Below are positions 1-63,967 of a DNA stretch of 63,967 bases, piece after piece. The stretch comes from Thiomargarita sp. GTDB lineage: Bacteria > Pseudomonadota > Gammaproteobacteria > Beggiatoales > Beggiatoaceae. Position numbers and translations under genes: made by a program. Location: NCBI GenBank assembly GCA_020718845.1, contig DYRG01000013.1:1-63967 (forward strand), in the 5' to 3' direction. Each line of letters starts with the position of its first letter. Within the stretch, counting starts at the first letter, position 1. A model generated the notes under the pieces. The model had not been told where the DNA came from. It made no database searches and worked only from the letters and a program-made list of their open reading frames with translations.

Positions 1-2
1 AT

Positions 3-2024
3 GATCCTGTTCGTGAAGCAATTCATTCCGTATTTTTATATCATGCAATTCAAGCGGGCATGGATATGGGCATTGTCAATGCGGGACAATTAGCCATTTA
101 TGAAGATTTGCCAAGAGAATTAAAAGAAAGCGTCGAAGATGTGGTTTTAAACCGTAGAGAAGATGGTACAGAACGGCTTTTAGATATTGCTCAAAAATAC
201 AAAGGCGGTTCTTCGGTTCAAGAAAACAAACAAGATTTAGAATGGCGTAATTTACCCGTTAAGAAACGTTTAGAACACGCTTTAGTCAAAGGCATTACAG
301 AATACATAGAAACTGACACTGAACAAGCCCGTTTAGAATCAAATCAACCTTTGGATGTAATTGAAGGTGCTTTGATGGATGGAATGAATATTGTGGGCGA
401 TTTGTTTGGGGCGGGGAAAATGTTTCTTCCGCAAGTTGTAAAATCTGCCCGCGTCATGAAAAAAGCGGTTGCCTATTTAATGCCTTACATTGATGCAGAA
501 AAAGAGAAACTCGGTAATCTTTCTCAAAATAATGGCAAGATTTTAATGGCAACTGTCAAAGGTGATGTTCATGATATTGGAAAGAACATTGTTGGCGTGG
601 TGTTGCAATGTAATAATTTTGAAGTGATTGATTTAGGCGTGATGGTTTCTGCGGAAACAATTTTACAAACAGCGCGTGAGAAAAAATGCGATATTATTGG
701 TTTGTCGGGATTGATTACGCCGTCATTAGATGAAATGGTTCACGTTGCCAAAGAAATGCAGCGTCAAGGGTTTCAAATTCCTTTAATGATTGGGGGAGCA
801 ACCACCTCAAAAGTCCATACCGCCGTCAAGATTTCTCCACATTACAATTTGCCTGTGGTTTATGTGCCAGACGCGTCGAGAGCAGTGGGCGTTGCACAAA
901 GTTTGTTATCAGATGGATTAAAAGAAAAATATGCGGCTGATATTAAAGAAGAATATGCGCAAATTCGTGAGAAACGCTTAAATGCACAAGAAACCCGCAA
1001 ACACGTTTCATTGCAACAAGCGAGAGCAAATAAATTAGTTACGCAATGGCATTCTCCGAAAGCAAGTTGTGATTGTGGTCATCATAAGAAAGTCGATCAT
1101 TATCAACCAATTAAACCCTCTTTTCTAGGATTGAAAGTTTTTGAGGATTATCCATTAGAAGAGATTAAAAAACGAATTGATTGGAGTCCGTTTTTCCAAA
1201 CGTGGGAATTGGCGGGGAAATATCCGCGTATTTTAAATGACGAAGTAGTTGGAAAAGAGGCTCAAAAACTCTTTCATGATGCACAAATGATGCTTGAGCA
1301 AATTGTCAAAGAAAAATGGTTACAAGCCAAAGCAGTAATCGGTTTCTTTCCAGCCAATGCAGTTGAAGATGATCTTGAAATTTATACGAATGAAGATCGT
1401 CAAACAGTTCGAATTAAAACACATCATTTGCGACAACAACTTTTTAAATCTGGCAAACCCAATTTATGTTTAGCAGATTTCATTGCACCTAAAGAAAGCA
1501 ATGTTGAAGATTATATTGGGGCTTTTGCGGTAACAACAGGCATTGGAATTGAAAAGAAATTAGCCGAGTTCGAAAAAGAACATGATGATTACAATAGTAT
1601 TATGTTAAAAGCCTTAGCGGATCGATTAGCAGAGGCTTTTGCAGAACATTTACACGAACGGGTAAGAAAAGAGTTTTGGGGTTATGTTTCAAATGAAAGT
1701 CTTTCAAATGAAGAATTGATTGCAGAAAAATATCGAGGAATCCGTCCCGCACCAGGTTATCCAGCCTGCCCAGAACATACAGAGAAAGCGAATTTGTGGG
1801 CGTTATTACAACCCGATCAAAATGCTCAAATGACTTTAACAGAAAGTTTTGCAATGTTACCGACCGCCGCGGTTTCTGGATGGTATTTCTCACATCCAAA
1901 TTCGCAATATTTTGGAGTTGGAAAAATCGCTAAAGATCAAGTAGAAGATTATGCACAACGAAAAGGCATTTCTTTAGAAGAAGCTGAGAAATGGTTAGCC
2001 CCAATTTTGGGTTATGAATCTTAA
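3..2024 (+). CDS. metH: Cobalamin-dependent methionine synthase, C-terminal part (5' end outside window)
   Basis: MetH moves a methyl group from methyltetrahydrofolate to homocysteine through a cobalamin cofactor in the cytoplasm. The open frame runs unbroken from base 3, so the 673 visible residues are only the second half of a protein of about 1200. What is seen: the end of the folate domain, the cap domain, the cobalamin domain with the lower-ligand motif DVHDIG (His at about visible residue 190), and the C-terminal AdoMet-binding reactivation domain with [12 protein letters not shown] near bases 1743-1778. The homocysteine and most of the folate domain lie upstream of the window. It is convergent with the HPP gene, 15 bp away. 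A start at 60 is only an internal Met. Family assignment is very secure. Confidence 0.96.
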
Positions 2025-2039
2025 TTAATGAAACGTTAT

Positions 2040-2558
2040 TCATTTCAAATATAAATAAAAAGAAAGTGGATAACGGCGATGAGGAGAGAATAGATTAATC
2101 AAAAAAGCGAGCGTTAAAACTAAAGCAACATTGAGCAAAACAATTTCAAATAAACGTACAGAACCCATTTGTTGTGCACTAAACAATGTAAATAACGCCG
2201 TTCCGCCTGATGGAGGATGAACACAATGCAAATAGTGAGTTGTTAATAACGTAATTGCAATGACAACACCACTAATTTGAATTAAAGTCAAACTATTGAT
2301 TAAATTAGGTATTTTTGAACCCAACAATCCGAATAAAACCGCAAATAAATGCCCACCCAAAACGTGCCAAGGTTGAGAAAGATCACCATGCGGTCGATAG
2401 AAAATTAAAATCGCCGACGCGCCCATCGATACTAAAAGAACGGGTTGGAAAATTGAGGAAGTCAGGCTTTCACAAAGAAACCCAATTAAGGTAATTGTTA
2501 AACCCGCTCCAAGCGCACTAATCCAAATATCTAAATGTGTTTGTTTCATGAAAGGCAT
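2040..2558 (-). CDS. HPP family integral membrane protein
   Basis: A 172-residue protein with about four to five hydrophobic segments and the family signature CVHPPSGGTALF in the middle, which gives the HPP family its name. Members are small inner-membrane proteins; some are linked to nitrite transport in plastids and cyanobacteria, but the bacterial role is mostly unproven. The start is an ATG with no strong Shine-Dalgarno. It lies between metH (convergent) and the chemosensory cluster on the same strand, 97 bp downstream of the cheW-like stop. Nothing in the context gives a substrate. Confidence 0.85.
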   Translation of the reverse strand: MPFMKQTHLDIWISALGAGLTITLIGFLCESLTSSIFQPVLLVSMGASAILIFYRPHGDLSQPWHVLGGHLFAVLFGLLGSKIPNLINSLTLIQISGVVIAITLLTTHYLHCVHPPSGGTALFTLFSAQQMGSVRLFEIVLLNVALVLTLAFLINLFSPHRRYPLSFYLYLK

Positions 2559-2655
2559 TTTAGCAAATATTTTGCTTAAAAAACCTTGAGGAAAATCAAT
2601 AAAATGGGAGAAATAAAAGAAAGGAAATTAAAGGGACAAAATGCGTCCCATAAAT

Positions 2656-3150
2656 TTAACTAATCATGAGTTCTTTGATAGAAAGGACTTGCTCTAAATT
2701 TAAAATCGTAATGAAACCACCGTCAATGCGCCCAACATTTTGAATGAAATCCGAACGAATTCGATTTCCAAAAGGCGGCGGTGCTTCTAAATCTGAAACC
2801 GCTAAATTAATCACATCATTTACCGCATCGACCACAATGCCCATTTTAACGGATTCTTGGTTGTAATTAACGGTCACAATTAAAATACAAGTACGTTTAT
2901 TTTCTTTGATCGGTTCTCCACCCATTCTAATGCTTAAATCAATGACGGGTAACACATGACCCCGCAGATTTAAAACCCCTCTCACGCATTCAGTTACCAT
3001 TGGAACAGGTGTTAAATGTGTGTATTCAATGATTTCATTAATGTAAGAAATTAATACCGAATAGATTCGTTCATTTAACGTAAAAACTAAGAACTGTTGT
3101 TTGTCTTGTGAAAGATTGATGCTTGATTGAAAATGTTCGACGGTTTGCAT
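2656..3150 (-). CDS. CheW-like chemotaxis/signalling adaptor
   Basis: A 164-residue single CheW-like domain: the beta-barrel pattern is visible, including the conserved segment RGVLNLRGHVLPVIDL near residues 60-75 and IVVDAVNDVINL later. CheW-type proteins couple methyl-accepting receptors to a histidine kinase at the inner membrane. It is the last gene of a compact minus-strand cluster; its ATG follows the stop of the hybrid kinase with one base between, so the two are almost certainly co-translated. No CheA is visible, so whether it serves the neighbouring kinase or a distant CheA is open. Confidence 0.9.
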   Translation of the reverse strand: MQTVEHFQSSINLSQDKQQFLVFTLNERIYSVLISYINEIIEYTHLTPVPMVTECVRGVLNLRGHVLPVIDLSIRMGGEPIKENKRTCILIVTVNYNQESVKMGIVVDAVNDVINLAVSDLEAPPPFGNRIRSDFIQNVGRIDGGFITILNLEQVLSIKELMIS

Positions 3151-3151
3151 A

Positions 3152-4330
3152 TCAATTTACTCTTTCTAAAGGAACTTGAAACCAAAAACTACTCCCTTTT
3201 CCAACAATACTATCTACGCCTAATTCTCCACCCATATTATCACAATATAATTTTGCTAATGCTAATCCCATTCCTAACCCTCCATATTCACGGGTTGTCG
3301 AGCCGTCACCTTGGCTAAATGCTTGAAATAAACGCTCTTGTTGATCTAAATTAATCCCGATTCCAGTATCGGAAATTGTAAAACGTAATTCAATTTGTTT
3401 GCCGAAATCTTCAACAACTTCTACTTTAGTTTCTATCTTTCCAGAGGGCGTAAATTTGATTGCATTTTCGAGGAATTTGTTTAAAATTTCTTTGACGTGA
3501 TCGTAATTGCCTTTGACGGTTGGCAAATCATCAGGGAGGATTTGATGAATAGCAAGTTTTTTAGTTAATACAGCAGGGGTGATATTAGTGAGGCAATCGT
3601 GAATTAATTCTCGGATTTCAAAGGTGGCAGTTTCTTGAATTAATTCGCCAGAAAATTGCTCTGCAAAACGTAACATATTATCTAAAATACTTAACAACAA
3701 TTTTCCCGATCTTAAAACTTCTTCTGCCATTTGAGTTTGTTCACCGTTTAGAGGGGTATCTTGCACCATTTCTTCTGTGACACCTAAAATGATATTCATG
3801 GGTGTACGAAATTCGTGGCTAATATTACGGAGAAACTGGGTTTTTAAAACGGAAACTTCGTGAGCTTTTTGATAAGAAAGTTGTAATGCGGACATTAAAG
3901 AACGTACTTGCGCAGTTTGATTTTCAACTTCTTTCTCAAGATTACTGCGCAATTTTGATAATTCAATATGGGTTGTAACCCGCGCAAACAGCTCATCATT
4001 TTGAAAAGGTTTGCTAACGTAATCCACTGCACCTGCTTGAAAAGCCTTGATTTTATTTTGAGTATCGCCCAATCCAGAAATAAATAAAATTGGGATATTG
4101 CTCAATTTGCTATCGGCTTTCATTTGTTTGCACGTTTCATAGCCGTCCCAACCTGGCATAACCACATCTAATAAGATTAAGTCGGGGCGATTTTCTCTGG
4201 CGACAGTAATGGCGCGTTGACCACTGTTCGCTAATAAAACAGCAAACCCTTGTTGTTCAAGGATTTCGTTGAGTGCGGCTAAATTGACGAGGCTATCGTC
4301 GACCACCAAAATGGTTGCTTTATCAGACAT
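3152..4330 (-). CDS. Response regulator-histidine kinase fusion protein
   Basis: 392 residues with no membrane segment. An N-terminal receiver domain comes first (DDS near residue 12, phospho-acceptor Asp in LILLDVVMPGWDGYE near 55, KPF near 107). A short coiled coil follows, then a HisKA dimerisation domain with the phospho-His in NISHEFRTPMN near 170, then a HATPase domain with an N box (LNKFLENAIKFTP), DTGIGI and GGLGMGLALAK. Domain order REC-HisKA-HATPase suggests a soluble kinase whose activity is set by phosphorylation of its own receiver. It sits between an MCP and a CheW-like gene, so it may take the place of CheA in a non-flagellar pathway; that is inference. Confidence 0.9.
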   Translation of the reverse strand: MSDKATILVVDDSLVNLAALNEILEQQGFAVLLANSGQRAITVARENRPDLILLDVVMPGWDGYETCKQMKADSKLSNIPILFISGLGDTQNKIKAFQAGAVDYVSKPFQNDELFARVTTHIELSKLRSNLEKEVENQTAQVRSLMSALQLSYQKAHEVSVLKTQFLRNISHEFRTPMNIILGVTEEMVQDTPLNGEQTQMAEEVLRSGKLLLSILDNMLRFAEQFSGELIQETATFEIRELIHDCLTNITPAVLTKKLAIHQILPDDLPTVKGNYDHVKEILNKFLENAIKFTPSGKIETKVEVVEDFGKQIELRFTISDTGIGINLDQQERLFQAFSQGDGSTTREYGGLGMGLALAKLYCDNMGGELGVDSIVGKGSSFWFQVPLERVN

Positions 4331-4365
4331 TTGTTACGTTTTTTGAGTAGTAGCCATGCAATGTG

Positions 4366-6666
4366 CTAGGAATGTAAAGGAGCGTCTTCGTTATCAAGAT
4401 GCTCAAAGGTTTCCAGTGTATCATTATCTTGCAGCTTAAAAAATAGCATTAATTGCTGCAACCGTTCAGCTTCGTGATTCATGGTTTCGGCGGTGACGGC
4501 GAGCGTTTCAGAAGCCGCGGCATTATGTTGAGTAACATGGTCTAAATTCACCATTGTTACATTAATTTGTTTAATGCCAGCGGCTTGTTCATCAGAACTA
4601 TAGGTAATGCCTTCGATTAATGCGGCGGTATTTTGAGCGCTTGGGACGATTTCTTTTAATAATTTCCCTGCTTTATCAGCAACTTGCAGACTGTTCGCCA
4701 CTAAATTTAAGATTTCACGCGCCGAAATTTGGGTATGCTCCGCTAAGGTTCGCACTTCCTCGGCAACCACCGCAAAACCGCTGCCGTGTTCACCTGCTCG
4801 AGCGGCTTCGATCGCGGCATTTAGCGCCAATAAATTCGTTTTATACGCGACTTCTTCAACGACCCGCACTTTGCTGGCAATTTGCTGCATCGAGTTGACC
4901 GTGTCATTGACCGCTTTGCCGCCTTCATCTGCCCGCATCGAGGACGCGCTTGCGATTTTGCTGGTGTGACGTGCATTGTCGGCGTTTTGTTCGATGGCGG
5001 AAGTCATTTCTTCCATTGCGGCAGAAATTTCTTCAACGCCCGCGGCTTGTTGGGTTGCACCGTCGCTTAATGCTTTGGCAGTGAAAGAAACTTCATTTGC
5101 CATTTCAAATAAACGATTGGTAGTTTCTCTAACTTGTTTAACCACTTGATACAAATGGGCTTGCATTTCATTTAAAGCGCGCCGTAATTTACCTAATTCG
5201 TCATTATTTTCGACAGTAATATTTCTACGCAAATCACCTGCGGCAATTCTTTCCATTAGTTTTATATTATCGTTCAAACTGGTGGTAATAAGTCGAGTTA
5301 TCCAAGTTGCTGATAACACGCCAATTAGAATACTCACAATCACAAAGAATAAAATAATAGATAACGTATTTTCCATTTCTATGGTAATTGCACGCTCTTG
5401 ATTTAAAAGGATTTTTTGGATTTCTTTTACGGTTTGATAAGCGCGTTCATCCATTTGCTTATCTAGTTGGTGTTGTTGAATTTCTAGGGTTGCATATTTA
5501 TCTAATTCTACAACGTAATTTTTAATTGAGTTGATTAAATCTTGCAAAAGATCAATATTTTTTTGGGTTTTTAATTTTTCAAGTAGTTTATTAGTAATAT
5601 TCAGTGCTTTTCCTAAATAAAAAACGACTTGAATTAAGTAGTGCTGATCGCCATTTCTAAAAAACAGCGCTTCTTGTTGACGTGCTAAGAGATAGAAATA
5701 AATGATTTGATTTGTATCATAAACTTTTTCCAAGCGTTCATCCGCTAAAACGTTTGTTGTAGAAACACTTTCTTTTAAATCTGCAAATTGCTCATTACGC
5801 AAACTTTGAAGATTTCGGATAATTTCAGAAACACTAAATTCAATATTTTGTAACGCTTCCTCATCTTCAGGTTGCTTAGTTTTTATTTGAGCATTATTTT
5901 TTTTATCTATATGATTTTTATATTGTTGTTGATAAGTTTCATATAATTGGCGAATGGTATCTAATTTATCGATATTTTGAGTTATTTGTAAGCCAGCCCG
6001 CAACTTCTTAATGATATTCAAAAATTGCTGACCTAAACTATCCACACTTAATGCTTGACGCGCATCATATTCATAGAGCAAATTCGTTTGTAGAATTCGA
6101 GCTTCCATAAACAATCGCACTAATTGATCGATGTAATTTTCAGAAACCAATTTAACATTAATCGTGCGTTCAATTTCATCGATATTTTCTTTTAACAAGT
6201 CCCGTTGCGTGCTATCTATAAAAAAGCTTTTTTGTAGCACATCTTCCGCCACTTTATTCATTTCTTGAGCAGCAATTCTCTTTTGCTCTGTAAAGCCATG
6301 ATAATTAACGAAATTTTTATCATATTCTTTTACATCAGCGATAATTTTTTCTAATTGTTCTTGATGAGCATCTGATTTAAGTAGTGTTTTTAATTGGGAA
6401 GTTTGATTCATTAAACTTTTGAGTAAAATTTGAAAGTTTTTGACGGACATTTCATTGTTATGAATCACGAAGTCTTTTTCTTGAAGGCGAGTTTGATAAA
6501 GCGTTTTAATAAAATCCTCGATGTTCATGATTTTTGCGGTTCGGTCGACAGCTTGTCGTTGACCAAACCAGCCAAAAAACGCCGTTCCTAACGTCAGGGT
6601 TAGAATTAGAGTAAAAATAAGCCCTAATCGCGTGCTTAATTGAAGATTTTTTAGCATAATGACCAC
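4366..6666 (-). CDS. Methyl-accepting chemotaxis protein with large helical sensor domain
   Basis: 766 residues. An N-terminal membrane segment lies near 13-34 and a second near 440-460. Between them is a roughly 400-residue all-helical periplasmic domain containing two EKDF/EALFFR-type segments (TRLQEKDFVIHN near 55; RQQEALFFRNGDQHY near 325), which resembles the HBM (helical bimodular) sensor fold. A HAMP domain follows, then the signalling hairpin with tip TNLLALNAAIEAARAGE. There is no C-terminal CheR-tether pentapeptide. The 6666 start is a GTG with AAGGA 12-13 bases upstream; an ATG at 6657 is possible but lacks a ribosome site. First gene of the MCP-kinase-CheW cluster. Ligand unknown. 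Confidence 0.92.
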   Translation of the reverse strand: MVIMLKNLQLSTRLGLIFTLILTLTLGTAFFGWFGQRQAVDRTAKIMNIEDFIKTLYQTRLQEKDFVIHNNEMSVKNFQILLKSLMNQTSQLKTLLKSDAHQEQLEKIIADVKEYDKNFVNYHGFTEQKRIAAQEMNKVAEDVLQKSFFIDSTQRDLLKENIDEIERTINVKLVSENYIDQLVRLFMEARILQTNLLYEYDARQALSVDSLGQQFLNIIKKLRAGLQITQNIDKLDTIRQLYETYQQQYKNHIDKKNNAQIKTKQPEDEEALQNIEFSVSEIIRNLQSLRNEQFADLKESVSTTNVLADERLEKVYDTNQIIYFYLLARQQEALFFRNGDQHYLIQVVFYLGKALNITNKLLEKLKTQKNIDLLQDLINSIKNYVVELDKYATLEIQQHQLDKQMDERAYQTVKEIQKILLNQERAITIEMENTLSIILFFVIVSILIGVLSATWITRLITTSLNDNIKLMERIAAGDLRRNITVENNDELGKLRRALNEMQAHLYQVVKQVRETTNRLFEMANEVSFTAKALSDGATQQAAGVEEISAAMEEMTSAIEQNADNARHTSKIASASSMRADEGGKAVNDTVNSMQQIASKVRVVEEVAYKTNLLALNAAIEAARAGEHGSGFAVVAEEVRTLAEHTQISAREILNLVANSLQVADKAGKLLKEIVPSAQNTAALIEGITYSSDEQAAGIKQINVTMVNLDHVTQHNAAASETLAVTAETMNHEAERLQQLMLFFKLQDNDTLETFEHLDNEDAPLHS

Positions 6667-6873
6667 GTTATTTGTTATTCCTTAGCGTTATTATAACTGC
6701 TTTATTGCAAGAAAGGATTTGATTTTGATACCCAATTAACGTAACCGTAGTTATAATCATTAAAAAACCAAAGGGTTGGTCTTTCTGGGTCATTCAAAGA
6801 TTTTTATCATTATAGCTAAATTTTTTGGGATTTGTATATCCATGATAAATCTCCTTTTTTCTATATTTTAAGC

Positions 6874-6912
6874 ATAAAAAAATCCCCTTTCTAAATTATT
6901 CAAAAAGGGGAT
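6874..6912 (-). terminator. Rho-independent terminator of rpoC
   Basis: A 9-bp stem, ATCCCCTTT (6882-6890) against AAAGGGGAT (6904-6912), with a 13-base loop. On the minus strand the stem is followed by a run of six T. It begins 14 bases after the rpoC stop and closes the rpo operon. Confidence 0.88.
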
Positions 6913-6925
6913 AAAGTTTGTTTAT

Positions 6926-9900
6926 TTAATCGTCTTCGTCGTCATCGAGGCTTGTGCCGAGCGCGGACGGGGTCATTAACGTGATGGGTGGCGGGGCGGG
7001 ACGTTTGCGACGTTCGGATTTGGGTTGCGTGCGACGTTCTTCGTGATACGCCAAGCCCGTTCCAGCAGGGATTAAACGACCGACAATCACGTTTTCTTTC
7101 AAGCCGCGTAAATCGTCGAATTTGCCGCTTACGGATGCTTCGGTTAAAACCCGCGTGGTTTCTTGGAACGATGCCGCAGAAATGAAGGATTCCGTCGCCA
7201 ATGACGCTTTGGTGATGCCTAATAAAATCGGTTCACCAAATGCGGGTTGTTTGCCTTCTTTGTGAGCGCGTTCATTTTCCTCTAAAAACCGAGCACGTTC
7301 CACTTGATCGCCTTTGAGCAAACGGGTTTCTCCAGAATCAGTGATATTCACCTTTCTCAACATTTGACGAACAATGGTTTCGATGTGTTTATCGTTGATT
7401 TTAACCCCTTGTAATCTATAGACTTCTTGCACTTCGTTCACGATGTATTCTGCTAATCTTGGAATGCCTAACAAACGCAAAATATCGTGAGGATTTGACG
7501 CGCCTTCGACTAACACTTCGCCACGTTCAACGTGTTCACCTTCAAACACATTGACGTGCCGCCATTTCGGAACAAGTATTTCAACTTGCTCACCTTGTTT
7601 ATCGGTGATAATTAAGCGTTGTTTTCCTTTAGTATCTTTACCAAAAGAAATAATTCCGCTAATTTCTGCGAGAATGGCGGGTTCTTTCGGAATTCGCGCT
7701 TCGAATAAATCTGCTACACGCGGTAAACCACCTGTAATATCACGAGTTTTTGAGGATTCTTGCGGTAATCTTGCAATAATATCACCGACTTCAACGCGCC
7801 CATTTTCCTCAACATTTAAAATCGCACGCGGAGGCAAATAATATTGCGCGGGCATTACTGAATCTGGCAATATCACATCATTACCATGTTCATCGACCAA
7901 TTTCACTAACGGACGCAAATCTTTTGCACCAGCTGGGCGTTGTTTGGGGTCCATCACTTCAACGCTGACAATGCCCGTCACATCATCGGTGCGACGGTTG
8001 ATCGTGACATTTTCGTGAACGTCAATAAATCTAACGAAACCATGCACTTCCGATACAACTGGGTGAGTGTGAGGGTCCCAATTCGCAACGATGTCGCCCA
8101 TTTCAAGCGCATCGCCATCCGCAACCGATAACACCGCACCGTAAGGCACTTTGTAACGTTCGCGTTCACGACCAAAATCATCCAACACCACAAATTCACC
8201 CGACCGCGATACCGCAATTAAACTCATCACGCCGTTGGTGTGTTTTTCAATGAATTTGACGTTGTGTAATTTCGCCTTACCCTTTGATTTTACTTGAATA
8301 CTGCTAATCGCCGCCGCTTTCGATGCCGCGCCCCCGATGTGGAAGGTACGCATCGTCAACTGTGTGCCTGGTTCACCGATGGATTGTGCGGCAATTACCC
8401 CGACTGCTTCGCCTTGATTGACCAAATGTCCACGTCCTAAATCGCGTCCGTAACATTTGGCGCACACGCCATGTTTGGCTTCGCAAGTAATCGATGAACG
8501 AACCACCACGCGATCGATGCCCATTTTTTCGAGTCGGTCGACGTTGTTTTCATCGAGAAGCGTTCCTGCCGCGATCATTTCTTCACTGTCTGGACGACGC
8601 GCATCTTCCGCCAATACCCGTCCCAACACGCGATCACGCAATGGTTCAACCACGTCCCCGCCTTCAATTAAGGCAGACATTTCTAAGCCGCGATGAGTTC
8701 CGCAATCATGTTCAAGAATCACCATATCTTGCGCAACATCGACCAAACGGCGCGTCAAATAACCTGAGTTTGCGGTTTTCAACGCGGTGTCCGCCAACCC
8801 TTTCCGCGCACCGTGTGTGGAAATAAAGTATTGTAAAACGTCCAAACCTTCACGGAAATTCGCGGTAATGGGCGTTTCGATGATCGATCCGTCGGGTTTC
8901 GCCATCAAACCCCGCATTCCCGCTAATTGCCGAATTTGCGCCGCCGAACCCCGTGCACCTGAATCCGCCATCATATAAATCGAATTAAAAGACGGTTGCT
9001 CAACTCGATTGCCATCTTTATCAAAAGAAATATCTTTACCAATTTTGTTCATCATTGCTTTGGCGATGTCTTCATTGGTTCTCGACCAAATATCCACCAC
9101 TTTGTTATAACGTTCACCATTGGTAATTAAGCCTTGTTGATATTGACGTTCAATCTCAGTAACTTCGGTTTCTGCTTTCTCCAATAAAACAGGCTTTTCT
9201 TCGGGGACAACTAAATCATTAATCCCCACAGAAACCCCTGCTCGAGTTGCATATTTGAAACCTGTGTACATCAAATTATCTGCAAAGGTCACGGTTTCTT
9301 TGATACCGATTTGTCGATAACAGGCATTGATCAACTTTGAAATGTTCTTTTTGGTCATGTTGCAATTGACCAAATCAAAACTTAAACCCACTGGTAAAAT
9401 ATCAGAAAGTAAAGCGCGTCCAATCGTGGTTTTCTCACGTTTTCCACGAATTCGAACTTCGATTTTTGTACCTAATTCCGCTTCATGATTTTCATACGCA
9501 CGATGCACTTCAGCCGTATCGACCAAACGCATCCCTTCGCCTTTTGCCCCGATCTTTTCACGCGACATATAATACAGACCTAAAACAACGTCTTGCGAAG
9601 GTACAATAATCGGTTCTCCATTCGCAGGAGAAAGAATATTGTTTGTCGACATCATAAGAACACGCGCTTCCATTTGAGCTTCCAAAGAAAGCGGAATATG
9701 TACCGCCATTTGGTCGCCGTCAAAGTCCGCGTTAAACGCTGTACAAACTAACGGATGTAATTGAATTGCTTTACCTTCAATTAACACAGGTTCAAATGCT
9801 TGAATCCCTAATCTGTGTAATGTTGGCGCACGGTTTAATAAGACGGGGTGTTGTTTAATAACTTCTTCTAAAATATCCCATACTTCTGGCGCTTCACGTT

Positions 9901-11104
9901 CAACAAGTTTCTTCGCTGCTTTGATGGTCGTTGCTAAACCGCGTAATTCCAATTTTCCAAAAATAAAGGGCTTAAAGAGTTCTAATGCCATTTTCTTTGG
10001 CAAACCGCATTGATTTAAATGCAGCGCAGGTCCCACCACAATTACCGACCGTCCAGAATAGTCAACCCGTTTTCCTAAAAGGTTTTGACGAAACCGTCCT
10101 TGCTTACCTTTAATCATATCTGCTAATGATTTTAACGGTAATTTATTTGAACCCGTAATTGCTCGACCACGACGACCATTATCTAATAACGCATCAACCG
10201 CTTCTTGTAACATCCGTTTTTCATTTCTGACAATAATGTCGGGTGCTTGCAAATCCAATAATCTTTTCAAACGATTATTTCTATTGATCACACGACGATA
10301 CAAATCATTCAAATCAGAGGTCGCAAAACGTCCGCCATCTAAAGGAACTAAAGGACGTAATTCAGGCGGTAAAACGGGAAGAACTTCAAACACCATCCAT
10401 TCGGGTTTATTTCCAGAACTTAGAAACGCTTCCATTAATTTCAAACGTTTGCTGAGTTTCTTCATTTTTGAATCAGAAGTTGTTCCAGAAATTTCTTCTC
10501 TCAAACGCTCAGATTCTCTCGCCAAATCCATGCTGCTTAATAAATCACGAATCGCTTCCGCGCCCATTTTTGCTTTAAAATCATCACCATGTTCTTCTAA
10601 CGCATCTAAATATTCTTCTTCGGTTAAAAGCTGACCACGATCTAATGCAGAACTACCTGGGTCAATTACAACATAAGCCTCAAAATATAGCACCCGCTCT
10701 AAATCACGCAAGGTTAAATCTAATAACAAACCCATGCGTGAAGGTAAAGATTTCAAATACCAAATGTGAGCAACTGGACTCGCTAATTCAATATGTCCCA
10801 TTCGATCACGGCGGACTTTTGCTTGCGTGACTTCAACGCCGCATTTCTCACAAACCACACCGCGATGTTTCAAACGTTTGTATTTACCGCACAAACATTC
10901 GTAATCTTTGATTGGTCCAAAGATTTTTGCACAAAACAAACCATCGCGTTCGGGTTTGAAAGTGCGGTAATTAATAGTTTCTGGTTTCTTTACTTCACCA
11001 TACGACCAAGAACGGATTTTCTCAGGCGATGCTAAACTAATACAAATCCGATCAAATTCTTGTATTTGTTCGAAACTGCTCAAAAGATTCAATAGGTCTT
11101 TCAT
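6926..11104 (-). CDS. rpoC: DNA-directed RNA polymerase subunit beta'
   Basis: 1392 residues, a normal length for proteobacterial beta'. Seen in order: N-terminal zinc-binding Cys cluster ([19 protein letters not shown], residues about 70-88), the catalytic magnesium loop [12 protein letters not shown] near 460, bridge/trigger helix sequences around [19 protein letters not shown], and a second zinc cluster around [17 protein letters not shown]. The C-terminus ends in an acidic tail LDDDEDD. It follows rpoB with an 11-bp gap on the same strand and ends in a clear terminator. Stretches of the 3' half (roughly 7900-8960) use more C/G-ending codons than the 5' half. Confidence 0.99.
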
Positions 11105-11115
11105 CGCTTATTCTC

Positions 11116-14100
11116 CTAACTCTGATCCAATTCCATATCAATGCCCAACGAACGAATTTCTTTCACTAATACATTGAAAGATTCCGGCATATTTGCTTCC
11201 ATTCGATGATCGCCGTCGACAATATTTTTGTATATCTTTGTTCTACCATTCACGTCATCGGATTTCACGGTCAACATTTCTTGTAATGTATAAGAAGCTC
11301 CATAGGCTTCTAATGCCCAAACTTCCATTTCACCAAAACGTTGTCCACCAAACTGTGCTTTACCGCCTAAAGGTTGCTGTGTTACCAAACTATAAGGTCC
11401 AGTTGAACGTGCGTGCATCTTATCATCAACTAAGTGATTTAATTTCAACATGTGCATATAACCAACGGTGACTTTTCTTTCAAATGCTTCACCCGTTCTT
11501 CCGTCGTATAATTGCACTTGTCCATCATCTGACAAATCAGCTAATCTCAACATCATTTTGATTTCAGATTCGTGCGCACCATCAAAGACTGGCGTTGCCA
11601 TTGGAACACCCGCAATTAAATTGTCCGCTAATTCTAAAATATCACCGTCAGAAAATTTCTTCAGCTCTTCTTTTTTACCAGTGGTGTTATAGATTTGCTC
11701 TAAAAAGTCTTTGAGTTTTTTGAGGCGAGCTTTATCGTATTTTTGACGATATTCATCAAGCATTTTCTCAATTTTTTCACCCAATCCTTTCGCCGCCCAA
11801 CCTAAGTGGGTTTCTAAGATTTGTCCAATGTTCATCCGTGAAGGAACGCCTAACGGATTTAAAACAATATCAACCGGTTTTCCACTATCCATGAAAGGCA
11901 TATCTTCAACGGGAACAATCATCGATACAACCCCTTTGTTTCCATGGCGACCCGCCATTTTATCTCCAGGTTGAACGCGACGTTTCACTGCCAAATAGAC
12001 TTTCACCATTTTTAAAACCCCAGGTGGCAAATCATCACCCGCTGCGAGTTTCTTACGTTTTTCTTCAAAATGTTCATCATTGAGTTTGCGTTGATTTTTC
12101 AAACGCACGTGCGCCCGATCTAACGCATCATTCAATTCATCTTTTTGTAAGGTAATTTCAAACCATTGTTCGTGTTGCAAACTTGCTAAGTATTCTGAGG
12201 TAATTGTACCGTCAGATTTCAAACCTGATGGTCCTCTCAAAGCGATTTGTCCGACTAATGCTCTTTCTAAACGTTGAAAAGTATCGTCTTCTAAAATCCG
12301 ATAACGGTCGCGCAAATCCTTTTGGAATTTATCTAATTCAGCTTTTTCAATGCTTTGCGCACGCGAATCTTTTTCTACGCCGTCGCGTGTGAAAACCTGA
12401 ACATCAATTACTGTTCCAAACGTTCCAGAAGGCACTCTTAATGAGGTATCTTTAACATCCGATGCTTTCTCACCAAATATCGCTCTTAACAGTTTTTCTT
12501 CGGGTGTTAATTGGGTTTCACCTTTGGGAGTAACTTTACCGACTAAAATATCCCCAGGTTTAACTTCTGCACCAATATGAATAATACCCGCTTCATCCAA
12601 TTTTCTTAATGCAGATTCAGCAACATTTGGAATATCATCAGAAATATCTTCAGGTCCTAATTTGGTATCGCGTGCAACGCATACTTGCTCAACAATGTGA
12701 ATGGAAGTGAAACGATCTTGCTCAACGACTCTCTCTGAAATTAAAATAGAATCTTCAAAGTTGTAACCATTCCAAGGCGTAAAGGCAACTAACATATTTT
12801 GACCTAATGCTAATTCACCTAAATCAGTGGAAGGTCCATCGGCTAAAACGTCACCTTTTGCAATCTCATCACCAGGTTTAACTAAAGGACGTTGATTAAT
12901 ACAAGTGTTTTGGTTTGAACGGGTGTATTTTGTTAAAGAATAAATATCAACGCCGCTTTCATCTTCTTTCACTTCGTTATCATTGGCACGAACCACAATT
13001 CTTCCCGCGTCAACGGTATCAACAATTCCACCCCGTTCTGCGATAACAACCACACCCGAATCGATTGCAACCGTACGTTCCATTCCAGTGCCGACTAATG
13101 GTTTCTCTGCACGAATTAAAGGAACAGCTTGACGTTGCATATTTGAACCCATTAATGCACGGTTCGCGTCGTTGTGTTCTAAGAAAGGAATTAAAGATGC
13201 CGCCACAGAAACAATTTGTTTCGGAGAAACATCCATATAACTCACTTCAGTGGCTGGTTTTAACATTGATTCTTCTTTATACCGACAAGGTACAAATTCT
13301 TCTGTTAAATACCCTTTTTCATCAACAGGGACATTTGCCTGTGCAATCACGAAGTTTCCTTCTTCAATCGCTGACAAATATTCCACTTCATCGGTGACGC
13401 GAGTTTTAGTAACTTCTTCACCGTTTTCATTAATGACTTTCTCGGCAGCGACTTTACGATATGGAGTTTCTAAGAAACCATATTTGTTGGTTCTCGAATA
13501 AACCGCCAATGAGTTGATTAATCCAATGTTTGGACCTTCAGGCGTTTCAATAGGACAAACCCGACCATAATGGGTTGGATGAACGTCGCGGACTTCAAAT
13601 CCCGCTCTTTCACGCGTCAAACCACCCGGCCCTAACGCAGAAACCCGACGTTTGTGCGTAATTTCAGAAAGCGGGTTGTTTTGATCCATGAATTGAGAAA
13701 GTTGGCTCGATCCAAAGAATTCTCTAATCGCCGCAGAAACCGGTTTTGCATTCATTAATTCTTGCGGCATCATGCTTTCTGATTCAGAGAGCGACAAACG
13801 TTCTTTAACGGCTCTTTCTACCCGCACCAAACCGATTCTGAATTGGTTTTCTGCCATTTCACCGACGCTACGAATTCTTCGATTGCCTAAATGATCGATG
13901 TCGTCGACTTGACCGTTGCCGTTACGAATATTGATTAACTCTTTGATTACTAAGAGAATATCTTCGTGCGATAAAATGCCTTCGCCGATCACTTCTTCAC
14001 GTCCAACGCGGCGATTAAATTTCATTCGACCGACCGTCGACAAATCGTAACGATCTAATTTAAAAAACAATCCGTTGAAAAGTTCTTCGGCGGCTTCACG

Positions 14101-15261
14101 AGTCGGCGGTTCGCCAGGACGCATCATTCGATAAATTTCAACTAACGCATCGGTTTGCGTTTTAGTTTGATCGATGCGCAAAGTATCCGAAACATACGGA
14201 CCGTGATCTAAGTCATTGGTATATAAGGTTTTAAATGTCGTAATGCCGGTGATGCTTAATTTATCGAGCAATTCTTGATCGATTTGGGTATTAGCCTCGA
14301 CCAAAATTTCGCCCGTCGACGTGTCGATAATGTCGCGCGCTAAAACCTTGCCGTGTAAATATTCAGGCGGAACAGTGAGTTGCGTAATGCCCGCTTTTTC
14401 TAACTGTTTGATATGTCTAGCAGTTATGCGTTTGCCACTTTCAACGATAATGTTGTCGTCCGAATCTTTGATGTCGAACGCAGAAATTTCACCGCGCAAC
14501 CGTTCGGGCGAAAATGCCCATTGCCAACCTTGCTCAGAATTTGAGAATTGATTGGTTTCAAAAAACATCTCGAGCATTTGTTGATTGGTGTAATTCATTG
14601 CGCGCAACAGAATCGTGACGGGCAATTTACGGCGACGATCAATCCGCACAAACAAACAATCTTTCGGATCAAATTCAAAATCTAACCACGATCCACGATA
14701 AGGAATAATTCTCGCTGAAAACAATAACTTACCCGAAGAATGTGTTTTGCCTTTATCATGATCGAAAAACACCCCAGGCGAACGATGTAATTGAGAAACG
14801 ATCACCCGTTCCGTTCCATTAATTACAAAAGTCCCGTTGCGCGTCATCAACGGCAAATCACCCATATAGACTTCTTGTTCTTTGATGTCTTTGATTGTCT
14901 TGGGTTTATGGTCTTTGTCTTTTGCGTCTTTATCGTAAAGCACCAATTGGACTTTGACCCGCAACGGCGCGGCGTAAGTCATTCCCCGAATAATACATTC
15001 CTTCACGTCGAAGGGAGGTTTGCCCAGCCGATAACTGACATATCTTAATTCGGCATTCCCCGAGTGGCTTTCAATCGGAAACACCGACGAAAAAGCCGCG
15101 TGAAGCCCAAGAGGTTCGCGGTGATCGGGTAATTTATCTTGTTGCAAAAATTCCCGATAAGATTTAACTTGTATCTCGAGAAGATAGGGAATTTTCTGAA
15201 GGGTGGTGCGTTTGCTAAAATCCTTGCGGATGCGCTTTTTTTCAGTGAAAGAATATGCCAT
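11116..15261 (-). CDS. rpoB: DNA-directed RNA polymerase subunit beta
   Basis: The frame is open from 15288, but the start is placed at the ATG at 15261: GGAG lies six bases upstream and the product begins [15 protein letters not shown], matching family convention. This gives 1381 residues. The rifampicin-pocket region ([22 protein letters not shown]) and the C-terminal [20 protein letters not shown] segment are both intact. It pairs with rpoC downstream. Upstream it is separated from rplL by a membrane-protein gene and a terminator, which departs from the usual rplL-rpoB linkage, so rpoB probably has its own promoter within 15262-15860. I could not point to that promoter with confidence. Confidence 0.99.
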
Positions 15262-15315
15262 CATGTACTCCGCTTGCTGGATGTTCAAAAATACGATTTC
15301 TTTTAAAACTTGAAT

Positions 15316-15804
15316 TTAACTAAACAGATCATCAATAATAAAAAATAGAGCAATTAGACAATAAGTTGCTGCATTTATTAGAATACTACTCCTAAACGGT
15401 TTGTCGATATTTTTGCTCAAATATAAAACAACAAATTCAATTAAGGTACTTAACATATAGGCAATAGGAATTCCTAGTCGTACATCAGTATTATATAGAT
15501 CAATATCTTTATACCTATGAGAGAATAATAAACTCGTTGTTAAAATTCCTAAAACAGTTGAAACTATATTGCTAATAAAAACAATGCCAATCATTTGCCC
15601 AAATGTTATGTTTTTTTGTAAGTAAGCTAAAATTTTTGTTTCTAAAATTACTACTATCAAAAATACCCATGGTAGAAATATATTTAGGTAATACATATAT
15701 GAAAATGGTGGAGGAAGTAATCCTACACTTTGGTTTTTAGAAGATATGGCATAGCTTATCGTTGTATAAAATATAAAAACAAAAGCGACCAAATATTTTT
15801 GCAT
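15316..15804 (-). CDS. Small hydrophobic membrane protein of unknown function
   Basis: 162 residues with a signal-like N-terminus followed by three or four hydrophobic helices (LNIFLPWVFLIVVILETKIL, MIGIVFISNIVSTVLGILTT, AYMLSTLIEFVVLYLS, INAATYCLIALFFIID). The base composition is more A/T-rich than in the flanking rpo/rpl genes. AAGGA lies just upstream of the ATG. I do not recognise the family. Its position between rplL and rpoB, downstream of a strong terminator, marks it as an insertion into a normally unbroken operon. Confidence 0.7.
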   Translation of the reverse strand: MQKYLVAFVFIFYTTISYAISSKNQSVGLLPPPFSYMYYLNIFLPWVFLIVVILETKILAYLQKNITFGQMIGIVFISNIVSTVLGILTTSLLFSHRYKDIDLYNTDVRLGIPIAYMLSTLIEFVVLYLSKNIDKPFRSSILINAATYCLIALFFIIDDLFS

Positions 15805-15860
15805 ACATCCTTTGTATTTTATATAACACTCTAGTTTTAATGATATTTCTGAATAATATT

Positions 15861-15904
15861 AAAAAAGCACAAAAAGGCTGGCAATTGAGGGCATCTGCCA
15901 GCCT
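15861..15904 (-). terminator. Rho-independent terminator between rplL and the membrane-protein gene
   Basis: Perfect 9-bp stem: AGGCTGGCA at 15875-15883 against TGCCAGCCT at 15896-15904, with a 12-base loop. On the minus strand the stem is followed by T5-GTGC-T6. It is GC-rich and much stronger than a partial attenuator. It lies 120 bases after the rplL stop. Confidence 0.85.
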
Positions 15905-15983
15905 ATAAATCATTCGATGGTTGCTTTAGAAAGCTCAAGTTATTTTTTCAATTAAAATAGTTAATTACGGTTATTTATATATA

Positions 15984-16015
15984 ATTCGTTCCCATAAATA
16001 ACTATAGGAACGAAT
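15984..16015 (-). repeat. Hairpin just downstream of rplL
   Basis: 9-bp inverted repeat, ATTCGTTCC (15984-15992) with GGAACGAAT (16007-16015), starting 10 bases after the rplL stop. There is no T-run after it, so it is more likely an mRNA-stabilising or processing hairpin in the rplL 3' region than a terminator. In Escherichia coli the rplL-rpoB spacer carries an RNase III processing site at a comparable place; function here is inferred. Confidence 0.5.
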
Positions 16016-16024
16016 AAAAGAAAA

Positions 16025-16396
16025 CTACTTGATTTCTACTTTCGCGCCAGCGTCTTCAAGTTTTTTCTTGATGTCTTCTGCGTCGGCTTTAGAAATGCCT
16101 TCTTTCAAAGTTGTGGGTGCGCCTTCAACAGCGGCTTTCGCTTCACCTAAACCTAAACCAGTGATTGCACGAACCACTTTAATGACTTCAACTTTCTTCT
16201 CGCCAAAAGACGCTAAAATGACGTTGAATTCGGTTTGTTCTTCAACAACTGCTGCTGCCGCTACAGGTGCTGCGACTGCAACGGCTGCTGCCGCAGAAAC
16301 GCCGAATTTGTCTTCCATCATTTTGATGAGTTCGACGATTTCCATGACGGTTTTGCCAGCAATGGCTTCTAAGATTTGATCATTTGATAAGGACAT
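16025..16396 (-). CDS. rplL: 50S ribosomal protein L7/L12
   Basis: 123 residues. An N-terminal dimerisation domain is followed by an Ala/Val-rich hinge (about residues 35-55) and the C-terminal factor-binding domain with the typical [20 protein letters not shown] segment. It forms the ribosomal stalk that recruits EF-Tu, EF-G and other GTPases. It follows rplJ by 35 bp on the minus strand and shares its leader. It is followed by a hairpin and a strong terminator, so it probably ends the transcript that begins at the L10 leader. Confidence 0.98.
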
Positions 16397-16431
16397 TTGA
16401 AAACTCCAGAAAAATTAAAAAGTTAAAAGAA

Positions 16432-16959
16432 TTAAGCCGCTTCTTTTTGGTCGCGGATGGCGGCGATAGTGCGAACGAATTTGGCGTGTGGTTCTGCCAA
16501 CGTGCGAACAAATTTGGTGATCGGGGCTTGCATCACCGACATTAACATACTTAATGCTTGGTCGCGGGTTGGGAGTTTAGCGAGTTTTTCAATATCTGAT
16601 GCGGGTAATAATTGACCGCCAACAGATACGAATTTCACGACTAACTTGTTGTTTTCTTTAGCAAAATCTTTGATGACGCGAGCCGCACAGCCCGGATCAG
16701 CTTTCGAGAACGCCAACAACAACGGACCTGTCAAGGCATCTTGAATGCACTCAAACTCCGTTCCTGCGACGGCACGTCTTGCCAAAGTATTTCTAACCAC
16801 TTTGAGGTACACGCCTTCTTCACGGGCTTTTTTGCGCAGCGCGGTCATTTTCTCAACGGTAATGCCTTGATATTCAGCCGCTACCATTGAAAATGCACTC
16901 GCCGCGATGTCTGCCACTTCTGCCACAATAACGCGCTTATCTTCTAGCTTAATGGGCAT
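16432..16959 (-). CDS. rplJ: 50S ribosomal protein L10
   Basis: 175 residues. L10 anchors L7/L12 dimers to 23S rRNA and represses its own mRNA by binding the leader. The N-terminal RNA-binding part (IVAEVADIAASAFSMVAAEY, RKKAREEGVYLKVVRNTLARRA) and a C-terminal helix for L12 binding (near 140-175) are clear. A ribosome site (GAGGTGAACC) precedes the ATG. The 5' region carries a structured leader. It is separated from rplA by about 2 kb of accessory genes, so the leader region must carry the rplJL promoter. Confidence 0.98.
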   Translation of the reverse strand: MPIKLEDKRVIVAEVADIAASAFSMVAAEYQGITVEKMTALRKKAREEGVYLKVVRNTLARRAVAGTEFECIQDALTGPLLLAFSKADPGCAARVIKDFAKENNKLVVKFVSVGGQLLPASDIEKLAKLPTRDQALSMLMSVMQAPITKFVRTLAEPHAKFVRTIAAIRDQKEAA

Positions 16960-16980
16960 TGGTTCACCTCAGTTTCATTA

Positions 16981-17135
16981 GGACAAAATAAGCATTTGAA
17001 ATGCTCGGTTATAATACGGCTCTGATTTCTAAAAATCTCCGCCGTCTGCGTAGGTTGTTTTGAGAAACAATTAACGATTCCTCGACCTACGGTCTTTGAC
17101 GACTATCAGGCTTTTTTTTACTCATCCTAATAGTC
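16981..17135 (-). promoter_or_regulatory. L10 (rplJL) autoregulatory mRNA leader
   Basis: On the minus strand a long stem is formed by GACCGTAGGTC and the later CCTACGCAGACGGC (plus-strand positions 17084-17094 and 17041-17054). A purine-rich GGAGATTTTTAGAAATC segment and then the rplJ ribosome site follow. This matches the proteobacterial L10 leader, to which the L10-L12 complex binds to shut down translation. A second hairpin (17101-17110 with 17126-17135, 9 of 10 pairs plus one G-U) sits just upstream. The upstream A/T-rich stretch 17150-17231 should hold the promoter but gives no clear consensus. Confidence 0.8.
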
Positions 17136-17231
17136 CTTACAAAGTCTTTTTCTTTTCTAGTTCTTAAAAAACTAAAAATTAATATCTTATTAATTTTCTT
17201 CAATTTTAAATTAGAAATATTATATTATTTT

Positions 17232-17723
17232 TTATTTTAATTTTGCTATTTGTGAAATGTCTAGTTCAACAGGCAATAAATGTCCAGAATCTGATACTAT
17301 TAATCGTACACGTTTTCTTTTGTTATTAATATCTACAATCACACCCTTTAAATCATTTACAAACACAATTTCATCTATTTTAAAAGGTACCTTTCGATGA
17401 GAATCACAAATAATATTTGCTATTTGCTCACCATCTTCTGAACCAACAATTCCTCCAATCGCTGTTCCTGCAATTCTTGCTGCTCCAAACGCTCCAGCAC
17501 ACCCAAACAATGCAGAAAGTCCAAACGTAAAAGGAGCGGTAACCAAAGAAGCGGCACAAGTACTCGTTGCTCCCACTGCTGCCAAACCTAAAGTGCTTCC
17601 TACAACAACACCCATCGCTCTACCGCCTTTTACTCCAATAGATTTGGCAGTTTCACAATCTGCATTAACTATTTGATTTGAAAGTGCAATAACAGTAGCT
17701 GCAACTATATTTTTTAATTTCAT
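17232..17723 (-). CDS. Exported glycine/alanine-rich protein of unknown function
   Basis: The frame extends to 17741, but AGGAG lies seven bases before the ATG at 17723, so the product is 163 residues starting MKLKNIVAATVIALS. A cleavable signal peptide is likely (ending near VNA/DCE). A Gly/Ala-rich hydrophobic stretch follows (about residues 25-100), like a glycine-zipper membrane segment. A small basic beta-rich C-terminal domain with KGVIVDINNKRKRVRLIV ends the protein. Cys residues at about 23, 54 and 69 could pair in the periplasm. Family not recognised. It is part of an accessory group inserted between rplA and the L10 leader. Confidence 0.65.
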   Translation of the reverse strand: MKLKNIVAATVIALSNQIVNADCETAKSIGVKGGRAMGVVVGSTLGLAAVGATSTCAASLVTAPFTFGLSALFGCAGAFGAARIAGTAIGGIVGSEDGEQIANIICDSHRKVPFKIDEIVFVNDLKGVIVDINNKRKRVRLIVSDSGHLLPVELDISQIAKLK

Positions 17724-17753
17724 AACATTTCTCCTGCGCATGAGAAAATAAAA

Positions 17754-18350
17754 TTATTTATAAAAATCAATGATATACTGCAAAACACCTAAAATTTTTT
17801 CTACGTTATCAATGTAATAATGTTTTTTGTCAATGGTAATAATATTTTGTTCTAATTTAAGAAATTGCCAAATTTCACCAGTTGTTACACAACCATAAAT
17901 CGTATTGATTTCACCTTTATTAAAAATCTGCGATCCAATCATTTGAGCAACACATTGTCCTAATCCCGCTCCAATATCGTGTTTTTTCGCTTCAATTAAT
18001 GCAAAGATCGGTTTTTGAATAGTATGTTTCATTTCACCTTTGGTTAAAATAAAATCACATTCACCGACTAACCCTTTACTTTGATCAACATCTAATCGCT
18101 CACCAGAATAAATTCCAAAACATTTAGGATTTCTTTTCTCAATTTCAATTAAAATAGGTGCAACAATAAATTCTGAACGGGCTTTTTCAGTTGAAGAAGA
18201 AGAAACCAAACTTAGTCCAGCCACTAAAGTTTCTTTTAGCCAACTACTTGATTCTATTGGCAAAATATTACCAAATAAATTTTCAGAATCTTGCTCTTCT
18301 AAATTAAATTCTTGTTTTACTTTTGCAAGCGTAAAATGACTGTACGACAT
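17754..18350 (-). CDS. PD-(D/E)XK nuclease-like protein
   Basis: 198 residues. The core reads GECDFIL, then about 15 residues later FALIEAKK, then GLGQCVAQMIGSQIFNKG. This is the Asp, Glu-x-Lys, Gln pattern of the PD-(D/E)XK fold, with the Gln helix matching restriction-endonuclease-like domains. An acidic upstream helix (RSEFIVAPILIEIE) is also typical. No DNA-recognition domain is visible, so it may be an uncharacterised nuclease or a fold relative. It lies in a tight minus-strand row with the DUF2442 gene five bases upstream and the exported protein about 30 bases downstream. Confidence 0.65.
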   Translation of the reverse strand: MSYSHFTLAKVKQEFNLEEQDSENLFGNILPIESSSWLKETLVAGLSLVSSSSTEKARSEFIVAPILIEIEKRNPKCFGIYSGERLDVDQSKGLVGECDFILTKGEMKHTIQKPIFALIEAKKHDIGAGLGQCVAQMIGSQIFNKGEINTIYGCVTTGEIWQFLKLEQNIITIDKKHYYIDNVEKILGVLQYIIDFYK

Positions 18351-18355
18351 ATCTT

Positions 18356-18586
18356 TTAATCTTCATATAATGTTTCTGGGGCAATATCTGCACCGTTTCC
18401 CCAACAAATTGTCCAACCATCAATAAAAAATTTTTTAAAATACTCTTTTTCTTTTAATGGTTCAAACATTTCACCTTTTAACCACTTTGAAAAGTCAACG
18501 ATTTTAGAAATGCCATTATCAAATGTTAATTTGATTTTATAATCAACAACATACTCGGCTTCTATTACAACAGGAAGATAATTCAT
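18356..18586 (-). CDS. DUF2442 domain protein
   Basis: The frame opens at 18616, but AAAGG lies close before the ATG at 18586 (MNYLPVVIEAEYV), so that start is preferred; it gives 76 residues. The sequence KIKLTFDNGISKIVDFSKWL and the C-terminal GWTICWGNGADIAPETLYE are the DUF2442 pattern. Members are short, single-domain proteins frequently encoded next to DUF4160 proteins, as here, and the pair is often listed as toxin-antitoxin-like. Which partner, if any, is toxic is not shown. Confidence 0.85.
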   Translation of the reverse strand: MNYLPVVIEAEYVVDYKIKLTFDNGISKIVDFSKWLKGEMFEPLKEKEYFKKFFIDGWTICWGNGADIAPETLYED

Positions 18587-18599
18587 AAACCTTTTTCCT

Positions 18600-18860
18600 T
18601 TAATTAAGCGGTGCAATTTTACTAAAAGATTTATCTTGTCGCATATTTTGCCAATTTTCTATTAATTCATTTTGATGAAGCAACGTCCATTCTTTAATTA
18701 GTCGTTTCGCAGTTATAGAAGAAACGTTTCCTTTCAACATTTCACCATTAAAATCAAATACTCCTCTTTGTCCTTGATATTCTGCGTGAAAATGCGGTGG
18801 ATTATGCTCGTTATAGAACATTCTAATAACAATCCCAAAAAACATTGAAATATGCGGCAT
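18600..18860 (-). CDS. DUF4160 domain protein
   Basis: 86 residues beginning MPHISMFFGIVIRMFYNEHNPPHFH; the NPPHFHAEY motif and the following GVFDFNGEMLKG are the DUF4160 signature. It ends 13 bases before the chosen start of the DUF2442 gene, so the two form an operon-like pair. It follows rplA on the same strand across a 38-bp inverted repeat. The function of the family is unknown; the conserved His residues could bind metal. Confidence 0.85.
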   Translation of the reverse strand: MPHISMFFGIVIRMFYNEHNPPHFHAEYQGQRGVFDFNGEMLKGNVSSITAKRLIKEWTLLHQNELIENWQNMRQDKSFSKIAPLN

Positions 18861-18876
18861 AATTTCTTTTCACTAT

Positions 18877-18914
18877 TTTCCTCTCTAAATTTGATTTAAA
18901 AACCAGAGAGGAAA
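18877..18914. repeat. Inverted repeat after rplA
   Basis: TTTCCTCTCT (18877-18886) faces AGAGAGGAAA (18905-18914), a 10-bp perfect stem with an 18-base loop. No T-run follows on either strand. It separates rplA from the accessory DUF4160/DUF2442 genes and could be a 3'-end stabiliser or weak terminator for the rplKA transcript. Confidence 0.55.
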
Positions 18915-18923
18915 TTTACAAGA

Positions 18924-19616
18924 TTAATTTACACTAGATAAATCAACCATTAAACCCGGTCCCATCGTGCTAGAAACCGTAACGCGTTTCATATACACAC
19001 CTTTAGAGGTCGAGGGTTTCATTTTGTTTAAATCGGCTAATAAGGCTTTTAAGTTACCTTTTAACGATTCAACTTCAAATGAAAGATTACCTAATTTGCA
19101 ATGAATAATCCCGCCTTTATCAGTACGATAGCGCACTTGACCCGCTTTTGCGTTTTTAACTGCATTTGCAACGTCAGCCGTTACCGTGCCGACTTTAGGG
19201 TTGGGCATTAAACCACGAGGTCCTAAAATTTGACCTAATTGACCGACCACCCGCATTGCATCAGGAGAAGCAATTACGACATCAAAATTCATTTGACCCG
19301 CTTTAACTTGTTCCGCTAAATCTTCCATGCCGACGATGTCTGCGCCCGCAGCTTTAGCCGCTTCAACGTTTGCGCCTTGTGTGAACACGGCAACACGAAC
19401 CGTTGCGCCCGTTCCGTTTGGTAAGACCGTAGAACCACGCACGACTTGATCAGATTTACGAGGATCAACGCCTAAATTCACAGCAACATCAACAGATTCA
19501 ACAAATTTTGAAGGTGGTAATGATTTCAATACTTCAAATGCTTCTTCAACAGAATAAACTTTACCGTGAACTACTTTTTCTGCAATTGCTTTGGCGCGTT
19601 TAGTTAATTTTGCCAT
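18924..19616 (-). CDS. rplA: 50S ribosomal protein L1
   Basis: 230 residues, full length. Typical segments are [40 protein letters not shown], and [16 protein letters not shown]1 forms the mobile L1 stalk near the E site and represses the rplKA mRNA. It follows rplK with two bases between stop and start, so translation is coupled. The next core gene, rplJ, is about 2 kb downstream instead of adjacent. Confidence 0.98.
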
Positions 19617-19618
19617 GA

Positions 19619-20053
19619 TTAGTTCACTCCTTCCGTTTCAATACCCATACTACGCGCACTTCCCGCAATCGTTCTTACCGCTGCATCCATATCTGCGGCG
19701 GTTAAATCTGCTTGTTTTGTTTTAACGATTTCTTCTAATTGCGCACGAGTCACTTTACCGACTTTATTGGTATGTGGTGTTTTACTTCCACTGGTAATAC
19801 CAGCCGCTTTTTTGAGCAAAATAGACGCTGGCGGAGATTTCATTTCGAAGGTGAAACTACGATCACTATACGCGGTAATTACGACAGGGATAGGAAGACC
19901 TTTTTCCATGCTTTGCGTACGAGCGTTAAACTCTTTACAAAACATCATGATATTTAAGCCATGTTGACCTAATGCTGGACCTACGGGAGGACTTGGTTTT
20001 GCGTCGCCCGCTTTAACTTGCAATTTAATGTAGGCGGTAACTTTCTTTGCCAT
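19619..20053 (-). CDS. rplK: 50S ribosomal protein L11
   Basis: 144 residues, full length: [21 protein letters not shown] at the N-terminus (with the Pro-rich hinge) and the rRNA-binding C-terminal domain with [12 protein letters not shown]. It forms part of the GTPase-associated centre and is needed for RelA activation. First gene of the rplKA pair, 65 bp after nusG on the same strand. Confidence 0.98.
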
Positions 20054-20118
20054 TTTTTCTATCCTTTGGGTATTAGCGTCTTAACGACTCCCCATTAATG
20101 TTAAATGAAATAAAAAAT

Positions 20119-20685
20119 TTACTCTTTTGCAACCTGCGCAAATTCTAATTCTACTGGCGTTGAACGACCAAAAATTAATACTGCAACCCGAACGCGGTTC
20201 TTTTCGTAATTAACGTCTTCGACAACGCCGTTGAAATCATTGAAAGGACCATCGGTAACGCGCACCACTTCACCCACTTCAAATAAGACTTTTGGACGGG
20301 GTTTGTCTGCGCTATCATGTAAGCGTTGTAAAATGGCTTCTGCTTCTTTTTCAGAAATCGGGGCGGGGCGTTCTTTTGTTCCACCAATGAAACCCATGAC
20401 TTTAGGAACTTCTTTTACTAAATGCCACGTTTCATCGTTCATGACCATTTTAACAAGCACATAACCAGGATAGAGTTTGCGTTCAGTGGTGTATTTTTTG
20501 CCTTCGCGCATTTCTGTGACAGGCTCAGTTGGTACTAATACCAAGTATTCGCCAGTAGTTTCGTCTTGACCAAATAATTCTTGCAATGAACTGCGTTTAA
20601 TACGTTCCTTTAAAGAACGCTCAACACTTTTCTCAAAACCAGAATAGGCATGTACAACATACCAACGCATTTTTTCCTCTGCCAT
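20119..20685 (-). CDS. nusG: Transcription termination/antitermination factor NusG
   Basis: The frame opens at a TTG at 20691, but the ATG at 20685 ([16 protein letters not shown]) has AAGG at good spacing, giving 188 residues. The NGN domain ([47 protein letters not shown]) and the C-terminal KOW domain ([22 protein letters not shown]) are both complete. NusG binds RNA polymerase and links it to Rho or to the ribosome. It follows secE by 20 bp, in the classical secE-nusG order. Confidence 0.98.
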
Positions 20686-20705
20686 GCCCAAACCCTTTCT
20701 TTAAA

Positions 20706-21080
20706 TTACGTTGTGAGAAACTTAACTAACATAAACAGTAAGCTATCAATGATCCAAATCATAATAGCCATTACCAATGCCATTAATACAACGATACCAG
20801 TTGTTTGCAGAGTTTCTTGTTTGGTGGGCCACACAACTTTGCGCATTTCTAATTGTGCAGATTGCGTAAAATTCCACGCTGCTTGACCTTTTATGGTTTG
20901 TAAAGCGAGAAATACTGCGCCACCGCTTAATGCTAATAATGCAATCACTCGCACTAATAGAGGTGTTTGAGAAAAATAATAAAAACCAACCAAACCAACA
21001 ACTAACAAAGCGACTGCTGCAATCCATTTTGCAACATCCGCATTATTTTGAGTGTTTGATGCTTCTGTTTTAGTACTCAT
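20706..21080 (-). CDS. secE: Preprotein translocase subunit SecE
   Basis: 124 residues with three predicted membrane helices, the longer gammaproteobacterial form: VAKWIAAVALLVVGLVGFYY, RVIALLALSGGAVFLAL and the conserved C-terminal helix (TGIVVLMALVMAIMIWIIDSLL). The cytosolic amphipathic segment EMRKVVWPTKQETLQT before the last helix is the family signature. It is part of the SecYEG channel. It is encoded between tRNA-Trp and nusG. Confidence 0.97.
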   Translation of the reverse strand: MSTKTEASNTQNNADVAKWIAAVALLVVGLVGFYYFSQTPLLVRVIALLALSGGAVFLALQTIKGQAAWNFTQSAQLEMRKVVWPTKQETLQTTGIVVLMALVMAIMIWIIDSLLFMLVKFLTT

Positions 21081-21106
21081 AAGTTAATGTTTTTTCAATA
21101 ATAAAA

Positions 21107-21182
21107 TGGCAGGTCAAGAGGGCCTCGAACCCCCAACCTGCGGTTTTGGAGACCGCCGCTCTGCCAATTGAGCTATTGACCT
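21107..21182 (-). tRNA. tRNA-Trp (anticodon CCA)
   Basis: 76 bases including an encoded 3' CCA. The 7-bp acceptor AGGTCAA/TTGACCT is perfect, with discriminator G. The anticodon loop is CTCCAAA and the T-loop TTCGAGG. It lies between tuf and secE, as in many gammaproteobacteria. Confidence 0.96.
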
Positions 21183-21231
21183 ATAAAATGGCATACAGAC
21201 CGTTTTTCTAAGACGATCTGCTTAAAAGAAA

Positions 21232-22416
21232 CTACTCGATAATGCTTGCAACCACGCCCGCGCCGACGGTTCTGCCGCCTTCACGAATGGCAAATCGCAA
21301 ACCGTCTTCCATTGCAATTGGGGCAATTAATTTCACGCTAACTTTGATGTTATCTCCAGGCATCACCATTTCAATGCCTTCAGGCAAAGTTACTGCACCC
21401 GTTACATCTGTGGTTCTAAAATAAAATTGTGGACGATAACCATTAAAAAACGGGGTATGACGACCGCCTTCCTCTTTGTTGAGAATATAGACTTCTGCTT
21501 CAAAATCAGTATGAGGTTTAATCGTTCCGGGTTTTGCAAGTACTTGACCACGTTCAACATCTTCACGTTTAACACTCCGCAATAATACACCAACGTTATC
21601 GCCTGCTTGACCTTGATCGAGCAACTTACGAAACATTTCAACACCCGTACAAACGGTTTTAACGGTGTCTTTTAATCCAACGATTTCAACTTCTTCTTGA
21701 ACTTTGACAATGCCGCGCTCAACCCGACCAGTTACAACTGTGCCGCGTCCAGAAATTGAAAATACATCTTCAATTGGCATTAAGAAAGGTTTGTCGATAG
21801 CACGTTCTGGTTGAGGAATATAAGAATCAAGAGCTTTCGCTAATTCAACAATCTTTTCTTCCCATTTAGCTTCGCCTTCTAAGGCTTTTAAAGCAGAACC
21901 TTTAATGATAGGAATATCATCGCCTGGAAAATCATATTTGCTAAGTAATTCACGGACTTCCATTTCAACGAGTTCTAATAATTCTTCGTCGTCAACCATG
22001 TCGCATTTATTCATAAATACAACCATGTATGGAACACCCACTTGGCGAGCTAATAAGATGTGCTCACGGGTTTGAGGCATAGGACCGTCGGTGGCAGCAA
22101 CCACTAAAATAGCGCCGTCCATTTGAGCCGCACCCGTAATCATGTTTTTGACATAATCGGCGTGACCTGGGCAATCGACATGCGCATAATGGCGCTCTGC
22201 CGTATCATATTCGACGTGCGCAGTATTGATGGTAATTCCACGCGCTTTTTCTTCAGGAGCTTTGTCAATTTGATCGAAAGCAACAGCCTTCCCATTGAAA
22301 TATTTAGATAACACCTTGGTGATAGCGGCTGTCAAAGTAGTTTTACCATGATCGACGTGACCAATCGTACCCACATTGACGTGAGACTTAGTACGATCAA
22401 ACTTTTCCTTTGCCAT
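21232..22416 (-). CDS. tuf: Elongation factor Tu
   Basis: 394 residues, full length. G1 GHVDHGKTT, the switch I RGITIN, G3 [10 protein letters not shown]4 NKCD and G5 SALK are all present, followed by beta-barrel domains II and III ending [10 protein letters not shown]. It carries aminoacyl-tRNA to the ribosome. It is placed between tRNA-Thr and tRNA-Trp, the tufB arrangement. It is probably transcribed from the tRNA promoter at 22768-22797. A second tuf copy may exist elsewhere. Confidence 0.99.
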
Positions 22417-22460
22417 GAGAAACCCCTGAAAAATATTATAAATTGAGATAAATCAAAAAA

Positions 22461-22536
<76 letters not shown>

Positions 22537-22562
22537 TGAAACAATCAATCATCAATCAAATT

Positions 22563-22636
22563 TGGAGCGGGTAATGGGAATCGAACCCATGCTATTAGCT
22601 TGGAAGGCTAAAGTTCTACCATTGAACTACACCCGC
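22563..22636 (-). tRNA. tRNA-Gly (anticodon TCC)
   Basis: 74 bases with an encoded CCA. The acceptor begins GCGGGTG, the anticodon loop is CTTCCAA and the T-arm reads GGGTTCGATTCCC. Second member of the tRNA cluster upstream of tuf. Confidence 0.95.
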
Positions 22637-22668
22637 AAAAACCGTTCAATATTTAATTTTGAATAAGA

Positions 22669-22754
22669 TGGTGGAGGAGGAAGGATTCGAACCTCCGAAG
22701 GCAGAGCCGCTGAATTTACAGTCCAGACCCGTTGACCGCTTGGGTAACTCCTCC
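22669..22754 (-). tRNA. tRNA-Tyr (anticodon GTA)
   Basis: 86 bases including CCA, with a long variable arm as expected for tRNA-Tyr. The acceptor is GGAGGAG/CTCCTCC and the anticodon loop CTGTAAA. It is the first gene of the tRNA-tuf transcript, 13 bases after the promoter -10 box. Confidence 0.95.
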
Positions 22755-22767
22755 AAAATAGCTTTCT

Positions 22768-22797
22768 ATTTTAACAGCCTTACAAACGCCTTGTCAA
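22768..22797 (-). promoter_or_regulatory. Sigma-70 promoter of the tRNA-tuf-secE operon
   Basis: On the minus strand: a perfect -35 box TTGACA (plus-strand 22792-22797), an 18-base spacer, then TAAAAT (22768-22773). Transcription would start a few bases before tRNA-Tyr. It is the clearest promoter in the window. Confidence 0.85.
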
Positions 22798-22962
22798 ACA
22801 ATTATTAATAATTTTCGCCAAACAACGTTATTTCTCAGTGCCGTAAAACCGTTAATTATAATCCGATATTTTTCTAAATCGCAAGCCTTAAATTTAATTT
22901 AAGTATATTTATAATTGAAATCAAATAATTAAAATAAAAAATAAAAAATTTAGTATTTGCTC

Positions 22963-22991
22963 TTGAAAATTTACAAAAGTTTGTTAATAAT
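22963..22991 (+). promoter_or_regulatory. Possible promoter of the sulfur-globule-like gene
   Basis: TTGAAA at 22963-22968, a 17-base spacer, then AATAAT at 22986-22991, in the 327-bp divergent region between tRNA-Tyr and the secreted protein gene. The region is extremely A/T-rich, so chance matches are likely. Confidence 0.3.
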
Positions 22992-23081
22992 TATATTAGC
23001 ATTATCTGATAGAGCATCTTTAAATCACTTTAATGCTTTGTTTTTATTGATTTCTTCTGCACTTATAGGAGACCTTTCACT

Positions 23082-23426
23082 ATGAACGCGGTAACTAAAA
23101 AATTAGCGAAAACGGGCGCGATTGCGCTGTGTGTGGCTGGCTTAGGATTAAGCGCTATTCAACCAGCGCAAGCCTTTTGGGGTGGCTGGATGTCGCCTTG
23201 GAATTGGTTTGGCGGACGGCATTGGGATTATTACAATCCTTATTGGGGTGGTGGTCCGTATGGTTGGGGTAGCCCTTATGGTTATCATCAACCTTGGGGA
23301 TATTCACCTTATTCATGGGGTGGACATTATCCCTATTATGGTGGTAGTTATTATCCTTATTATGGTTATTATCCATACAGTTACGCGCCACCTGCGCCAT
23401 CCTCTGCTAACACTAAGAAAGATTAA
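23082..23426 (+). CDS. Secreted Gly/Tyr/Pro/Trp-rich protein, sulfur globule protein-like
   Basis: 114 residues. A signal peptide with a long hydrophobic core ends at QPAQA before FWGG. The mature part is low complexity, made of Tyr, Gly, Pro, Trp and Ser in short loose repeats such as PYYGGSYYPYYGYYPYSY, with no Cys and a short charged end. This composition and export fit the structural envelope proteins of periplasmic sulfur globules in purple and colourless sulfur bacteria; other secreted Gly/Tyr-rich proteins are possible. AGGAGA lies nine bases before the ATG. It is a single-gene unit with its own terminator, consistent with high expression. Confidence 0.6.
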   Translation: MNAVTKKLAKTGAIALCVAGLGLSAIQPAQAFWGGWMSPWNWFGGRHWDYYNPYWGGGPYGWGSPYGYHQPWGYSPYSWGGHYPYYGGSYYPYYGYYPYSYAPPAPSSANTKKD

Positions 23427-23460
23427 TTTTTCTTTATATTCGAGATAAAGCGCAAAAATT

Positions 23461-23497
23461 AAACTTGACAGGTTTCAGAAATCTGTCAAGTTTTTTT
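23461..23497 (+). terminator. Rho-independent terminator
   Basis: An 11-bp perfect stem (AAACTTGACAG at 23461-23471; CTGTCAAGTTT at 23483-23493) with an 11-base loop, followed by a T-run to 23497. It ends the sulfur-globule-like gene. Confidence 0.93.
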
Positions 23498-23567
23498 ATT
23501 CAAATCAAAACTCAGGTTAATTTATTTCCTCTGCTTAAAAAGGAGAAGGAAGAGGAAATAACATCAA

Positions 23568-24842
23568 TTAATTAGCAGCATTTAACGCTTGATCGATGTC
23601 TTCTAAAATATCGTCGATGTGCTCGATACCAATTGATAAACGAATCATATCTTCAGAAACACCCGCTTTCTTCATTTCGTCGAGAGAAAGTTGGCGATGA
23701 GTGGTGGTTGCGGGATGACAGGCTAATGATTTCGCATCACCAATATTCACCAAACGCACAATTAGTTTCAACGCATCAATGAATTTTGCGCCAGCTTCTT
23801 TGCCGCCTTTGATTCCAAAACTTAAAATCCCCGATGCTTTACCTTTCATATATTTGTCGACTAAAGGTTTGCTCGGATTATTTTCTAAGCCCGCATATTC
23901 AACCCACAAAACGTTTGGATGTTTTTGTAAATGTTGAGCAACTGCTAAAGCATTTTCGCAGTGTTTTTCCATTCTTAATGGTAAAGTTTCTATCCCTTGC
24001 ATGATAAGAAAACTATTAAAAGGAGAAATCGCTGCCCCCATATTTCTTAAAGGAACAACCCGCGCCCGTCCAATAAATGCCGCCGCCCCTAATGCTTCGG
24101 TGAAAACGACTCCATGATAAGAAACGTCGGGTTCATTTAAACATTTGAAACGTTCTTTATGTTCTGCCCAAGGAAATTTACCCGAATCAACAATAATTCC
24201 TCCAATCGATGTACCATGTCCGCCCATGTATTTTGTTAAAGCATGAATAACAATATCTGCTCCAAAATCAAAGGGTTTGCATAAGTAAGGGGTTGGAACG
24301 GTATTATCAACAATTAAAGGAACACCGTGTTTGTGAGCGATTTCTGCTAATACACCAAAATCGACAACATTTCCTAGAGGATTTCCTACCGTTTCACAAT
24401 ATACCGCTCTCGTTTTATCATCAATAAGTGATTCAAAAGATTGAGGATTTTTATAATCCGCAAATCGCACATCAATTCCAAATTTGGGCAGCGTGTGCGC
24501 AAAAAAATTGTACGTTCCGCCATACAAAGTGCTTGACGCAACAATATTATCGCCAGCTTGCGCAATCGTTTGAATTGCAACGGTAATTGCCGCCATCCCC
24601 GACGCTAACGCCAGCGCCCCAATTCCCCCTTCCATCATTGCGACCCGTTGTTCCAAAACGTCAGTGGTGGGATTCATCATGCGGGTGTAAATGTTACCTT
24701 TTACTTTTAAATCAAACAGATCAGCCGCGTGTTGCGTATCGTCAAACGCATACGAGGTGGTTTGATAAATCGGCGTGGCAACGGATTTTGTGGTGGGATC
24801 GGGTTCAAATCCCCCATGAATGGCGATGGTTTCTAAACGCAT
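23568..24842 (-). CDS. metY: O-acetylhomoserine sulfhydrylase (PLP-dependent)
   Basis: 424 residues of the Cys/Met-metabolism PLP family. MetY-type length and the opening ETIAIHGGFEPDPTTKSVAT identify the O-acetylhomoserine branch, not the shorter MetB/MetC. The PLP-lysine is in HALTKYMGGHG, with IYTRMMNPTTDVLE and SGMAAI upstream. It makes homocysteine from O-acetylhomoserine and sulfide, feeding MetH. CAGGAG lies well placed before the ATG. No SAM riboswitch or obvious Met box was seen in the 103-bp upstream region. Single gene, convergent with the sulfur-globule-like gene. Confidence 0.93.
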   Translation of the reverse strand: MRLETIAIHGGFEPDPTTKSVATPIYQTTSYAFDDTQHAADLFDLKVKGNIYTRMMNPTTDVLEQRVAMMEGGIGALALASGMAAITVAIQTIAQAGDNIVASSTLYGGTYNFFAHTLPKFGIDVRFADYKNPQSFESLIDDKTRAVYCETVGNPLGNVVDFGVLAEIAHKHGVPLIVDNTVPTPYLCKPFDFGADIVIHALTKYMGGHGTSIGGIIVDSGKFPWAEHKERFKCLNEPDVSYHGVVFTEALGAAAFIGRARVVPLRNMGAAISPFNSFLIMQGIETLPLRMEKHCENALAVAQHLQKHPNVLWVEYAGLENNPSKPLVDKYMKGKASGILSFGIKGGKEAGAKFIDALKLIVRLVNIGDAKSLACHPATTTHRQLSLDEMKKAGVSEDMIRLSIGIEHIDDILEDIDQALNAAN

Positions 24843-24945
24843 AACAGACTCCTGAATTTTTAATGTAAAAAAATATTTTACCTTAAATTTTCAATATTTG
24901 CGCTAAATCAAACAGTTAATTATATTAATAAACGCTCTTAACAAA

Positions 24946-27174
24946 TTAAAATGAAAGACTTAACGAAAAGAAAAATTGGCGAGAATTACCTTGTTGCAAA
25001 GTGTAATTCAAACCAGTTGGATCATGAGAAACAAAAGCATTCGTTCCTATCGAACTGAAATAACGTTTATCAAATAAATTATCAATATTAAATTGCAATC
25101 TTACATTATTAAAATTATTGCTATTTTTATATTGATAACCCGCACTTAAATACCAAAGAGAAAAACCAGAAACATTTAAATCATTCGTATAAGTTAAATA
25201 ACGTTTTCCCGTATATTTTCCTCCCAATCGAGCAAAATAACCATTGTTCTCATAAGTAACATCAGAAGAAAATAAAATCTTTGGTGTATCAACCACTGTT
25301 TTTCCTGCGGCTTCTACTAATATATCTCCATCTAAATAATTTGCTTGGTATTTTGAATCATTATAGGTAAATGCACTAAACCATGAAACGTGTTCAAATG
25401 GCATCCATAAGAATGTTGCTTCTAATCCTTTAGTTTTAACTTTTCCTACATTTGTTAAACTATCTGGACAACCTAAAATACTACTGCATTGAGAAATCCA
25501 CAACAAACGATTTTTAAATAACACCGAGTATAATGCTAAAGAGGCTTGTAATTTATCTTGTTTTAATCGCCAACCTATATCAATAGTTTCTGATAATTCA
25601 GGTTTTAGATGTTCTTTAGTTTGAGAAAAAATATCTTGCGTTGCATCAAAAGGACTAAAGCGTCCTTCTGAAAAAAGACGAGCATTTTTTGCATAAGAAA
25701 CAAATAATTCATTCTTTTCATTTAAAGGATATTTCAAACCAATTTGAGGAAGAAATTTTTCACTCGTTTCTAACGTTCCAGCCGCACGATTACCAATTTT
25801 GCTCTCGGCAGTTGTTTTAACTTTAGGGCTTTTTGCACCTAATGAGATTTTCAAATCTCCTTGCGTGAATGTATCTTGAATGTGAAATTGTTGTGTTAAA
25901 CTCGTAAACTGTTGTTTAAATTGAGTAACATCAGGATTAGAAAGGAAAAAACCCGTATCAGCAGCAGAATTTACTAAATAAAAAGTGCGCCATAATTCAT
26001 GCTGATTCTTTTCTAACCACAAACCTGTAGAAATCTCATGATTCTCAAATTTCCAATCTAAATTGCTCACAATACCAGAACGATTAATTCGATAATTAGT
26101 TGTACGCAATGAAATCGGAATTTCAACTGATGATGGGAAATAAGGCGTGTACCAATGTCCTTGCCCTTTGTTATGATGGTAATAAACCGTTGTTTTAAAA
26201 CCTAGCTTTTCATTTAATTTAAAAAAGCTATTAATTCCTATTAATTCATCATTACGCAATCCTCTACCAATATAATAAGCATCATCTAAAGTTTTAACAT
26301 TACCAGTTGCAATCCCTTTGGAGATATTAATTGCGCGTTCCCAATCGGGATAATAATTATCCCAATTCCAACCTAAACGTTGTGCAGATTCTAATGAATA
26401 ATCCGCATAATCTATTTCCATACGTTGAGAAACATTTGCAAATAAAGAAATACTATGTTTATTCAATTCGTAAATAATTTTTGTATTGAGTTGGTTTTGT
26501 TCAACTTGCAATCCACTTCCTTTCCATTTATCCGCTTCTAAGCGAGAGAAACTTATGTAAGATTTTGTTTTACCTATTTTACCCGTATCTGCCCGAAAAA
26601 ATGTGCGCAAAGTATTGCTACTTCCCCATGATTGATTAGCTATTACGCTTTCAAAGTTCTTCGGATCATTTGAAATCAATTGAATTGTACCACCTAAATT
26701 AATTACGCTTGGTGTTCCTAACGCACCACTTCCTTGTGCAATCCGAATTTTCTCAATATTTTCTAATATAATTGATCGCCCTAAATGTAATCCATTGTTG
26801 TTTCCATATACCATATCACCAAGGGGAATATTATCTAAGGTAAAACCTAATTGACGTTCTTTAAATCCACGAATACTTAATTTAGTGCTCCATTCATAAT
26901 TTCCCCAAGGATCAGAGGCTTGAAAATGCACACTGGGTAATCTTTGTAAAACTTTTAAAGGATTTGAGCCCGCAATTGAATAGCGAATTTCTTCCGATAA
27001 AATCTCTTGAATTTGACGAGTTTCTCCCTGTCCTAAAATAGGAACTTCTAAGAGTTCTTCTAAACTCAGTCCTAATAAATATTCTAATTTTTTGGGTTCT
27101 TCACTTAAAACAGTGGTGTTTTGCAAATTCAATCCTACAATTAGCAGAAACTTCAGACTAGTTTTTAACATCAT
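24946..27174 (-). CDS. TonB-dependent outer-membrane receptor
   Basis: The frame is open to 27216; the start is set at the ATG at 27174, which gives a signal peptide (LLIVGLNLQNTTVLS) and lies at plausible distance from AGGAT. About 742 residues. After the signal comes a short motif GLSLEELLEVPIL, then the plug (NPLKVLQRLPSVHFQ, TKLSIRGFKERQLGFTLDNI, IAQGSGALGTPSVINLGG) and a 22-strand-type barrel ending SRQFFFSLSLSF with a terminal Phe. A TonB box is not obvious. The substrate is unknown; no adjacent ABC transporter is present to suggest iron or cobalamin. It is divergent from the hemerythrin gene. Confidence 0.9.
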   Translation of the reverse strand: MMLKTSLKFLLIVGLNLQNTTVLSEEPKKLEYLLGLSLEELLEVPILGQGETRQIQEILSEEIRYSIAGSNPLKVLQRLPSVHFQASDPWGNYEWSTKLSIRGFKERQLGFTLDNIPLGDMVYGNNNGLHLGRSIILENIEKIRIAQGSGALGTPSVINLGGTIQLISNDPKNFESVIANQSWGSSNTLRTFFRADTGKIGKTKSYISFSRLEADKWKGSGLQVEQNQLNTKIIYELNKHSISLFANVSQRMEIDYADYSLESAQRLGWNWDNYYPDWERAINISKGIATGNVKTLDDAYYIGRGLRNDELIGINSFFKLNEKLGFKTTVYYHHNKGQGHWYTPYFPSSVEIPISLRTTNYRINRSGIVSNLDWKFENHEISTGLWLEKNQHELWRTFYLVNSAADTGFFLSNPDVTQFKQQFTSLTQQFHIQDTFTQGDLKISLGAKSPKVKTTAESKIGNRAAGTLETSEKFLPQIGLKYPLNEKNELFVSYAKNARLFSEGRFSPFDATQDIFSQTKEHLKPELSETIDIGWRLKQDKLQASLALYSVLFKNRLLWISQCSSILGCPDSLTNVGKVKTKGLEATFLWMPFEHVSWFSAFTYNDSKYQANYLDGDILVEAAGKTVVDTPKILFSSDVTYENNGYFARLGGKYTGKRYLTYTNDLNVSGFSLWYLSAGYQYKNSNNFNNVRLQFNIDNLFDKRYFSSIGTNAFVSHDPTGLNYTLQQGNSRQFFFSLSLSF

Positions 27175-27346
27175 CTCATTTACCATCCTATAGATATTTA
27201 TATAGAAATATAGCATAGTATTTTATTTGTAGTCAAAATAAAAACAGTTTCACTTTTGGTCTAAAATTATTATACTTGCGTAGATTTGAAGGGCACATAT
27301 TTTGCCGACAAATAACAGTTTTCATTTCAAAAGTTAAGGAACACAA

Positions 27347-27814
27347 ATGAACAAACCAGAACATTGGGATAGTAGTTATGATTTAGGAATTATTGCAATT
27401 GATGAACAACATCAAGAATTAATTTCCATTGCTGAAGACCTTGCAAAAAAAGCCATTTCAAAAGAAACAACTTTTGAAGAAATTAAAATCCGTTTTGATG
27501 CTTTATTGGGTTATACAAAATACCATTTGGGTATGGAAGAATATGTGATGCAACAAAGCAATTTTGGTGATTATGATGCACATAAAGCAGAGCATGATAA
27601 ATTTGTCAATGATATTCAATCCCTACGCTTACAACTAAAACAACATAATGTTTTTATTGCAAAAACTGCCGCACAACTTTTACAAATTTGGCTAATTAAA
27701 CACATTCAAGTGATTGATAAGTCTTTTGTTGATTTTCTATTGAAAAAATATCCAAATATTCAAGCAAATGATTTATTACAACACGCTTATGATGATTTGG
27801 TGTTAAATTCGTAA
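27347..27814 (+). CDS. Bacteriohemerythrin
   Basis: 155 residues. A four-helix bundle with the di-iron ligands in place: AIDEQHQELI, YHLGMEEYVM, DAHKAEHDKFV and LIKHIQVIDKSF. It binds O2 reversibly in the cytoplasm and would serve oxygen sensing, storage or delivery in a microaerophile. No signalling domain is fused. AAGGAACACAA precedes the ATG. Its stop overlaps the truA start by one base, so the two are co-translated. The pairing with a tRNA-modification gene seems to be only operonic. Confidence 0.93.
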   Translation: MNKPEHWDSSYDLGIIAIDEQHQELISIAEDLAKKAISKETTFEEIKIRFDALLGYTKYHLGMEEYVMQQSNFGDYDAHKAEHDKFVNDIQSLRLQLKQHNVFIAKTAAQLLQIWLIKHIQVIDKSFVDFLLKKYPNIQANDLLQHAYDDLVLNS

Positions 27815-28587
27815 TGATTCGGGTCGCTTTAGGAATAGAATATGATGGTTCTCATTTTAATGGTTGGCAAACCCAACTTGGGGTAAGAACCGTGCAAGAA
27901 ACCTTAGAAAAAGCCTTGAGCAAAGTTGCAGATCAACCTATTTCTGTGATTTGTGCGGGACGAACCGACAGCGGTGTGCATGGATTAGAGCAAGTCGTGC
28001 ATTTTGATACCACTGCAAATCGTTTGCCGAGAAGTTGGATTTTTGGAACAAATTGCTATTTGCCAAATGATGTCAATGTGTTATGGGCAACGCCTATTGA
28101 TCCTTCATTTCATGCGCGTTTCTCAGCAATTCAACGCCATTACCGTTATATTATTTTAAATCGCCCTGTTCGATCGGCGGTTCATGCGAAGCGAATGACA
28201 TGGTTTTATACGCCTTTAGAAATAATTAGAATGCAAGAAGCAGCGCAATTTTTGATAGGTGAACATGATTTCTCATCATTTCGTGCTGAGGCTTGTCAAG
28301 CGAAATCTCCGATTAGAACTATCACTCGATTAGAGATTTCAAAATATGAGAAACAAGTGTGGATTGAAGTGAGTGCAAATGCGTTTCTACAACATATGGT
28401 GAGAAATATTTCTGGGGTTTTAATGACCATTGGAACGGGTAAAGAACATCCAATTTGGGCAAAACAAGTGCTTGAAAGCCGTAATCGAACCAAAGGCGGC
28501 ATTACTGCACCGCCTGATGGTTTATACTTACAATCCGTTGATTATAAAGATAATTTTCAAAGATTATTTCAAACTTTGAAATCTTAA
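27814..28587 (+). CDS. truA: tRNA pseudouridine(38-40) synthase TruA
   Basis: 257 residues, full length. The catalytic Asp is in CAGRTDSGVHGLEQVVHFD; the opening RVALGIEYDGSHFNGWQ and the later HMVRNISGVLMTIGTGK are also typical. It converts U38-U40 of many tRNAs. The ATG overlaps the hemerythrin stop (TAATG). It is convergent with ettA, one base apart, with no obvious terminator between them. Confidence 0.97.
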   Translation: MIRVALGIEYDGSHFNGWQTQLGVRTVQETLEKALSKVADQPISVICAGRTDSGVHGLEQVVHFDTTANRLPRSWIFGTNCYLPNDVNVLWATPIDPSFHARFSAIQRHYRYIILNRPVRSAVHAKRMTWFYTPLEIIRMQEAAQFLIGEHDFSSFRAEACQAKSPIRTITRLEISKYEKQVWIEVSANAFLQHMVRNISGVLMTIGTGKEHPIWAKQVLESRNRTKGGITAPPDGLYLQSVDYKDNFQRLFQTLKS

Positions 28588-28588
28588 T

Positions 28589-30256
28589 TTAATCATGCAA
28601 ACGTTTGTATTTGATACGATGTGGCGCATCCGCATCTGTTCCCAAACGACGATGCCGATCCACTTCGTAATCTGCATAATTGCCTTCAAACCACACGACT
28701 TGAGAATCTCCTTCAAACGCCAACATATGCGTTGCAATACGATCCAGAAACCATCTATCGTGAGAAATTACTACCGCACAACCAGGAAATGCTAATAAGG
28801 CTTCCTCTAAAGCACGCAAGGTTTCTACATCTAAATCATTAGTGGGTTCATCTAATAATAAAACATTTCCACCCGCTTTTAATAATTTAGCCAAATGTAA
28901 TCGGTTTCTTTCGCCGCCTGACAAATCTTTAACCCGTTTCTGTTGATCTGTCCCTTTGAAATTAAAACGACCCGCATAAGCTCTCGACGGTGTTTGATAT
29001 TTTCCAATGGTAATTAAATCATTTCCATCAGAAATTTCTTCCCAAACGGTTTTATCACCATTTAAAGCATCACGCGATTGATCAACATACGCTAATTCTA
29101 CAGTTGATCCAATCCGCATATTTCCTTTGTCAGGTTGTTCTTGACCCGTAAGAAGTTTAAACAAAGTTGTTTTACCTGCGCCATTCGGTCCAATAATTCC
29201 TACAATTCCACCGGGTGGTAAAGTAAAGCTCAAGTCTTCAATTAAAACTCGTTCTCCAAAACTCTTGGAAAGATTTTGAACTTCTACCACTAAATCACCT
29301 AAACGTGGACCGGGTGGAATATAGATTTCTTGAGTTTCATTTCTCTTCTGAGTTTCTTGAGAAGATAATTCATCAAAACGCGCTAACCGTGCTTTACTTT
29401 TTGCATGACGACCTTTCGGTTGTGTTCTCACCCATTCTAATTCAGCTTTCATCGCTCTTGCGCGTGCATCTTCTTGTTTTTCTTCAATTTCTAAGCGTTT
29501 TTGTTTTTGTTCTAACCAAGAAGAATAATTACCTTCCCAAGGAATTCCTTGACCCCGATCTAATTCTAAAATCCAACCTGCGACATTATCTAAGAAATAA
29601 CGGTCGTGCGTAATTGCAACCACTGTACCTGGATATTCTTGTAAAAAGCGTTCTAACCATGCAATTGATTCAGCATCCAAATGGTTAGTTGGCTCGTCAA
29701 GTAATAACATATCGGGTTTAGAAAGCAATAATTTGCACAAAGCAACTCGACGTTTTTCTCCTCCCGATAATTTGCTTACATCTGCATCCCAAGGCGGTAA
29801 TCTTAAAGCGTCGGCGGCGATTTCTAAGGTTCTTTCTAAATTATGACCATCTCGGCTTTGTAAAAAGTTTTCTAATTCACCTTGTTCTTTAGCAAGTTTC
29901 TCAAAATCTGCATCGGGTTCTGCATAGGCTGCATAAACGGCATCTAAACGAGTTTGTGCTTGCTTGATTTCTGCTAAGGCTTCCTCAACATTTCCTCTCA
30001 CATTTTTATTAGGATCGAGGGCTGGTTCTTGGGGTAAATAACCGATTTGAATTCCAGATTGTGGACGCGCTTCACCAATATAATCTTTATCCACGCCCGC
30101 CATAATACGAAGCAAGGTTGATTTACCCGCACCATTTAAGCCTAAAACCCCGATTTTTGCACCCGGAAAGAAAGAAAGAGAAATGTCTTTTAAAATCTCG
30201 CGTTTGGGAGGAACAACTTTACCCACGCGATTCATCGTAAAAATATACTGTGCCAT
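28589..30256 (-). CDS. ettA: Energy-dependent translational throttle protein EttA (ABC-F ATPase)
   Basis: The frame begins at a TTG at 30274, but the ATG at 30256 gives [20 protein letters not shown] and 555 residues, exactly the usual EttA length. Two ABC domains: Walker [10 protein letters not shown] and GPNGAGKTT, signatures [11 protein letters not shown] and [11 protein letters not shown], Walker [12 protein letters not shown] and [11 protein letters not shown]. The arm between them and the charged linker ([16 protein letters not shown]) match EttA, not Uup. It binds the ribosomal E site and gates translation by ADP/ATP ratio. Shine-Dalgarno is weak. Confidence 0.96.
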
Positions 30257-30395
30257 AATAATACTTTTATCCAAAAAGAGAATTATAACCGATTTAGAGA
30301 AATAAATGCTATGGTTAAATTAATGAATTTATCTATTGATTTAAAAATAAATAAACGTTAAAATTTTAAAAGACTATTAAATCAGGAGGAGTATC

Positions 30396-30926
30396 ATGCA
30401 ACTAATAATTTATATAATGTTTTTAATCGGTGTATTACAAACATTTGCATTTGAGCTAAATGCAGCGGAAGAGTATGAAATTAAAGCCGCTTACTTGTTT
30501 AATTTAGGTAATTTTATAAAGTGGCCCGATCGGGTTTTGCAAAATAACATTGATATTTGTATTTTAGGAGAAAATCCGTTTGGTTCAAATTTGGAATTGA
30601 TTGCTAAAAAAGAGAGAAAACTCCAAAATAAACCAGTCGTTCTTAAAAATATAATTTCTATTGCAGATTCAAAAGAATGTGCGATTTTATTTATTAGCGC
30701 ATCGGAACAATCTAATCTAACAACTTTATTTAATAAATTGAAAGGAAAACCGATTTTAACGGTTGGAGATTCGGAACGTTTTGTGTTAATTGGAGGTATG
30801 ATCCAATTTTATCAACGCGAAGGCAAAATTCGTTTAATGATTGATCCACAAACGCTTGAAGAAAATGGTTTAAAAGCAAATTCACAATTAATGCGGATTG
30901 CTCAACGAGTTGAACGAAAGGAGTAA
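30396..30926 (+). CDS. YfiR family (DUF4154) periplasmic protein
   Basis: 176 residues with a signal peptide (residues 1-23, ending NAA/EEYE). The YfiR pattern is clear: YEIKAAYLFNLGNFIKWP, then ICILGENPF, AILFIS, LTVGDSERFV, GGMIQFYQREGKIRLMID. In Pseudomonas, YfiR restrains a diguanylate cyclase (YfiN) from the periplasm. Here no YfiN follows; the next gene, four bases on, is a TonB receptor, an arrangement common for this family in sulfur and iron bacteria. GGAGGAG before the ATG is a strong ribosome site. Confidence 0.88.
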   Translation: MQLIIYIMFLIGVLQTFAFELNAAEEYEIKAAYLFNLGNFIKWPDRVLQNNIDICILGENPFGSNLELIAKKERKLQNKPVVLKNIISIADSKECAILFISASEQSNLTTLFNKLKGKPILTVGDSERFVLIGGMIQFYQREGKIRLMIDPQTLEENGLKANSQLMRIAQRVERKE

Positions 30927-30930
30927 ATTT

Positions 30931-33153
30931 ATGAAAACAATATTAATGAGTTTAATCTTATTAGGCATTTCAAATATTGCATTTTCATCAGAGGAAATCA
31001 ATAAAGAAAAAGCTGCTCATATTGATGCGTTAATGGCATTGAAATTGGAAGAACTTGCAGAGGTAGAAATCAAATTAGATGATACATTTGATGTATTTGA
31101 CGGATTATTGCGGCGACAAACCGTAAAAGTTGCGTCGGGCGTTAAACAAGATGCGTCAAATGCACCCGCTATAACAACGGTTATTACCGACCAAGATATC
31201 GAAGCAATGGGCGCACGCACACTCACTGAAGTCCTTGAAAGTGTTCCAAATTTACATATTTCTTATGATTTCTTTAATTATGCGCCCATGTATGTGATGC
31301 GTGGGGTTTATTCAAATTTTAATCCCCAAATTCTTATTATGATCAATGGGTTGCCGATTAAAGATTTACATTCAGGCAATCCAAATACTCGCGGCATTAA
31401 TTTTCCGGTGCATTCGGTGCAACGTATTGAAATTATTAGAGGTCCGGGGTCGGCGTTGTATGGCGCAGACGCGCTGGCGGGGGCTATTAATATCATTATC
31501 AAAACTGCGGAAGAGCTAAAAGAAACTGAAATCGGTGCGCGCACGGGAAGTTTTGACACGCATGGTGGGTGGGTTGTGCACGGCAGCAAATTGCAAGGCG
31601 TTGATGTCGCCGCGATGGTCAATTATAGCAGCGAAAATGGTCATAACGAATTGATTATACAGGATTATCAGAGTGCGTTGGATCAGCGTTTTAAAACGAA
31701 TGCGTCGCACGCCCCGAGCAAACCGTCGTTAGGGCGCGACACGCTTGATATTCGTTTAGATATTAGTAAAATTTCTGAAAAAACAGGCACTTGGCGTATG
31801 CAAGCGTCGCAACATCAAGTTTTTAACGCTGGAACAGGCGCAGGTCCTGCGCAAGCCATTGATCAAGTGGGAGAAAATAAGGTCGACATTAAAGACCTTG
31901 TTTTAAGTTGGCAATCTCCGTCATTGGGCAAATCTTGGCTTTTGGGAGCGGAATTGGCATTCACCGACCGTTTTTGGACGAGCCATGATATGCAGCTTTA
32001 CCCAAACGGCGCATTTGGCGGACAATATCCGATTGGCTTCAACGCAAGTGCGGGAATTGCCGAACAAGACCTCCGTTTTAACTTTAATTCAACTTATAAA
32101 GGCTTTGAAAATCATGTCGTTAGAATGGGAACGGGCTATTTTCACGGCGATCAACATGAAGTTTGGCAAAAAACGAATTGGTTGTATCCACCTCAAAATC
32201 CGCCGTTGCCTTATGGTGGACAATTGGTGGACATTAGCGATACGCCTTTCATTTTCCAATCCGAAGAAACCCGCAAAAATCATTACATTTTCTTACAAGA
32301 TGCTTGGCATTTCAAAGATAACTGGGAATTAACTTTAGGCGGTCGTTTTGATAGCTATTCTGATTTCGGTGAAACCTTTAATTTACGCGGCGCATTAGTG
32401 TGGCAAATTAAAAACAATCTCACCGCTAAGGTATTGTATGGAGAGGCTTTTCGTGCACCCTCTTTTCAAGAATTATACAACGTTTATAATCCTTTAGCAT
32501 TAGGTAATCGTGGATTAAAACCAGAAACCTTTAAAACATGGGAATTAGCCTTCGATTGGCGACCACATCAAACCTTACATACGGGTTTAAATTTCTATGT
32601 CTTTGATTGGAAAGATGCCATCGCATTTCTTTCACCAACTAATACCTTAGGTTCTGAAACCCAACAAGGTGGCTTAGTTGCCAGAACCGCTCAAAATATG
32701 GGAGAAACTATTAAAGGACATGGTGTAGAACTTGAAATGCGTTGGAAAGTAAATGCGCGTTCAAGTTTGTTATTCAATTACGCATTACAACGAGTGAAAC
32801 AAAGCTCAGTTGATTGGGGTAATTATCCTCAACAAGATGCTTATGTTCGATGGGATTGGTTGTTTTATCCTGATTGGTATTTGAACACGCAATTAAATTG
32901 GATTAGTGATCGTGAACGTCCATTCGGTGATCCACGCCAAAAACTTAAAGGATACGCGGCGTTAGATTTAACTGTGCGTCATAAAAATATTAAAAATAGC
33001 CAATGGAATTTCGCCTTTGGTGTGAAGAACTTGCTCAATCAATCCATGTTTGAACCTAGCCCCGGACCCGATCAAGCGGGCGTAATTCGAATCCCTAATG
33101 ATTTACCTTTGGCAGGTCGTTCGTTGTTCGCCGAAATTCGTTACAAATTCTAA
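30931..33153 (+). CDS. TonB-dependent outer-membrane receptor, partner of YfiR-like protein
   Basis: The start is set at the ATG at 30931, with AAGGAG seven bases upstream. 740 residues. Signal peptide MKTILMSLILLGISNIAFSS; short motif MALKLEELAEVEI; plug domain with VASGVKQDASNAPAITTVIT, MYVMRGVYSNFNPQILIMI, IEIIRGPGSALYGADALAGAINI; barrel closing FAEIRYKF. The substrate is unknown. It forms an operon with the YfiR-like gene and ends in a good terminator. The middle part (31140-32240) is richer in G/C-ending codons than the rest. Confidence 0.92.
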   Translation: MKTILMSLILLGISNIAFSSEEINKEKAAHIDALMALKLEELAEVEIKLDDTFDVFDGLLRRQTVKVASGVKQDASNAPAITTVITDQDIEAMGARTLTEVLESVPNLHISYDFFNYAPMYVMRGVYSNFNPQILIMINGLPIKDLHSGNPNTRGINFPVHSVQRIEIIRGPGSALYGADALAGAINIIIKTAEELKETEIGARTGSFDTHGGWVVHGSKLQGVDVAAMVNYSSENGHNELIIQDYQSALDQRFKTNASHAPSKPSLGRDTLDIRLDISKISEKTGTWRMQASQHQVFNAGTGAGPAQAIDQVGENKVDIKDLVLSWQSPSLGKSWLLGAELAFTDRFWTSHDMQLYPNGAFGGQYPIGFNASAGIAEQDLRFNFNSTYKGFENHVVRMGTGYFHGDQHEVWQKTNWLYPPQNPPLPYGGQLVDISDTPFIFQSEETRKNHYIFLQDAWHFKDNWELTLGGRFDSYSDFGETFNLRGALVWQIKNNLTAKVLYGEAFRAPSFQELYNVYNPLALGNRGLKPETFKTWELAFDWRPHQTLHTGLNFYVFDWKDAIAFLSPTNTLGSETQQGGLVARTAQNMGETIKGHGVELEMRWKVNARSSLLFNYALQRVKQSSVDWGNYPQQDAYVRWDWLFYPDWYLNTQLNWISDRERPFGDPRQKLKGYAALDLTVRHKNIKNSQWNFAFGVKNLLNQSMFEPSPGPDQAGVIRIPNDLPLAGRSLFAEIRYKF

Positions 33154-33168
33154 TTTAATAACTAATCT

Positions 33169-33197
33169 AATAGTAGGCAAATTTGTCTACTATTTTT
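33169..33197 (+). terminator. Rho-independent terminator after the TonB receptor gene
   Basis: AATAGTAG (33169-33176) pairs with CTACTATT (33187-33194); the interior G/T and CAAATTTG can extend the stem. A T-run follows to 33197. Confidence 0.8.
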
Positions 33198-33225
33198 CCA
33201 ATCTAAACATAGGAGGAAAATTGTT

Positions 33226-33300
33226 ATGCAATCTAATTTAACATTACAGATTGAAATCTACGCAAAAAATCAAAATCAATCACTCCTATGCAAAATTTAG
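33226..33300 (+). CDS. Possible 24-residue ORF with strong ribosome site upstream of priA
   Basis: AGGAGG lies nine bases before an ATG that opens a 24-codon frame ending at 33300 (MQSNLTLQIEIYAKN...). A second mini-frame of 14 codons (33288-33332) begins inside it and ends six bases before the priA GTG, which has no ribosome site of its own. The chain could couple translation of priA to the strong site. A degraded small gene is the alternative. No family is recognised. Confidence 0.35.
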   Translation: MQSNLTLQIEIYAKNQNQSLLCKI

Positions 33301-33338
33301 TTGTTATTCCTTTTAATCCAAATAAAGAATAAAACCTT

Positions 33339-35306
33339 GTGTTTCTCAAAATAGCGGTTGCTTTTCCTTTAGATATTCTCGATTATCTTCCTCCTCCAAA
33401 TGTTGAAATCACAACTGAGCATTTTGGTTGTCGAGTGCGCGTGCCATTTAGAACAACTGAAACTATCGGTTTGTTAATGGGCATTTCAAATGAAACTAAT
33501 GTGCCTTTGGAAAAAATTAAATCCGCTTTAGAATTGATTGATGAAAAACCTTTGATTTCTAAAAAAGATTTAGCTTTAATTGAATGGACGGCGAATTATT
33601 ATCATTGCGTGATTGGTTGGACAGTTCAAACAATTCTTCCAAATGTTTTATTTCAAAAAACTGAATTGCCTGATTACAAAACCCCTAAAATAATACCCGC
33701 TCAAGAAATCGCTTTGAATTTAAATAAAGCACAACAACAAGCTGTTGAAACAATTGAAGAATCTTTTAATAAATTTAAACCTTTTTTATTAGAAGGCGTG
33801 ACGGGAAGTGGAAAAACCGAAGTTTATTTACAACTTATTGATAAAATTATAAAAATCGGAAAGCAGGCTTTAGTTTTAGTGCCAGAAATTAACTTAACAC
33901 CACAAACCGTCGAACGATTTCAAAAACGATTTGACGTTCCGATTTCAACGATCCATTCAAATATTGCAAAAATAAAACGTTTAAATGCTTGGCAAATGGC
34001 AAAGGATGGGGTTGCAAAAATAGTGATTGGAACGCGATCGGCAGTGTGGACTCCGATGCTTAATTTAGGGCTAATTATTGTTGATGAAGAACACGATAGT
34101 TCTTATAAACAACAAAGCGGTTTGCTCTATTCTGCGCGAGATATTGCGATTCGACGGGCGCAACTCCATGATATTCCAGTGATTTTAGGCACTGCCACGC
34201 CGTCTTTTGAAAGTATTTATAATACGCAACAAAACAAATATCAACTCGTTTCTTTACCTAAACGAGCGGGCGTTGCAAAACCCCCTTCTTTTAGAATTAT
34301 TGATATGAAACAATATCAAGGTTTTGAGCAACTTTCTCCTCCTTTACGTCAAGCAATTGCTCAACGTTTGGATAAAAAAGAACAAATTCTTATTTATTTG
34401 AATCGGCGTGGATTTTCGCCATCTTTGATGTGTTATGCGTGCGGTTGGATTGCAATGTGTTTTAGATGCAGCGCACGTTTAACGGTTCACGCAGAAACCT
34501 CTCTTTTACACTGTCATCATTGCGGATCAAAACAAAAACTTCCTCAACATTGTCCGAGTTGTCAAAGTGCGCAAATTAAACCCGTTGGATTTGGCACAGA
34601 ACGCATCGAGCAAGCCTTAGAAAAGCATTTTCCTCACGCGAGAATTTTACGGATTGATAGCGACAGCACCCGCAAAAAAAACGCGATGACGGGGTTTTTA
34701 GAACAAATTCACAACGGTAAAGTGGATATTTTAGTCGGGACGCAAATGCTCGCAAAAGGTCATCATTTTCCGAAGGTTACGTTAGTTGGGGTGATTAATG
34801 CCGATGGCGGGTTATTTAGCGCGGATTTTCGGGCGACCGAACGGTTGGCACAGGGATTGATTCAAGTCGCGGGGAGAGCTGGGCGCGAAGAGGCAAACGG
34901 CGAAGTGATTGTCCAAACTCATCATCCAGATCACCCGCTTTTAGTCATGTTATTGAAAAAAGGGTATCGCAAATTCAGTGAGTTAGCGTTGGATGAAAGA
35001 AAAAGTGTAGGATTACCGCCCTATCAATTTATGGGGTTATTACGGGCTGAATGCAAAACGCAAAGCGAATTACAAAGTTTTTTGCAACAAGCCCGCTCAC
35101 TCGCCGAACAACTTACGGATTTTCCTATCCAAATTTTTGGTCCAATTAACGCTCCTTTGGCAAAACGCGCTCAATTGTTTCGTGGACAATTATTATTACA
35201 AGCAACTCACCGCAAGTTGCTCCACACGTTTCTCGAACACTGGCTATTACAATTACCCAACAAAATTCATTGGACATTAGATATCGATCCTTTGGATTTT
35301 AATTAA
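33339..35306 (+). CDS. priA: Primosomal replication restart helicase PriA
   Basis: 655 residues starting at a GTG; shorter than the 732-residue E. coli protein but with all domains: 3'-DNA-binding domain (FPLDILDYLPPP), Walker A GVTGSGKTE, DEEH box (IIVDEEHDSSYKQQ), GTATPSFES, zinc-binding Cys pairs (CYACGW, CFRCSA, CHHCGS, CPSCQS), and helicase motifs V-VI (LVGTQMLAKGHHFP, QVAGRAGRE). It reloads the replicative helicase at stalled forks. No Shine-Dalgarno is seen at the GTG; upstream mini-ORFs may couple translation. Confidence 0.97.
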   Translation: MFLKIAVAFPLDILDYLPPPNVEITTEHFGCRVRVPFRTTETIGLLMGISNETNVPLEKIKSALELIDEKPLISKKDLALIEWTANYYHCVIGWTVQTILPNVLFQKTELPDYKTPKIIPAQEIALNLNKAQQQAVETIEESFNKFKPFLLEGVTGSGKTEVYLQLIDKIIKIGKQALVLVPEINLTPQTVERFQKRFDVPISTIHSNIAKIKRLNAWQMAKDGVAKIVIGTRSAVWTPMLNLGLIIVDEEHDSSYKQQSGLLYSARDIAIRRAQLHDIPVILGTATPSFESIYNTQQNKYQLVSLPKRAGVAKPPSFRIIDMKQYQGFEQLSPPLRQAIAQRLDKKEQILIYLNRRGFSPSLMCYACGWIAMCFRCSARLTVHAETSLLHCHHCGSKQKLPQHCPSCQSAQIKPVGFGTERIEQALEKHFPHARILRIDSDSTRKKNAMTGFLEQIHNGKVDILVGTQMLAKGHHFPKVTLVGVINADGGLFSADFRATERLAQGLIQVAGRAGREEANGEVIVQTHHPDHPLLVMLLKKGYRKFSELALDERKSVGLPPYQFMGLLRAECKTQSELQSFLQQARSLAEQLTDFPIQIFGPINAPLAKRAQLFRGQLLLQATHRKLLHTFLEHWLLQLPNKIHWTLDIDPLDFN

Positions 35307-35323
35307 AAGAACCGGATTAGATT

Positions 35324-35632
35324 ATGAACACTTTTGTTTTATTTACCCAACAAAGTTTCTTAAAACAAAGTATTGGTATTTTATTAACTACTTTTTTTTT
35401 GAATGTTACTTTAACTTTTGCAGATGAACCTGCCAAAGCCGCACTTCCAAATCCTCTTTCTGAGAAAGCAGAACGCATTAAGCAATTACAACATTTAAGT
35501 TTAGAAGATTTGCAAAAAGTTCCTATAATTCATCAGCAAAATCAACAAGATAAAAATAAAAATCTCTCTAAACTTAAAAATATTTCCTCTTTTACCTGCC
35601 CGTCCAAAAATTTGGATGACAAATGTAAATAA
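35324..35632 (+). CDS. Small exported protein with TonB-receptor-like N-terminal motif
   Basis: 102 residues. A signal peptide (about 12-33, ending TFA/DEPA) is followed by KQLQHLSLEDLQKVPIIHQQ and a Lys/Asn-rich tail with two Cys. The LSLEDL..VPI motif is the same short pattern found just after the signal peptide in both TonB receptors of this window (LSLEELLEVPI and LKLEELAEVEI). There is no plug or barrel after it. It could be a stand-alone periplasmic peptide that competes for the same partner, or the truncated start of a lost receptor gene. It follows priA by 17 bases. Confidence 0.6.
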   Translation: MNTFVLFTQQSFLKQSIGILLTTFFLNVTLTFADEPAKAALPNPLSEKAERIKQLQHLSLEDLQKVPIIHQQNQQDKNKNLSKLKNISSFTCPSKNLDDKCK

Positions 35633-35685
35633 TCATTCAACATTTGCTAAACTTATCTTTTCGTGAAAAATCAACAGGATTTAAA

Positions 35686-36042
35686 ATGTTAGGAAGTTTA
35701 GCATTATTGCTTATTTTTCAATTGGTTGGCGAAGTGCTTGCAAAAGCCTTATCATTACCTATTCCAGGTCCCGTTTTAGGTATGTTATTGTTATTAATAG
35801 CTTTAATTATTCGCGGACAATTATCAACCGATCTAAAAATCACCGCACAAACCTTATTATCAAACCTTTCTTTATTTTTTGTTCCCGCTGGCGTGGGCGT
35901 AATTTTACATATTAATTTGCTCAAAAATGAATGGCTAAGTCTTTCATTAGTCTTGATTTTTAGCACTTTAATTACAATGTTAATTACCGCTTTAGTCATG
36001 ACTTTTCTTCTCAAACATTTAACCAATAAGAAATCTTCATGA
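35686..36042 (+). CDS. CidA/LrgA family membrane protein
   Basis: The frame opens at a TTG at 35644; the ATG at 35686 (MLGSLALLLIFQLVGEVL), with CAGGA upstream, gives 118 residues and the normal start of the family. Four membrane helices and the LPIPGPVLGMLLLLIAL segment are typical. Described as holin-like; it acts with the LrgB partner in control of murein hydrolases or in pyruvate/glycolate transport. Its stop overlaps the next start by four bases. Confidence 0.9.
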   Translation: MLGSLALLLIFQLVGEVLAKALSLPIPGPVLGMLLLLIALIIRGQLSTDLKITAQTLLSNLSLFFVPAGVGVILHINLLKNEWLSLSLVLIFSTLITMLITALVMTFLLKHLTNKKSS

Positions 36043-36758
36043 ACTCTTTTACAGATATTTGGGTTTATTTGTCACAAACCCCGTTGTTATGGCTAACATT
36101 AACCGTTAGCGTATTTTATGTTTCTCAAAAAATTTATGAATATTTTGGAGCAAATCCTCTCTTAAATCCCGTTTTAATGAGCATTTTTATTTTAGTGCCG
36201 TTGCTTCATTTTACAAATACGCCTTATAACGTTTATTTTACAGGTGCACAATTTGTCCATTTTCTTTTAGGAACTGCAACGGTTGGATTAGCGATTCCTC
36301 TCTATTTATATTACGATAAATTAAAACAAATGTGGTTGCCATTGTTGCTCACTTTATTGATTGGATCAGCGACGGGAATTTTATCGGCGGTTTTGATTGG
36401 AAAATTGCTCGGTGTTTCTCAAGCGACTTTATTATCTTTAATGCCAAAATCTATTACCACGCCGATTGCAATGGGGATTTCTGAAAAAATTGGAGGATTA
36501 CCTTCTTTAACCGCGATTTTGGTGATTTTAACGGGTATGATCGGAGCAATTTTTGCTCCCTTTTTGTTTAAATGGTTTAATATTAAAAATGAGAGTATTC
36601 AAGGGGTTGCAATGGGGATTTCTGCGCATGGATTAGGAACAGCAAAAGCCTTTCAAATGAGCCAAGAAATGGGTGCTTTCTCTGGTTTAGCAATGGGTTT
36701 AAACGGCGCAATGACCGCTCTCTTGATTCCACTTTTTTTATATTTATTTTTAACTTAA
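36039..36758 (+). CDS. LrgB/CidB family membrane protein
   Basis: 239 residues, six to eight hydrophobic helices. Motifs NPLLNPVLMSI, FLLGTATVGLAIPLY, LMPKSITTPIAMGISE and GISAHGLGTAKAF are the LrgB signature. It overlaps the LrgA-like gene (ATGA), so the pair is co-translated and forms one transporter or holin/antiholin unit. No LytSR-type regulator is seen beside it. An inverted repeat TTAACCCA/TGGGTTAA lies after the stop, without a T-run. Confidence 0.92.
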   Translation: MNSFTDIWVYLSQTPLLWLTLTVSVFYVSQKIYEYFGANPLLNPVLMSIFILVPLLHFTNTPYNVYFTGAQFVHFLLGTATVGLAIPLYLYYDKLKQMWLPLLLTLLIGSATGILSAVLIGKLLGVSQATLLSLMPKSITTPIAMGISEKIGGLPSLTAILVILTGMIGAIFAPFLFKWFNIKNESIQGVAMGISAHGLGTAKAFQMSQEMGAFSGLAMGLNGAMTALLIPLFLYLFLT

Positions 36759-36962
36759 TTAACCCAAGTTCGGGATAATAAAATGAGGAAAATAAATGGG
36801 TTAAAATCTATTTTTATCTCAAAAATCGATAAATTTCCGAAAATTCGACTTAAATGCGAATTCCAAATTTGTAATTCATTGTTTTTAAAAACATTAAAAT
36901 TCGATTATCTCGAACTCAAGTTTTTTAAAACAAAATAACCTCTTGATTATAAAAATAAAAAA

Positions 36963-37583
36963 TTAATCGCGGCGGACTTTTGAAAGATCGGCGTTGGTGA
37001 AATCGGTATCGCTGGTATTTGCGTTGACCAGAACTGCGCCAGTCAAATCTGCGCCCGTGAAATTGGCTCGAAATAAATCCGCGTTGGTTAAATACACTTC
37101 GATCATGTTGGTGTCGGTGAAATTTGCTTTGAAAAGATTTGCGCCGGTTAAATTTGCGCGAAACAAATCCGATTCGAAAAAATTCGCCCGAAACAAATTT
37201 GCTTCCGTCAAATTCACGCCCGACAGAAAACACCGAATCAAATAGGCTTTGGAGAGGTTGGCTTCGCTCAAAATCGCGTCGGTGAGCGTGGTGTCAGCCA
37301 TGTAGGCTTCGCTGAGGTTTGCTTCGTTGAGGTTTGCTTTGGTGAGATTTGCCTTGGAAAGGTTGGCTTCGGTGAGGTTCGCGCCGTTGAGGTTTGAGCC
37401 GCTGAGATTTGCTCGAGTCAGGTCGACCCGTGACAAATTGGCACGAAAAAATTCACCTTTGGCGAGATTTAAGCCGGTCAGATCGCTACCAGACAAATCT
37501 GCCCAACTCGACGCGTTTTCACGCCAAGCATTCCATGCTTTGATGCCTTGCATCAGCACTGCCAGATGTTCTGGGTTCGCCAT
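36963..37583 (-). CDS. Pentapeptide repeat protein
   Basis: 206 residues. After about 30 residues, nearly the whole protein is made of roughly 30 A(D/N)Lxx-type pentapeptides (for example NLSGSNLNGANLTEANLSK), which fold as a right-handed square beta-helix. No signal peptide or membrane segment is seen, so it is probably cytosolic. Some family members mimic DNA and protect gyrase; most have no known role. It is more G/C-rich than its flanks, and the 15-bp periodicity makes long frames on the other strand that are not genes. It is a single gene with 200 bp free on both sides. Confidence 0.93.
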   Translation of the reverse strand: MANPEHLAVLMQGIKAWNAWRENASSWADLSGSDLTGLNLAKGEFFRANLSRVDLTRANLSGSNLNGANLTEANLSKANLTKANLNEANLSEAYMADTTLTDAILSEANLSKAYLIRCFLSGVNLTEANLFRANFFESDLFRANLTGANLFKANFTDTNMIEVYLTNADLFRANFTGADLTGAVLVNANTSDTDFTNADLSKVRRD

Positions 37584-37771
37584 AATTAAGTCAACACTTT
37601 ACTAGGTTCTTAGGAAAAGAGCATTTTACCGAATTTTAGCGCTTTGATAAAAGATTAACCACGAAAAATCGCCTAACATGGCGTAAATAAACGCGGACAA
37701 TCTGTCTGGTTTAGATTTTGCTAGCTTATTGCAAAAGATAACCCAGTTTAAATTACGCAGGAGCAGTTCTT

Positions 37772-38038
37772 ATGAAAATTATTGCCATTTTATTTTGTAC
37801 ATTTTCGTTAGTTTTTTCTAGCGTTGCGGCGGCGATGCCGATTAAAATTTTCTATGTTTCTCAAGATCGTAGCAGCAATGGTGATATGTTTTACGTTTAT
37901 CAAGTTGAATGTTCTGATGGTCGTCAGCCGACCATTTCTAGTTGGGAAGATGATAAAAAATGGTGTTTAGGTACTTCTAATTCTCAATGTGAAAGCACTC
38001 GTTTAAAGGCTGCTTCTGCGGTTTGTAAGCAAGCATGA
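37772..38038 (+). CDS. Small secreted four-cysteine protein
   Basis: 88 residues. A signal peptide (1-21, ending AAA/MPIK) leaves a mature protein of about 67 residues with four Cys (VECSD, KWCLG, QCEST, VCKQA), suited to two disulfides in the periplasm. The ATG has CAGGAG at good distance. Followed by a terminator. I do not recognise the family. Confidence 0.75.
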   Translation: MKIIAILFCTFSLVFSSVAAAMPIKIFYVSQDRSSNGDMFYVYQVECSDGRQPTISSWEDDKKWCLGTSNSQCESTRLKAASAVCKQA

Positions 38039-38049
38039 ATTACTTTTTC

Positions 38050-38085
38050 AAAACCCTCTTTCTCTAATCCAAGATTGAGGGTTTT
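38050..38085. terminator. Bidirectional terminator between convergent genes
   Basis: AAAACCCTC (38050-38058) and GAGGGTTTT (38077-38085) form a 9-bp stem with short T-runs on both strands, 11 bases after the plus-strand stop and nine bases past the minus-strand stop. Confidence 0.7.
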
Positions 38086-38093
38086 CAACTGAT

Positions 38094-38600
38094 TTAATTC
38101 GCAATGATCTTCAATGGATAATCAGACCATTTTTGTTTAAGTTTCTTCAACATTGCTTCGGCTTCGGCTTTGGTTTGATACACAGTTCCTTGACCTTTTC
38201 CTCGCCACCCACCACCTGATTGCTCAGACCATTCTGTGGGCGCGGTGGGATTGAACATTAACAGAATAATAAATCCTCTTCCTTGAACAGTTTTATTAGG
38301 CTTAGTTAGTTCTTCTATAGATAAATCAATATCTTGCGCAACATAAGTTGGCGTAGTGTTAATTGGTACATCACCCTCTTTAAGCGTATCAAATTCTTTA
38401 GGAATATCAACATCTTGCGCTTTTTTATCAGGCTCAATTAAAGGTGCAAAGTTCGCATCTATTTTGGCGAGTTCTTTTTCCATTTCTTCGATGGCTGCTA
38501 AATCACGCAGTTGTTCAAGATCAACCAAATCTTTTTGTTGTCGTTCTTGTTCAAGCTCTAATTGTTTGATGCGTTGTTTAAGTTCGTCGCTAACTTTCAT
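38094..38600 (-). CDS. Coiled-coil protein of unknown function
   Basis: 168 residues. Residues 1-50 form a charged coiled coil (LKQRIKQLELEQERQQKDL), then an acidic linker, then a C-terminal domain of about 65 residues (QGRGFIILLMFNPTAP, then a Gly/Trp segment, then TKAEAEAMLKKLKQKWSDYPLKII). The last helix-strand unit looks like half of a SPOR-type repeat, but this is weak. It lies 18 bases downstream of the SUMF1 coiled-coil gene on the same strand and is likely co-transcribed with it. Confidence 0.7.
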   Translation of the reverse strand: MKVSDELKQRIKQLELEQERQQKDLVDLEQLRDLAAIEEMEKELAKIDANFAPLIEPDKKAQDVDIPKEFDTLKEGDVPINTTPTYVAQDIDLSIEELTKPNKTVQGRGFIILLMFNPTAPTEWSEQSGGGWRGKGQGTVYQTKAEAEAMLKKLKQKWSDYPLKIIAN

Positions 38601-38618
38601 AAGCGTATTTATCTCCTC

Positions 38619-40655
38619 TTAACTATTAACCCGCGTCACCCGAAAACCTAGATTATTGCTATATGATTTGGGTGTAAGAAATTTTCTTTTTGTAACCCGT
38701 GTTTCTTTTGGATAGGTATTGAAACCACTGCCGCGAACCATTCGTTGCGCGCAGTTGCCACCTTCCCAATCTTGACCCGATGCGGGTGCGCCTTCGTAGC
38801 TCGGACGATAGCAAGTGCGCGTCCATTCTAAAACATTCCCGATCATATCGTGTAATCCAAATGCGTTGGCGGCGAAACTACCAACAGGTGCAATTTGTTG
38901 ACCATCCCATTGACTGCCGCACCCGTTGCAGTTGGCGTGATTTGAACCTAACTCATCGCCCCAAGGATAGGTGGTGAGAGTGCCAGCGCGGGCGGCGTAT
39001 TCCCATTCGCGTTCGCTTGGCAGACGGTATTGCGCGTTGGTTTCTTTGGATAACCAATCGGCGTAAGCGTTTGCGTCTTCCCAAGAGACATTTGTGACGG
39101 GGTGATTGGCTTGTTCGCCTCCATCGGGGATTTTGCGACCTGTTGCGTTGGCAAAGGTTCGGTATTCCTCGACGGTAACTTCATGTTTTCCAATCGAAAA
39201 ACTTTCTAAACTCACTTCAAATTGAGGACGTTCATCGCCGAAAGGCTGAGTATTTGAAACACCCATCCAAAAATGCCCTGCGGGAAGTTGAACCATTTCT
39301 GGGGCGCGCCCGCCGCTACTTAAGCGATCACGAAAGGTTCGAACGGCTCTGACCACGACCGCTTTCGGGGGTTCTGGCTCAATTTTTTCAGGTTTTTCAG
39401 CTTTTTTAGGAGATTTTGCAGCTTTTTCTTCGGAAATAGAAGTTGTTTGAGCGGTGTCATTTTTTTGACGATTGCCGTTCCATTCATTCACTTTTGGCAC
39501 CATAAAAAACGCCGCCACGCCGCCGCCAATCGTCATCACCAATAACACCACGCCCAACATCATTTTATTTTTTGACAAACCCCGTTTGCGGTTAGCTTTA
39601 TTGAGTTTATCCGTTTCTGCTTGTTGTTCAGCCAAAGCGCGGGCGGCATCGCGTTGAGTTTTGAGAAGAGCGGCTTCTTGCTCTGAACGCAAACGAATGG
39701 TTTCTAATTCTTCCAATAATTTACGTTGTTCATCTTCTTTTGTTTTGATTAAACTATTCAATTCACCACGAAGTTTTTCATCTTGTTCACGACGCGCATT
39801 TTCTTTTGAACGTTCTTCAACCGATTTTGCCAAAGCTAATTCATACTTAATTTTAGCTTGGGTTAATTGATTAATTTGTTCTCTTGCGCCTCTTTGTTTT
39901 TCCTCAATTTTTTTGACACGTTCTTCCAATTGTTTGGCTTCAGATTCACTAAGCGTACCTTGATCAGCTGACATCTGTAATCGACTGATTTCTTCGATCA
40001 TTTTAGAAACTTCTTGGGCTTTAGTTGCCGTATCAGAAACTCGATTACTTTTCGTGACTTCTTTAATGAGTTTCTCAGCTTCAGCTTTTGCACGTTCTGC
40101 AACCGAAACGGTCGGATTTTCTTTAGGTTTTGGAATCGCAGTTGTTTGAGTATTTGCAACATTTGCTGCGCTTTCGCGTTGAGATTTAAAAATATCATCT
40201 AAAGAAACCGATTGTTTTTGGGCTTGAAATTTTAATTCTTCAATTTCTTTATTGCATTGAATAAACTCTTCTTTTTTCTTTTTAATCATTAACAGTAATT
40301 GCTGGTGCAATTGGACATCTTTTGAATTGGCATCTGCATTATTATTTTTAATAGCAAAATCATACTTTTGCTTAGCTTGTAACAAACGATCTAACTGTTC
40401 GCGGGTATTTTGTTGACGGCTTGTCAAATGAGAAAGTTGTTCACTCATCAAACGTTTAGTTTCGGATTGAGCTTGACGCGCTTTTTCGCCGCTGCGTTCT
40501 TTGACGGCGGCAGCTTGTAACTTGCTGATTTCCATCATTAAACGTTGCGTTTCAACTTGACTTGCTTGTGTTTGACTACGGGCTTTGGCTTGTAATTGAC
40601 TGACTTCGGCGATCAATTTTTTCGCTTCCGCTTTCGCTTTTTCCTCGATAGACAC
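38619..40655 (-). CDS. Coiled-coil membrane protein with C-terminal formylglycine-generating-enzyme-like (SUMF1) domain
   Basis: About 678 residues; GTG at 40655 is preferred because AAGG lies eight bases before it (a GTG at 40664 is also in frame). Residues 1-360 are a long coiled coil made of two similar halves. One membrane helix follows (KMMLGVVLLVMTIGGGVAAFF, near 365-390). The C-terminal 250 residues are the FGE-sulfatase domain: VQLPAGHFWMG, IGKHEVTVEEY, HPVTNVSWEDANAYADWLS, YRLPSEREWEYAARAG, YPWGD, GLHDMIGNVLEW, LGFRVTR. Most such domains are not sulfatase-activating; the single-helix anchor suggests a periplasmic or surface role. Confidence 0.85.
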   Translation of the reverse strand: MSIEEKAKAEAKKLIAEVSQLQAKARSQTQASQVETQRLMMEISKLQAAAVKERSGEKARQAQSETKRLMSEQLSHLTSRQQNTREQLDRLLQAKQKYDFAIKNNNADANSKDVQLHQQLLLMIKKKKEEFIQCNKEIEELKFQAQKQSVSLDDIFKSQRESAANVANTQTTAIPKPKENPTVSVAERAKAEAEKLIKEVTKSNRVSDTATKAQEVSKMIEEISRLQMSADQGTLSESEAKQLEERVKKIEEKQRGAREQINQLTQAKIKYELALAKSVEERSKENARREQDEKLRGELNSLIKTKEDEQRKLLEELETIRLRSEQEAALLKTQRDAARALAEQQAETDKLNKANRKRGLSKNKMMLGVVLLVMTIGGGVAAFFMVPKVNEWNGNRQKNDTAQTTSISEEKAAKSPKKAEKPEKIEPEPPKAVVVRAVRTFRDRLSSGGRAPEMVQLPAGHFWMGVSNTQPFGDERPQFEVSLESFSIGKHEVTVEEYRTFANATGRKIPDGGEQANHPVTNVSWEDANAYADWLSKETNAQYRLPSEREWEYAARAGTLTTYPWGDELGSNHANCNGCGSQWDGQQIAPVGSFAANAFGLHDMIGNVLEWTRTCYRPSYEGAPASGQDWEGGNCAQRMVRGSGFNTYPKETRVTKRKFLTPKSYSNNLGFRVTRVNS

Positions 40656-41159
40656 GGTGTTCACCTTATAACTTGAGCATTCGATATTATGTTAAAAGTT
40701 TCACAAAAAATCTTCATAATTAAGTATTTTTGCATTTTACCTTACAAAATAACTGTTTTCAGATTTGTGTTGCAGGTTGCAAACGCAATTTTTTTGCCAC
40801 CTTGAAACTTAATAGACCAAAATTGTAGTGGGTTTCCATCTGCAAAGCTCCGATTGTCCCACAATTTCTGTGCGCTGCGTGATCATAAGAACAAATTTTA
40901 AGGAAAAACCAACTAAACTTTCTACATTCCCACTCTCCTATAGCATTATGACATCATATATTTCGTAGGTTTGGGTGAAATTCTAATTAAATGTTGAATT
41001 TAACACTCCAGCCTACCTATAAATGGTGTAATACTGCTATATTGGCGTAATGTTAGCCATTTTATCTTAGAACAATTAAGGATTTTAACGCGCATAATCT
41101 CTTGATAATATGCTTTCTGATGGAATTATTGAAATCTTAAAAGAAAGCAAAGCCATTCC
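40656..41159. other. Intergenic stretch with hairpins, no gene seen
   Basis: 504 bases between the SUMF1 protein gene and the nucleotidyltransferase gene. No convincing coding frame. It holds the imperfect hairpin 40965-41016 (own entry) and another stem at 40820-40867, AAATTGT plus GGG (3-base bulge) against CCCACAATTT. Near its right end a 17-codon frame (41109-41162) overlaps the nucleotidyltransferase stop and is not considered a gene. Confidence 0.7.
40965..41016. repeat. Imperfect palindromic element
   Basis: GTAGG/CCTAC, GGGTG/CACTC (one G-U) and AAATTC/GAATTT stack into a stem of 16 pairs with two small internal loops and a 12-base loop. The arms (CGTAGGTTTGGGTG) resemble the palindromic intergenic repeats that begin CGTAGGTTGGG in many proteobacteria. 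One copy in the window, so dispersal is not shown. Confidence 0.5.
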
Positions 41160-41420
41160 TTAAATCACATAAGGTTGAGCAAAGGTTTCAATATCGATTT
41201 TTTGATTGCCTAATTTTTTATGTAAATCGATTAGAAAATTTAACTTAAAATCAAAGATTTGTGCTGCATCTTCAATATTACTTTCTATATATAAATCAAT
41301 ATCTCCGCCGCGAGCATGATCATCAACTCTTGAACCAAACAACCATGCTTTAGTTTGTTTTCCAAAATGCTCAACAATCGCGTTTTGAATAATTTCAACT
41401 TGTAATGGCGTTAAACGCAT
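41160..41420 (-). CDS. MNT-type nucleotidyltransferase domain protein (orphan)
   Basis: 86 residues. Minimal nucleotidyltransferase core WLFGSRVDDHARGGDIDLYIE, with GSR and the paired Asp of GGDIDLY. Proteins of this size are normally antitoxins that AMPylate a HEPN toxin encoded next to them. No HEPN gene is present on either side here. AGGA lies seven bases before the ATG. Its first codons, ribosome site and upstream region fall inside the left copy of the 81-bp repeat. Confidence 0.88.
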   Translation of the reverse strand: MRLTPLQVEIIQNAIVEHFGKQTKAWLFGSRVDDHARGGDIDLYIESNIEDAAQIFDFKLNFLIDLHKKLGNQKIDIETFAQPYVI

Positions 41421-41485
41421 TTTATAATCCTAAAAATAAAACATTCTACAATATGCACTTATGAGGCGTTGGAATTTTTTTATTT
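41405..41485. repeat. Left 81-bp direct repeat flanking the MBL-protease cassette
   Basis: It matches 44518-44598 in the same orientation with five mismatches and no gap; the central 44 bases (from CCTAAAAATAAAACATTC) are identical. It covers the first five codons, ribosome site and upstream region of the MNT gene. Just beyond it lies a degenerate hairpin (GTTCACG 41490-41496 with CGTGGGAAC 41503-41511). Confidence 0.93.
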
Positions 41486-41538
41486 CCTAGTTCACGTGCT
41501 GGCGTGGGAACAAAAAATCTCTTTTTCTATTAGCTCTC

Positions 41539-41547
41539 TGCTAAAAT
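41539..41547 (+). promoter_or_regulatory. Extended -10 element before the MBL gene
   Basis: TGCTAAAAT, an extended -10 (TGnTAAAAT), 26 bases upstream of the ATG at 41573. The expected -35 position is weak. It lies just inside the cassette, so the two cassette genes would carry their own promoter. Confidence 0.45.
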
Positions 41548-41572
41548 ACGTCTTTTAACATTGGATGACTGT

Positions 41573-42604
41573 ATGAGCATTAAATTTCAATTTTTAGCGG
41601 CTGGAAAAGGCGACGCTATCTTAATTTCTACACAAAATAGAAATATCTTAATTGATGGTGGAGAAAAATATCAATTTATTGATAAACACATTTCTAAGTT
41701 AAAATCATTAGATTTAGTTATTTTAACTCACATAGATGACGATCACATCAAAGGTTTGATTGAGTTACTTGGAAAAGAAATTAGAAAAAAAATTAACTCC
41801 ATATGGTTTAATCCATTTGATAAAGCCACTAAGTTTTCCAGAATTAATAGAACAAATGAAACCAGCTTTACTCAGGGAATTACATTTTATCAGTTAGTTA
41901 AAGAAATGAACAAAATTAACACGCTCTTTAGCTATGACGATAAAATCTACATAGAAGAAAAACCAACAAAAATAAATTTATTTGAAACGGTGGATATTGA
42001 ATTATTATCACCCACGAGAGAAAAACTACAAATTCTTAATGAAAAATATGAGAACTATTGCGCGAAACATAAACCTGATTTTACTACGTCTGGAAAAAAA
42101 GCTAATAATCAAGAAACCTGTGAAAAACTTGCTGATAATCCATTTCAAAAAGATACCAGCCCTACAAATGGAGCAAGTATTGCTTTTATACTGACTTATC
42201 AAGAAAATGACCGTTTTTTATTATTAGCAGATGCGCATATTGATGTTATTGTAACTTCTCTAAAAGAAAAGGGATTTTCTGAGAACCACAAATTAAAGAT
42301 TAATTTTGTAAAGTTATCCCATCACGGAAGCAAACATAATATAAATCCAGATTTCTTAAATTTAATTGAAACAGACACATTTATTATTTCGACAAATGGG
42401 TCTGGTCATGAACATCCAGATAAGGAAACTTTATGCAAAATTGTTAAAAATTTGCCGCGTATTCAAAATAAATTATTAACTTTTTATTTTAACGATGATC
42501 GTAATTGTGCGCGTTGTAAAAAATATTTTAATTCTCAAGACTTTGAGAAATATAATTTTTCTTTAAAGTCATTAAACGAAAACAGTTTAACCTTTGGAGA
42601 ATAA
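41573..42604 (+). CDS. ComEC-type metallo-beta-lactamase fold hydrolase
   Basis: The frame opens at a TTG at 41561; the ATG at 41573 (MSIKFQFLAAGKGDAILI) is the likely start, giving 343 residues. No signal peptide or membrane segment. Metal-binding motifs: LTHIDDDHIKG (H53, D55, D57, H58), LLLADAHID near the middle, and KLSHHGSKHNINPDFL plus STNGSGHEHPD toward the end, the order seen in the soluble hydrolase domain of ComEC. Four Cys near the C-terminus (NCARCKK and earlier) might bind another metal. One base separates its stop from the next ATG, so the pair is one unit. Substrate unknown; nucleic acid or nucleotide is possible. Confidence 0.85.
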   Translation: MSIKFQFLAAGKGDAILISTQNRNILIDGGEKYQFIDKHISKLKSLDLVILTHIDDDHIKGLIELLGKEIRKKINSIWFNPFDKATKFSRINRTNETSFTQGITFYQLVKEMNKINTLFSYDDKIYIEEKPTKINLFETVDIELLSPTREKLQILNEKYENYCAKHKPDFTTSGKKANNQETCEKLADNPFQKDTSPTNGASIAFILTYQENDRFLLLADAHIDVIVTSLKEKGFSENHKLKINFVKLSHHGSKHNINPDFLNLIETDTFIISTNGSGHEHPDKETLCKIVKNLPRIQNKLLTFYFNDDRNCARCKKYFNSQDFEKYNFSLKSLNENSLTFGE

Positions 42605-42605
42605 G

Positions 42606-44507
42606 ATGAATAATAAAGTACAGTATGATCAAATTAAACAGTATGCTGTTCAAATCGAATATGCCGAGAAAAGGGCAAGCGGGGTGATTGTTAAACCATG
42701 CGATAATTCTTCCGTCTATTATGTTTTTACAGCGAAACATACTTTTAAGCCAGATGAATCAGGGACGGATTTGAGCGAAATAGAAATTGATTTGGAAAAA
42801 GTAGTAGTGAATTATTTTTTTAATGAGAAAACATCTTTAAAATTATTTGCTCAATTAGATTTGAAAGAATATGAAAGTGATGATTTAGTGGTATTTGTTT
42901 TAGAGAGCAATAAAAACAATTTTTTAGAAAATATTCCTTCATTTAATATTGTTGAAATTGTTGAAAATGACTTTACAAATTGTTCAATTATTGGATACCC
43001 TATTATTCGAAAAGAATATGAAGGAGAACAAGAATATTACCCATGTAGATATGAAAAAACCAATGAAGAAGGAATAAAATATGAAGTTTTATCTGAAAAA
43101 TCATTACATTCATATGATAACAGTGAAATAAATAGTATTAGTGGGCTTTCGGGAGGTGGTGTATTTACACAATTTAATGGAAAAGAATATTTAGTAGGTA
43201 TTCAAATAGAAATTAGACCTCCTGAAAATCTCCTTTGTCTTGATTTAAGAAAATATATTGATAATATTAATATATGCTTAACAGCTCGTAACCTTCCAGA
43301 AGTTCAAATAAAAAACCTTTTATTCGATAGACTTGAAGGAATCAATTTAGAAGATGTAGATTTTAAAAAACTTGAAAAGAAACTTAAATTCGATTCGCAG
43401 TTATCTGAACACATTGAACCTACAATAAAACAAGGCGAAATTGAATTAAAAACTAAGCATAAAGAATTAGCCGATAAATATTTATTTCGCGGTATTATGT
43501 ATCACAATGAGAAAAATCATCGAAAAGCTACCTATTGTTTTAATAAAGCAATTTGCCATTATCCTAATTATAAAATATATTTTTATCAAGCAAAAGATTT
43601 AAGAAAGAAAATATCTAATGAAGAAATAAAACAGGTAATTGCAGATACAAAAGCAAATGCACCTTTACCAGAAGAAAATCATGCAGTTACTGTTGTAATT
43701 GAAAAGTGTATTGAAGAAAAAATAAATAAAGAATCTCCCGTTTCTTTAGAAGAACAATATTTAAATCTTTTAGCTCAATATGATAAAGAGGAACAGAATC
43801 AAACTAATAACGAAGAACTTATAAATAAAAAATTAGCGTTACTTAAAAAGCTAATTGCAATATATAGTAATAAAGGAGATTACAATACAAGTAAAAATTT
43901 TTGCATAAAAGGTATTGAACTGTCAAAGCAAAAAGCTAATGAAGAAATATGGTTTTATTTCCCAATAATTAAAATTTTATATGCACAAAAAAAATATACG
44001 GAAGCTAAATCATATTGTGAACAAACCTTAAGATTAAAAATTTCTATCCCGCATACAATAAAACTCTATAGTTTCTTGATTGAATTATCTTCTCATTTAA
44101 AAGAAGATAAAAACGAAACTGAAAAATATTATCGAACAGCTAAACGATATTTAGAAAAAATTAAACACAATAATGGAGTATACGAAAAATTGTCTGATGA
44201 GGTAGAAAAGTCATGGAGAATTGCATTATCTTGTATTATTGATCAAGCAATTTCATCTGATAGAGAATTAAAAAACAATATTGGTGCTTTGAAAACAAGT
44301 AGTGACCTTTTAACGAATAAACATCAACTTGTTGAACAAAAAATAAATAATTTTGAGCAATTGATTAAACACCAAATGGGTATTTTACAGCAACAAATAA
44401 CAGAGTTAAGAAATGTGCTTGAAATTAAACTACATCAAGAAAATAAAAAAGATAAAAGTCTAAAAGAAATAGTTTTAGATTGGATTAGAAATAAATTTAG
44501 ATTTTGA
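42606..44507 (+). CDS. Trypsin-like serine protease with TPR and coiled-coil regions
   Basis: 634 residues; ATG at 42606 with GGAG six bases before. Residues 1-220 form a trypsin-fold domain with a full triad: H45 in FTAKHTF, D92/93 in SDDLVVFVLE, S182 in ISGLSGGGVFTQF. No signal peptide, so it acts inside the cell. Residues about 270-320 and 400-540 carry TPR-like helical pairs (ADKYLFRGIMYHNEKNHRKA; KKYTEAKSYCEQTLRL). The C-terminal 80 residues are a coiled coil (EQKINNFEQLIKHQMGILQQ). Its only partner is the MBL gene. Very low G/C. Intracellular protease plus hydrolase suggests a sensing or conflict system. Confidence 0.82.
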   Translation: MNNKVQYDQIKQYAVQIEYAEKRASGVIVKPCDNSSVYYVFTAKHTFKPDESGTDLSEIEIDLEKVVVNYFFNEKTSLKLFAQLDLKEYESDDLVVFVLESNKNNFLENIPSFNIVEIVENDFTNCSIIGYPIIRKEYEGEQEYYPCRYEKTNEEGIKYEVLSEKSLHSYDNSEINSISGLSGGGVFTQFNGKEYLVGIQIEIRPPENLLCLDLRKYIDNINICLTARNLPEVQIKNLLFDRLEGINLEDVDFKKLEKKLKFDSQLSEHIEPTIKQGEIELKTKHKELADKYLFRGIMYHNEKNHRKATYCFNKAICHYPNYKIYFYQAKDLRKKISNEEIKQVIADTKANAPLPEENHAVTVVIEKCIEEKINKESPVSLEEQYLNLLAQYDKEEQNQTNNEELINKKLALLKKLIAIYSNKGDYNTSKNFCIKGIELSKQKANEEIWFYFPIIKILYAQKKYTEAKSYCEQTLRLKISIPHTIKLYSFLIELSSHLKEDKNETEKYYRTAKRYLEKIKHNNGVYEKLSDEVEKSWRIALSCIIDQAISSDRELKNNIGALKTSSDLLTNKHQLVEQKINNFEQLIKHQMGILQQQITELRNVLEIKLHQENKKDKSLKEIVLDWIRNKFRF

Positions 44508-44517
44508 GGTTCAATAC

Positions 44518-44598
44518 ATGGTGTTAAGCGGATTTTATAACCCTAAAAATAAAACATTCTACAATATGCACTTATGAGGCGTTGGGATTTTTTTATTT
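44518..44598. repeat. Right 81-bp direct repeat flanking the MBL-protease cassette
   Basis: Counterpart of 41405-41485 (five mismatches in 81). On the minus strand it still shows the first codons of an MNT-like gene, but the start codon is ATC instead of ATG and no frame follows. It is therefore the orphan 5' end of a second nucleotidyltransferase copy. It begins 10 bases after the protease stop and ends 67 bases before gap. Confidence 0.93.
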
Positions 44599-44665
44599 TT
44601 ATGAAGGGCAAAACTAGGCTATGATATAGGTTTTGATTTTTCACCATTCTGACAGGAGACACTCA

Positions 44666-45676
44666 ATGACGATAAAAGTCGCAATTAATGGTTATGGTCG
44701 CATCGGACGCAATGTTTTACGCGCACTGTATGAAGGCGGTCGCAAAGACATTCAAATCGTTGCAATCAATGACTTAGGCAACGCACACACCAACGCACAT
44801 TTGACCAAACGTGACACCGTTCACGGCAAATTCCCCGGCACCGTTGAAGTCGAAGGCGATTTCATGATCGTCAACGGCGATAAAATCCGTGTCTGCGCCG
44901 AACGCGATCCCGCTAAATTGCCTTGGGGCGAAATGGGCGTGGACGTGGTCATGGAATGCACCGGTATTTTCCGCACCAAAGCCAAATGCCAACCTCATTT
45001 AACCGCTGGCGCAAAGAAAGTGATCATTTCTGCCCCTGCCGATAAAAATGAATGCGATGCAACCGTTGTTTATGGCGTAAATCATCACGTTTTGAAAGCA
45101 GAACATACCGTTATTTCAAATGCGTCTTGCACCACCAATTGTTTAGCCCCAATGGTTAAACCTTTGAATGATACTTTGGGTTTGGTTTCTGGTTTGATGA
45201 CCACTATCCATTCTTATACCAACGATCAAGTGTTAACCGACGTGTATCACTCTGATTTATATCGTGCTCGCGCCGCTGCATTAAACATGATTCCTACCAA
45301 AACCGGTGCAGCAAGTGCGGTTGGCATTGTTTTACCTGAATTAAATGGTAAGTTATCTGGTTTTGCAATGCGCGTTCCTACCCCGAACGTTTCTGTGGTT
45401 GATTTAACTTTCATTGCGGGTCGTGATACCACCAAAGAAGAAGTGAATTCAATCTTAAAAGCCGCTTCAGAAAACGAATTGAAAGGCGTTTTATATTACA
45501 ATGACGAATCTTTAGTTTCTTCTGATTTCAATCATTCAGTGGCTTCTTCAACGTTTGATTCAACTCAAACCACCGTTATTGGAAACTTAGTAAAAGTGCT
45601 TTCTTGGTACGATAACGAATGGGGTTTCTCAAACCGTATGTTAGATACCTGCGTTGCTTTAATGAACGCTAAGTAA
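44666..45676 (+). CDS. gap: Glyceraldehyde-3-phosphate dehydrogenase
   Basis: The ATG at 44666 has AGGAG seven bases upstream; an earlier in-frame codon at 44633 is ignored. 336 residues. NAD-binding [17 protein letters not shown], catalytic Cys in [12 protein letters not shown], and the C-terminal [14 protein letters not shown]. It interconverts glyceraldehyde-3-phosphate and 1,3-bisphosphoglycerate in glycolysis, gluconeogenesis or the Calvin cycle; no cbb genes are adjacent to decide. The first third of the gene uses mostly C-ending codons, the rest mostly T-ending ones. Confidence 0.98.
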
Positions 45677-45695
45677 GTTTCTTTGTTTTAAACAT

Positions 45696-45727
45696 AAAGA
45701 CAGGTGTTAAAAGACCTGTCTTTTTTT
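45696..45727 (+). terminator. Rho-independent terminator of gap
   Basis: AAAGACAGGT (45696-45705) pairs with ACCTGTCTTT (45714-45723), a 10-bp stem with an 8-base loop, and a T-run to 45727. Confidence 0.92.
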
Positions 45728-45800
45728 ATTTTAGAAATTCGGTATAATTGCTTGTTTTCACGCTCGATTATGAGAAATTCTACCCTTATGATTTTGTTGA

Positions 45801-45873
45801 GTCCTAGTAACTCAGCGGATAGAGTATTTTCCTCCTAAGAAAAAGGTCACAGGTTTGATTCCTGTCTAGGACG
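45801..45873 (+). tRNA. tRNA-Arg (anticodon CCT), unusual
   Basis: 73 bases. Acceptor GTCCTAG/CTAGGAC, D-arm ACTC/GAGT with GG in the loop, anticodon arm TTTTC-CTCCTAA-GAAAA, T-arm ACAGG-TTTGATT-CCTGT, discriminator G. Two oddities: position 56 is T where C is nearly universal, and no 3' CCA is encoded (GCATTT follows), while the other six tRNAs of the window encode CCA. It could still fold and be matured by a CCA-adding enzyme. It would read AGG codons. Confidence 0.8.
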
Positions 45874-45925
45874 CATTTTTCTTCTCAAATTTAGTTAAAT
45901 AAATAAAATAAATCAGGAGTTTTGA

Positions 45926-46996
<1,071 letters not shown>

Positions 46997-47000
46997 CTTT

Positions 47001-48260
47001 TTATTTTGCGTTGGGTAAGGTTCTTAATAAGAAACCGCCCACGCTTTCCTCTCCAATCGGGGCGGCAATTTTAACTTGATAACCAGACCCTTTTGCAACC
47101 TCCATTGAAACCCCATCATGATTCTCCATTTGCTCTAATTTAAAAACCTGCGTTCCTGAAGGAATCATGATTTCTAATTCATCACCGACTTCAAAATGAT
47201 TTTTTACGTCGATTTCTAATAGTTGTTTCTCTGCATCAAATCCGGTAATTTCACCGACAAATTGCTGTTGTAATCCTATTGAAATACCGCTTTCATAATT
47301 CTGATGATATTGTGGTGCATGACGATCAAAGAAACCTTCGGTGTAACCTCTGGAAGCTAATTTATCTAATTCTGCCAACAAATGTTCATCAAAGGGATTT
47401 CCTTTCTCAGCGTCTTCTATTGCTTGACGATAAAGCATTGCCGTTCGTGAAACATAATAATGCGATTTAGTTCTTCCCTCAATTTTAAGAGAATTGATCC
47501 CCATTTGTACTAATCGTCGGACGTGTTGAATTGCTCGCAAATCTTTTGAATTAAAAATATAAGTCCCGTGCTCATCTTCAAACATCGGCATAAATTCACC
47601 TGCCCGTTGATTTTCCTCAACTAACCAAATATCACTGGTTTGCATGGGTTGCGCTTTATAATCCCATCGACACGCATTTGTGCAAGTGCCTTGATTCGAA
47701 TCACGATGATTCATATAACCTGATAATAAACAACGACCTGAGTAAGCAATGCACAACGCCCCATGCACAAAAACTTCTAATTCCATATCGGGACATAATT
47801 GACGAATTTCCTCAATTTCATCTAAAGAAAGTTCTCTCGATAAAATGATCCGTTGAATGCCCATTTTTTCCCAAAATCTTACCGCTGCATAATTCACCGT
47901 ATTTGCCTGAACTGACAAATGTAATGGCATTTCTGGAAAATTCTCTCGCGCTAATAAAATCAACCCTGGGTCAGAAATAATTAACGCATCGGGTTTTAAA
48001 GCAACAATGGGAGTTAGATCGGCAATAAAAGTTTTGATTTTTGCATTATGTGGGGCAATGTTGACGGTTAAATAAAATTGCTTACCTTGTTGATGAGTTT
48101 TAGAAATACCTTTCTCAAGATTTTCTAAAGAATGGAAATCATTGTTTCTTACGCGCAAACTATAACGGGGTTGTCCCGCATAAACGGCATCCGCACCATA
48201 TAACAACGCATAGTGCAAACTTTTTAATGATCCAGCGGGTGATAATAATTCTGTTTTCAC
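47001..48260 (-). CDS. trhP: tRNA 5-hydroxyuridine modification protein TrhP (U32 peptidase-like)
   Basis: 419 residues, very close to E. coli YegQ in sequence pattern: ELLSPAGSLKSLHYALLYGA, YAGQPRYSLRVRNNDF, VNIAPHNAKIKTFI, SVQANTVNYAAVRFW, the Cys cluster GALCIAYSGRCLLSGYMN with TCTNACRW (iron-sulfur ligands), and SLKIEGRTKSHYYVSRT. It hydroxylates U34 of certain tRNAs with prephenate as source. Its start overlaps the stop of the upstream secreted-protein gene by four bases. Confidence 0.93.
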   Translation of the reverse strand: MKTELLSPAGSLKSLHYALLYGADAVYAGQPRYSLRVRNNDFHSLENLEKGISKTHQQGKQFYLTVNIAPHNAKIKTFIADLTPIVALKPDALIISDPGLILLARENFPEMPLHLSVQANTVNYAAVRFWEKMGIQRIILSRELSLDEIEEIRQLCPDMELEVFVHGALCIAYSGRCLLSGYMNHRDSNQGTCTNACRWDYKAQPMQTSDIWLVEENQRAGEFMPMFEDEHGTYIFNSKDLRAIQHVRRLVQMGINSLKIEGRTKSHYYVSRTAMLYRQAIEDAEKGNPFDEHLLAELDKLASRGYTEGFFDRHAPQYHQNYESGISIGLQQQFVGEITGFDAEKQLLEIDVKNHFEVGDELEIMIPSGTQVFKLEQMENHDGVSMEVAKGSGYQVKIAAPIGEESVGGFLLRTLPNAK

Positions 48261-48781
48261 GGTTTTTTCTTTTGTTTTGCTTTGATTTTATTGAAGTAAT
48301 CTTGAACGATTTCTAAGCTATCTTCTGGGACGCTAGAAAGGCAACGTACTAATGCTACGCCATCGCTACAATCGGGGATTTCTTCTATTTCATCGGGCGA
48401 ATGACCGGGTAAAGGAGGTTCTTCACTGCTTCCAGTTGCCATTGCTCTCATTTTTTCTAAGAGTTGTTTAGCTTTTTGTAATCCGCCAGATTGCGTGCTC
48501 ACAACTGTAATGGTAATTAAATTATAGCGCGGCAAACATTTTACTAAAACTTTATATTGATAATGCTTACCTTCTTTCCATGATGCAAAGAGCGCGTTGT
48601 TTTGTTGAGAAACCTTTGCAAAACCACCTTCTTTTAAAACAGCAATGGCGATTTCTGGACAAGAACTTGTTTTAGGAAATTCTATTTCAGCTTCAACAGT
48701 TGCTAACCAAGGAGGAGGATTAGCAGCATTTACTGGCAAAGCGTAAAATAAAGCTAATAAGATCAATATATTATATTTCAT
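48257..48781 (-). CDS. Secreted protein of unknown function
   Basis: The frame opens at 48802, but MKYNILILLALFYALPVNA starting at 48781 forms a clean signal peptide, giving 174 residues. The mature part has a mixed alpha/beta segment with four Cys (SSCPE, VKCLP, DCSDG, VRCLS) and an acidic Pro-rich linker; a Lys-rich tail ends the protein. Its 5' end overlaps the membrane GGDEF-like gene by 11 bases and its 3' end overlaps trhP by four. Family not recognised. Confidence 0.7.
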   Translation of the reverse strand: MKYNILILLALFYALPVNAANPPPWLATVEAEIEFPKTSSCPEIAIAVLKEGGFAKVSQQNNALFASWKEGKHYQYKVLVKCLPRYNLITITVVSTQSGGLQKAKQLLEKMRAMATGSSEEPPLPGHSPDEIEEIPDCSDGVALVRCLSSVPEDSLEIVQDYFNKIKAKQKKKP

Positions 48782-49847
48782 TGCTTTCACTTTGTGCTTC
48801 ATGTAAAGTCGTTAAACCCATTCTAGCTTCTACGTCTGGGAAACCTTGTTCAGAGAGTTTCTGCATAATGTTATTTAAAAGGCTTTGCAAACGCTCAACA
48901 TTACGCAAAGTTGCTCCGGGTGCTAACAAAGCAAAATGCGCGTCTTTAAAACGGTACAACATATCAGAAGAACGAAATTGTGTGCGAGCAATATCTGCAA
49001 ATACTGCTAAGAGTTTCTCAAAACTTTCCTCACCTTGTTTTTGTTTCACCATTTGTGCGCCATCTAAATCAATAAATGCAATGGTTAAATCAGTTAAGCG
49101 TCCTTCCGCAAAAACTTTAGTAAATAATGCACTATCTCGATCAAATGCTGCTCGCGTTCCCAAACGGGTTATTTTATCGGTAAAATCCTCTATTTGATTT
49201 GCATGATTTGCTCTCTCAGCGACTAACACATCATAAAACTCACGTTCTGCAATAATTTGGCGTGTCATTGATTGCCGCAACAAACCAATTCCAAATGCCA
49301 ATAAAACCCCGTGTATAAACATTAAAATGCTCTGATGCAACCATTGATGGGTTGTCGCTTCAAAAGCCGCAGATAAATTCATTAAACCTACATTCCACGC
49401 AATAACATTAATTACCATACTTGCTAAAATTAAACGGGGAGAATAACTCAATAAAGTCAAGGTGATAAATAAAATGTAATAGACAATATTACTGCTATTT
49501 GTGTGAGGTTCTATTAGAGCTTCACCGTATGAATGATAAAACAAAACGGCGGTCAATAATATTGCATCGATGATTACAAAAGCATAAGAATGCCAGCGTT
49601 GAAACATCATGGTATTTGCTAACATGAAATGCCCCACACCAACCCCAACTAAAATACTACTTACTGCAAAGTGATAAAAGAAATCTGCATAAGAAGTTGC
49701 ATACACCAACAACCAAATTGCTAGAAATGAAATAATAGCCGTGCGCAAAATAATTTCTAATCGCGTACTTCTACGATGAATTTCCTCGTAGATATCCTCC
49801 AAATAAGGCGCGTTGCTATCCTCTAATAACGTTCTTAATTTGTTCAA
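48771..49847 (-). CDS. Membrane protein with degenerate GGDEF domain
   Basis: 358 residues. Six hydrophobic helices from about 28 to 190 (MASE-like sensor region), a short helix with EREFYDVL, then a GGDEF-fold domain: ITRLGTRAAFDRDSALF, LTIAFIDLDGAQMVKQKQGE and LLAVFADIARTQFRSSDMLYRF. The signature GGDEF is replaced by KDAHF, so diguanylate cyclase activity is not expected; it may bind a nucleotide or signal through dimerisation. The ribosome site AGGAGG is seen before the ATG. Followed by the secreted-protein gene in an overlapping operon. Confidence 0.82.
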   Translation of the reverse strand: MNKLRTLLEDSNAPYLEDIYEEIHRRSTRLEIILRTAIISFLAIWLLVYATSYADFFYHFAVSSILVGVGVGHFMLANTMMFQRWHSYAFVIIDAILLTAVLFYHSYGEALIEPHTNSSNIVYYILFITLTLLSYSPRLILASMVINVIAWNVGLMNLSAAFEATTHQWLHQSILMFIHGVLLAFGIGLLRQSMTRQIIAEREFYDVLVAERANHANQIEDFTDKITRLGTRAAFDRDSALFTKVFAEGRLTDLTIAFIDLDGAQMVKQKQGEESFEKLLAVFADIARTQFRSSDMLYRFKDAHFALLAPGATLRNVERLQSLLNNIMQKLSEQGFPDVEARMGLTTLHEAQSESNEI

Positions 49848-49954
49848 AGTATCCTCCTATAAAATCGCTAACTAAGGTTTATTTTAACATAGATGTTACA
49901 AATTATTACGATAATGCAATTCAATATGACAAATGTTATCTAAATAAAAAAGTC

Positions 49955-52900
49955 TTATTTTTTAATGGGTTGCATCGAATTTTTGAGTTGTTTAAGCCAT
50001 TGTAACGCCAGATCATAATCAGGCTGAGAAATCGCTTGGGTTTCTAAACTCATTAATAAATCATTTATTCCTTCAACTATTTGATTCTGTTTGATTTTTA
50101 ATATAGCACTATTTAAGTTAATTGTGCAACGTTGCTCTGGTGTTAAAAGCACATCCCTTCCCTCATTCAAAGAATAAGCCAACTCACGATTATCTATTTC
50201 TGGGGGAATCAACGCTTTTATTTCTGGGAAAGAAACTTGATAAGCATTTTGAAAGGGATCAAGTTTTGATGCGTTCTTTAAATAACCGTCTGCTTGTGGC
50301 AAATAATAAAACTGTTCATACATTTTAGAAAGTTGAACATGACCTTGCACATTTGGATATTGCAACAATCGATAAGTTTCTAATGTTTTCAAGATTTCTG
50401 GACGTTTTTTAGCATCATTTGCAAAGGTTGCATAAATTGATAAGATCGTTTTTAATAAAAATACATTAGTTTGATCGAGAGAAATAGTGCTTAAATCATT
50501 TTCAATCTCAGTGATTTGTTGACGTTTCATTTTTTGGCGTAATTGTAAGGCTTGAAAAACGGGCGTATTTGCAAACACAGTTTCAATCGCCGTTAAAACA
50601 TTATCTGCTCGTCCTAAATCTAATAATTGATCCGCCGCTAATTCGTAAGCAATTATTAACGTATTTAAAACCTCTTCAGTTAATAAATCACGCAATAAAG
50701 AAACGCTTAAAATAGAACTTTGAGCATTCTTTAAGCGCGTATTTTGATCTAATAATTGATGATAGAAAGTTGCCCAATCGTCGGTTTCAATTTTATAACG
50801 AGGATTACGAATTAAATCACGTTTTTGATCCGATAAAGTAATATCTAATAAGAGTTCTGCAATTTTTAAATGCTGAAGAAAAATTTCCGCTAAATAAGGA
50901 TAAGTTAAAACTCGAGTTAATTCGACTTTTCCTTGTGAAATAATGTAATTTTTACCTGCGATAAAAGTTGGATATTTTTCAACAATTCTTTGCATAAAAA
51001 AGTTAGTCCAACCAGAGGCTTGCATATTTTGATAAGCCCGCATTATTAAATACCAACTTATTTGATGAAACGCTGCTTTTTCTTCAGAAGTTTGTTGTAT
51101 AAAATCTATATCATGACGAATGAAAGCACTTAACAATTGCGATAATAAATGATTAGATTTTCTTACAAAAAAAGGTAATGCTGCATTTGGATAATCTAAT
51201 GCTAATAATAATAAACCTTGTTGATAGGAACTATCCGCCGAAAAATGATTTCCCATCAGAAGATAGACCAATGATTGAATTGCTAATTTATCTGATAAAA
51301 CAGTATGACGTTGATGATTATTAAAAAAACTTAACCATCCAAATATTTCACTGGCAGATAACAAAAGTGTTGAATTTTCTTTACGATTACGGATATGATG
51401 ATCGATAAAATCTAATTGTTTTAAATATTCAAAGGTATCAAATAAGAAAACATCGTTATTAACTTTTTTTAAAGTAGTTTCGGTAATTATATCAGGAAAA
51501 CGACGCGGTTGAAAAATCGTTTTAAATTGAGCAAAAGTGGTTAGAATTGCTTGAAAATTATTTAAAACTTGTTCAGGTTGATTGCTTAAAATAATGTGAT
51601 AATAAAGCGTTTTTTCGTCATTGAAATTGATTTGATAAGTGATTTCAAAACGTTCTTCATCTAATTGCTGGGTGTTTATTTTAACAGAAGGCGTAGACAT
51701 ATCTGCTAACATTGGAGGATAGATTTCAAAAGCGAGTTTCAAACCTTCCACTAAACGTTTGTCGTATGAAAGGAGATGATTAAATTTAAATTGCGTTTGT
51801 TGTTGAGCAAGTGTGAGCAAATTCTCTTGAGAAATAACGGGAGGAACTTCGGTTATTTTAACGAGTGGTTTTGAAATAGGTTGAACTAAAGATTGAGGGA
51901 TTTCTTCGTCGTTTTGTAATAAAAACAAAAGTGGCAAAATTGCTAATAAAAACAATGTCCAAACCCACCATTTTTTCCACCATGCAATGTTTTTTTGATA
52001 AATCAATGCGAGAGGAACTTTCTTAATTTTTCGGCGTAATTTGGGATAATCATCGATAACAACTATCAATAATTCAATCGGTAAGTTAATGATTTTACTT
52101 AAATTTTGAACATATTGTGTATTATCAGTTTTATTTCTCAAACCTATTGTGCGCACAATACCCAATATATATAAAGGTTTCTCTGGTAAATATTGCAAGT
52201 TTTTTCTCACCAAATATAATTTCTTAATTGTTTTATCTATTTGTAATTGTTGAATTAAATTATCAATAATATTCATTTCTTCTTCTAAATGGTGTTCTGA
52301 AAAATTATCTTTATAATTTAATGAGTTACGTTCAAATTCGGCAAATTGTTCTTCTTGTGCGCGGGCTTGAGCGCGTTCTAAATAAAATTGTGCGGTTTCA
52401 AATTGACCTTTTTTTTGATAGAAAAGATGTAATTGTTCGCAAGCAATGACGATAAATCTTGAATCATACTCCATTGATTTCTTTAAAAAATTTAGCGCAC
52501 GAGGATTTTGTTTTTCTGAGAAAATAGTTCCTATTGCAAAGAGTGCGGGGGCGTGTTGTGGTTCTTTCTTGATAATTAATTGATAGAAAGGCAGCGCTTG
52601 ATCATTTCCATAAAACTCTTTTATTAATTCTGCACGTTCCCAACATTCTGAAATATCTAAAGTTTCGTGTTTAGATTTCTCAATTAATTCTTTTAATTTT
52701 TCTTTAGAACTTTGTACATATTTGAAACGTTCTAACCATTGTGGAGAAATATTTGTTTTCCATTCATTACTGAATTCATCTAAAATGTCATCTAAATGCT
52801 TGCCAAAACAATGAGTTGCAGCGTTAATTTTAATGGGCGTAATCCATTTCGCCGTTTCGCCCAATGCCGCCAACCGATCCGCCAACGAAGGATGGGTGTC

Positions 52901-53866
52901 GTCAATTTTGGTTTGTTGAGCGAGCGCATCGGCAAGCCATTGTTGTTTTTCTTGGGGGGTTAACGCTTGATCATAGGTCTGAGGGAGGATTTTTTGCAAA
53001 AGTCGATACGGTGCGTGCAGTGGTTCTTCAATATTATCAGCGTGTTGGTAGAATTTTTTCCAAAAGCGTTCTTGCAAAAAACGAATTTTTAAATCAACAC
53101 TCACCAACGCTTGCGCAGCATAGATTTTTCCATTAATTTCAGTAGAATAGCGATCAGCTTCGTATTCTTCTTGACGCGCTAACACAAAAGAGTAAGCATT
53201 GAAAAACGGGACGTACCATTCAAAAAAACGATAAAACAGCCCATTTCCCCAATTTTGGTTCTCTCGAAGCCCTGAAATCAAGCGATCCCACGTTTGTCGA
53301 AGTCGATAAATCCACGCCCCCCATCGCCCGTGCGCCCCCGACAAATGCCCATATTCGTGCGCCAACACCGCCGTCAATTGTTCAACTGATAATGCTTGCA
53401 ATAACGGCATCCCGACAATTAAATAGTTCTTATACCAACCAAACGCCCCCAAACGAGGAAGTTGCACTATCGCTGCATTTAATTCATTTGTAAGCAACAC
53501 GGTATGAATTTGAGGGGCTTGAAATCGTGTTCTAATGTCATCTAAGATTTCAAATAATAGAGGAACTTGCTCTCGTGTTAAAACCTTTCCTTGCGGCGGC
53601 GGAAATCGAATCCATAATGCCCGTAAAATAATATACAGCAATCCTCCAACTACTAAAATTAATTTTGCAATAACGACGTGCAAATGACCTTTTAAAAGCA
53701 AAGAAATTAAAACAATTGCACAAATTAAAACAATCGATATGATAAAAAAAATATAACCATAACCTAACGCCGCTAAAGCAAAAACTCTCCAACGATAGGC
53801 TTGAGGATTTTTCTCTGCAAAATGCGTGAGTTCATCAACCAATTGCTCAAATTTTTCGGGTGGCAT
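49955..53866 (-). CDS. Giant M48 zinc metallopeptidase with TPR repeats
   Basis: 1303 residues. Two membrane helices near 25-82, then an M48 peptidase domain with HEYGH at 170-174 and the third ligand in EEYEADRYS near 235, as in HtpX/Oma1-like enzymes. TPR-like helical repeats follow (about 400-520), a third membrane helix at about 640-660 (WWVWTLFLLAILPLLFLL), and a further 640 residues of helical, TPR-like sequence. The peptidase part is typical, but the length is three to four times that of simple M48 proteins. Its ATG directly follows the ferredoxin-gene stop, so it is in the torD-ferredoxin operon. Likely a membrane quality-control protease. Confidence 0.88.
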   Translation of the reverse strand: MPPEKFEQLVDELTHFAEKNPQAYRWRVFALAALGYGYIFFIISIVLICAIVLISLLLKGHLHVVIAKLILVVGGLLYIILRALWIRFPPPQGKVLTREQVPLLFEILDDIRTRFQAPQIHTVLLTNELNAAIVQLPRLGAFGWYKNYLIVGMPLLQALSVEQLTAVLAHEYGHLSGAHGRWGAWIYRLRQTWDRLISGLRENQNWGNGLFYRFFEWYVPFFNAYSFVLARQEEYEADRYSTEINGKIYAAQALVSVDLKIRFLQERFWKKFYQHADNIEEPLHAPYRLLQKILPQTYDQALTPQEKQQWLADALAQQTKIDDTHPSLADRLAALGETAKWITPIKINAATHCFGKHLDDILDEFSNEWKTNISPQWLERFKYVQSSKEKLKELIEKSKHETLDISECWERAELIKEFYGNDQALPFYQLIIKKEPQHAPALFAIGTIFSEKQNPRALNFLKKSMEYDSRFIVIACEQLHLFYQKKGQFETAQFYLERAQARAQEEQFAEFERNSLNYKDNFSEHHLEEEMNIIDNLIQQLQIDKTIKKLYLVRKNLQYLPEKPLYILGIVRTIGLRNKTDNTQYVQNLSKIINLPIELLIVVIDDYPKLRRKIKKVPLALIYQKNIAWWKKWWVWTLFLLAILPLLFLLQNDEEIPQSLVQPISKPLVKITEVPPVISQENLLTLAQQQTQFKFNHLLSYDKRLVEGLKLAFEIYPPMLADMSTPSVKINTQQLDEERFEITYQINFNDEKTLYYHIILSNQPEQVLNNFQAILTTFAQFKTIFQPRRFPDIITETTLKKVNNDVFLFDTFEYLKQLDFIDHHIRNRKENSTLLLSASEIFGWLSFFNNHQRHTVLSDKLAIQSLVYLLMGNHFSADSSYQQGLLLLALDYPNAALPFFVRKSNHLLSQLLSAFIRHDIDFIQQTSEEKAAFHQISWYLIMRAYQNMQASGWTNFFMQRIVEKYPTFIAGKNYIISQGKVELTRVLTYPYLAEIFLQHLKIAELLLDITLSDQKRDLIRNPRYKIETDDWATFYHQLLDQNTRLKNAQSSILSVSLLRDLLTEEVLNTLIIAYELAADQLLDLGRADNVLTAIETVFANTPVFQALQLRQKMKRQQITEIENDLSTISLDQTNVFLLKTILSIYATFANDAKKRPEILKTLETYRLLQYPNVQGHVQLSKMYEQFYYLPQADGYLKNASKLDPFQNAYQVSFPEIKALIPPEIDNRELAYSLNEGRDVLLTPEQRCTINLNSAILKIKQNQIVEGINDLLMSLETQAISQPDYDLALQWLKQLKNSMQPIKK

Positions 53867-54889
53867 TTATTTTAACACTTGAAATAAATTTTGATGGTGA
53901 TTTACTTGCAAACAAATCGGACATAATTCATTCACTGTTTGCTCAATTATTGGGCGATGAAAAGGCGCTCCACAACGCCGACAACGTTTTCTTTCTAAAA
54001 CAATCTCGGTGGTTTCTGGTAAAACCCATTGTTCTATATCAATTGCTTCATCATTACAAACATCAAAACAAATCATGCAACCTGTGCATTGTTTTGAATG
54101 AATAAGATATTTATTGTCATCTAATTCAATGGCTTGGTGAGGACAAAGTTTAATGCACGCATCACACCCAATGCAATGTTCTAAATGAATAATCGGGACA
54201 AAGGGTAAAATACCAATTTGCTCTGGTAATAATGTACCCACAGGTTGAGGAATTTGTTCAAGCGGTTCTTCTAAAAATCCAACAGTTTGACCCACCGTTT
54301 GAACACTTTGTTGAAATCCCTGTTTAAAGAAACTTCGTCGACTGGTATCAAAACCTATTTTCGGCGCAGGCTGCATATCTTGATAAGAACTTTGTTTTAA
54401 CCAACTTTCTGCATCTAAGGATTTCAATAAAACTTGTGGCAATTGACGATCTTCTAATGCATTATTTAACGCCATAAAATCTTCAAAGAAACCACCTCCC
54501 CCTCGACTACATTCCTCACAATTTCCTACCGCGACAAATAAAGCCTGCATACCTTGTTGATGCAACACTAACAAATCTCTTAAACCTAAAGCGTGCGCAC
54601 AAGGAATTAAACCATTTATTTCTTCATTTAAACCCGTTTGCTCACACGCCAGAAATGCCCAATGAAATACGCCACGTTGTCGCAATAATGCTTTGTAATT
54701 ATGGCTAATTGCGGTTTCTGGACAAATCGGTGCGCACAAACCACAACCATCGCATATTTCGGTATCTAAATTCAAACCTTCATCATCTAATTGCCAAGCA
54801 TTCTGCGGACAAATATCTACGCACGCCTGACAACTCGCGTTTTCTATGCGATTGTGAACACACCAAGTTGCTTGAATTTCAGGTATCAT
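53867..54889 (-). CDS. Multi-[4Fe-4S] ferredoxin-like protein
   Basis: 340 residues. Cys clusters: CVHNRIENASCQACVDICPQ, CDGCGLCAPICPE, CIGCDACIKLCPH, CTGCMICFDVCND and a C-terminal zinc-like CRRCGAP..CPIC. About four 4Fe-4S clusters are expected. The middle part has another Cys pair (NCEEC) in a segment like the iron-sulfur-containing redox partners of molybdoenzymes. No signal peptide or Tat motif, so cytosolic. Three bases separate it from the TorD gene. Confidence 0.87.
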   Translation of the reverse strand: MIPEIQATWCVHNRIENASCQACVDICPQNAWQLDDEGLNLDTEICDGCGLCAPICPETAISHNYKALLRQRGVFHWAFLACEQTGLNEEINGLIPCAHALGLRDLLVLHQQGMQALFVAVGNCEECSRGGGGFFEDFMALNNALEDRQLPQVLLKSLDAESWLKQSSYQDMQPAPKIGFDTSRRSFFKQGFQQSVQTVGQTVGFLEEPLEQIPQPVGTLLPEQIGILPFVPIIHLEHCIGCDACIKLCPHQAIELDDNKYLIHSKQCTGCMICFDVCNDEAIDIEQWVLPETTEIVLERKRCRRCGAPFHRPIIEQTVNELCPICLQVNHHQNLFQVLK

Positions 54890-54892
54890 TTG

Positions 54893-55642
54893 TTACCAAC
54901 TTGGAGCAGCACCCGGCATAAATTTCAAAGGAACAACTAGCTCTGGTTTTGATTTCTCTCTTGCTAAACGTTTTTCTATTTGTTCAGTGGTTTCACGAGG
55001 GATTTCTAATAACGCCGCCAACATATCGCGCATTTCCTCTAAATATTGCGCGGTTAAAATATTAATTCCAGCATAGAATTGGGTTGAACAACGTTTATTC
55101 ACTTTTGCAGCAAATCGATCAATCCAACGTAAAAGATGCTCATCTAAAAAGCGACTTAAATCCAATAACGTTTCTTTCGTTTCATCATGATCTAACAAAT
55201 GCGCAATGAATTGAATTTGTAATGCTAAATGATCGTCCGGCATAATTCGCCAATTTTCTGCTTCTAAGGCATATTTATTATAAAATTCTCGCACGGCAAA
55301 CATCGCTTCTTGAAATATTAAATTCTCATCATCAAACCATACAGATTCACACGGAGAAACTTGATATTGATGATTTAGATAAATGCCTGCAAAATCCATT
55401 GCAAGTTCATCTAATAATTGTTGATTTATTTCTTTTATATTATCGAGTGATTTTTGAACAAAATCTAAACAACTTTGACCATTTTCTGACGTTAAACGAA
55501 AGCCTAAACTTTCAGGAAAATGGTTTTCAATTAAACCATTTAAATCTTCAGAAGTTAATTCACGACTATGCAAAATTGCTAATTGTCGTAAATCACTTGC
55601 AACAGCTTGTCGCCATTGTTTTACTAATGCAGCTTCATTCAT
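54893..55642 (-). CDS. TorD/DmsD family molybdoenzyme chaperone
   Basis: 249 residues, all-helical. The DFAGIYLNHQYQVSPCESVW segment and the later MPDDHLALQIQFIAHLLDHDE are the TorD pattern. Such chaperones bind the Tat signal of a specific molybdenum oxidoreductase until cofactor is inserted. It is upstream of the multi-cluster ferredoxin, a known pair, but the catalytic subunit is not in the window. The ATG is preceded by a weak purine-rich site. Confidence 0.87.
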   Translation of the reverse strand: MNEAALVKQWRQAVASDLRQLAILHSRELTSEDLNGLIENHFPESLGFRLTSENGQSCLDFVQKSLDNIKEINQQLLDELAMDFAGIYLNHQYQVSPCESVWFDDENLIFQEAMFAVREFYNKYALEAENWRIMPDDHLALQIQFIAHLLDHDETKETLLDLSRFLDEHLLRWIDRFAAKVNKRCSTQFYAGINILTAQYLEEMRDMLAALLEIPRETTEQIEKRLAREKSKPELVVPLKFMPGAAPSW

Positions 55643-55657
55643 GTTGTTTCTCTATCT

Positions 55658-56443
55658 CTATTTGAGGTGAGGTTTGATTATTTCTAATAATTGCTTATGG
55701 ATTTTTAAATTACCCGCAACTATGTCGCCCTTTTCTAAAAAGTCATTATTTCCTTGCATATCAGATACTAAGCCGCCAGCTTCTAATACTAATAACGTGC
55801 CCGCAGCAATGTCCCAAGGTTTCAAACCAAACTCCCAGAAACCATCTAATCTTCCAGAGGCAACATACGCTAAATCTAATGCCGCAGAACCACATCTTCT
55901 CATGCCTGATGTTTTAAGCATCAAATCACGAAAAATCTCTATGTAAGTATCTAACCAATTAGTTTCACGAAAAGGAAACCCAGTGCCTAATAAAGCAGTT
56001 TGTAATTGAGGAACGTTGCTCACACGAATTCTTTTATTATTTAATAACGCACCTTGACCACGCGAAGCAGTAAAAAGTTCCTCTGTTAAAGGATTATAAA
56101 CAACGGCTTGTTCTAAACGGTTGTTATGTTTCACTGCAATTGATACCGCAAATTGAGGATGACCATGCAAATAATTAGTTGTTCCATCTAACGGATCAAT
56201 AATCCATTGAAAAGGTTCTTTACCTGTTCTTTTGCCACTTTCTTCCCCAAGAATGCTATGATGTGGATACGCAGTTAATAACGTATCAATAATGGCAGAT
56301 TCTGCTTGACGATCTATTTCTGTGACAAAATCATTATGTCCTTTCATTTCAACGTGCAAATGATGACGTTGTTCTAAACCTCGCAAAATAACATCACCTG
56401 CTCGGCGGGCTGCTCGAATGGCAATGTTGAGCATTGGATGCAT
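55658..56443 (-). CDS. suhB: Inositol-1-monophosphatase family protein (SuhB)
   Basis: 261 residues. Metal-binding motifs GEESGKRTGKE, WIIDPLDGTTNYLHG and the C-terminal KPWDIAAGTLLVLEAGG are all present. Gammaproteobacterial SuhB also joins the rRNA antitermination complex. Fifteen bases separate its stop from the TorD start on the same strand, but the functions are unrelated. Confidence 0.95.
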   Translation of the reverse strand: MHPMLNIAIRAARRAGDVILRGLEQRHHLHVEMKGHNDFVTEIDRQAESAIIDTLLTAYPHHSILGEESGKRTGKEPFQWIIDPLDGTTNYLHGHPQFAVSIAVKHNNRLEQAVVYNPLTEELFTASRGQGALLNNKRIRVSNVPQLQTALLGTGFPFRETNWLDTYIEIFRDLMLKTSGMRRCGSAALDLAYVASGRLDGFWEFGLKPWDIAAGTLLVLEAGGLVSDMQGNNDFLEKGDIVAGNLKIHKQLLEIIKPHLK

Positions 56444-56497
56444 TGTTCTTTTCCTCTAAAAGTTATTCCGTCAATTCAAACGGAAAATGAAATAATA

Positions 56498-57172
56498 TTA
56501 TAAGGTATTTTCAACCAATTTAATAGGAATTATTTTAATCGATTTTTTAGCGCGACTTTCTAACCAATTTTTGCCCGCAATTAATAATCCTAATACTAAA
56601 AAAGCCCCGGGCGGTAAAATCGCTAAGAGAAATCCACGATAGTTTTCAAAAACCGTGATTGTTAAAAACTTTGCACTTTCTCCAAACATAATGTCTGCAT
56701 TGGCAAATAAAGTACCTTGTCCAATGATTTCTCTTACCCCTGCTAATAAAGCAATTGCAATCGTAAATCCTATCCCAATACTTATTGCATCGACAATAGA
56801 ATGTCCTACTGTATTTTTGATAGCAAATGCTTCAGCGCGTCCAATCACAAAACAATTCGTAACAATTAAAGGAATAAAAATTCCTAAAACCATATACAAA
56901 TCATAATAATAGGCTTTAATGAAAAATTCTACCGCACTCACAGAACACGCAATTAAAAGAACAAATATCGGCAAACGGATTTCATGCGGGATATAGTTTC
57001 TCAACGCTGAAATTAAGGTATTTGTAATGATTAACACTAAAATAGTTGCAATGCCTAATCCTACCCCATTGACAACCGTGTTGCTCACCGCTAATAATGG
57101 ACACAAACCTAATAATTGCACAAAACTGCTATTGTTTGTCCATAATCCGTTGATAATGATTGATTTATACAT
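56498..57172 (-). CDS. rnfE: Rnf/Rsx electron transport complex subunit E
   Basis: 224 residues, six membrane helices. NGLWTNNSSFVQLLGLCPLLA at the start, NCFVIGRAEAFA (with the conserved Cys) and GVREIIGQGTLF are the RnfE/RsxE signature. Rnf couples ferredoxin/NADH redox to ion movement. In most gammaproteobacteria it closes an rnfABCDGE operon; here the upstream gene is rep and no other rnf gene is in the window, so it is separated from the rest of the complex. Confidence 0.95.
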   Translation of the reverse strand: MYKSIIINGLWTNNSSFVQLLGLCPLLAVSNTVVNGVGLGIATILVLIITNTLISALRNYIPHEIRLPIFVLLIACSVSAVEFFIKAYYYDLYMVLGIFIPLIVTNCFVIGRAEAFAIKNTVGHSIVDAISIGIGFTIAIALLAGVREIIGQGTLFANADIMFGESAKFLTITVFENYRGFLLAILPPGAFLVLGLLIAGKNWLESRAKKSIKIIPIKLVENTL

Positions 57173-57185
57173 GATATTGATTTTC

Positions 57186-59195
57186 CTAAGTTTTTAACAT
57201 GGTTCGAAGATTCTCTAAATGCGCACGTCCTTTAATTTGACGCGATTTCAAATCTAAGGTTGTTTGAGGATTTTCCCAAATCATAATATCTTGTGGCAGT
57301 TCTTTTAAAAAACGACTGGGTTGACAACTCTGTAATTCTCCATATCTTTTGCGCTTTTCTGCTAAACTAAAGGTTAAAGTTTTTCTCGCTCTTGTAATCC
57401 CCACATACGCCAATCTTCTTTCTTCTTGTAATAAAACCTCTTCATGTAAGTTATTGATATGTGGTAAGATTTCTTCTTCCATGCCGACAATAAAAACATG
57501 AGGAAATTCAAGACCTTTCGCGGCGTGTAACGTCATTAAAGAAACTTTATCGGTGGTTTTTTCTTCGGCTTGACGCTCTAAAATATCTAATAAACTCAAA
57601 TAACTTACAATGTCTTTTAAATTGTTTTTATCTTCACGTTCTAATAATTCTTGCATCCATAAAATTAACTCTTCAACATTTGCCATTTTTTTTTCAGCAG
57701 TTTTAGTGTCAGAACAAGTATCTTTCAACCACATTTCATAATTAATTGCCTTTAACAATTCTCGCGTTAGTTCAATCGGACTGACATTTCTTTCGGCTTG
57801 ATCGCTTAAATTCACTAACCAATTCGCAAAATATTGTAAATTCTCGGCAGCTTTTTCAGAAAGAATTTGCGTTAAACCAAATTCAAAGCACGCCGTTAAT
57901 AAACTAATCCCTCGTTCTTGTGCATAATTACCCAGTTTCTCTAAAGTCGTTGCACCAATTTCTCGACGTGGGGTATTTATTACTCTTAAAAACGCATTAT
58001 CATCGTCGGGATTAACCATTAATTTCAAATACGCCATTAAATCTTTGATTTCAGTTCTTTCAAAGAACGACATTCCACCACTTAAAAAATAAGGAATCCG
58101 ATTTGCTCGAAGAATTTTCTCAAACGTTTTTGCTTGATAATTACCGCGATATAAAATCGCATATTCTGAAAATTCAGTTCGATGTTGAAACTTATGACTA
58201 ATCAATTCAGAAACCACTCTTTCCGCTTCATGAAACTCATCTTTTGAAAAGATAACTCTCAAAGGATCGCCGTCGCCTTTCTCACTCCAAAGTTTCTTAT
58301 TAAAAATATGCGGATTATTACTAATTAAAGTATTTGCAGCTTTTAAAATGTAACCCGTCGAACGATAATTTTGCTCTAATTTAATCACTTTCAAGCGTGG
58401 AAAATCTTGTTGTAATAAATGAAGATTTTCAGGTTGCGCACCTCTCCACGCATAGATCGATTGATCATCATCTCCTACCACCGTCAAAGCACAACGAATA
58501 CCCGCTAAAAGTCTCACTAATTGATATTGACTGGTATTAGTATCTTGATATTCATCGACCAATAAATAATGGATTTTATCCTGCCAACGTTGTAATACTT
58601 CTGGATGCTCACGAAATATTTTAACGGGTAAATTAATTAAATCATCAAAATCAGTCGCATTATAAGCCTTTAATTGTTTTAAATATAAACCGTAGGCTTT
58701 TGCCGCTTGTTCAGTAGGTAAATCAGCCGCTAATAAAAAGGCTTGTTCGGGAGAAACTTCGGCGTTTTTCCAACGACTAATTTGTGCTTGAATAAAATCA
58801 AGTTGATCTTTATCGGCGGTTTCTCCCGCTAGCCCTTGAATTAATTTAAAACAATCTTGATCATCAAAAATTGAAAAGGTTTCTTTATAACCCAAATGTC
58901 TAATTTCTTTTTTAAGAATATTTAAACCCAAATTATGAAAAGTTGAAACCGTTAAACCTTTGGTTTCTCTCGCATCTAAGATTTGAGAAACCCGACTTTT
59001 CATTTCACGCGCGGCTTTATTGGTAAAAGTCACGGCGGTGATGTGTCGGGCTTTATATTGTAACTCTTTGATTAAATAAGCAATTTTATAAGTAATGACG
59101 CGGGTTTTTCCGCTTCCAGCCCCAGCGAGCACCAATAAAGGGCAATCCACCGTGCGTACCGCGTCGCGTTGTCGAGAGTTCAAAGTATCCAGCAT
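57186..59195 (-). CDS. rep: ATP-dependent DNA helicase Rep
   Basis: The ATG at 59195 (MLDTLNSRQRDAVRTVD) aligns with the usual Rep start, giving 669 residues; an earlier ATG at 59234 is in frame. Superfamily 1 motifs: LAGAGSGKTRVIT (Walker A), TFTNKAAREM, DEYQDTN (motif II), GDDDQSIYAWRGA, QNYRSTGYIL, TLHAAKGLEFPHVF, VGITRARK. The pattern and length fit Rep better than UvrD. It helps replication past bound proteins and may assist PriA-dependent restart. Fourteen bases upstream of rnfE. Confidence 0.93.
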   Translation of the reverse strand: MLDTLNSRQRDAVRTVDCPLLVLAGAGSGKTRVITYKIAYLIKELQYKARHITAVTFTNKAAREMKSRVSQILDARETKGLTVSTFHNLGLNILKKEIRHLGYKETFSIFDDQDCFKLIQGLAGETADKDQLDFIQAQISRWKNAEVSPEQAFLLAADLPTEQAAKAYGLYLKQLKAYNATDFDDLINLPVKIFREHPEVLQRWQDKIHYLLVDEYQDTNTSQYQLVRLLAGIRCALTVVGDDDQSIYAWRGAQPENLHLLQQDFPRLKVIKLEQNYRSTGYILKAANTLISNNPHIFNKKLWSEKGDGDPLRVIFSKDEFHEAERVVSELISHKFQHRTEFSEYAILYRGNYQAKTFEKILRANRIPYFLSGGMSFFERTEIKDLMAYLKLMVNPDDDNAFLRVINTPRREIGATTLEKLGNYAQERGISLLTACFEFGLTQILSEKAAENLQYFANWLVNLSDQAERNVSPIELTRELLKAINYEMWLKDTCSDTKTAEKKMANVEELILWMQELLEREDKNNLKDIVSYLSLLDILERQAEEKTTDKVSLMTLHAAKGLEFPHVFIVGMEEEILPHINNLHEEVLLQEERRLAYVGITRARKTLTFSLAEKRKRYGELQSCQPSRFLKELPQDIMIWENPQTTLDLKSRQIKGRAHLENLRTMLKT

Positions 59196-59275
59196 CGGTA
59201 TATTGTAACGGATTTGGGGAATGAAATTTGCCATGCAGTTTGTAACTCTTTAGGATAATGCGCTGGAGGCAACAA

Positions 59276-60340
59276 ATGGCAAACCACGAACAACCCGATT
59301 GGCAGGGGCTTTTTAAGGCGATTCGGGCGATTTCAGGCGAGTTGCGCTTGGATAATGTGATTAAAATCTTTCTGCAAAGCCTGCTTGAACACAGTCGTGC
59401 GCAGGCGGCGGTGTTGGTGTTGCCCAATGATCGGTGCTGTCGTTTGGAAATTCCTGACGAAATTTTGTTTCACCAAACTCGTCACACGACGGTATTACCC
59501 GAAAATCCGCTCGATGTGCCGTTGTTATTTTTACAAATGACTTTGCAAAATAAAGAATTATATTTATTAAACAATACGTTAAGTGAGCAATTTGTCATTC
59601 AAGACCCTTATATGCGGCAATATCATCCGCGAGCAATGTTGGCAGTGCCATTATTTCGACGTAATTCATTGAGTAGTTTGATTTATTTGGAGCATCGTCG
59701 TGAAATGGACGTTTTTACACCGTCGCGGGTTGAAGCGATTGAAATTCTTTCGCAACAATGGATGATTGCTTTAGAAAATGCGCGAATGTATCATAATTGT
59801 TATGAAAAACTTCAGCAAAATAAAGACATAAATCAATTAACTGAATCAGCTGAACCTTTAAAAACCAAAGCAAATTTTAATCAACATTTTGAGCAAGAAT
59901 GGTTGAGAATGACGAGTGAAGGATTACCTTTATCAATTATTTTATGTTCTCCTAATCAGTGGGAGAAATATCAAACAACTGAAGGTGAAGAAACTGCAAA
60001 AGAAGCGTTAGAGAAAATCGGTCGAGTGATTCAAAGTCGTTTAAAACGTGCAGCGGATGTGGTTGCGCATTATAATGAAGGCGTTTTAGTGATTTTATTA
60101 CCTATGACACCTTGGGAAGGTGCATTGCACGTTGCTGAGGATATTCAACAACTTATGCAATTATTAGAATTACCTCAAAAGATCGAAAGCGAGCCTTTTT
60201 TAGTGAGTTTAAATATGGGTTTAGCGAGTGTGTTATCTTGTCGAGAATCTTTACCCGAAGCAATCTTAGAAATCGCCGAAGATTTATTAAAAGATGCTCG
60301 CAAACAAGGTGGGCATTGTATCCTTTCTGAAAACATTTGA
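59276..60340 (+). CDS. GAF domain protein with degenerate GGDEF-like domain
   Basis: GGAGG lies six bases before the ATG at 59276, preferred over 59258; 354 residues. A GAF domain occupies about residues 20-185 (RAQAAVLVLPNDRCCRL, AMLAVPLFRRNSLSSLIYLE). A GGDEF-fold follows from about 205 (FNQHFEQEWLRMTSEGLPLS, ALEKIGRVIQSRLKRAADV), but the signature is replaced by NEGVL, so it cannot be a normal diguanylate cyclase. Soluble. It is divergent from rep. Its stop is followed 20 bases later by the CapA-like gene. Confidence 0.8.
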   Translation: MANHEQPDWQGLFKAIRAISGELRLDNVIKIFLQSLLEHSRAQAAVLVLPNDRCCRLEIPDEILFHQTRHTTVLPENPLDVPLLFLQMTLQNKELYLLNNTLSEQFVIQDPYMRQYHPRAMLAVPLFRRNSLSSLIYLEHRREMDVFTPSRVEAIEILSQQWMIALENARMYHNCYEKLQQNKDINQLTESAEPLKTKANFNQHFEQEWLRMTSEGLPLSIILCSPNQWEKYQTTEGEETAKEALEKIGRVIQSRLKRAADVVAHYNEGVLVILLPMTPWEGALHVAEDIQQLMQLLELPQKIESEPFLVSLNMGLASVLSCRESLPEAILEIAEDLLKDARKQGGHCILSENI

Positions 60341-60359
60341 AATAGGGAGAAACTCTAAA

Positions 60360-61397
60360 ATGAATCGTTTTATAGTGATTTTAGCATTTATTTTAATAAA
60401 TTCAACTGTTTATGCGCAAAAACCAGACACCGTTACAATTATTGGAGTCGGCGATTTGATGTTAGGAAGTAGCTTTCCAGAAGAAGATGAACTTCCTCCC
60501 AATGATGGTCGAGCATTATTAAAGCAAGTCACGCCCATTTTGAAAAGCGGAGATATTACCTTTGGGAATTTAGAAGGGGTTTTATTAGATAAAGGAAAAA
60601 GTGCAAAAAACTGTAATAATCCGTCTTTATGTTTTTCGTTTCGAATGCCGACTCGATATGTGGATCATTTAACAAATGCGGGTTTTAATGTATTAAGCAT
60701 TGCAAATAATCATGTTGGAGATTTTGGCGATGCGGGTAAAAAAAGTACTTTAAAAATCCTTGAAGATCAAGGTATTATGGCGGCTGGATTTAGTTCTAAA
60801 CCTTCGGTTATCTTTGAGAAAGGAGGTTTGAAATATGGTTTCACTGCTTTTTCAGCAAGTCGAGGAACTGCAAATATTCGAGATATAGAAACCGCAAAGC
60901 AACTGGTTTCTGAATTATCGTTAAAAGTGGATATTGTGATTGTGTCGATGCACGCGGGCGCAGAAGGTGCGAAATATCAAAACGTTACGCGCAAAGAAGA
61001 AACTTATGCGGGTGAAAATCGCGGGAATGTCTATCAATTTGCGCACGCGGTGATCGATGCGGGGGCGGACGTGGTTTTTGGGCATGGACCGCACGTTTCG
61101 AGGGCGTTGGAACTTTATCAAAATCGTTTGATTGCGTACAGTTTGGGAAATTTTTGTACGCATGGACGCATAAATATCAAAGATGTCAATGGGATAGCGC
61201 CGATCTTAAAAGTGGAAGTTACGCCTGAAGGGGAATTTGTGGGCGGGAAAATTATTTCTACAATGCAAAGTAGAACGGATGGTGTTTTAATTGATCCACA
61301 ACAGCAAGTTTTGAATAAAATCAAAGCCTTAACTGCTAAAGATTTTCCTGATACGCCTTTATATTTTGATGATAAAGGCAAATTTTCAAAGAAATAA
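60360..61397 (+). CDS. CapA family (poly-gamma-glutamate capsule biosynthesis-like) metallophosphatase
   Basis: The start is set at the ATG at 60360, with GGGAG upstream, giving a 345-residue protein with a signal peptide (IVILAFILINSTVYA). The PGA_cap motifs are clear: IIGVGDLMLGSSF, ITFGNLEGVLLDK, LSIANNHVGDFGDAG, IVSMHAGAEG, ADVVFGHGPHVSRALELY, IAYSLGNF. These metallophosphatase-fold proteins act in capsule synthesis in Bacillus but are widespread elsewhere. No capB/C genes are adjacent, so the role is open. Periplasmic. Confidence 0.9.
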   Translation: MNRFIVILAFILINSTVYAQKPDTVTIIGVGDLMLGSSFPEEDELPPNDGRALLKQVTPILKSGDITFGNLEGVLLDKGKSAKNCNNPSLCFSFRMPTRYVDHLTNAGFNVLSIANNHVGDFGDAGKKSTLKILEDQGIMAAGFSSKPSVIFEKGGLKYGFTAFSASRGTANIRDIETAKQLVSELSLKVDIVIVSMHAGAEGAKYQNVTRKEETYAGENRGNVYQFAHAVIDAGADVVFGHGPHVSRALELYQNRLIAYSLGNFCTHGRINIKDVNGIAPILKVEVTPEGEFVGGKIISTMQSRTDGVLIDPQQQVLNKIKALTAKDFPDTPLYFDDKGKFSKK

Positions 61398-61410
61398 TTA
61401 ATCATTTTAA

Positions 61411-61471
61411 ATTAGGAGATTTTTCTCGTTTCAAATTTATTAAACTGGGAACGAAAATATTATTTCCTAAT
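61411..61471. repeat. Long imperfect inverted repeat between convergent genes
   Basis: ATTAGGA (61411-61417) faces TCCTAAT (61465-61471), with inner partial pairing of TTTTTCTCGTTTC and GGGAACGAAAA. It lies in the 85-bp gap between the CapA-like and ilvE stops and may help end transcription from both sides, but it lacks a T-run next to a strong stem. Confidence 0.4.
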
Positions 61472-61482
61472 CTAAAAGTATC

Positions 61483-62403
61483 TTAAATATAACTCAACCA
61501 ATTCAAATGATTCGCACTACGTCCGTGAACAACATCGAAATATTTGCTTTGAAGTTTTTCGGTAATCTCGCCGCGCCCGCCATTTCCAATAACCCGTTGA
61601 TCTAATTGACGAATGGGTGTAACTTCTGCTGCTGTTCCTGTAAAAAACGCTTCATCGGCAACATATACTTCGTCACGGGTAATGAGTTTCTCACGAACTT
61701 CTAATCCCATTTCATTTGCCAATTGAATGATCGTTGCTCTGGTAATGCCATTTAATGCCGACGTTAAAACGGGCGTATAAATGATTCCATCTCGAATTAC
61801 AAAAATGTTTTCACCGCTGCCTTCCGCCACATAACCTTGCGCGTCGAGCAATAACGCTTCGTCCACGCCGCTCGCTAAGGCTTCTTGCAATGCCAACATC
61901 GAATTTGCGTAATTGCTGGTCGATTTTGCTTTGCACATACTAATATTAACGTGATGACGTGTATAAGAAGAGGTGCGAATCCGAATGCCGTTTTCGATGC
62001 CGTCTTTGCCCAAATACGCGCCCCACGTCCACGCAGCGATGGCGACATTTACTTTTAAATTATCGGCTCTCAAACCCATCCCTTCCGAACCGTAAAACAC
62101 AATCGGGCGAATGTAGGCGGTTTCTAATTTATTCTCACGGACGACGGCAAGCGTAGCCTTATTGATGGTTTCTTGATCAAAAGGGATGCGCATATTCAAA
62201 ATATGAGCAGAATCAAAGAGTCGGCGGGTATGTTCGGGCAAACGGAAAATCGCCGTTCCTTTGTCGGTTTGATAGGCGCGCACCCCTTCGAAAACGCCCA
62301 TGCTGTAATGCAAGGTATGGGTCAAAACGTGGATTTTAGCGTCGCGCCAAGGGATAAGTTCGCCATTAAACCAAATAAACCCGTCGCGGTCGTCCATTGT
62401 CAT
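61483..62403 (-). CDS. ilvE: Branched-chain amino acid aminotransferase
   Basis: AAGGA lies at good distance before the ATG at 62403 (MTMDDRDGFIWFNGELIPW), so the longer frame to 62475 is rejected; 306 residues. Fold-type IV PLP enzyme with the PLP-lysine in MCKAKSTSNYANSMLALQEA, DEALLLDAQGYVAEGSGENIF and GITRATIIQLANEMG. It makes Leu, Ile and Val from their 2-oxoacids. A single gene next to two tRNAs. G/C-ending codons dominate the 5' half. Confidence 0.95.
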   Translation of the reverse strand: MTMDDRDGFIWFNGELIPWRDAKIHVLTHTLHYSMGVFEGVRAYQTDKGTAIFRLPEHTRRLFDSAHILNMRIPFDQETINKATLAVVRENKLETAYIRPIVFYGSEGMGLRADNLKVNVAIAAWTWGAYLGKDGIENGIRIRTSSYTRHHVNISMCKAKSTSNYANSMLALQEALASGVDEALLLDAQGYVAEGSGENIFVIRDGIIYTPVLTSALNGITRATIIQLANEMGLEVREKLITRDEVYVADEAFFTGTAAEVTPIRQLDQRVIGNGGRGEITEKLQSKYFDVVHGRSANHLNWLSYI

Positions 62404-62585
62404 AAAAAAGTTCCTTTTCGCAAATAGTGAGTATTTTACACGGTTTAGCGCGGGTTGCATCGAACTTATGATCAAACGGAAAAACTAAAAGGCACTTACG
62501 AAATTAAATTTCATAAGAAACAATGAGACGGATTTCAAGGATTAAAAAAAGGAGGGAAATCAAAAAGATATTACAAGAAAATAAT

Positions 62586-62661
62586 TGGCGTCCCCAGGGG
62601 GATTCGAACCCCCGTTATCGCCGTGAAAGGGCGGTGTCCTAGGCCTCTAGACGATGGGGAC
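62586..62661 (-). tRNA. tRNA-Glu (anticodon TTC)
   Basis: 76 bases with an encoded CCA and discriminator G. Acceptor GTCCCCA/TGGGGAC, anticodon arm CCGCC-CTTTCAC-GGCG, T-arm GGGGGTTCGAATCCCCC. Second of a minus-strand pair, 24 bases after tRNA-Ala. Confidence 0.96.
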
Positions 62662-62685
62662 GGACGCTTTTATTTGCAGATTTTC

Positions 62686-62761
62686 TGGTGGAGCTAAGCG
62701 GGATCGAACCGCTGACCCCTTGCATGCCATGCAAGTGCTCTCCCAGCTGAGCTATAGCCCC
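62686..62761 (-). tRNA. tRNA-Ala (anticodon GGC)
   Basis: 76 bases with an encoded CCA and discriminator A. Acceptor GGGGCTA against TAGCTCC keeps the G3-U70 wobble pair that marks tRNA-Ala. Anticodon loop ATGGCAT. Upstream member of the tRNA-Ala/tRNA-Glu pair. Confidence 0.96.
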
Positions 62762-62885
62762 GATGTGCTGCAAAGAAAGCGTGCATTATAGACACCTCGA
62801 TCACTCCTGTCAAGCCTTATTCACAAATAAAATTAACTAAGAAGTGCAAGCGCGATCAGGTTAAAATTACGAAGATTTTTATTGA

Positions 62886-63279
62886 TTAAGGGACTTTCCT
62901 GCGCACAACGGTTTGTGGGAATTGGCGGTCGAAACGGCGGACGATGTATTGTCGAGAATGGCGTTAGTGCCGCGAGTAATGGAAGCGCGTGGTTTAGATG
63001 TTACGCCTCAAATGACGGAAAAGTTGAAATAAATCAATGATTTAAAAACCATTGAACATTTAAAAATAATTTATCGAGATGAAATAGGTCACGTTGCACG
63101 CGGTTCAAAATGGTTTCATTATGTGTGAGGAACGCGGTTTGAATTCGCAACAAATTTTTTTAGATTTAATTCACAAACATTTAAAAAGTGGGATCAAACT
63201 CCCATTTAATCAAGAAGTTAGATTACAAGCGGGTTTCACCTCTGAAGAACTCGCTATTCTCCACGCCGTCGCCCGTTAA
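62886..63279 (+). pseudogene. Degraded DUF455 (ferritin-like) gene fragment
   Basis: Reading from 62886, the frame gives HNGLWELAVETADDVLSRMA, LVPRVMEARGLDVTPQM and, after a TAA near 63027, LKIIYRDEIGHVARGSKWFH. It then needs a shift near 63122-63128 to continue as CEERGLNSQQIFLDLIHKHL and LQAGFTSEELAILHAVA to a stop at 63279. This is the C-terminal half of a DUF455 protein (ferritin-like, di-iron EIGH motif kept). The N-terminal half is missing, one stop is in frame and one frameshift is present, so it is a dead remnant. An ATG frame at 63094 covers only the last part and is not a gene. Confidence 0.85.
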
Positions 63280-63299
63280 ACTAATGAGAGGAAAATTTT

Positions 63300-63785
63300 A
63301 TGCAACGCTTTGTTTTGATGTTAAGTTTTGGTTTCTTTTGTTTCATGACGCAACCCGCCTTTGCAGAAACGCTTTATAAAACTTACAGTAATAAAAGATT
63401 TGAATATTCAATCAGTTACCCTAAAGACATTTTATATCCGCAAGGCGAAGCGGCTAATGGTGACGGACAAAAATTCCTTTCAAAAGAAGGAGATGCGAGT
63501 TTATTAGTGTACGGTTCTCACAATTTTAATGATCAAACCTTAGAACAACGTTATCAAGAAGAATCTCGAGGAACAACCGCAGAAAATCAAACCAAACTTG
63601 TAACCTATCGCGTATTAAAAGAAAATTGGTTTGTGATTTCTGGATATGTGTTGGGAAAGATTTTTTATCAGAAAACGATTTTAAACAACAATCAATTCAA
63701 AACCTTTTATTTTGAATATCCCAAAACCAAGAAAAAACTCTACGATCCAATTGTCAAACAACTGTCGACTTCCTTCAAAGGATAA
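63300..63785 (+). CDS. Periplasmic protein of unknown function
   Basis: 161 residues. The signal peptide (FVLMLSFGFFCFMTQPAFA) is followed by a beta-rich domain starting YKTYSNKRFEYSISYPKDIL, a pattern seen in small secreted lipoprotein-like or PsbP/Mog1-fold proteins. GAGAGG stands before the ATG. No Cys in the mature part. It follows the DUF455 remnant by 20 bases. No firm family. Confidence 0.7.
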   Translation: MQRFVLMLSFGFFCFMTQPAFAETLYKTYSNKRFEYSISYPKDILYPQGEAANGDGQKFLSKEGDASLLVYGSHNFNDQTLEQRYQEESRGTTAENQTKLVTYRVLKENWFVISGYVLGKIFYQKTILNNNQFKTFYFEYPKTKKKLYDPIVKQLSTSFKG

Positions 63786-63887
63786 ATATAGTCAAGTTCC
63801 TAGAAAATAATTTAATTTTACTTTATAAAACAAGGTGTTATACAAATAAAAATTTTATTATTTCATAGGAACACGACTAGAATAAAA

Positions 63888-63967
63888 TTACTCGTCAGTG
63901 ACGCACCCTTCGGAAGCATTTTTCACGGTTTTGATGTAACGATAAAGCGTTCCGCGAGTGGCTTTAT
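63888..63967 (-). CDS. 3' end of an unidentified gene
   Basis: The last 25 codons of a minus-strand frame run off the window: KATRGTLYRYIKTV then KNASEGCVTDE and stop at 63888-63890. The first part looks like a recognition helix (RGTLYRYIK), but this is too short to name the product. No terminator was seen in the 100 bases between it and the neighbouring stop. Confidence 0.45.
   Translation of the reverse strand, partial: KATRGTLYRYIKTVKNASEGCVTDE

Follow-up and report, generated by a model that had tools for sequence, protein, structure and literature searches.

A predicted membrane-protein gene between the apparent ancestral rplL-rpoB attenuator and rpoB in a Thiomargarita genome

A hairpin followed by a T-run, located downstream of rplL in Thiomargarita sp. 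(contig DYRG01000013.1 of assembly GCA_020718845.1, of which a stretch of 63,967 nt, here called the window, was analyzed), is by its stem and its orthologous place the conserved gammaproteobacterial rplL-rpoB attenuator. We favor the reading, at a probability of roughly 0.78, that this ancestral attenuator permits partial read-through and that a membrane-protein gene later entered behind it, where the read-through would now transcribe it. RNA polymerase coming from rplJL would mostly stop at 15871-15904 and partly read through, and rpoBC would thereby obtain a smaller share of the transcripts. A small membrane-protein gene would later have entered between the attenuator and rpoB, and the read-through fraction would transcribe it as the first gene of a membrane gene-rpoB-rpoC segment. 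The read-through and its share, the co-transcription and the foreign or new origin of the gene are inferred from the sequence.

The sequence, the list of open reading frames (ORFs) and folding revealed on the minus strand the order rplL, hairpin 1, hairpin 2 with its T-run, an ORF for a 162-aa membrane protein, and rpoB, which bears out the two hairpins and the membrane-protein gene that a first-pass annotation of this DNA had placed ahead of rpoB. The features are as follows:

16025..16396, minus strand: rplL, ribosomal protein L7/L12, 123 aa (ORF; Pfam Ribosomal_L12, 5.2e-30; stop at 16025)
15984..16015, minus strand: hairpin 1, 3' of the rplL stop, 14 pairs (fold z -3.7)
15871..15904, minus strand: rplL-rpoB attenuator (hairpin 2 plus T-run), AGGCTGGCAG...TTGCCAGCCT (covariance model R1, match at 15867-15909, and fold)
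15808..15813, minus strand: AAAGGA, probable ribosome-binding site of the inserted gene (read from the sequence)
15316..15804, minus strand: inserted gene for a 162-aa protein with four hydropathy-predicted membrane segments (ORF, hydropathy)
11116..15261, minus strand: rpoB (ORF; start taken as residue 10 of the listed ORF)

The rpoB start is probably 15261, as the annotation had also implied, and not the longer TTG start at 15288, because relatives align from residue 9-10 of the listed ORF.

A hairpin of the form GGCTGGYR...CCRGCC, followed by four or more T, recurs between rplL and rpoB of relatives, and E. coli K-12 carries GGCTGGTGACTTTTTAGTCACCAGCC-TTTTT at the same place. The core pattern was present in 64 of 80 named gammaproteobacterial spacers (65 of 81 with E. 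coli), a set that is rich in Pseudomonas, not thinned, and holds a single genome of the family of the window (L020, with a contig as long as that of L100). In the window, the element occupies the rplL-rpoB interval on the strand of both genes and combines the GGCTGG.../...CCRGCC stem and T-run with recognition by a model of other copies. Its hairpin, at 15875-15904, consists of 10 contiguous pairs including an outer A-U (previously counted as 9 GC-rich pairs), one A.A mismatch and then 2 inner pairs, and is followed by TTTTGTGCTTTTT. A 71-nt stretch around it folded at -20.3 kcal/mol (z -3.4; 0 of 200 shuffles as good), and a longer stretch of 131 nt reached a z of only -1.8, with 9 of 200 shuffles as good. 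It is missing from the listing of a simple terminator scan with a loop limit of 8, probably because its loop of 10 exceeds that limit.

Support for the stem came from alignment A1, which comprises 44 of 55 listed copies, after 11 duplicates or near repeats were removed by hand; the window is not among the 55. The 10-pair stem was kept in 99.8% of cells and 6 of the 10 pairs were changed on both sides, neither of which was reached by any of 500 shuffles; selection of the copies had relied on the outer arms or on a hairpin scan, which in part predetermines the percentage and the outer pairs. The double changes were concentrated in the inner four pairs (42 of 45), which the arm pattern did not constrain; the hairpin scan through which the 13 family copies were chosen did. 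Model R1, built from A1 and hence with the window left out, recognized the window copy with 28.5 bits (E 4e-6 in a search of the window). This copy also ranked first in its own genome (28.5 bits, E 1.8e-4), followed by a match of 19.4 bits, among the 150 of 537 first-look candidates that were scored. Nine of the 10 R1 pairs form in the window copy, the innermost being A.A, and the outer A-U is added to them; two model pairs are changed on both sides relative to the commonest pair, and two relatives (L091 and L092) share both changes. Its score is below that of 12 of the 13 family copies on which R1 was built.

In a class-wide sample, R1 matched 57 of 79 spacers on the operon strand at E 0.01. 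This sample was drawn from a list of 276 genomes, 253 of them with an rpoB match; the genomes shown were those with the highest rpoB similarity and did not make up the full list. About every second one shown was taken, family members and one too-short contig were left out (the latter being replaced) and five from the top were added. Of the 80 genomes fetched, all except L178 had a measurable spacer, and at least two (L175 and L204), on contigs equal in length to those of alignment rows L026 and L080, are not independent of these. R1 found nothing at E 0.01 in 22 of the 79 class spacers or in 19 of the 33 family spacers, so that loss of the element is possible.

These data bear on the view of the first-pass annotation that a new, strong and full terminator came with a foreign gene and that the old partial attenuator was lost. 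A hairpin of the terminator type is present, but R1, built without the window, recognizes it, its arms and place agree with those of relatives that lack the gene, and the window spacer holds no second attenuator copy. The main point of that view is ruled out by the shared pattern, the A1 covariation, the R1 match and the ranking in the own genome, and we consider it extremely improbable. The supposed replacement is the attenuator itself, common to E. coli and most of the Gammaproteobacteria sampled. Nor is the word strong apt, because, of 109 other pattern-fitting cores in a set without thinning, 106 are at least as stable as the window core (-15.4 kcal/mol). What looked like a new barrier is thus a normal regulatory hairpin, and a plausible misreading is corrected. 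A spacer scan found one weak site of -8.3 kcal/mol upstream of hairpin 2 and no hairpin/T-run site of -8 kcal/mol or lower between the attenuator and rpoB. The element starts about 115 nt behind the rplL stop in the window versus a median of 51 nt in the class sample.

The E. coli rplKAJL-rpoBC operon resembles the window in having the same GGCTGG...CCAGCC-T5 hairpin at the same place, with further hairpins upstream. It differs in that rpoB follows about 250 nt on, with no annotated gene between, whereas 605 nt and the 162-aa gene separate the two in the window. The E. coli attenuator decouples ribosomal from polymerase gene expression (PMC4670729), and PMC2777011 mentions that RNase III cleaves in rplL-rpoB. 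Hairpin 1 of the window, with 14 pairs and -17.1 kcal/mol for a 61-nt stretch (z -3.7; 0 of 200 shuffles as good), has AT-rich flanks, lacks a good T-run and is perhaps a 3'-end or processing structure; hairpins upstream of the attenuator are present in E. coli too. A dispersed repeat was rejected for hairpin 1, as its arm pattern occurs at one place only in its own genome.

The attenuator region is also covered by Rfam RF00630 ("Pseudomonas sRNA P26"), with 74.5 bits in E. coli and 76.4 bits in P. fluorescens. Matches on this region were located at 1931-1992 of L128 (E. coli K-12) and at 6789-6854 of L025, and P26, which stands without a function in a review table (PMC9029176), is probably the attenuated 3' end of the rplJL mRNA. 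The window attenuator differs from P26: RF00630 found no match at its gathering score (36 bits, whole window), at E 5 (3801 nt) or even at E 10 (221 nt), and at the family threshold of at least 36 bits the window holds no member.

The distance between attenuator and rpoB is 605 nt in the window, 2072 nt in L126 and 32-217 nt in the remaining 12 family members that carry an attenuator. It has a median of 98 nt and a maximum of 220 nt in 57 class spacers, and a median of 145 nt in 64 named loci, the longest of which are 647 (L024) and 364 nt. Judged by these distances, the gene has been added behind the attenuator. Two other long spacers, of 731 nt in L024 and 675 nt in L193, contained no convincing gene, their longest ORFs being about 115 and 67 aa, respectively. 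L126 (genome G016), of the same family, is like the window in carrying genes between the same attenuator and rpoB, but its insert is different, measuring about 2 kb and holding two genes for D12-class adenine methylases, one of them apparently incomplete. In Lactobacillaceae, nrdHEF entered between rplL and rsmC (event F37 in PMC8046335), so that genes were likewise added after rplL inside the rpoBC operon; that case concerns Bacilli and other genes, and the attenuator is not discussed in the available text of the article. Sequence comparison thus makes an insertion at this place a rare event, yet one of a known kind. Small insertions have been described as the first step of operon separation (PMC8046335, the main text of which makes no mention of Thiotrichales or Beggiatoa), and this gene block ranked highest in conservation among the blocks compared in proteobacteria (PMC4481853). 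Even this block can accept a gene exactly between attenuator and rpoB. Within the part of the literature covered, no title or abstract was found on a gene between the attenuator and rpoB in this family.

The inserted ORF has 162 codons and 26.6% G+C, compared with 41.5% in rpoB. Hydropathy predicts membrane segments at residues 42-60, 71-89, 110-128 and 139-157, and the N-terminus looks hydrophobic by eye. Searches with the protein found no Pfam and no NCBIfam family at E 1 and a best PHROG match of 0.39, which is at chance level, so that it was placed in no known family of these collections. At E 1, 12 of the 41 other genomes of the family gave weak matches (best 0.004), and at E 0.01 so did 8 of 369 class-sample genomes, its own excluded, none of them convincing in either set; the best class match (5.4e-4) lies in a frame with four stops, and some weaker ones lie in open frames. 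None of 397 other genomes in a phylum sample matched at E 0.001, and a pattern search returned 15 matches, none of which was confirmed as a relative. A phage, plasmid or virus origin was rejected for want of a match in those collections. A single-sequence structure model with five helices (mean pLDDT 55.6) was too poor for a fold search. The missing homologs, with no convincing one in any collection searched, would agree with the ORF being no gene at all and the spacer being long AT-rich non-coding DNA. This is very unlikely, since 180 codons of the 597-nt insert are open without interruption, a length that none of 2000 first-order Markov sequences reached (maximum 132), T makes up 47% of the second codon positions, as it does for membrane proteins, and AAAGGA precedes the ATG. 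The best reading is that of an acquired or new gene; probably it was acquired, because it is AT-rich and has no convincing relatives. The earlier description as a foreign membrane-protein gene between rplL and rpoB therefore holds to that extent, as does that of a terminator-type hairpin ahead of it. The place of the gene behind the attenuator suggests that it may be expressed in step with rpoBC.

The family comprises 42 genomes, the same 42 being returned by a gene-order search; 38 have an rpoB match, and the regions of the 37 others besides the window were fetched. Including the window, 33 spacers were measurable, as L106, L117, L124, L125 and L127 have no rplL on the fetched stretch. R1 matched 13 other family spacers, all of which are alignment rows and match by construction, and it scored 27 bits on the rplL contig of G014 (L106), a genome outside the model. 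The 19 spacers with no match at E 0.01 are those of L102, L104, L105, L107-L116 and L118-L123; with filters off, chance-level matches appeared in such spacers (L115, 11.1 bits, E 0.37; L113, 9.7 bits, E 1.4). In a FastTree phylogeny of five proteins, 18 of the 19 fell into one clade without any copy (local support 0.99), and the nineteenth, L123, paired with the element-bearing L126. Several deeper branches of this tree are weak, and the label of L106 as lacking the element was corrected by the R1 match on its rplL contig. The five relatives grouped with the window (L091, L092, L093, L097 and L101; support 0.985) carry the attenuator. One clade of the family thus seems to be without it and, lacking a detectable copy, offers a natural comparison for the worth of the element. 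Because 5 of the 19 no-match spacers (L107, L109, L110, L111 and L112) have other hairpin/T-run sites of -8 kcal/mol or lower, termination in these may have been replaced and not lost. In L107, positions 856-4949 form a stretch of about 4 kb between rplL and rpoB without an ORF above 105 aa, and the rplL C-terminus departs from that of relatives; either an insertion or an assembly fault would account for it. Separation of rplL from rpoB is seen in G015 and is probable in G029. In G015, the genes downstream of rplL encode Excalibur and DUF29 domains, and rpoB is located on a different contig, preceded by opposite-strand genes. In G029, about 8 kb upstream of rpoB contained no rplL, which is located on another contig, so that this genome is probably split too.

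The annotation had concluded that RpoBC must depend on a new promoter, which does not follow. Nothing requires one, because no terminator-like site was found to separate the ORF from rpoB and promoter-like matches exceed chance only slightly: 12 in 3 kb versus 7.6 +/- 2.8 expected, or 1.6 sd above chance in AT-rich DNA. Several of them lie on the right strand inside the insert, including a minus-strand TTGGCA-16-TATAGT at 15590-15563 with 10 of 12 matches. This site, in an insert with a G+C content of 27% or less, would suit an insert that brought its own promoter and now mainly drives rpoBC from within, the attenuator only ending the rplJL mRNA. Decoupling would seem to be tolerated in the family, as one clade has no attenuator match and in G015 the two genes occupy different contigs and have other neighbors. 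That rpoBC is driven mainly in this way is nevertheless unlikely, because the excess of promoter-like matches in AT-rich DNA is slight and the attenuator stem still forms, two model pairs having changed on both of their sides. The likeliest state appears to be partial read-through that now crosses one additional gene, and the link between ribosome and polymerase genes is probably kept. A wider reading, which we likewise regard as doubtful, is that the attenuator is coming apart in the family, with a gene behind it here, no detectable copy in one whole clade and a split in one or probably two relatives, the window being an early stage whose insert already holds the main rpoBC promoter. If this were true, polymerase supply would be set by independent promoters.

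Other features of the operon were noted. Rfam Arrc08 matched just upstream of rplJ in E. coli (L128, 738-1005) with 38.2 bits, against a gathering score of 219, and at chance level (13.6 bits) at the same place in the window, 16973-17185; the match may belong to the L10 leader. The operon has a second insertion, between rplA and rplJ (window 17232-18860), that consists of a DUF4160/DUF2442 pair, above the Pfam cut-offs and resembling the toxin-antitoxin pair DhiT/DhiA below the NCBIfam cut-offs, together with two further genes. The ORF at 17232-17741 encodes a 169-aa protein, the C-terminal part of which is like the end of the organism's own NusG (36% over 78 aa, pairwise E 1e-10) and the front half of which is signal- or membrane-like by eye. 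The product of 17754-18350 belongs to an unnamed protein family that is represented in 33 of 42 family genomes, with 9 matches in its own genome and as many as 65 in one relative, and a relative of it is also found between rplA and rplJ in L123.
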